A DNA stretch of 39,347 bases from Priapulus caudatus (taxonomy: Eukaryota; Priapulida; Priapulimorpha; Priapulimorphida; Priapulidae): the NCBI RefSeq assembly GCF_000485595.1, contig NW_014577125.1, positions 221,311 to 260,657 on the forward strand, in the 5' to 3' direction. Numbering within the stretch: the first letter of the stretch is position 1; each line of letters starts with the position of its first letter. Shown here in pieces: positions 1 through 39,347 of this stretch. A program made the translations under genes and the position numbers. Under the pieces are notes generated by a model, which saw only the letters and a program-made list of their open reading frames with translations, did not search any database and was not told where the DNA came from.

Positions 1-142
1 AATGGATGGATGGATGGCAGGCAGGCAGACAGGCAGGTAGACAGACAGACAGACGGACAGACAGACAGAGAGACAGACAGCCAGATGTAGGTGAAGGGAT
101 GGGTGGATGAATGAATGAATATATATATATATATATATATAT
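1..142. repeat. ATGG/CAGA microsatellite and (AT)n in ABC intron
   Basis: 1-90 is a run of ATGG then degenerate CAGA/CAGG tetramers, and 119-142 is (AT)n. Both lie within the intron before the NBD1 H-loop exon. There is no gene here. Confidence 0.9.
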
Positions 143-187
143 AAACGTAACGTAATAGTTCAGCTATGACATTTCCTTGTACTCTAG

Positions 188-3100
188 GCTCGTGAAGGCC
201 GGACCACGATCGTCGTTGCTCACCGGCTGTCGACGATCAGGAACGCAGACCGTATCATGGCGATGAAAGAAGGAGCTGTGGTCGAGCAGGGCACGCACGA
301 TGAACTCATGGATATGAAGAGTGTCTACTACGAACTAGTCACGCTCCAGACCGTAGAGGGAATGGAGGAGAACGCAGCGGATGCTGGTGAGGCTCATAGC
401 TAGTGCTAATAACAGTGATATTCTCTATGAATCTCTACATGTTAGATATCGAAAACTATCATCCGCATTGGTCTCACTAATATTTACAGTGCCAGCACCC
501 AGTTACCTGCGATTTCTTGCTAGTTTTTACGCCCTGAATCTGCTTAAATTTTTGGCTCAGTGATTTCAATGTTTTTCTTCAGAACTCGAGCGTAAGGGTC
601 GAAGTTTGAGTATTTCGTCCTCTCTAACGTATTCGAAACAAAAATCACTAAAGGAAATAGAGCTAGATGACATAGAAGAGGTAACAGCAAGAGTGATTGT
701 TTTGCATCAATAGCTTTTACAATTATGGTTTCTAACAAATGCTTCTAATATATTCTCTCTCACAGTCTGTATGCTCACTGAAGTGCATATGCATTTATAT
801 TATTTAACAGTTAGGTTTTTAACATTAAGTCTTTATTTTCTATTAAAATAGAAAAGTAATTAGCCAACATGCCCAAAATATCTCTTCAGTTTCTTCTAAT
901 TTGCATGTCAGGCAAAGACGCTCGTTCAGCCGACCTGGACGCAGATGATGAAAGCGAATTCCCCCGAGTGGCCATACATTATTTGTGGCTGCTGTTCTTC
1001 TGCTGTTGTTGGTGTTGCCATGCCATTGTTTGCTGTTTTTTACAGTGAAATATTCAAGGTAATATGTGTATTTCATTATACAATATTTTAGTAAAATATC
1101 ATCCTATTTTGAAAAATTCGGTTGCATTTTAAAGATGAGATCTCATTAGCTCCGGAAAGCATAACCCAAAAATTAGCATAACCCAAAAACCAAAACCAAA
1201 AGCAAAACCAAAAGCGACTACAAAATTTGGTCATTAAGATACGTTTTATGGTGATGGGTCACATATATATATGCTTGTCCCACTGACATCTGAACATGGG
1301 CAGTTCTTGCATTTTTATGGCTGACAACCGAGTGCTTATAGCAATACTGATATATACTACCGCTACTGCTAAACCTTTACATTTTGTAGGTTTATGGGAT
1401 TAAGGATGATGATGATGAGTTGCTGAAGGAGGCGCGTTTCTGGAGCCTCATGTTCTTGGTGCTGGGTGTGGCGCAGGGATCGTGCTACTTCTTCTCTGTG
1501 AGTAGGTTCATGTACGATTAAACTGAGATTCCTAACTTAATTATTACCTCCGCCAAGGAGGTTGTTTTCGCCCCTGTTTGTTTGTTGGTTGGTTTGTTTA
1601 ATTTGTCTGTCAACAGGATATCTCAAAAAGTTACAAATGGATTTTGATGAAATTTTTTGTACGGGTTGGTATTGGGCCAAGAACCAATCGATTAGATTTT
1701 GGTGGGGATCCAGATCCAGATCTGGATCCAGGATTTTTGCCCTTTTTTGTGGGGAAGACTTCGGATGCATTCAAAATTCATTAAAAAAGAAATTCTGGAT
1801 CTTTTTCCTTTCTTTCCCCAAATTTCTGAAAATTGCATCAAACTATATTGGGTGTACCAGCAAGATGGGAGGACTGTTACGCTGTGGCGGAGGTTTGCTA
1901 TCTCTGATTGCTCTTGTTAAATAAGTTTAATAGATGTATCAGACGGTAAACACTGACCTGTTTAACGTAATGGTGCATGCCATTTGCAAACCATCACATT
2001 TAACTCTAATTATTAATGATCCCGAATGGCACGACTGTTTTGCACAGAGTGTGTTCTTTGGGACATCTGGGGAGCAGCTTACAATGCGGCTCAGGATGCA
2101 GTCGTTCACCAATGTCCTGCGTCAAGACATGGGATGGTTTGATGATCCAAAGCACTCCACAGGCAAGCTGACTACGCGGCTGGCCACTGATGCACCTATG
2201 ATCAAAGGGGTGAGACTTGCACGGCACTACCTAACAGGGAAAAAATTAAAATGTATTTTTCTGGGGCTACTTTTCAAGCTCGCGTGCATGAAAATAGCAC
2301 TCTAAAATTTGGTTTGCATTGAACTCTATGCAAATTTACGGGGGCTCTTTTTGGTATTTCCGGGGCTCTTTTTGGCATTTCGGGGGCTAAATCGCCCCGA
2401 GCCCCCGTGTATTATTTTCACTGCTACCTAACTTTATTGTTTTACTATGTATGCATTTCTCTTACATTCACCTTGACGTTAGCCAGTCTGACGCATTGGT
2501 CAGTATAAAGCGACTGAACTTGATGCGAACTTTTGTAAATGATTCGCACGCTCTTGTTTTTTACAGGCCACTGGAATCCGTCTGGCCACTGCTCTGCAGG
2601 CAGTTATAACTATGGTTGCTGGCGTTACTATAGCGTTTGCGTTCGGATGGAAGCTAGCACTAGTAATCATGGGGACAATACCTATCCTGGCAGTAGCTGG
2701 TGTGCTTCAGATGAAAGCTGTCATGGGTAACCAGAAAAGAGACTCTAAACTACTGGAGGAAGCAGGAAATGTAAGTGAATGTTGAAAAGGAGTGGCCTTT
2801 TCTGGAGGGACCATGTTTTTGAATGGAATTGCAAGATATTTGCTGCCAATAGATATATATGCTAAATACCGTTCATTTCGCGAACGTTTGTTTTACAGAC
2901 TGCAACTGAAGCTGTAGAACACATCCGAACAGTACAATGTCTGACTAGAGAGAGAACATTCTACGACACGTACTGTGATATGTTAAATCTTCCTTTCAAG
3001 TGAGTTGGATTTCATGTTTCTTACACACTGCATTAACATGGCTTCCTAATGGTATATGCTTGTCTTGCACCAGTCATTGGGTCAGTGAGTAACTAATATG

Positions 3101-5211
3101 TAATTGCACAAGCATTGTAGTTCCCAAGTGCACTCACCCTACCAGAGCTGCTGCTGCATGTATGTCTAGAAGCGTTGTATTCAATCTGAATTGTATTTTC
3201 AGAGAAGCAAAAGTACAGGCGCAAGTTTATGCATTAGCTTTTGCCTTCAGTCAATCCGTCATATTCCTCATCTATGGATTTGCCTTTTGGTTTGGCTCAT
3301 ACCTAGTGGGCAAGGAGGAAATGTTGCCAGAGGAGGTGTATAGGTAAACCTTCACTTTGATAAGCATGCCTTGTTAAGTACTATCAGAAAGCTCACCACT
3401 CCATTAATTGTAGAACCATCTAAGTGTCATTTAAACTGTCGAACTATATTTTAGCAAGGCAGTGGTTGTTTGTGTTTGTTCCTTCATGCCATGTTTGGCA
3501 ACAATTGCCAAATAGATGCACACAATCCGAGTGACACACCCTGCAATGTAATGTTTAGAGAGAAGCATATTAGCTAGGTTGTTCTGGCGTGTTTTTACCG
3601 TTCATTCCGCTTTCAGGGTGTTTTTTGCCATCGCATTTTGTGGCATATCCGTTGGCCAGGCATCCTCCTTTCTCCCTGACTACAGTAAGGCCAAGCTGGC
3701 TGCTGCTCATGTATTTGGTCTGATTGCACAAGAGCCTACTATCGACAGCTTCTCGCCAATGGGAATAAAACTGGTGAGCTTATAGCAAGCTGTTGTATAA
3801 AGACGTGACTGAACGGTGTAGCACCTACCTTTGCAGAGTAACTGTTTTGTAAACGGTTAATTACCTCCGCGCAACGGAGTTGCAGGTAGGTAATGAAATC
3901 GCTCTCGTGTGTGTGTTTGTGTGTGTGTTTGTGTGTGTATTCGTGTGCGTGTTCGTGTGTGTGTGTAGCCAGCAGCGAGCCAGCTGTTATACACATGTAT
4001 ACATGTTACACGCGTTGGCGCGATCGATTCAGCACCAGCTCGCCTTAGGGCGTCCAGTCAGCAGCAGCTCGCCTTAGGGCGTCCAGTCAGCAGCAGCCAG
4101 CAGCGAGCCAGCTGTTATACACATGTATACATGTTACACGCGTTGGCGCGATCGATTCAGCACCAGCTTGCCTCAGGGCGTCCAGTCAGCAGCAGCCAGC
4201 AGCGAGCCAGCTGTTATACACATGTATACATGTTACACGCTCGCAGAGGTATGCACTCTCTTTGAGTGCCCTCTGTCTAGTTACTATTGAGACTGAGAAA
4301 CAGACGTGATTGTTGCTGGTATTCAATAAATCGAACGACAATTAATAGTGCATTCAGGTTTTTAATAGCCAATAGTGCTAGCAATCTATAAAGAAAGTAA
4401 AAGTGAGCTACATTTGTTCATCAAATTAGTGGTACTTGACTGTACGTATGACTCGTGTTTGTACTTGCTCAAGAAAGATAATGTACTTTCATAGGTGCTT
4501 TTGGAGAGATTGAGAAATGACATAGATCAAGACAGATCTAAAAGTTATAAAAGATATAAAAGTTTAGCTTTTCAATCGATATCTTAGCTAATAATGAGAA
4601 GGCGATGCATGGCATTGCATGCATACATGTATACTAAAACTATACTATACATAAATGCAGCAATATGTACCAGGGTGCGAAATTAACGCGAGTCCGGAGC
4701 CAAATACTCCCTGATTTACTGTCGGACTCCCTGATTTGACATATGCAGGAGTCCGTGTGACTCCCTGGAAATTCTGCTATACTAACTAGTTCGTTCCAGA
4801 ACACGGTATCGCGGAATTACCGTATTTTTTCAGCAAATCTTCAATTTTGAGCTTCAGACTACGGACTCCCACATTTTGCTGCGGACTCCCTCTTTTTGAG
4901 GGCAGGGAGTTCGTTTCCCTTGTTCAAAAGTTGATTTCTACCCCTGTGTACTATTGCAATATTGCAATAAATATGCAAGCACGTGTGTCTAGTGAGCATT
5001 GTCCATCTTGTAGCCGGACGGGAAAGGCGCGGTGCATTTTGACAAGGTGCACTTTAGCTATCCGAGCCGCCCGGACGTGCAGGTTTTACGCGGGGTCACG
5101 CTGCACATAGAGGCGGGTGAGACTGTGGCCCTCGTCGGTTCGTCGGGATGCGGCAAGAGTACCATCACGCAGCTGCTGCTACGCTTCTACGACCCACAGT
5201 ATGGCTGCGTC
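188..5211 (+). CDS. ABCB1: ABCB1-like ABC transporter, second-half exons (partial gene, 5' end outside window)
   Basis: Ten exons with GT..AG borders and matching phases: 188-386, 583-680, 912-1058, 1390-1497, 2048-2209, 2567-2770, 2899-2999, 3203-3343, 3617-3773, 5014-5211. The first carries the end of NBD1 with the H-loop ([13 protein letters not shown]). The second is the charged Ser/Lys linker. The next seven encode the second six-helix membrane domain (NSPEWPY, then DMGWFDD in the first intracellular loop). The last opens NBD2 with its A-loop (FSYPSRP) and Walker A (GSSGCGKST). This is the full-length P-glycoprotein class, which uses ATP to export lipophilic compounds across the plasma membrane. 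The rest of NBD2 is not in order: the two middle exons lie at 12107-12769 and the last at 5980-6186. Joined in logical order, the visible part is 690 aa, close to the equivalent part of vertebrate ABCB1. The exact ABCB paralogue (1, 4, 5 or 11) cannot be fixed from here. Confidence 0.93.
1541..1920 (+). mobile_element. Dispersed TIR repeat family, copy 1
   Basis: It starts ATTACCTCCGCCAAGG, has an internal GTTTGTTTGTTGG tract and GATCCAGATC palindromes, and ends GGCGGAGGTTTGC...GATTGCTC. The termini are inverted (ACCTCCGCC against GGCGGAGGT). The same family occurs at 3859 and 21945. It sits in an ABC intron. The open frames across it (for example 1562-1924) are non-genic. Confidence 0.75.
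2235..2423. mobile_element. hAT-type MITE, 189 bp, with 8-bp target duplication
   Basis: Terminal inverted repeats are CAGGGAAAAAATTAAAA (left) and CAGTGAAAATAATACA (reverse complement of right). It is flanked by the direct repeat CTACCTAA at 2227-2234 and 2424-2431 (CTACCTAAC if the next base is counted). The interior holds a tandem GGGGCTCTTTTTGG unit. It lies in an ABC intron. Confidence 0.8.
3859..4290 (+). mobile_element. Dispersed TIR repeat family, copy 3, expanded by a minisatellite
   Basis: It begins AATTACCTCCGCGCAACGG and ends GCAGAGGTATGCACTC...GAGTGCCCTCTG, the same termini as the copies at 1541 and 21945. Between them are a (GT)n run (3906-3965) and the minisatellite at 3967-4238. 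It lies in the intron before the Walker A exon. Confidence 0.7.
3967..4238 (+). repeat. About 99-bp minisatellite with internal 28-bp duplication
   Basis: Three copies of a unit starting AGCCAGCAGCGAGCC lie at 3967, 4095 and 4194. Spacing is 128 then 99 bp. The first unit is longer because the CAGCTCGCCTTAGGGCG segment is doubled. Each unit contains the perfect palindrome ACATGTATACATGT. Confidence 0.9.
4671..4946. mobile_element. CAGGG-TIR nonautonomous element with 5-bp flanking duplication
   Basis: The left end CAGGGTGCGAAATTAAC matches the reverse complement of the right end, CAGGGGTAGAAATCAAC. TGTAC abuts both ends (4666-4670 and 4947-4951). The interior repeats GGACTCCC and GGAGTCC several times. 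It lies in an ABC intron. Confidence 0.72.
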
Positions 5212-5387
5212 GTAAGTTCCACATTTACTCTGTCAATAAAGTCGTAAACATGGTAGATCGCTAACGAAACAATCAAACCACTCTACTCAGTCCATCACAC
5301 CACATCTTCCAAAGATGCAGCTACAAGCTGCAGCTATGTGAGGTTAGCTAAAAATTACAATAATTCTATCACTTTATTTTATTACAG

Positions 5388-5662
5388 AAAGGCTACAGGT
5401 TTTATTCTACAGAACTTCCTAAACGAAAAATACCAGGAAAGGGTAAAAGTGTAAGTATTTCTAGCCTGAGGTGAAGATCGTGATGTATCAAATCTTTTTG
5501 TTTGTTTGATTTACGACAGTAATGTGCTTGTCAAGCAATGAGTACAGTTCTGTGCTTAATTTGTGCTTCAGCCGATCACATGGAAGAGTGTAGCAATAAC
5601 AGCTGGAGTTGCTGGCTGCATCTATGTTGGGATGCATTTTCTCAAGAAGGAGAAGCAAGCAG
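5388..5662 (+). CDS. SCO1: SCO1 exons 2 and 3 (membrane anchor), displaced
   Basis: Exon 2 is 5388-5450 (starts KGYRFYSTELPKRK, ends GKGKS, donor GTAAGT). Exon 3 is 5572-5662 (PITWKSVAITAGVAG, then a hydrophobic stretch and KKEKQA, phase 1, donor GTAACA). Together they give the matrix-side segment and the single inner-membrane helix of SCO1, in the typical pattern of a WKS motif, helix and basic/acidic linker. Phase 1 matches SCO1 exon 4 at 13035 exactly. In the window these exons sit inside the ABC transporter gene, between its Walker A exon (5014-5211) and its terminal exon (5980-6186), on the same strand. Confidence 0.88.
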
Positions 5663-5979
5663 GTAACATATATATATTTCAGGCTAATAAAAAAAGTTTA
5701 GTTCAAATCATGTTATTGGATGCGATAACAATTAATTATCAAAATAATAGATTTAATTATTGACATTATTTTAGGGTGGAAGCCTATTTTAGGTTGACCT
5801 CTATGTGTTATTTATAGACAATTTGACATAGTGATTTCAGTACATTAAACGCCCAATGTCTATTTAAACTGGGTGTTGTAGGGTCTAGCTATGACTGGGT
5901 GTTGTGATTACTCGTGGGACTACACATGAGTCCCGCTGCTTGTGCTTAATATAACGTTGTGTTTGTTTCTCACCACCAG

Positions 5980-6186
5980 CTGGTGCAGGAGGCCCTAGAC
6001 CGCGCCCGCACGGGTAGGACCTGCATCATCATCGCTCATAGACTGTCGACAGTCCAGAATGCCGATAAGATCGCTGTGATAGAGGATGGTCACATCGCTG
6101 AGGTCGGCAGTCCACGCGAACTGCTCGCTGACGCAGGCAGCCTTTACTTCTCACTGACGAAGAACCAGCGCATAGAGAGACGCTGA
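5980..6186 (+). CDS. ABCB1: ABCB1-like terminal exon (end of NBD2)
   Basis: The acceptor CACCACCAG precedes a phase-0 exon starting [15 protein letters not shown], with the NBD2 H-loop ([14 protein letters not shown]), then [13 protein letters not shown], ending in stop TGA at 6184-6186 after RIERR. In every ABCB protein this follows directly on the D-loop SALDTESER, which here ends the exon at 12623-12769, more than 6 kb downstream. The exon therefore sits upstream of the two exons it should follow, and two SCO1 exons lie between it and the Walker A exon. The reading frame and splice site are perfect, so it is not a decayed copy. Confidence 0.93.
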
Positions 6187-7025
6187 TCACCGTCATACGT
6201 CTGGCTTAGGTCTACCTACGTAGCGTATCCATCTGCAACGGGTTTGCTTCGCTACTGTTGCTCATACGAGCTTCATATGAGGAAATATAAGGAACTTCAT
6301 ATCCCTTCTAACCTCATATGAAGGGATGCATAGATGATAGGGATAGCATCTGCTCTGGTGACGTGATCTTACTATGATGTAATTGTGACACAAATCCTAG
6401 CTTGGTGCTGGTAGTCACATTTTATATTACTTGGTTACGGAATCGAATGTGTTGGTGTCTGTTGGGCACAACTGTTTTGTTAAGGAAAGCAACCATTATG
6501 AAGATGAAGTATTTTAGGTGTAGCATGTTTATGTTCTTGGCTAAGGTATATGCTACGTGAAGGCGGGCAAGTCTTATCTTGCCTTATTTCATTCACTTTA
6601 CCTCATAAGCTTAAAATAATAGTCCCATCCATTAGTCTTAGTCTTACCAGACTTGGGCAGGTGGCTACAGCCTGCAATCGTTCTTTGCTTTTTATGCACA
6701 CACTTGTTGCTTCACTGCAACTTATGAAAGCAATCAGGATAGTGGAGGATATATATTAGAATATCTCGATACAATCATTTCTTGTTAAAAACGCTAATGA
6801 TGCCAATTTAAACGTTCAAATTTTAAAAATTTAGACCCCTCTAGTTTTTTGTAAGGATAGCAACGAAGTATACTATGTTTATGAATGTTGATTTATTACT
6901 TGAACTTGAATCATATACAACAAAGGCTTCCACGTTAGTGTAAGAGTTGCTAAGAGCATACTTCTGTCTTCCCTGCATGCCACATATCACTTTCAAACGT
7001 AAACTATTGAGCTACTTAACAGTCT
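6187..7025. other. Gene-free stretch after the ABC stop
   Basis: It may hold the ABC 3'UTR. A short inverted CTTCATATGAGG/CCTCATATGAAG pair occurs near 6269-6320. I see no convincing coding signal. Confidence 0.5.
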
Positions 7026-7170
7026 TAAGCCCAACGCACGCGTGAGTAATTTTACTCAAGTAAAATGATGCATGCGTCAAAATACTCACATGTGCGGCGG
7101 ATTTTCGTTGAGTATTTTGACGCATGCATCATTTTTCTTGAGTAAAATTACTCACGTGTGCGCCGAGCTT
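7026..7170. mobile_element. Long palindromic MITE-like hairpin
   Basis: Two arms of about 62 bp are complementary with few mismatches: GCACGCGTGAGTAATTTTAC on the left against its complement in TACTCACGTGTGC on the right, separated by a short centre near 7092-7110. There is no clear target duplication. Confidence 0.85.
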
Positions 7171-7985
7171 TAGATAGCCTACTGATTGACCCACCTAAAG
7201 TGTTTCCCGTTCTCGCAATGGGAGTGAATAATGCCCCCGTAGGGTGCCTTAGCTCGTCCGTCAGGGACATATCAGCCCTGTGTCCAGCAATCTCTGGTGC
7301 GACCATTGGTTGTATGTTTCTTTGTGTCGTCTACATTAGTCCCTTGACAGTACCGTCTGCTGTGTATACAATGATATCATTTAAATGGTTTAATTTATGA
7401 TGGTTCTTTAGTCTTTTTATCCTATTGATAAATGAGTATTTATTCTCTTTGTTACCAAATGTATTTATGATAAAATAATTTTCAAAACTCGTGTTCTTTT
7501 ACATAATTAGTTTGAAATCTGAAGTCATATTGCAAACATTCCTGTTGAAAATTATGAGCAAATAACAAGATAATGCCAATATAAAGTTGAAACTTGCTGG
7601 CTTTTATATCCTATGAAATAGTTAAGGTAAAATCGGATGCTTTCAAATTAAGACAATCTTATTTGTATTGATTATTATGTGATTCAGTCAATGCAGTGTA
7701 AGAAACATGCATTTATAATGTCACACGGAATAAATTGGTCACCTAAATTAAAGATAATTTTGCATTGATGTTTATTGTGTGTATTATTGCAGTCTGATAC
7801 CTCATGATATAAATTGCCATGCATGAAACTCCCTAGAATTGACAGAAGCTGCTGCAGTATGTCCAGCCTGGTCGAGCGACGTGCCAGCGCTGGGCCAACA
7901 AGTGGCTAACACTCTGCCAACTATGATCCACCGATGATCCAACGTTGGGTCGACAGTGGTTTAGTATGTCACTATTATTTTATCT
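7171..7985. other. Gene-free AT-rich stretch
   Basis: No coding or RNA gene recognised. The short open frame at 7158-7400 has no recognisable protein features. Confidence 0.5.
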
Positions 7986-7990
7986 CGCGC

Positions 7991-8044
7991 GCGGCTCTCT
8001 CTCTCTCTCTCTTCTCTTCTCTCTCTTCTCTGCTCTCGCTCTCG

Positions 8045-8087
<43 letters not shown>

Positions 8088-8205
8088 TCTCTCACTCTCT
8101 GTCTCTGTCTCTATCTCTCATTATATTGTGACATCTCTCTCGCTCTCACCTTCCCCTCTTCTGTCGCTCTCACTCTCGCTCTTCTCATTTTCTTTCCCCT
8201 TTTCT
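7991..8205. repeat. (CT)n microsatellite
   Basis: Almost pure CT with interspersed G/T. The Ser/Leu-rich open frames across it are artefacts of the repeat. Confidence 0.95.
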
Positions 8206-9267
8206 CATTTCGGCTCTTAGATCGCGATCCACCGCTCAGTGCACTCACGCCATACGATCACGCACTACGCCCGCACGTCACGCATCACATACACACACAA
8301 ACTCCACCACACACATGTACGCTGTGCCTCACGCCCCATTACGTTCAAGTCTCGCGTGGCGCACTACCCCAGTGACCTAGCCGCCTAGAACACACTATGG
8401 CACAGATGGATTTTGACCACGAAAAAGCCTCCCTATTGGAGGCTTTTGGCAAGTATATTTCTAATCTCTAAATTCTGTTATTCATTTAAAGATTGTTAAA
8501 TTAGAATAGGCTCCCCGAGTTAGTGATCTTTGTGGGGATTTAGCTTTAATTTCGTCAGCATTAGCCATGCAGCTTCCATTGCTGACTCTGGGATCGATTC
8601 TAACTTTAACGCTATGGTAGCTGGCTCTCGGATAGTTGTTCAGGTAGTTCAAATTGTCGATGGCGTTGGCCTAGACAGGGGTTTCCTTTTATTCCTTCCG
8701 GTCTCCTCCTGTCTTTTATCTGTCTGTCCCGCTTCCCCTAGTGTTAGCGTTCATTGTTTGCTTCTTCTTTTTGTTTCTGATGTGTTATTTTTGTGTCCAG
8801 GGATTTGTCTCCAGGGGTGTTTCTAAACCCAGGTACCCAAATACTTGGCTTAGCATCGGCGGATCGGGGGGGGGGTCTGGGGGCCTCTCCAGAATTTTTT
8901 TAAAATTAGACCCCTCTTTTAGATGCGTTTTTTCTGCGCGGAGCAGGGTGGGGGGGGTGGCCGGACCTCCCTGGACCCCCCCCCTGTACACACTCCTGCC
9001 TAAGACGATAATGCATGAAGCTTTTGCAGGAGGTAGGGACTCATGGGATTGAAATTTTATATTATCAAATGCCTTTCTCGAAAGTCCTGCACCAGTCACT
9101 GCTGATGGCATACTGTTCTTGTGACATATCTTTCTTAACACAGCCTCATCAGAAGGTGGTGGGAAACCATTATATCATATTGTAAATATCATATCTATAG
9201 ATATCAATACAATAGTATAATTATTATGCTGTTTATTATATCATATATATACTATTAATATATATTA
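8206..9267. other. Intergenic, includes G-run dispersed repeat
   Basis: A C/G-homopolymer-rich block with ACCCCTC motifs (about 8840-9000) resembles an old transposon copy. GCCTCC...GGAGGC forms a small hairpin at about 8428-8449. No gene supported. Confidence 0.45.
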
Positions 9268-9330
9268 TATGTATATCAAGAGTAGATAATTAGGGATTCC
9301 CTATTATCTATTCTCCTGGTATATGTATAT
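9268..9330. repeat. AT hairpin element, copy 1
   Basis: The inverted pair TATATCAAGAGTAGATAAT / ATTATCTATTCTCCTGGTATA has the centre TAGGGATTCCCTA. It is related to the hairpin at 18235-18335. Confidence 0.75.
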
Positions 9331-9647
9331 AGTTATAATATTATTATGTGTATGTATACACTGATGCATAAACAATAAACTGCTAACTACGTAGTAATAA
9401 CTAAATTAAGAAGCAAAGTTACAAGTAAAGAATAAAACCTAATAAATTAAGCGATTAGAAATAACAAATGTAAAAATTAAACAATCAAAATGCGAAAAGT
9501 TACGTGAATAGAGGGCGCGCTGTATATAGAAATGTCTGCGCCCATTCTGGTGTTTTTTTTACACGGTCTAGCAAGCAAGCCATACCAGAGCTAGCTATCT
9601 GTTTACTGAAATACTGCGTCTACTTGGTAGTATATTTTAGAGCTGTA

Positions 9648-9824
9648 ATGTTAACTAATGGCATTAGGCGCTGTGTTTCATTTTGTCGTTGGCAGTCTTT
9701 ACGGACGTTACATTCAAGTAAATCTGTTATTCAAGAAACTGCAGCAAAGCAAAATGTTTCGTTGAACGTGACCAGGTCCAGAGTTTGTGATGCTAGTGAA
9801 TCGTCATTCCATCGATATAGCCGG
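9648..9824 (+). CDS. SCO1: SCO1 exon 1, mitochondrial presequence (probable)
   Basis: An ATG at 9648 opens a 59-codon exon ending SFHRYSR before a GTATAG donor at 9825, phase 0, which matches the phase-0 exon at 5388. The N-terminus (MLTNGIRRCVSFCRWQSLR) is rich in Arg, Ser and hydrophobic residues with no acidic residue, as expected for a mitochondrial targeting peptide. Presequences are poorly conserved, so the assignment rests on position, phase and composition. With it, SCO1 totals 295 aa, near the usual length of about 300. It lies downstream of exons 2-3 (5388-5662), the reverse of the expected order. A TATA-like TATATAG occurs at about 9523. Confidence 0.62.
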
Positions 9825-10230
9825 GTATAGTAAATATAGTATTTGTATTTTACGTATGAAATCCGTACATGTCGCTCCTGGTGACCGTAAAATGATGATT
9901 AACATGTGTTTGTCAACAATCGTTTATAAACGGGCAGTATCCCGATAACTTAATTTGTTTGCTTGGTCCCCCCATGGCCATGACAAAGGGCCTAATAATG
10001 GTTGGATAGTTACCAGGGTTAGGTGGTTGTTATGTCAGAATAGCTAAACGAAGTCCAGTCAAACCCGAGGTCAGGAGAGACATTTCAGACCTTATCTGCT
10101 TCACACTCACATTCATGTGATTGTGGCGACTTGCCGTACACGCGATGATTGCCGGAACGGGACGCTCTGCTGGCATTGTGCTCGTAAATATACAATATAT
10201 GCACTGCTGTCATTCTATCCTTTCATCGTT
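9825..10230. other. Non-coding stretch after SCO1 exon 1
   Basis: Probably SCO1 intron 1 if exon 1 is correctly called. Nothing else recognised. Confidence 0.4.
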
Positions 10231-10231
10231 T

Positions 10232-10293
10232 CCTCTTCTTTGCTCTCCTCTCCCTCTCTCTTTCACACACACACGCATACATCTAGCTCTCTT

Positions 10294-10332
<39 letters not shown>

Positions 10333-10665
10333 TCTCTTCTCTTTCTCTCCCTCTCTCGCTCTCTCTCAAACACACACACACACACCTTTCTAGCTTCTCT
10401 CTTCTCTCTCTCTCTCTCTTCTCTCGTCTCTACTCTCTTCTCTTCTCTCTCTCCTCTTCTCCTCTCTCTCTTTCTCTCTCTTTCTCTGTGCTCTTCTCTG
10501 CTCTCGCACACCACACACACCACACACACCTCATAAGCTCTCTCCTCTCTCTCTCTCCTCTCTCTTCTCTCTCCTCTACTCTCTCTCTCTCTCATCACAC
10601 ACTCTAGTCTCTCTCTTCACCACACAACACCTCTAGCTTCTCTCTCTTCTCTCTCTCTCTCTTGT
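10232..10665. repeat. CT/CA compound microsatellite
   Basis: (CT)n blocks alternate with (CA)n. Open frames on both strands here are repeat artefacts. Confidence 0.95.
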
Positions 10666-11089
10666 AATGTTCTTATTTGTTTGGGTTGATTTGGATTGAT
10701 ATTCAAACCATACATTGAACTCGAAGCATTTTATAGACACTTTCGTTTTCTGTTCTCCAATCTCCATCCCGCTGCCTTCCTTTCTTTCTATTATTTTCGT
10801 CGATTGAGTTCCGCTCACGCATGCGTCACATCTGCCGAATAGAGGTCTAGCATCGATACAAAACTTGCGTAACACTAGGGCTGTTACATACACATTCCTC
10901 TCCCAACTTGACAGAATGTCTATGCCATACAAAATAATGATATAAAACACTGGGGGATTATTTGTTTATTTAAAATTAAATGAGCGCAATTTTTTTTTTA
11001 ACAAAAACGGTAATTTCCAGCAGTAAGCTTGATGATTTAGGCAATATCTCATACATTCGTCATTCTAATATTCCGTTCCGTACTACTTA

Positions 11090-11772
11090 CAGGCCATGGT
11101 ATCGAGTCCGCCTCACTTAAACCACTCCTATACTGGAGTGCCTGACGCTCACCCCTTCCCCCTCGTCTCGCTCGCAGCTCTGCTCTTTGCAGCCTTCTCA
11201 GCGTAGCGCTCTTACTGGAGCCGACTCGCTCGTCCGCACTACACGTGGCCCCCTCTCGGTCGGCGGCATCGTCTGGTCCGATCCCTCGTATTGCTTGTGT
11301 AAACCCACAGCTCTTCCCTCCTCTCCTTTATACTTGCCGCACTGACGTCGGGACGTCTTTTCCTGGACGTCGTGGAGGTGCCGTTCTAGCGTTTTAAATC
11401 GGCGTATCGATTTTTCTGGTTACCAGTCCCTCCTGCCCTCCATGACGCTCTGCCTGTCCTACCATCGATCCTCATTTCTCTTCGTCACAACGAGGGGTTT
11501 AGGCCCAAACGGCTTTTGTCGGTCGGACTTTTCCTATGCCCTTCTCTCAGGAGCAACCGGTTTTCACAATTTTATATCACCAGACTTCTGTCTGGACATA
11601 TTGCCTTTTCGATCCGTATACACCTTCATCCTGCCGCTTTAAAGACTTCGGCTTTGTCCTTCTGAGTTGTGTTTGCGGACGTCCGTGCTGTTGCGGTGAT
11701 TCTCTTCGTACGGCGATCCGTTGTAGGGTGTTTTGGATGGCGTCCCATCCTCCGAACATCAGCGTATCGATT
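11090..11772. other. GC-richer anomalous block ending at the assembly gap
   Basis: Base composition is clearly more GC- and CpG-rich than its surroundings, with repeated GACGTC/GGACGTC and CGTATCGATT (11402 and at the gap edge, 11763). It may be part of an unidentified mobile element. No protein recognised. Confidence 0.4.
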
Positions 11773-11782
11773 NNNNNNNNNN
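11773..11782. other. Assembly gap (10 N)
   Basis: Ten N bases. The gap lies between the block holding the ABC terminal exon and SCO1 exon 1 and the block holding the two missing ABC exons, so it coincides with one breakpoint of the exon scrambling. Confidence 1.
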
Positions 11783-12106
11783 AAACTTGGGCCTTTTTTC
11801 TTCCTCTATACCCTCTATGCTAGACTGACATCTAGGGAATTATTTTCTTACACATATTACACTTATGATAAACCACTATAGTCTCAGTAGCCTCAGACTT
11901 GGCAGGAAGAGATATCTAGAAAGCTTGTTCTATATATATATATATTATATTAACATTGATGATTTATTTCATTTACTAAAAAATCCAAAATTCCCGCATC
12001 CGATATTAATATTAATTAAATTCTTAATTTTCAAAAAATTAAAATTCGATCAAGTCGTAAGAACAGGAAGTGTGCATGGTTGCATTTTATGTCTTTTCTT
12101 GCATAG

Positions 12107-12310
12107 CTTATTGACGGCAAGGACCTGCGAACGATTAACATCAACTGGCTCCGCAGCATTATCAGCATTGTCAGTCAGGAGCCGGTGCTATTCGACAACA
12201 CTATACGCAGCAACATCAATTATGGCGTGGAGGAGGAGCTGCCGATGGCTGTCATCGAAGAAGCAGCCAAGATCGCCAACATACACGACTTCATCGTCTC
12301 TCTTCCAGAC
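12107..12310 (+). CDS. ABCB1: ABCB1-like NBD2 exon with Q-loop (displaced)
   Basis: This phase-0 exon of 68 codons runs between the acceptor TTGCATAG and the donor GTACGT. It begins [11 protein letters not shown] and contains the Q-loop ([11 protein letters not shown]) and TIRSNINYG, ending HDFIVSLPD. It continues the Walker A exon that ends FYDPQYGCV at 5211 without loss or gain of a residue: both borders are phase 0, and the sum reads like a normal ABCB NBD2. It is located about 6.9 kb from that exon and beyond the gene's own stop codon, just after the 10-N assembly gap. Confidence 0.93.
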
Positions 12311-12622
12311 GTACGTGCAGTGGCGCCACCTGAAGTGTCACCGAGAAACATTATATTATGCGATTCCGGCATTTTCAAAGATGAATAAAATGAGAGAATG
12401 AAGAAAAAATACAGAATTCAGCTAGCAACCCTGTTTGGTGTTGTGTAGTTGTAACTGTTCACAATAGGGCATAAATTTAGAAGAATAGAATAGGGAAGGC
12501 GGGAGGAAAGGAATTGCTTCATGTTGCTGCTTCACTGTCACTGCAAATCTAGTGTGGAATATATTGCACTTCCGTGCCTGTAAACTAACACGCTATCTCC
12601 TTGCTGCTGTCATCATTTTCAG

Positions 12623-12769
12623 CAATACAATACGATGGTGGGTGAGAAGGGCACTCAGCTGTCCGGTGGCCAGAAGCAGCGGGTTGCCATTGCTCGTGCC
12701 CTGGTGAGGAAGCCACGAATCCTCATTCTCGACGAGGCAACATCCGCTCTGGACACGGAGAGTGAGAGG
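12623..12769 (+). CDS. ABCB1: ABCB1-like NBD2 exon with signature and Walker B (displaced)
   Basis: This phase-0 exon of 49 codons starts [12 protein letters not shown]. It contains the ABC signature (LSGGQKQR), Walker B ([12 protein letters not shown]) and the D-loop, ending TESER before the donor GTAAGT. All catalytic elements are intact, including the Walker B glutamate. Its proper downstream partner is the terminal exon at 5980-6186. In the window it is instead followed, 265 bp later, by SCO1 exon 4. Confidence 0.93.
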
Positions 12770-13034
12770 GTAAGTCCACTAAGCACGTACGTGGCTCGGA
12801 AAGATCTGTCTGTCAAAGAGTATGGTTTTAGGGCATGTGTAGTGAACCCTGATTTACTTTGTTGCTTAGTTTCTTATAGTTACATAGTTGCACTTGGTAC
12901 TGAGAGTGAGAGGGTAGATCCATCAAATCTGTGCTTCAGAAATATTGCCCATGATGATAATGGCATGATGATATTGCCATGATGATATTGCAGAGGGAGG
13001 GGAGAAATAATAAGCATTATGGGTTGTTTTTCAG

Positions 13035-14820
13035 CTATAGATAAAGAGCGAAAGCGTTCACTAGGCAAGGCAAAGCTTGGTGGCGATTTTAACCTAATCG
13101 ATCACCATGGCAAGCCGCGATCCAGTAAAGACTTTCTCGGCCAGTGGATGTTACTGTATTTTGGCTTCACTCATTGCCCGGATATCTGTCCAGATGAGAT
13201 TGAGAAGATGTGTGAGGTGGTAGATAAGATAGGTGCGTTGTGCATATTTAAGAATTCTTAATGGTGAAAATTTGGCAACTCATGACAGGTAACAGGAAGT
13301 ATATAATATTCTTTTTGTGGAAAAACTGATCATCTAAACCTTAGGTTTGTAATTAGTAATATAAATGTTATAATGTTTTGAAGTGGTGTTAAAAATATTT
13401 TTACATGGCAATGCACAATTCCAAAGTGAGTTGGAAAAAAAGACAATGCACGAATGAGTGAGGGATAGAGATGTAGACAGGTGAGAAAAAGTAAAGAGTA
13501 AGCAATAGGAATAGAAAATGTTCATCCTCTTCTATTTCACTAACATAAAACTCCCTTGTTTTTCCACAGAGGCGATGGAGAATATACCAGGTGTTACACC
13601 ACTTTTCATAACAGTAGATCCAGATAGGGATGATGTGGCAACTGTGAAGCAATATGTTGAAGGTAATAACAAGCAAGTTAATTGTATCTTTCATAAGAGG
13701 TGGGGCGATACAGGTAACTCGCGATATATGACGCGTATCAGGATACGATACATACTGAGATACTTTCAAGAGAAACTACCTAGCAAAGTATATACTTAAC
13801 TTGTTCTTTACCCATCATGAATGCTTACAAATCAGTATCAGTTAGTAAACAACTGCTATTGAACTGCAAATTGTGTCATGCTTTGTTTGTTTTCTGACGA
13901 AACTATGTTACCAAATGATATAATTTTATTCAGTAGAGTATTGATCATGACATGTGTGTCACAAATAGTCAAACGTATCGATACATATATCATCAAGATT
14001 TGTATTGCAATACAACTATATATTAATAAACCGTCCCACCCCTGTTTATCATAGTAGATGAATTTAGTATATTAGGATGAAGAAACAAGTTTCTAAAAGT
14101 TATGAAAATATTGTTTTACACAACAAAAGAACTAAAAACATATCCCTTATTTGATTGAATAATTTCATCGGATCTCTATGGCTCACATGCTAATAAAGTT
14201 TATCTCAGTTAGATCCATCAGTTCGATTTTTAACTTAATTTGGATCTAACTGAGATAAACTTTATTAGCATATCCCTTATTCTTTTTGTATCATTATATT
14301 TGCTGAAATGTATAATCGGTACATCATTTTACAGAGTTTTCTCCAAAACTACTTGGTTTGACTGGGTCAAAAGAACAGCTGCAAGAGGTGTGCCGTGCGT
14401 ATAGAGTGTATTACAGTGCAGGACCACGAGATGATGACGATGACTACATTGTAAGCACTTATATAAGTAATGCCTGCAAATGAATTCATCTTACACATTC
14501 CTATTCTTATGATATGTGTGCATTCCTGTGTCGTTATAATATATGTGTACGTGTAACATTTGAGCTTTGTATATGATTTTCTAATGGTGACAAAAATTGT
14601 CCAAACAAACCCACAAACAGCAAGCAAAATTTGTGGCACTACTTGCTAATGGCTTCTCTTGGGTGTTTAGGTGGATCATACAATCATCATGTATTTCATA
14701 AATCCGGATGGGGAGTTCCTCGACTACTACGGGCAGAACAAGACCGCTGATGAGGTTGTCAGCAGTATCAGCGTACACATGGTGAAGCATCAGAACTCCA
14801 AGAAGCTGCTTAGCTGGTGA
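13035..14820 (+). CDS. SCO1: SCO1 exons 4-7 (copper-binding thioredoxin-like domain)
   Basis: Exons are 13035-13232, 13570-13662, 14335-14450 and 14671-14820, all with GT..AG borders and consistent phases (1,1,0). The protein continues [17 protein letters not shown], then the copper-binding CxxxC motif in CPDICP, then [22 protein letters not shown] and the distal copper ligand histidine in VDHTIIMYF; stop TGA is at 14818-14820. SCO1 is an inner-membrane copper metallochaperone that delivers copper to the CuA site of COX2 during cytochrome c oxidase assembly. All metal ligands are present. It converges on AURKAIP1, with poly(A) signal AATAAA at 15325. SCO2 is not excluded, but a single SCO gene is usual in invertebrates. 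The first three exons are out of order upstream. Confidence 0.93.
14188..14270. repeat. Perfect 30-bp inverted repeat in SCO1 intron 5
   Basis: The arms 14188-14217 and 14241-14270 are exact reverse complements (TGCTAATAAAGTTTATCTCA...). CATATCCCTTATT occurs just after the right arm (14269-14281) and also at 14149-14161. Confidence 0.92.
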
Positions 14821-15324
14821 ATACAAAAGACCGATTGTTTTTTTGGAAAGTGAACTGCCAGTTAGGTCTTTTAGTGAGAAATTCTTTAAGAAGGCATGGC
14901 AAATAACGGGGTAAAATAGCGCCCGAGTGACGAGGTATTGCTGTGTAGATGAAGTGAACTTGGTACCATTGTCGCCAGTGATCGAAAATGTAGGTAGCAA
15001 TAATATCTAGTTGACCTCGGGAAAAAATCCAACTCATTCCAGATAAGTGCAGATATAATACAAAAGTGTCACATTCTTAATTAATACTTTGGATTAGAAC
15101 AAAAAGTATTTTCTGATTAGTAATAGATGAAGTAACTGGCAACAAATGTAAGGCATGTTTTACTATTGTTGAGCAGCATTATTAAAAAATTGTAAATTCG
15201 AATGAAATATTAAAAAACTGTTTCAATTTGTTCACGCAGTGTTCGTGTGTTAGATACAGCACACACGCATGCACACGCACGCCCACACAACAGGTGTAAG
15301 TACAGCTTGCATTTGCAAAAATAC

Positions 15325-15330
15325 AATAAA
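15325..15330 (+). other. SCO1 poly(A) signal candidate
   Basis: This canonical AATAAA lies about 505 bp after the SCO1 stop and I saw no other between them. It is 32 bp from the opposing AURKAIP1 signal. Confidence 0.55.
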
Positions 15331-15361
15331 CAAAATAATTTATAGCAACTTAATTCATTTT

Positions 15362-15367
15362 TTTATT
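15362..15367 (-). other. AURKAIP1 poly(A) signal candidate
   Basis: The + strand TTTATT reads AATAAA on the minus strand, 66 bp beyond the AURKAIP1 stop. Cleavage 10-30 bases further would fall at or inside the SCO1 poly(A) signal region. Confidence 0.55.
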
Positions 15368-15432
15368 TTTTCTCGAGTTCACAAATATTTAATTCAAATT
15401 ATACCCCACTTGTAAATGAGCTGACCGTTTCA

Positions 15433-17750
15433 TCACTCGTACGACTGCACTGGAGGCTTAGGTATGACTTGAAAGCCTGGTGGCATCCGCAACCGTTTCC
15501 CCTTCACAGGGTTATTCTGCCAGTAGACGACATCATTGTACTTGTTCAGTGTGGATTTCACATGTTGCTCTGCATCAAACTCCTCTGCCCCCTGTAAGTA
15601 AATATACATTGTAACTGGCTGTGATAATACAGCAAATAATAAAACGTTAAATAATTTCAAAGTGAATCTTTTCCCATGTTAGTGACTTGTGTTACAATTT
15701 ATTAAAACTATCCTTATTACCATAAGGTTGAATTTTTTTTAAATAAAATTTGTGAATTTCTGAACCCCGAGTGTATATATAATCTTGATTACTGCAATGC
15801 AGAATTGGGGGTGCTACTACTGTTTGCGATTTCTCACTTCTGGCTGAATTACCTTTGATGACATTGACAATATTCGTTTAGAAAATGGTTCACAAATATG
15901 CAGTATATAACAGAAAATAGGCTGTATCACATAAACACTCGTAAGCATATTTATAACTTACATGTAGCACCAATGCTAGTTCTTTCTGCAAGGCTTTCTC
16001 TTTTCTCTTTATTCGCTTCTGCTTCACCTGTTGACATGAATAAATATGTATTAAAATCATTCATAACCTCGACTTTGTTGGTAGCTGAGGTATGGACACA
16101 TCAGAAATGCTATAACTCGTAAAGTTTGAATGCGCAATGTTCAGTAAACCAAATTGCTTTTCTCGAGCTGCTTCTATGGTCCATCCAAAAAATACCAGTG
16201 CAACTGTAATGACAGACGCACCCTTCGGTAGGCAAATCGCATCTTCTTCTTCAGCTTCTTCAGTTTATGCTTGTTCATTTTTGAACGCCTAATCTTTATC
16301 ATCCCGCACGGCATCTTGCCCTTGGCGATAATCTCCTCCACCGGCAGCCTCTGCGGCATCTCTAGTGACACGTCCGAACGAACGGGCTCCACCTTTTCCT
16401 CAGTTGCAACACCAGGCACCTCCTTCTCAGTCACCTCTGCGCCAGGCACAGTGTATATTATTGGCACGACTGTCTTAGGTGCTGTCGGACATTCATACTT
16501 AAATTGTGATGTTTCTCCGTAGCAGCGCAGTTTAGTAGTCCCACGTGTTGCTACAAAGGTGCTTGTAGGCATTTCAACTTGTCCATAATATAATGGCAGT
16601 TTGTGCAATCGTGCTGCCTTGTCGTTCTTGCCCACTAACAGGGAACTAAATGTCTCGGAGAGTTCTGCGACAGTAGTATCAAGGACTTTACATTTCGACC
16701 TTTCACTGGAGCTTTCTTCAATTGCTGTGATACCATAGACAACACCTGGGAACCGACTCACTTGGCTCTTACTCTGTGACGAAACAGTACCTAAAAATAC
16801 ATATTTATAGTACTTTAGCTTATTAATATTAGTTATACATTTTACAATAGCACTTTTACGAGTGGCGCTGCCTGTTACACTGTCACTGGTTACAGAAAAA
16901 TCTGTATCTCCGAAGGAATACATTACACCTCAAAATATATACGTACAAGTATAATAATGTATCATGCAGTAATTACCAATGCATCGTATGACATAACTGA
17001 TAAACTAAGTCATAACCAATAAATAGTGATCTGGAAATTTTATAATCTGATGCTATTCTAATCTAGGGTTCAATAGGGGGCCACAACCAAAATACGGTGA
17101 ACTTTTGTACGATGTTTTTACGCTGTGGCTATATGCCTGGCAGCCGGGCATGGTCTTCGATTTCCTAAATGCCCGGCAGTTCCTAACCCTAACCCTTGTT
17201 TACTTGAGATAACGCTGAAAATTAAAAACTGCCGGGCATTTAGGAAATCGAAGACCGTGCCCGGCAGCCGTCAGATATATGCCGGCTGCCGGCATATAGC
17301 CACTCTGATGTTTTAAATGTTTCTGACCATGTAATATTAAAACTCTAAGATTAAGAAATATCGGCCCTAGTCTAGAAGACATACAATGATACATATGTCC
17401 CACAATACCCTACTTCATGTCTACGACTACAATACAATACACAATGGCCGGGTCATGTCTTCTAGACTAGCTCCGAAATATCTACTAGTACTAATCTAGC
17501 TTTATTAATTGACATTGACAATTCACTAGGCCTATTAATCACGACACTAGGCCTAAAGTATATTGACATTGTTTTGATTATTTTTCACACGCACTGACTG
17601 ACTCATGACCGATTGATTGAGTTCGACTGTCTACAGTCTAGTTCAACTGACGTCGTTAATTTTAAGAAGCTATTATTAATTACCTATTCCAGAAATAACA
17701 ACGTGGCGAAAATATGAAGAACTGCTCGATCGCGTTAAACAGGGTAACAT
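15433..17750 (-). CDS. AURKAIP1: AURKAIP1 / mitochondrial small ribosomal subunit protein mS38, complete
   Basis: Four minus-strand exons: 17684-17750 (start ATG), 16222-16790, 15962-16027 and 15433-15591 (stop). Phases 1, 0 and 0 match at every junction, giving 286 aa. Exon 1 is a short Arg/Ser-rich presequence (MLPCLTRSSSSYF) fitting mitochondrial import. The diagnostic part is GMIKIRRSKMNKHK followed by KKLKKKMRFAYRR at the end of exon 2, the basic C-terminal mS38 signature that contacts 12S rRNA at the decoding centre. Exon 3 adds a second basic helix (KQKRIKRKEKALQ). Exon 4 ends PPGFQVIPKPP. The acidic and Pro/Val-rich middle is poorly conserved. Human AURKAIP1 was first described as an Aurora-A interactor, but its main role is in the mitoribosome. 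Exon 1 was chosen because it alone gives a phase-1 donor after an ATG; an alternative in-exon ATG at about 16923 lacks a good donor. Confidence 0.82.
17121..17307. mobile_element. Hairpin hAT-type MITE, about 187 bp
   Basis: The arms carry TGGCTATATGCC at both ends and a long inverted CGGGCATTTAGGAAATCGAA core. The right end reads CAGAGTGGC when reversed, a hAT-like terminus. The flanks ATGTTTTTA (left) and ATGTTTTA (right) fit an 8-bp target duplication with one T slipped. The centre contains CCTAACCCTAACCC. Confidence 0.7.
17361..17476. repeat. Inverted repeat around CTAGTCTAGAAGACAT
   Basis: CTAGTCTAGAAGACAT near 17367 and its complement near 17454-17470 form a stem with a loop of about 70 bp. 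It lies in the region upstream of the AURKAIP1 exon-2 side. Confidence 0.7.
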
Positions 17751-17901
17751 GTTTCAAGGTTGAAATACATCAACAAGCACTACACTATAGAAACATCGGC
17801 GAAGACAGCATGAACGTGTGTGCTCGTTACAGCACTCAGATTCAACATGGCTGAAGTCGCTGAACGCACACAGGCACACGCACGCACGCACGCACGCACG
17901 C

Positions 17902-18132
17902 CAGGGGCGTAGCTACGAGGAGGCCTGGGGGGGGGGCACGTGCCCCCCATAAATTTTCTGTGCCCCCCTCAGGTACCCCCCTCTGAAAATTCATGCTTGA
18001 TAAAAAAAATTGAATTAAAAACAATGCCGTTAGAACAGTATAATACAAAGAAAAGTTATATATTGTGCCCCCCCACGAAAATGTAAGGCCCCCCCAGTCC
18101 CCCCTCGCTGAAAAATCCTAGCTACGCCACTG
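17902..18132. mobile_element. hAT-type MITE inserted in (ACGC)n
   Basis: The terminal repeats CAGGGGCGTAGCTACGAG (left) and CAGTGGCGTAGCTAGG (reversed right) are followed by G/C homopolymer subterminal runs. Both sides are (ACGC)n, consistent with an ACGCACGC 8-bp target duplication, though the microsatellite makes this ambiguous. Confidence 0.8.
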
Positions 18133-18159
18133 ACGCACGCACGCACGCGCACACACACG

Positions 18160-18234
<75 letters not shown>
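18133..18234. repeat. (ACGC)n/(CA)n microsatellite
   Basis: The right-hand remainder of the tetranucleotide tract, passing into (CA)n. Confidence 0.95.
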
Positions 18235-18250
<16 letters not shown>

Positions 18251-18335
18251 CAGAAGTAGATAATAGGAAACTATTCTACTACCGGTATTCCCTATTTCCC
18301 TACTATTCCTATCTACTTCTGATATATATATATAT
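18235..18335. repeat. AT hairpin element, copy 2
   Basis: TATATATCAGAAGTAGATA and its exact complement TATCTACTTCTGATATATA surround a centre with the near-palindrome CTACCGGTA. It is the same family as 9268-9330. Confidence 0.82.
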
Positions 18336-18596
18336 AATTATTATATATGAGGAGGGGGTCAGGAGGTTGTCTTCCTCTCGCCTCCCTCCCCTCTCCTCCC
18401 ACCTCCCTCCCTCAACACCTCCAGGATCCTTTATATTTTGCATTTTCTTTTTTTGAATGTCACAATTAGTATCTCCATGGTTTCTCTGACAGTTTGCGTA
18501 ATAATGTATTAATCCTGTACAATGTATTTTCTCATGTATTTATTTCTCGTGCTATGGATTTCTTTTATTTTTCTCTACTTATAGTATATACCGGTA

Positions 18597-18612
18597 CTCT
18601 CTCTCTTTCTCG

Positions 18613-18672
<60 letters not shown>
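18597..18672. repeat. (CT)n microsatellite
   Basis: An uninterrupted CT run, followed by C-rich low-complexity sequence to 18820. Confidence 0.95.
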
Positions 18673-18897
18673 GTCTTTCTCTTTTTGTCAATCCTCCCGC
18701 CCACTGGCCTCCCCACTCCTTCCCCTCCAGCTTGCCGTCCTCTTTTCTCCTGTCTCTCGCCCCATCCTCTCCCGTCTCCCGTCCCCCCTCTCCCGTACCC
18801 CCGCCCCCTGTAACCCCTCATCTATATGTATATCTATAATATAATATAATATATATGGATGTGGGGCCATAGATAACACATATACATTGATAAAAAT

Positions 18898-19072
18898 GTG
18901 GGCGAGCGGGCGCGCGCGTGCGTGCGTGCGTGCGTGCGCGTGCGTGCGCGTGCGTGCGTGCGTGCGTGTGTGTGTATGTGTGTGTGTGTGTGTGTGTGTG
19001 CGTGTGTGTGTGTGTGTGTGCGCGCTCGTGTGTGTGTGTGCGTGTGTGTGTACTACATGTGTGCGTGCGTTC
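18898..19072. repeat. (GTGC)n/(GT)n microsatellite
   Basis: GCGT tetramers pass into GT dinucleotides with CGCG interruptions. Cys/Val-rich open frames are artefacts. Confidence 0.95.
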
Positions 19073-19477
19073 GTGTGTATTATAGACTGTAGTTGAGGCA
19101 TAGATATCTGACTGTAGTTGGGCCGTCTAAATTGATATCGTCAACGTGTACTGAATCCTAATCGTTATAGATGGCGCTGTGACTCACGCCTAAAAACGAT
19201 GGTAAATTCTATAACTACAAGTAACAAGGAGAAGATTCATTTGTTATTAATGTTTTGGTGTCTGAGAGCTTATGTGAGTATGAGGAATAACGCAGTTTGC
19301 AAATTCGTTTGTTTATTCAATTTATTTAGTGATAACGTGATGTCGCGTATGCTATTAGTATTATATCCGCGCTTCTCAAATTGATCTGAACAGTGAACAG
19401 TTACAGTGCAAGTTGAAATGGACTAGTCAGTAGGCCTAGCCTACAGACTACAGTACTCAGTAGTCAGTAGGCCCATT

Positions 19478-19522
19478 ACTACTACTAGTAGTACTACTAG
19501 TACTACTACTACTAGTACTACA
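19478..19522. repeat. ACT/AGT triplet tract
   Basis: Self-complementary CTACTAGTAGTACTACTAGT pattern, able to fold on itself. Confidence 0.85.
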
Positions 19523-19679
19523 CCGTACACGCTCTACAGTACACTCACACTTAGCCCGACCAGGCTGTGTGACTAACGAGTAACGTCAATATTATTATGA
19601 ATATATACACAGTCTGACATCCATCCATTGCCATTGGATAATCTTGTACCTGTACAAAAACTGCCGAACAATTACGTAT

Positions 19680-20254
19680 CGACGTGGATATTCGTCCGAG
19701 CATCGTACACCTGTTTGTATGCGCTATTCGTCTGAGCAGTTGTTGGGCATGCGCTGTTCATGTTGCATGCCGCAGGCGCACCTCACGAGCGCCGTAGGTA
19801 GGAAGTTTGAAGGTGGGTCTAGTTTTTAATTTTTAAATCTAGACGCTCTAAAATGCTATTTACTCTTTCGATTTTTGATTATTTTATGCCCTTTAGGCTG
19901 GGGGCCTGTAGCGTTTTGCTACGGCAGCCCTACAGCTGTGACGCCCCTGCATACATGCGTTGCGTATGTGGTTATACACCATAGATAGTGTTTGGTACTA
20001 TCACTCGCGTATATATACGAAACCGAGAGTATAATAAGAGAACCGAGTCGTTTTATAGTTAGTGTTAGGGTTAGTGCTGGGGTTAGGATTAGGGTTAGGG
20101 TTAGAGAGTAGGCGTGTTTAGGGAGTAGGCGCCTCCCTAAACTAGCATTATATTACATTTATGTAATGCAACATGAACAGCGCATGCGCTACAACTGCTC
20201 GGACGAATAGCTCATACGAACAGGTGTCCGATGCTCGGACGAATATCCACGTCC
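19680..20254. mobile_element. MULE-like nonautonomous element, about 575 bp, with 9-bp target duplication
   Basis: About 100-bp terminal inverted repeats: left GACGTGGATATTCGTCCGAG (19681 on) matches the reverse complement of the right end (20165-20253) with few differences, down to GTTCATGTTGC. ATTACGTAT flanks both ends (19671-19679 and 20255-20263). Long TIRs with 9-bp duplications are the hallmark of Mutator-like elements. The interior has no transposase, a telomere-like tract and a GACGCCCCTGC sequence that may be the end of a nested hAT-like insert. Confidence 0.85.
20069..20106 (+). repeat. Telomere-like TTAGGG tract inside the MULE-like element
   Basis: Degenerate GGGTTAG hexamers (GGATTAGGGTTAGGGTTAG) between the TIRs. 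Too short and imperfect to mark a chromosome end. Confidence 0.7.
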
Positions 20255-20439
20255 ATTACGTATATCTCAAATAAAATAATCATCTAAGTATTTCTGCCTT
20301 GTTTTGTAACAAGTATAACCTTCACGTTATAAGTTATAGTATTCCAGCATTGTTATTAAAACTAATAGTAATACCTCAGTTCGCTGTGCACAGTGTAATT
20401 TTCAAGAGCCGAACCTAAATTTCACTTTAACCGCCATGT

Positions 20440-20530
20440 TTACACTGCGCATGCGTTTCGATTGGAAAACCCGAAACGACCCATAGCTGCCCATGTGTTT
20501 TTTTTACATTTCGGGTGACGTCACGCATGT
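20440..20530 (+). promoter_or_regulatory. Possible promoter with NRF1-like and CRE sites
   Basis: TGCGCATGCG (20446-20455, NRF1-like) and the perfect CRE TGACGTCA (20516-20523) lie in a CpG-containing patch. The nearest + gene is WDR5 (ATG at 22657), whose first coding exon is preceded by an acceptor, so an upstream 5'UTR exon is expected. The link is inference. Confidence 0.3.
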
Positions 20531-20866
20531 ACACAACAACATTTGAAAACGAAACGCAAGTACTTGAAGTAGTGCTAGCACTTTGAGGAATAAATGCATA
20601 AATACATGGTTTAAAGTTGTGGAAAGTGTTCAAAAAGCTAGGTGATATGTCCATGTACATAAATAAGTGTTAAAAAGCCCGATCATTTTGCGTTTTGTGA
20701 GCCATTTTTCGTGGAAGCATTGGGGGACAGGTGCAGTTACGAAACCTGGCATAAAATGTTCTATAGCCATGAGGCAACTGTACGCGGGCTATAGTACTAG
20801 AGCTAACTCGCACTGTAATGTGTACAGTAGTCTAGCAAGTATAGAATGAGATGGAAACGATTCAAA

Positions 20867-20968
20867 CTAGATACAACTATTACAACTACAAGTTAATGTA
20901 ACCTAAAAGAGTAGGTTGTATGTAAATTGTAATACTCCTACTCCGTTTGGTTATATTGTTGTATCTAG
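20867..20968. repeat. Short inverted-terminal-repeat element
   Basis: CTAGATACAAC at the left, GTTGTATCTAG at the right, and an internal weak stem of AGAGTAGG/CCTACTC. Confidence 0.6.
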
Positions 20969-20969
20969 A

Positions 20970-21944
20970 TACAAACCATTGGTCGATGTGTAACACTAAC
21001 ACTAACAGTACCCTCGTCGTCTCGAAGGTGATGATTGACTTATGAGTAGTATTTACGATATCATCTTAATGTTACTGTTGTTACTTACCTCCTTAGCTCC
21101 TGTAATCTGTAATTGTAACTGTAATAGTAATCTGTTTTGCCAATCCTAATTGCCATTGCCACATTAACAATAAGTTTAAGTCAATATTTGGGGATTTCAT
21201 ATTTTTAAAATTATGAACTAGAAACTAGTATTTCATGTTAGACATTTGATATTATATGTGAATCATCGTCAACCCAATATCTGGGCACCTGAAAGAAACG
21301 TAAACGGGATTGCATAAGGTTGCTACGGATTCGTAAAGATTGTATAACTTGGTTCAGATGATAATGTTTTGCCGCTAACTGATATATTACTTGAAACAAA
21401 GACTCAGAACATGTAATCTGCTACGAATGATGCAGTTGTCTTTTACAGTGGCATAAAATCCAAATGCCTTTCATCTATTTGGTTACGTCAATCTGTCACT
21501 CTGACAATTACTCAACGGTATACCTTTAAGTTATATCAAAAAATTGTGTGAAATCACAGTTTAATATCAGATACGCAGCGCGGATATTTGCTAGTTTATT
21601 CGTAAAGTTTGAATTGTGAAATTTGTACAATACCTTGTAATTTACCACTGCATTATTGCCATTTGTACAAAATGCTACTACATAGAATACCTCACTTCAA
21701 TGTGGCCCTTTATAACATAATAGTCATGAATGCTGTTCAAAATAAAACCAGTACCACCCCCAGATTGCATAATTTGGGTTTGTATGTGTTTCACTTATTA
21801 TGGTGAAATCTATAGCTATAAAAGCTATCTATATTAGAAATTATATGGAAGATTGGATTCTAAATTTTTGGTTATTAAAAAGATTTGTTAATTCTTCAGG
21901 TATTTAGAATAGATTGGAATTTAATCGTGTTTAAAATATTATTT
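20970..21944. other. Gene-free AT-rich stretch
   Basis: Nothing recognised. It may be part of a WDR5 5'UTR intron. Confidence 0.4.
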
Positions 21945-22315
21945 ATTATTACCTTCGCCAAGGGGTTGGCATGAGGTTATGTTTTCACCGGCGTGTGTTT
22001 GTTGGTTTGTGGGTTTGTGCGTTGGTTTGTTTGTGTACAGCCTAACTGAAAAAGTTATGGACGGATTGTCATAAAATTTTCAGGATAGGTCAGAAATGGG
22101 GTAACTTAGAATTGATTACATTTTGCTGGTGATCCGGATCCAATTAATTAAATAATAAAATTTTCAGGATAGGTCAGAAATGGGGTAACTTAGAATTGAT
22201 TAAATTTTGGTGGATCCAATTAATTATTTAATTAATTAATTAATTAATAAAATTTTTCACAGTGACAGAATTGAGCTGCCTTGGCCGAGGTCTGCGCTCT
22301 CCGAGTGCTCTAGTT
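21945..22315 (+). mobile_element. Dispersed TIR repeat family, copy 2, with 84-bp internal duplication
   Basis: It starts ATTACCTTCGCCAAGG and ends CCTTGGCCGAGGTCTGCGCT...CCGAGTGCTC. The segment beginning ATAAAATTTTCAGGATAGG is present twice (22071 and 22155). Confidence 0.82.
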
Positions 22316-22656
22316 ATATATATTTTAAGTCTTTAATACTTCAGTACATAATGTTTAAAAAGAAAGTCACCTCAATAGTCACACACTAGATGCGAAACAT
22401 ACAATTGTGTAATTGATAATCTAATGAAATTTAGAAACATGGATGAAATAAATATGTAACTGTTTGATGAATGATGGTAGCCAACCCTAACCCTAGCCTG
22501 CAAATATGGATAACAGTGGAGTGTCTTCACTTAGATTACAGCAACAGAATACCTGCAGATATTCACTTATCTATGTTATTTACACCATGCAGTTATGCCC
22601 TAGATACAACATGCGTTTGGAACTTACATGTGTGTTTTGTACAGAAACCTTGAGGA

Positions 22657-27740
<5,084 letters not shown>

Positions 27741-28679
27741 CCTGTGTGATTCCGATTTTATCCACTAGGTGGCGTGCTCCATTGCAAGTGCTTAGGAATA
27801 TTGGAATCACCATCAACCCGTGCGCTGGGAACCATGCAGACCGAATGTACCACAATTAGCACGTTATGTCTATCACCTGAATTGAATTGACTTTATGTGC
27901 TAAAAAAGCATTGGTTTCTTTCTGAGTGAGTAAATCGTGAAGCGTATAGCCTCATAGAGGAGGTACGTTTGTGTTCGGTGTTTAACATTGGTGGCATGAT
28001 TCATGAGTGTATTAAGCACAGGATTTCGTGTCAAGCATTGTAAAAAGTTAACTGCTATTTTATCACGAGTTTAGAACTTCTATTACACGGTTAGTTTTAG
28101 GCTAGAATGAGTAATACACCTGCTAGATATAGATTATGCAAAGTACTTTTTTTAAAAACTTTTTCAAAGTTTTTTGAAGAAATACTGTAATATCATACAC
28201 GATGTACAAGAACGACGTGTAGTTCCGAGGCAAAATCCCCTCCTTGTGTATTGGTGCACATGGGTGACTATTTTAGATGTTCAGAATGTTAGGAAATCGG
28301 CATTTTCACTCTCACAGCGAGTAACTTGAATATTGAGTCTTCCATCTTCGAAAAGAGATTGTGCATTTAAAAGGAGATGGAGACCACACCCTTGTATCAT
28401 CCTTCACGTGCTTGTTGTGTGTAAAACTAATGGAGCGGCTTTAGAGATTGAAACTTGTATGTAATCATGTATTGCAAAATCTCTCCCAATTATGCATCCT
28501 CTGTTAGCTACAAGAATGAGCGTGAGTGCTGCATGAAGGTCACAATATGTACGTCACGCTTACAGACAGTGCAAGCAATCCACGCATATCATTGTGTCCA
28601 GTAGAGAGGGAAAGCAAGGTGGACAGACAAAGCCACGTCAGAGTGACAAATGTTTGTCAAGAAAGAACAGTATGCAGCA
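27741..28679 (+). other. Probable WDR5 3'UTR and flank
   Basis: No open reading frame of interest. I did not find an unambiguous AATAAA soon after the stop, so the transcript end is unknown. Confidence 0.45.
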
Positions 28680-28888
28680 TAGCATTATATCACAGCATGG
28701 TATCATGTCATAGAGTAGCGTTATGTCACAGCATGTCAGTACGTCACAGTGTAGCATTATGTCACGGAATAGTGTTACATCATAGCATAGCATTATGACA
28801 CAGCGTAACATTACATCACAGCATGGCGTCGCAGCGGTGTTGTGTTGCGGCGTAGCATTACGATGCATTGTAGCATTATGTCGCAGTA
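28680..28888 (+). repeat. Degenerate 18-bp tandem repeat downstream of WDR5
   Basis: Consensus TAGCATTATGTCACAGCA, recurring with strict 18-bp spacing in places (for example TAGCATTATGTCACGGAA then TAGTGTTACATCATAGCA then TAGCATTATGACACAGCG). The ORF at 28638-28868 (-) with His/Cys repeats is its shadow. Confidence 0.8.
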
Positions 28889-30103
28889 CGGCTGTAAGTC
28901 ATCATGCCATGTTATACCACAGAGTAACCTTAAAACGTCAGTCTGGTATGTGAAAAGAGGGGAGCCGTGTAAATTGTGCTACGTTACCACTCAAGAAATT
29001 CTGTATGATGCCGCGAATGTGAGAGCAAATATTGTAAATTACTAAATCTCATTGGTGTACAGTGAAGTGCTGTAAAGTTGAACTAATAGCTATAACATGG
29101 GAGATTTCTGACGCTGTCTGCCGTACATTTAAAAGCGAGTATCTCACTCGTGCGACCTGGTATCAGCAAAAGCGCTTCGACAATTGTTACGTTGTTGAAT
29201 TGCCGTGAACTGCTTAAGGAAATTGTCGCTGCTTTAGTCTGGTAAATCTATTATCGACTTGTTGGTTGTTTTTTATCGTCTCTCCTACATGTATATTGGC
29301 TTTCGACTGCTGGGGAAATCGGGGATGCACTAGTGTTTTATAGATTGGCTTTATGTTATTATGGCTCCGTTATAATTATATGCAATTGCATTTTGTTTGG
29401 GGGGGGCACGTGTTGATTTTCGGGCCGGTTTTTCAGAATGCATTCCAATTTGTGTCGTCAGAAGTAAGTCTGCACAGTCGCTAGTTTTCAGCGTACCCTA
29501 TGTACGAGCTACACACAAGTGCGGCGAGCAGGTGAAATACCACAAACCATGTCTTTAGCACAGCTATATAGTTGACGCGACCAGTGTATGGGAGCTGTGT
29601 CATTATTGTGCGGTGGTGCTGACAATGAGGTTTGTGTGGTGGGGTGTATAATGTTCAATTTGCTACGCGCGAGTTGGCATTAAGTAAAATTTAAGAAATT
29701 TAATTAATTAATGAAAAATTTCAAAAAATAAACTGGATTCCAAATCTAAACGTTCGTCGATCGGATTCATCGTTGTGTTATTGATAGGTTCTCTTGCTTA
29801 CTATAATGTTACCCAAGATGTGCATGAATGAGGTTTCAATTCTTACCATTTCAACATTCTCTCGTAATGGCTGCATTTTCTGCGACATTTTTCCCATTCT
29901 AAAACCGATATCAATACTCTTAGATCCAAAAAGTATCAGAGAAAATATTTTTGCCATACATCCTCAAAAATTATAGATCCGATGTGTACCTTTTCTACGA
30001 GTTTCTGATAATGCCGGAATAAAATCTAGGTGTATTCTGTAATATAATAAGACAATTTTGTTCATCTGTATTATTACCTGTAGTATATATGTATATATAT
30101 TCA
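28889..30103. other. Gene-free stretch
   Basis: No gene recognised. The AT-rich part at 29690-30000 resembles an old repeat but I cannot delimit it. Confidence 0.4.
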
Positions 30104-30135
30104 AGGACGTTTAAGGGCTGTGGGGACCCTGTATG

Positions 30136-30168
<33 letters not shown>

Positions 30169-30194
30169 AGGGTCCCCACCGCCCCTAAAAGTCA
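30104..30194. mobile_element. Hairpin MITE-like element with (AT)n loop
   Basis: GTGGGGACCCTGTAT on the left and ATACAGGGTCCCCAC on the right are exact complements. The stem extends with mismatches to AAGGGC/GCCCCT. The centre is (AT)n. Confidence 0.8.
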
Positions 30195-30298
30195 TTAATT
30201 TATGTCTAATGTCCTGGAAGTTTAAATTTTTGGTCTAAAATAATAAAATCTTCCTTGCTGGTTATCTGACTGACCCTATCCCAAGTCTTCGATGAAAA

Positions 30299-30660
30299 TG
30301 TCTCTGCCTCTCTCGCGCGCACGCTCTCACCATCGCCCGCGCTCTGTGTCTCTGCCTCTCTCGCGCGCACGCTCTCACCATCGCCCGCGCTCTGTGTCTC
30401 TGCCTCTCGCTCTTGTCCTGCCTCTATCTATCTTTCGCTCTCGCCCTCCCTCTCTCTCTTTCTCTCTCTTTCTCAGCCCCTCTTCTCTCCGTCATCTCGC
30501 TCTCACGCGCGCTCTCACCATCGCCCCTCCATCTGTCTCTGCCTCTCTCGCTTCACCTATATCTCTCTCTCTCACTCGTCCTCTCTTTCGCACGCGTTCT
30601 CTCTCTCTTTATCTATCTTTCAGTCGCTCTCGCCTTCTCTCTTTCTCTAATTCTCACTTT
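30299..30660. repeat. CT-rich low complexity with 48-bp tandem duplication
   Basis: The unit starting TGTCTCTGCCTCTCTCGCGC is exact at 30299 and 30347. The rest is (CT)n. Open frames here are not genes. Confidence 0.9.
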
Positions 30661-30767
30661 CACCGCGGTGGCGTCGGCTGGGACTTCGTAAGCTGCAGAT
30701 AGATATGCTAGACACGTCGACACTAGCCGACAAAAGAACATCATTTATTGCGCAAATAAAGTACTGC

Positions 30768-30980
30768 TCTCTCCTCCTCCCAGCTCTCCCACCTTCTCTC
30801 TACCTCACCCCTCTCTCTCCCTACTATCTACCTCACTCCTCCCTCTCCCTTCTCTCCTCTCTACCTCACTCCTCCCTCTCCCTACTCTTTACCTTTCCCT
30901 CCCTCTCCCGTCTCTCCTCTCTACCTCCCTCCTCCATCTCCCTTCTCTCCTTTCTATATCACTCCTCCTTCTTCCTGTGT
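30768..30980. repeat. Pyrimidine minisatellite
   Basis: Imperfect units built on CTACCTCACTCCTCCCTCTC separated by TTCTCTCCTCT. Confidence 0.85.
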
Positions 30981-31019
30981 TGTACCCTTACGAAACATTT
31001 GCATTTTGTCATAAGAAAA

Positions 31020-31385
31020 CAAGAAAAGAGAAGGCGAGAGAGTGGGATAGGGAAAACAGAGTGACTGTAAATTATAGCCGTAGGAATATATCCTCATTTT
31101 GGGCTTTGGTGAAGGTGAAAGTTGTGACTAAAAATGCATATATAGTTTATTTATGAACCTAGAGATGGCGCTTTTACAACTTTCTAAAATGGCGTCAATT
31201 TCGTTATGTTTCAGTGAATGTAATAATTGTTTTGACCAATTACTAGCTGTATTATACTCGGTATGAAAAATGGAGATACTTTAAACATTCCATAGTTACG
31301 AGGTAAGCTTTCTCCATAGTCCTATGATATTAGTTGGTTATTAGTAATAAGTTAGCATTAGTAATACTAATAGCATATCTGGATC
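31020..31385. other. Gene-free stretch
   Basis: Nothing recognised. Confidence 0.4.
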
Positions 31386-31390
31386 TGGAT

Positions 31391-31445
31391 TAGCTCTAGT
31401 ACTATAGCCTGCGGCAGCGATCCGCGGGCTATAGTACTAGAGCTA
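31391..31445. repeat. Perfect palindrome, 24-bp arms
   Basis: TAGCTCTAGTACTATAGCC and GGCTATAGTACTAGAGCTA with 7 loop bases. The right arm recurs at 20783-20805. Confidence 0.9.
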
Positions 31446-31789
31446 GATCTGGATAGTTTACTGCGTAGCCCACGGTTACGTGGATAATAACGCAGGGGAC
31501 TTGTCACTTGACGTGATGCGGCCATGATGACGAGGCTCACCGAGGTTTGACACTTTGTGCTGGTTATTCAGCTGCTGGTGACCTGTATGCTAGGGTTTTA
31601 AGCGGGGACGTTACTGAACCTTGGTGACACATGGAAATTCAAGATGAGACTTTCCTTAACCCGCACTCCGCAGTGTGTCTGAAGAGTGAAGTTCTATTGA
31701 CTGTGATTAGCATTAAGTTGTGTAAAATAACAGCTGACACTTCTTTATCGACCAACAAGTACACACATTATGTGTAGACACATAAAGTT

Positions 31790-31900
31790 GAGAGAGAAGA
31801 GAAAGCACAAGAGAAACAGCGAGAGTGAGAGAGATAGAAACAGAGAGAGGGAGAGAGAGAGAGAGAGAGAGAAACGGAGAGCGAGAGAGAGAGAAAGACA
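31790..31900. repeat. (GA)n microsatellite
   Basis: GA-rich low complexity, continuing degenerately to about 32050. Confidence 0.92.
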
Positions 31901-32329
31901 AGCAGAAGGCAGAAATACAGAGGGAGATGGAGCATGATAAAGTAGATGAAAGAGAGGTAGCAGAGATTGATACAGCGAAAAAAGGGAGTTAGAGAACAGG
32001 GAGGTAGGGCATGAATAAGAGAAAACTGAGAGTGCAAGAGAGAAGCAGCGATAACGGGAAGCGGCATGTGTAAGTCGGGACGATAAGCTACGCTCTTTAC
32101 TAATCCACTTCTGTGATTTACAGGCTGCGCCATGTACAGACAATCTCACATGTGACGGGTGCTACTATAAGGAATACAACTGGAGAGACATCTTGGTACA
32201 ACGGTAGACAGCAGAGATGGGCACACAGTAGTGGGGTGTGCTGGTACTTGTTCGTCGCAGTCGGAGCTAAGCTGATATTGTTGTCACGTAATTCAACACC
32301 GGAATACGCATAATAAATACAACACTGCT

Positions 32330-32421
32330 GGGAAGGAGAGACACAGTCAAAGAAGTACTGCTATATATAGAAGATAATTAATAACCAAGAAGCCTCGAAC
32401 ACCAGCATCTTTCTCCAGCAA
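32330..32421 (+). repeat. Dispersed repeat, copy A
   Basis: GGGAAGGAGAGACACAG ... AGTACTGCT ... CTCCAGC aligns with 34072-34160 over about 90 bp with scattered differences. Confidence 0.6.
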
Positions 32422-32720
32422 AGTAACACCAGGTGTCCCAAACAGAAGGAAGCAGTGTATAGCCAATGCGGCCATACCAGTGCTGCTGCATCACACCTAC
32501 ATCTTCTCCTAGGCTGTACGTGCAAACGTACGCTTTGCACAGCCGCTGCACGTGCGGATTCGTACCCCCGGGTATACGCCATCTGTCGCAACCCTCACTC
32601 CATATACTGTCTCTTTGGTACACGTATATGTAGCAGGATTCGGGTAGGAGTACGTGCACAGATATGTAGTGATGCACTGGCCCCCTACTACAGTATGGCC
32701 AGCAGCGTATAACCATACGT

Positions 32721-32920
32721 CAGGGTATTAGCCAGGAATGAGTATTGTGGAGTGCAGAAAAAATATTTGGGAGTGCAATTTTTACAATGTACACACTACA
32801 CAGCTAGACTAAATATTTTAGGCCGTGTACACATTTAGGTAGTGCTACACATTTTTGGCCGGGCAGTTTCAAAACTGACCGTGCAAATCACGACTGCACG
32901 GCTCGCTGGCTAATATGTTG
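32721..32920. mobile_element. hAT-type MITE, 200 bp, with 8-bp target duplication
   Basis: The left end CAGGGTATTAGCCAG and reversed right end CAACATATTAGCCAG are flanked by CCATACGT at 32713-32720 and 32921-32928. Confidence 0.82.
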
Positions 32921-32928
32921 CCATACGT

Positions 32929-34071
32929 AGATAATAGCAACTCTGTACCTTAGGTAGTGACGCACCAGCCTCGGATGCGGGCACCGCCTCTACATTAAGC
33001 ATTAATAGAGGGCTAGCAGCATCGTGTCAATCACCAGCGCGTGGCCTCAGACGACAGTCACCATCGCGGACTTCCTCCCTTTAGGAATCAAGTTCAGAGG
33101 GTGGGTCAGGATCGGTTTACGTTCGCATGTGCCAGGGGGGTGAGACAACACCTTGGCTGGTCAGAGCATGGGAAATCACACCTCCCCCCTCCCAAGAGCG
33201 TGGGAGTTAGGGTTGGGGTGTCCGGCTCGCAGGTTTACCCTGGCACAATCGCATAGGTTGAATGACGTCGTCGACGCTAGGGCGAGCGCGATACGTAGGG
33301 CGTGCGTAGCTACAAGGGTATATACAGTGTACGGATATATATAAATACGTGTGTGATATATAACGGTTATATATGTACAATCTACGTACTTCAATACAAT
33401 CTACAATCTTATACATGCTGCCATGTTTTGGGACTAAATTTGGAGAGAGTTGGTCACTCCCATGGCGTCGCACTCACGCGACTCGTGTGGGCTGTTGCTC
33501 GGCTCCGCGAGTCTGCGCGCTTACGGGGGCGGGCCGTTCTGGCGTGCGCAATCATCCCCGGCCGCACGCGCAAACGTACGCATGTCGCAGCCGGGCGCGC
33601 GCAGGGCTCTCCTCACACATAATGTGGCAACAATATACTCAGGTGTTTGTGTCTATATGTTGTTAACCGTGCGGAAAATGCGGTTGCGCGGTTTAGTTTG
33701 AGTTTCGCGCGCCGGGGACTTTGGCACCTACGAGACGTTAACTAGTTATGGAGACAGCGTCATCGCCGTGCAAGAACCACCTGGGAAGAGCAGTGGCCAA
33801 GTGTGTGGTGCTCATGACTTCAGGCTGAACAGTCTGATTCCACCTTGATCACTTCTCTTGTGCCCATGAGCAACGCATTTTATCCCAGTTTGCTTGGAGA
33901 AGGGAGTGACTTTGTCACTAGTGAGGAGATAAGCTTCCTCTGCCGCCCCTAGCTACAGGTTGTCCTTAGGCAAGGTATAGCACCTGTTTAGCCTCCCGTA
34001 CCAGGGTTACGGTGAAGATGCCTAATATAGTGGAGATGGACTGAACACAGCATTGACCATAACAAAATTGG
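32929..34071. other. CpG-rich stretch without recognised gene
   Basis: 33460-33610 is unusually CpG-rich. GCAAACGTACGC occurs here and at about 32521. No protein or RNA gene recognised. Confidence 0.4.
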
Positions 34072-34160
34072 AGGGAAGGAGAAACATAGCTAAAGGAGTG
34101 CTGCTCTACTAGATAATCCACATCAAAGACGGTAAATATCTTGCTCCAGCTAAATATCTG
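34072..34160 (+). repeat. Dispersed repeat, copy B
   Basis: Counterpart of 32330-32421. It ends 17 bp before the ATG of the unrecognised gene at 34178. Confidence 0.6.
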
Positions 34161-34177
34161 CTAGTGACCCAAGGAAG

Positions 34178-34880
34178 ATGGAGAAGAAGAAGAAGAAGAA
34201 GAAGATTAACAAAAAGAATGAAAAAAATGAAAAAGAAGAAGGAAACGCCGCTGACGACAACGAAGAAAAAGAAGAAGAAGAAGAAATAGACTATGATGAC
34301 GATGTGGGCAACAACCAAGATGATGACTTCAACAATGAAGAGAAATGTCTGATCATAGGTAACTTTAGTCTTTACAGTTTTTTTTTTAGTTTTTTTTTTT
34401 AGTTATTACAGCACAAGCAAATCTAATTCAGTCAATTGCAGTATGTATAGATATAAACGTGCTTGTGTTAAATTCAGTGATCAATATAAGACATTATCTG
34501 GTTGGCAGAACCAAACTTAACAATTTTCACCAATTTCAACCAACTATACATGGTCTGTCACTTTGAAGGTATCTGTTTTCAGATGGAAGAGGGATAATTG
34601 GTGCCAGAGTGTTGAGTCATGAGGCTGGTATTGGAGCAAGATGTTTTTTCCTCCATTCAAACACCATGCATGCTTATCATTTAGACCAGCAATACACAGT
34701 GAGTAGTTTCTGTCCATGTCTTAGAGAAGAGCGTGTCTTGTGGGCATGTATCAGAGTAAAGAGCAGCATATAGTGAGAGTGTTTGATAGAGGGTGAGGAA
34801 TAGCTGGTGTATACATATGTGTGCGTGTGTGCATGCATGTATGCGTACGTGCATTCATGCATGTGCGTGTGTGTCTAGAT

Positions 34881-34942
<62 letters not shown>

Positions 34943-37900
34943 AGAGACAGAGTGGATGGAGATTTTTTGTCATTATCAAAATTTTCTATTTTATAGTTTT
35001 AATAAATTAATTTGGTCTGTCTGAACTGTTATAGTTGGGATCGGACATAAGAAGTTAGAGCTGTCATTAATATGAAAATATTTTGATTCTATTATCAAAA
35101 TGGTGTTTTCCGATATTTCGATCCGATTCGTATAGTATAAATATAATGTTTCAATTCCTTTCTGGCATGTATGGTAGCTTTTGCTGTAATTTTGAACTTA
35201 AATTAGTACACTTGACGCTACATTGCATGGGACCAATGTTTTCCCTGCTAGGAATGCAACGCCTAGTTTAAGCAACTAAAAAGAAAGAACACACCTAAAG
35301 AGTTAAACCTATATATTTATATTGCAACGTGAATAAAATGAAATAGAACGAACAGAATGTGACAGAATGACTCCACGTCTACTCAATCCACCAGGAAGCT
35401 CAGTAAAGCTAGCTCATCCATAAACTAAAGATACAGCACCACTAGTCGGTAGTCCATCTTAGGAAGTTAGGTCACAATATGTCTCCTCCGAAGCAGCGCT
35501 ATGCTTCTATGCTTTGTATAGTTATAGTGTAAAGAGAAACTAATATGTTGGCATTGTCAGGCACCAAACTCTCGCTCCCCAGGTTAAAAACACCACCTGC
35601 AGTAGAGAATTTCCTCTCATATTTCAGCAGAATAACCTATATGAGGTGTAAGGTAACAACACTACAGCAAAACGGTTTTTTACTAATAATATTTTACTGT
35701 ATCGGGTCGCTATTCTGGAATTCTTTTTGATATCGATATCGCATGCAAATACATCACGATACATCGATGACAGTCCTAATAGAAATGTAAATTATATGAA
35801 ATATCCATAAATGAGTTGACTGATATGATCCGTTATAATGCCTCCTAACAGGTTACTCGTTAACTTAATCACCTATACAGTTAGGCTTAGATACAAATAT
35901 CCGGATATCTTTTTAGATATTTAGAAGTTTTCGGGATATTTAGAAAAATTCTGGATATTTAGAAAAATTCTGGATATTAAATATTAATTTCCTCAAATAT
36001 TAAGGATTTGTAAGGATGAGTTTGTCTTTTTCTGTATAAATTTTTTTAAATTACAGTATTTGTTTTTTACATTTTTTTAATAAATTTTATATAATATGAC
36101 ATATTCTGCTATTGCGCTTTTTCGCACAAATAATATGTCGTTATAAAGACATTACGGTTGACAATTAACTCGAGATATTTAGAAGAAGATTTGGGGGATG
36201 TTTAGAAAAACAATTGTAGTATTGATACGAGATTTTTTGAATATACCGGAAGGATATTAGGCCATTTTTCGAGAATATTGTGTGATATTAAGCCATTATC
36301 CCAGTATATCTTACACTATGTAATAATCCTCGCACTCATATCATTTACACTTTTCGTCCTTACTGTTGTTTAAGAAGACAGGAGGGCAGGAAACGCGGGA
36401 ACAAGGAATCATGGAGCCAGGACGCTAGGACAAGGAACAGGACTTACATAACTCACTTCTGCTGAGAGAGCTTGACAACTGCCCCGACCACGGTCACACA
36501 CGCCGAGCTAATGAGCACACCAAATCATCAGTTAAAAGGACATTTGTGAAGACTATAGACACTCATCACGCTACGGGAGGCGTGAGTGCATTGAAATCGT
36601 AGAGAGCGAGGACTGTTATGTGCATGATTGGCATCTACGTTAATAGTGACAAATGTTTGTTACCGATCTGGCATCGTTGTTAATCGAAGTCGCAGAGTAC
36701 TGTTTTCATGAGTTGCGTTTTAGAACATCAGTAGCTTTCAATTGTCGAAAGTTATTTTGACTAGACATTATATGACAAAGAATAGGAATTGTGTTGCATT
36801 TAACATTTTTTATAAATGTTAGCCGGCCAATTCACTCGCTTCAAATTCAACTCTATATTGTTGTAAGTAGGGACCTAGCGTAATTTGCAAGCACAAATGT
36901 CAGCGTAAATATTGGTAGTTATAATTTGCACGCAAACTCGCCACTAGATGCAGTTGTTGGCCATTAGTGAAGTGATTCACTGTGACCAATCGGTCGTAGA
37001 TTTGAAGCAAATTGATTCGTTTCATGTTAACATTATTTTTTGTAGCGTGTATTTGCAAATGATGTGTGGAATGTAGATAAATTTTTCTAGGTAGTTAGTT
37101 TGTTTCAGAATGGATGATTGGCAGAAGATCGCGCGAGACATGACGTGAGTGTAACAGGGGGTACGTGAAGGGGAGGGGGAGGGTGGAGTGGGCACAGGGA
37201 GGGGGGGAAGGTCGGTGGGATAGGGGCAGGGGGGAAGGAGGGTCAAGGTGGTGGGGCGGGAGAGGGGAGGGGGAGAGTTAGGATTAAGAAGGAGAGCCTG
37301 CATTGGGGCAGCATAGGTTAGCGTTAGCTTAGAATAACTAGGTAGGCTCTAGAAATATAACGCTCTCATGGTGTTAATAGTTGCTAGACTAAGCTCTGAG
37401 TGAGATGAGTGTGACACAAGAAGGGAGAGAAGCGAGTGTCATGCAGTGAGGACGAGCGGAGAGTGACAGCGTGCGCTGGAAAGCTGTGTACGAGTCTGGC
37501 GAGAGACACGCGCGCGAGAAGGGAGAGAGAGATAGACGTGGCGGAGTAGGCTAGACAGAGAGATAGTTAGATAGACCGAGGAGTTATATGCAAATAATAA
37601 ATGCTATTATTTTGTAAATAAAGCTTTTATTTTCTAACGAAATTTACGTTTTAAATGATTTAAAGTTGAGTAATTACAAATGTTATGCTAAATCTAGCTA
37701 TTTCTTGCATTTTCTTATTCTTCTCTCGACTCTTGAACGTCATGACACCTGAACACACAGTTATATGCTAAACACTAAGTCTAGCTTTGCGAAGTTATGC
37801 GAATTATGAAAAGAATGCATCAACGAATAATATGCTTGACTGACTATTGGTATGAACAAATATACGATTGACTGACTATTGATATGAACAAATATACGAT

Positions 37901-38969
37901 TGACTGACTATTGATATGAACTAATATACGATTGACTGACTATTGATATGAACAAATGTACGATTGACTGACTATTGGTATGAACAAATATACGATTGAC
38001 TGACTATTGATATGAACTAAGTCTAAGAATAAGTATAACATTATGGACAAGTCGTTGCTGTTGTCGGTGAAGGTCCGCAGGGGGGCGCCACGATCGCAGA
38101 GAAGACTAGCACATTGTAGAAGGTTCGTCTGTCAGCCGCGTGTACCTAGGAGGAAGATTAGAACCGAGTTAAGATCAATGTATTCTACTATAAACCGAAC
38201 AATATTCAACAAATAATCATGTTAAAATAAACTTGTTGGTATATACGGGATATCGTAATGAATCTTTCTCTAAATAGAGCATTAATTACCTTACATTATT
38301 GCCATGATTTTACACGTGTGGTGAATGCTTCGAATAAAGAATGTCGGTGGGATGGGGGCAGGATGGGGTATTGGTTAAAGTGGAAAGGCGTAGCAGGTGC
38401 ATGGGGTCTAATAATATAGCAGGGAGCTAGGTGATGAATTATATATTTTCGAGAAAGTTTTGTTGGAAGACAAATTATTTAGCCAAAGTTGAAATTTATA
38501 TGGCATTCTCTAGTGAATTCTGACCATTAAATCAGAGCAAAGCGACCTTTCTTATCAGGTTCTCCCGTTACCTGCACATGTGTGTATGTGGGGGGGATGA
38601 TCAAGAGGAAAACGGAGTTAACATTACCATCTTTCAACGTTACGGGTTAGGGACCACTTAACGTTACGGGTTCAAGAAAATAAACCACATGTAGGCATCA
38701 TGCATGGATTAGGCTGAATGGTTTATTTTCTATTATTCATCGGCATTTATATTTACATTGACATTAATTTACTTACATCAACTTTCAAAATTTTCCTATT
38801 TGCATTTGATAATTGTATACATTTTTTATCATCCAAATTTCAGGGGGCACCGGCCACCTTCTCCTACCTCCCCCACCTTCGAGGCCATGGCCATGACAAT
38901 AACGATAAGGACTATATTCTCTACCCGAAAAACCCGCGCCTCAAATACAGCAGCTTCCCCTGTCTGTAA
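34178..38969 (+). CDS. Unrecognised three-exon gene model, 140 aa, Lys/Glu-rich N-terminus
   Basis: Candidate exons 34178-34358 (donor GTAACT, phase 1), 34583-34698 (acceptor GTTTTCAG, donor GTGAGT, phase 0) and 38844-38969 (acceptor AATTTCAG, stop TAA) join in frame. Residues 1-60 are a poly-Lys start then a Glu/Asp-rich tract (KEEEEEIDYDDDVGN). The second exon reads DGRGIIGARVLSHEAG and CFFLHSNTMHAYHLDQQYT. The last reads FSYLPHLRGHGHDNNDKDY and ends PRLKYSSFPCL. Exons 2 and 3 look like ordinary globular protein and have good splice sites, so I think they are real coding DNA. The 4.1-kb second intron may hide further exons, and the start may lie upstream. I do not recognise the family. The 5' flank (34072-34160) resembles a repeat also present at 32330-32421. 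Confidence 0.42.
34887..34945. repeat. (GA)n microsatellite
   Basis: A pure GA run in the second intron of the tentative gene. Confidence 0.95.
35499..35630 (-). pseudogene. hAT transposase C-terminal dimerisation-domain remnant
   Basis: On the minus strand, 43 residues read LLKYERKFSTAGGVFNLGSE then LVPDNANILVSLYTI before a stop. This matches the hallmark end of hAT transposases (ER.FS.AG, then L.P.N...L..L). Nothing of the catalytic domain is visible upstream on that strand within the next several hundred bases, so it is a fragment. The AT-rich flanks at 35690-35770 contain ATCGATATCG-type palindromic motifs that may belong to the element end. Confidence 0.66.
35890..35985. repeat. AT-rich 19-bp tandem repeat
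   Basis: GGATATTTAGAAAAATTCT units repeat, preceded by the palindromic AATATCCGGATATC. Confidence 0.78.
35986..37150. other. Gene-free stretch
   Basis: Additional GATATTTAGAA-like motifs to about 36300 suggest a decayed element. No exon recognised. Confidence 0.4.
37157..37278 (+). repeat. G-run cluster (G-quadruplex-prone)
   Basis: Many runs of 3-7 G on the + strand separated by 1-5 bases (GGGGAGGGGGAGGG and similar). A related G-rich 20-mer recurs at about 38343. Confidence 0.85.
37834..38020 (+). repeat. 32-bp minisatellite, about six copies
   Basis: The unit GATTGACTGACTATTGATAT plus GAACAAATATAC is repeated with few changes (GATAT/GGTAT, ACAA/ACTA variants). Confidence 0.95.
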
Positions 38970-39069
38970 ATCTCATATAAGAGACAAATATGAACAGTAC
39001 GCCTAGCTAACCGCTGAACAAGATCAAAGCTATATTTATTTTTCACGTTTATAACTGCGTTCGTGCGTA

Positions 39070-39347
39070 CATAAGCACGGGTGTGTTTAGGTGCGTGCGC
39101 GGGCGCGTACGAACGTGTCTGTGTGTATACGTGTGCTTGCGTGTGCGTTCGTACATGTGTACGCCTGTGCGTGTGCGCGTACGTTTGTATGTGTGTTCGT
39201 GCATGTGTGGCTGCGTGGTATGTGTGCATGTTTGAGTGTACATGCATGAGCGTGCGTGCGTGCGTGCGCGCGTGTGTATGTATGTATGTGAATGTCGGGG
39301 TGAATGTGTGACTCCGTGCATGTGTGTGCGCGTGCGTGTGTATGTAT
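39070..39347. repeat. Degenerate GT/GTGC/ACGT repeat
   Basis: GTGCGT, GTACGT and GTGTGT mixtures to the end of the window. The open frames on both strands are artefacts. Confidence 0.92.

Follow-up and report, generated by a model that had tools for sequence, protein, structure and literature searches.

Interleaved, scrambled exons of an ABCB transporter gene and SCO1 in a Priapulus caudatus draft genome are very probably an artefact of assembly

A single nucleotide-binding domain (NBD) of an ABC transporter is expected to hold a Walker A motif, Q-loop, signature, Walker B motif and H-loop, and SCO1 proteins are marked by a thioredoxin-like SCO domain with a CxxxCP motif and a distal histidine. 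Exon order has been described as a means by which misassembly can be detected (PMC3426473). Another trace is left at gaps, as overfilled gaps have been attributed in part to scaffolding errors (PMC3504050) and have been read as pointing to contigs that were wrongly joined (PMC9635638).

The window considered here, meaning the whole stretch of DNA that was analysed, comprises 39,347 nt of Priapulus caudatus (GCF_000485595.1, NW_014577125.1 positions 221,311-260,657, forward strand). A sequence-only reading had reported that exons of an ABC transporter and of SCO1 lie scrambled on one strand, with a 10-N gap between the third and fourth of five blocks. Inspection of the sequence, together with tblastn mapping of three SCO1 and three ABCB homologues, bore out the exons, their strand, splice dinucleotides and order, and the gap was seen as claimed. 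The single stretch that had been proposed for SCO1 exons 2 and 3 (5388-5662) was correctly placed and is refined here to two separate exons. With blocks numbered from left to right, the features are as follows.

188..3773, plus strand, block 1: ABCB exons for the end of NBD1, the linker and the second transmembrane domain, in order (splice sites, frames, tblastn)
5014..5211, plus strand, block 1: Walker A exon of NBD2, starting and ending in phase 0 (tblastn, genome-wide DNA search)
5212..5387, plus strand, border 1/2: no Ns; its one match in the assembly is itself
5388..5450, plus strand, block 2: SCO1 exon 2 (frame, splice sites, by-eye likeness to homologue P0002)
5572..5662, plus strand, block 2: SCO1 exon 3 (tblastn, frame, splice sites)
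5663..5979, plus strand, border 2/3: no Ns; 12-base direct repeat (5868, 5894)
5980..6186, plus strand, block 3: last ABC exon (H-loop) with stop codon (sequence, tblastn)
9648..9824, plus strand, block 3: putative SCO1 exon 1 (ATG, frame, phase, residues like those of a mitochondrial presequence)
10662..11766, minus strand, border 3/4: insertion-rich fragment of a Gypsy-like retroelement, covering the C-terminal end of the integrase frame and sequence past it
11773..11782, no strand, border 3/4: 10-N gap
12107..12310, plus strand, block 4: NBD2 Q-loop exon (tblastn)
12623..12769, plus strand, block 4: NBD2 signature and Walker B exon (tblastn)
12770..13034, plus strand, border 4/5: no Ns
13035..14820, plus strand, block 5: SCO1 exons 4-7, in order, at 13035-13232, 13570-13662, 14335-14450 and 14671-14820 (tblastn, frame, splice sites)

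The block order 1-4-3-2-5, previously put forward as restoring both genes, does so with an open frame throughout. When stops were counted with the refined exon boundaries, the restored SCO1 (295 aa) and NBD2 (251 aa) each read in a single frame with zero stops. In the order of the window, the best frame of SCO1 carries seven internal stops and that of NBD2 carries one, which is the last exon's own stop codon standing ahead of the Q-loop exon. The conserved exons of NBD2 and SCO1 are each present once at the locus with their orientation kept, and all exons retain frame, splice dinucleotides and phase.

Only in the restored order do the Walker A motif, Q-loop, signature, Walker B motif and H-loop come together in one NBD. 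Over residues 5-246, this domain aligns to the second domain of the P-glycoprotein chain 6ujt_A; the alignment has two gaps of one residue each, both away from the exon joins, and the gene, once restored, is predicted to encode an ordinary P-glycoprotein-type ABCB full transporter. The top identity of the ABC half was 57% among the best 120 of 7990 protein matches. A 132-aa frame that runs from the signature exon into border 4/5 reached a top identity of 90% among the best 120 of 7901 matches, over just 39-40% of the query. Within 188..3773, tblastn with the six homologues matched most of the exons and left two stretches, about 583-680 and about 1390-1497, without a match. The end of NBD2 has a further match in the exon at 188-386, where the first domain ends, as expected because the two domains are paralogous, and beyond it tblastn with the same homologues matched zero second copies. 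A DNA search of the assembly returned one match for the Walker A exon and no second such exon.

Residues 121-287 of the restored SCO1 align to chain 2gqk_A, which we take to be human SCO1, and include CPDICP and VDHT. Judged by its sequence, the restored gene should be an ordinary member of the SCO1 copper chaperone family. Top identity to other proteins was 67% (best 120 of 2251 matches with E<=0.001); the top match, P0001, was set aside as an internally duplicated sturgeon protein. An exact 46-base pattern from the SCO1 exons had zero matches in viral contigs and zero in prokaryote genome contigs, where the window's own records may be absent. Exon 2 (5388..5450) and the putative exon 1 (9648-9824) had no tblastn match with the three SCO1 homologues, and the donor of the latter, GG/gtatag, is weak. 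If exon 1 is discounted, swapping blocks 3 and 4 alone puts the exons of both genes in order, still interleaved. A protein search of the 385-Mb assembly with the restored SCO1 gave seven matches, all at this locus, and revealed no second SCO gene, although much of the surrounding scaffold consists of Ns, so that a second copy could be hidden there.

Border 3/4 differs in kind from the others. The retroelement fragment ends six bases short of the 10-N gap. Among nine other places that carry this element, four give alignments that reach the same cut point and five stop about 125-135 bases earlier; three of those four (L031, L032 and L033) were compared in detail. Against L031, the closest copy, the window shows 447 matches, 15 mismatches, 141 extra bases in 74 runs and 6 missing bases, with 10933-11163 largely unaligned. 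The corresponding figures are 460 matches, 40 mismatches, 179 extra bases in 82 runs and 7 missing for L032, and 473, 58, 157 in 81 runs and 25 for L033. Over 10662-10932, the three comparisons give 43-46 extra bases, 6-10 missing and 14-17 mismatches, and alignment scores of 234.5-244.5 against a maximum of 57 in 100 shuffles per copy. This clear alignment came from the narrower query stretch 10661-11163; a looser alignment of 9825-11170 scored 296, 297 and 267, not clearly above its shuffled maxima of 284, 302 and 273 (20 shuffles). Compared with each other, the three copies differ by 85-136 mismatches and 47-69 indel bases over 1,718-2,261 aligned positions, and beyond the point at which the window is cut they share a further 1 kb (L032) to 1.5 kb (L031, L033).

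The extra bases in 10662-11766 look like uncorrected long-read sequence rather than the outcome of evolution. PacBio errors are described as biased toward insertions, with a single-read profile of 9% insertions, 4% deletions and 2% mismatches (PMC3504050). Because the insertion rate here exceeds that published profile, an uncorrected read is what we infer, and the stretch is equally compatible with a low-quality consensus built from a few reads. A homopolymer statistic for uncorrected reads gave no signal in this stretch or at the other borders and was uninformative. Given that the repeat is insertion-rich and truncated and is followed by Ns, the join of block 3 to block 4 is without any sequence support.

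The three remaining borders contain no Ns. A comparison of the four borders and the gap flanks with 239 kb of NW_014577125.1, the window included, matched the borders only to themselves, and borders 2/3 and 4/5 had no further copy within that sequence. Borders 1/2, 2/3 and 4/5 have no exact word of more than 8 bases in common, and the longest such word common to any pair of borders is 11 bases. Border 4/5 holds a degenerate 33-base copy (79%) of the 3′ end of the signature exon, at 12890-12922, together with a tandem repeat of 14 bases that spans 12949-12991. One GANTC site but no GATC site occurs in border 2/3, and the idea that Hi-C bins were cut at restriction sites was dropped, as such sites are too common for the result to inform. 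An Rfam search gave zero matches at gathering thresholds.

We conclude that the scramble is very probably an assembly artefact, made up of a swap between blocks 2 and 4 and a long-read extension at border 3/4, and that it is most likely not a real feature of the animal's DNA. A border created by a misjoin should coincide with a gap or with non-genuine sequence, and here 10 Ns stand beside an insertion-rich, truncated repeat. Scaffold misassembly had already been favoured by the sequence-only reading, and it gains independent support from an insertion-laden retroelement that ends at the gap while three copies continue. It also agrees with the search of the assembly that found no other SCO gene and with the other ABC domains that have at least three matched exons, seven of seven of which are in order in the 385-Mb assembly. 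The one of these domains that was retrieved shares its three intron positions with NBD2, and WDR5, another gene of the window, is collinear.

The native locus would consist of the ABCB gene and, downstream of it in the same orientation, an ordinary SCO1, in block order 1-4-3-2-5, with the Gypsy-like retroelement harboured in SCO1 intron 1 or an adjoining stretch. Assembly or scaffolding would have exchanged the places of two short segments, block 2 with about 0.3-0.8 kb and block 4 with about 1.0-1.25 kb. Uncorrected long-read sequence may then have been extended rightwards from block 3 into the repeat and stopped short of block 4, leaving the 10 Ns. The original order, the swap, the long-read origin of the insertion-rich stretch and the manner of the three gap-free joins are all points that we infer.

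Other routes to the same arrangement were weighed. One particular kind of misassembly, a swap through repeats interleaved at all four borders (a classic source of ambiguity in short-read graphs), would predict precisely that blocks 2 and 4 change places with no inversion, and a dispersed repeat does occur at border 3/4. Yet exact words common to borders 1/2 and 3/4 reach at most 9 bases, those common to borders 2/3 and 4/5 at most 8, and border 1/2 is unique in the genome. With neither Ns nor a common repeat at borders 1/2, 2/3 and 4/5, the textbook swap is not seen; lacking a repeat to link the borders, this route is disfavoured and is very improbable. The three gap-free borders without shared repeats speak for a real local rearrangement, in which a segment (blocks 4 and 3, or 3 and 2) was excised as a circle, opened elsewhere and reinserted less than 1 kb away. 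By our reasoning, one excision and one reinsertion turn 1-4-3-2-5 into 1-2-3-4-5, so that blocks 2 and 4 trade places while nothing is inverted or lost, and circular intermediates that alter block order with only micro-homology or short indels at their junctions are described in PMC7450558. The sequenced copy would be broken and another allele or copy would sustain the animal, but no second Walker A exon (DNA search) or SCO gene (protein search) was found in the assembly. Of the four joins required, that at 3/4 is absent, its place taken by the truncated repeat and Ns, and we regard such an event as very improbable.

A genuine scramble might be rescued at the RNA level. The sequence-only reading held that a real scramble would call for trans- or back-splicing or another intact copy, and listed four junctions. 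The need is narrower: only 12769 to 5980 (ABC) and 9824 to 5388 (SCO1) run backward, whereas 5211 to 12107 and 5662 to 13035 are ordinary forward splices that skip exons. Each gene requires just one backward junction, frame, splice dinucleotides and phase are kept by all exons, and the SCO1 gene, seemingly single in the assembly, should be functional. Against this, two adjoining genes would both have to require trans-splicing, the seven other ABC domains examined show ordered exons, and the 3/4 join is as unsupported here as before; we consider the idea extremely improbable. The same minimal weight falls on a combined reading, in which the three gap-free borders are genuine and a real block exchange took place through a circle reinserted within about 1 kb, with the only SCO1 saved by one trans-splice per gene. 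If true, the locus would stand out as unusual, its two adjacent genes mutually scrambled yet still needed for life.

For users of this assembly, the preferred reading, misassembly, means that the models of both genes at this locus, ABC transporter and SCO1, will be wrong. The insertion-rich stretch by the gap suggests that unpolished long-read sequence remains in the draft. Literature searches not directed at the species found no description of the locus among titles and the starts of abstracts.

One close likeness is to the overfilled-gap misjoins outlined in PMC9635638 and PMC3504050, where a long-read extension likewise falls short of the next contig and leaves a short run of Ns. The present case differs in having three more borders, all of them joined with no Ns between, and its run of 10 N is shorter than the 25 N from which PBJelly recognizes a gap. 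Exon-order anomalies described for the rhesus macaque (PMC3426473) are similar in that the exon order of homologues exposes misassembly; those genes are split between chromosomes, whereas here two neighbours are interleaved within 8 kb. The circular-DNA rearrangements reported in PMC7450558 also alter block order without inversion at borders lacking common repeats, but they are large segmental duplications, 8 of 16 with at least one junction resolved, while this locus has no duplication and one of its junctions is a gap. The Hi-C scaffolder instaGRAAL, as described in PMC7386250, likewise moves small segments locally by permuting neighbouring bins. Compared with ABCB1/P-glycoprotein and SCO1 genes of other animals, the restored proteins appear ordinary, and it is only the exon order of the draft that differs.

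When the exons reported by the sequence-only reading were rejoined in the restored block order, 1-4-3-2-5, both genes read through without a break, which confirmed that the exons are present. The genes are an ABC transporter of the P-glycoprotein type, represented by its second nucleotide-binding domain (NBD2), and the neighbouring SCO1 on the same strand. The relevant features of the window are as follows.

NBD2, restored: 5014-5211, 12107-12310, 12623-12769, 5980-6186
SCO1, restored: 9648-9824, 5388-5450, 5572-5662, 13035-13232, 13570-13662, 14335-14450, 14671-14820
Border 1/2: 5212-5387
Border 2/3: 5663-5979
Border 3/4: around the 10-N gap at 11773-11782
Border 4/5: 12770-13034

The NBD2 join yields an unbroken 251 residues with a terminal stop codon, and the alignment of residues 5-246 with the second domain of a P-glycoprotein chain contains two gaps, each of one residue and away from the exon joins. 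The SCO1 join yields 295 residues with consistent phases, and residues 121-287 align to a SCO1 chain. Read in window order, the SCO1 exons carry seven internal stops in the best frame, and a stop codon precedes the Q-loop exon of the ABC gene. With six homologues as queries, tblastn recovered the conserved exons in scrambled order. It matched no second copy of them apart from a paralogous segment at 188-386, where the first domain ends. The best named protein matches are from animals and none is near, identities reaching no more than 67% (SCO1) and 57% (ABC half) in the best 120 listed in each case. The top match of restored SCO1, a sturgeon SCO1-like record, holds one stretch as a tandem duplicate, which probably reflects an error of annotation or assembly.

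The weak piece of the SCO1 model is putative exon 1 (9648-9824), which none of three SCO1 homologues matched by tblastn; exon 2 (5388-5450) is supported by its frame and by a by-eye resemblance to one homologue. If SCO1 lacked this exon 1, swapping blocks 3 and 4 alone would order the remaining exons of both genes, yet leave them interleaved, and we consider this less likely. An intronic 33-base segment at 12890-12922 is a 79% copy of the 3′ end of the ABC signature exon and lies 144 bases downstream of the original, a likeness that suggests an old local exon duplication.

Exon order was compared in other ABC domains of the assembly (385,217,808 bases, 2,952 contigs). Restored NBD2 has 36 matches, of which five lie in the window, six are single and 25 fall, by our own grouping, into seven other nucleotide-binding domains, in each of which three or four exons are matched (contigs C101, two; C407, three; C156, one; C291, one). 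All seven keep the exon order, and the domain at C101:384590-387781 has three introns, each between codons, at the positions of those in the restored window gene, as judged by eye from translations. Within the window, WDR5 (23299-27734) is collinear over the ten best segments of a human query sequence, weaker inter-repeat matches being set aside. A minus-strand ORF in a WDR5 intron (26284-26754) looks, by eye, like the terminal part of a LINE reverse transcriptase, and another (16174-16929, minus strand) ends in a lysine-rich motif like that of AURKAIP1/mS38 mitoribosomal proteins, also by eye.

Animals require SCO1 for cytochrome oxidase assembly, and a broken sole copy is therefore hard to accept. 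A search of the whole assembly at E≤0.1 placed all seven matches to restored SCO1 at the window locus, and the Walker A exon has a single DNA match. A second SCO1 copy could be hidden in N gaps. The window occupies C65:221311-260657. Of the 200 kb on its left (C65:21311-221310), 123,121 bases read N, in runs of 2,512 (truncated at the edge of the fetched sequence), 13,402, 26,286, 7,601, 25, 21,969 and 51,326 bases, the last and longest ending exactly at the window start. Several of these runs are flanked by simple repeats, and some may not be assembly gaps.

Borders 1/2, 2/3 and 4/5 contain no Ns. Exact words shared between borders reach at most 11 bases, and a swap between interleaved repeats was rejected because the border pairs it requires have none longer than 8-9 bases in common. 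Border 1/2 matched only itself across the assembly; borders 2/3 and 4/5 and the right flank of the gap did so within 239 kb of C65. We infer that erroneous gap closure or contig merging produced these gap-free joins. Two inverted repeats also lie in the window: one at 7023-7174, with 66-base arms 91% complementary around a 20-base spacer, looks like a small foldback element, and the other pairs 19673-19768 with 20166-20262 (about 97 bases, 92% identical).

At border 3/4, window 10662-11766 (minus strand) is a piece of a Gypsy-like LTR retroelement and matches at least nine other places. A genome-wide search with 11000-11772, in which ten candidates were scored so that the count is a lower bound, matched at least ten places including the window itself; alignments at four of the nine others reach query 766-767 (window 11765-11766), and the remaining five stop at 633-642. 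Of the four copies that reach this cut-off, three (L031, L032 and L033) were compared. Beyond it they continue, 93-96% alike over about 1 kb for pairs with L032 and, between L031 and L033, over the fetched 1.5 kb, while the sequence in the window breaks off six bases further on, at the 10-N run. Such likeness may indicate a young family. Upstream of the region matched, one copy encodes RNase H, integrase zinc-finger and integrase core domains, an arrangement that we take to mark the element as Gypsy-like.

Window sequence compared with three retroelement copies
L031: 447 matches, 15 mismatches, 141 extra bases in 74 runs, 6 missing
L032: 460 matches, 40 mismatches, 179 extra bases in 82 runs, 7 missing
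L033: 473 matches, 58 mismatches, 157 extra bases in 81 runs, 25 missing

Under the same scoring, pairs of copies have 85-136 mismatches, with 47-69 indel bases, across 1,718-2,261 aligned positions. The excess recurs in window 10662-10932 (43-46 extra and 6-10 missing bases), whose scores against the three copies are 234.5-244.5; 100 shuffles for each copy gave at most 57. Between the two aligned parts, 231 window bases stand against only about 25 in the closest copy. We know of no evolutionary process that inserts bases every few positions with hardly any change or removal. Uncorrected single-molecule reads do show this, their error of about 15% being skewed to insertions (PMC3504050). The insertion rate in the window exceeds the profile given there, so a poor consensus built from a few reads is as possible as an uncorrected read. 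Either way, the sequence leads from block 3 into a retroelement and breaks off there, with block 4 placed after a nominal gap.

Could the scrambled genes nevertheless function? By our reasoning from coordinates, two of the four junctions in window order, 5211 to 12107 and 5662 to 13035, would be normal forward splicing across about 7 kb. The backward ones are just 12769 to 5980 and 9824 to 5388, so that each gene would need one trans-splice between two transcripts and no wholesale reordering. Expression through trans-splicing seems to us scarcely credible. A real rearrangement in which blocks 4 and 3 were excised as a circle, opened elsewhere and reinserted beside block 2 would yield exactly the window order. 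Borders that lack shared repeats fit such an intermediate, and circular intermediates whose junctions show only micro-homology or short indels are described for human segmental duplications (PMC7450558). The circle's own junction, however, would be border 3/4, the one absent from the sequence; in the mirror version, with blocks 3 and 2 excised, the circle junction becomes border 2/3 and the 3/4 join is still required. We judge excision and reinsertion very improbable.

The evidence instead supports the cautious interpretation favoured by the sequence-only reading, misassembly, and we are highly confident that the scrambled order is not a biological feature. In PMC9635638, overfilled gaps in hybrid assemblies are treated as a sign of misjoined contigs, and it is these overfilled gaps that border 3/4 resembles.
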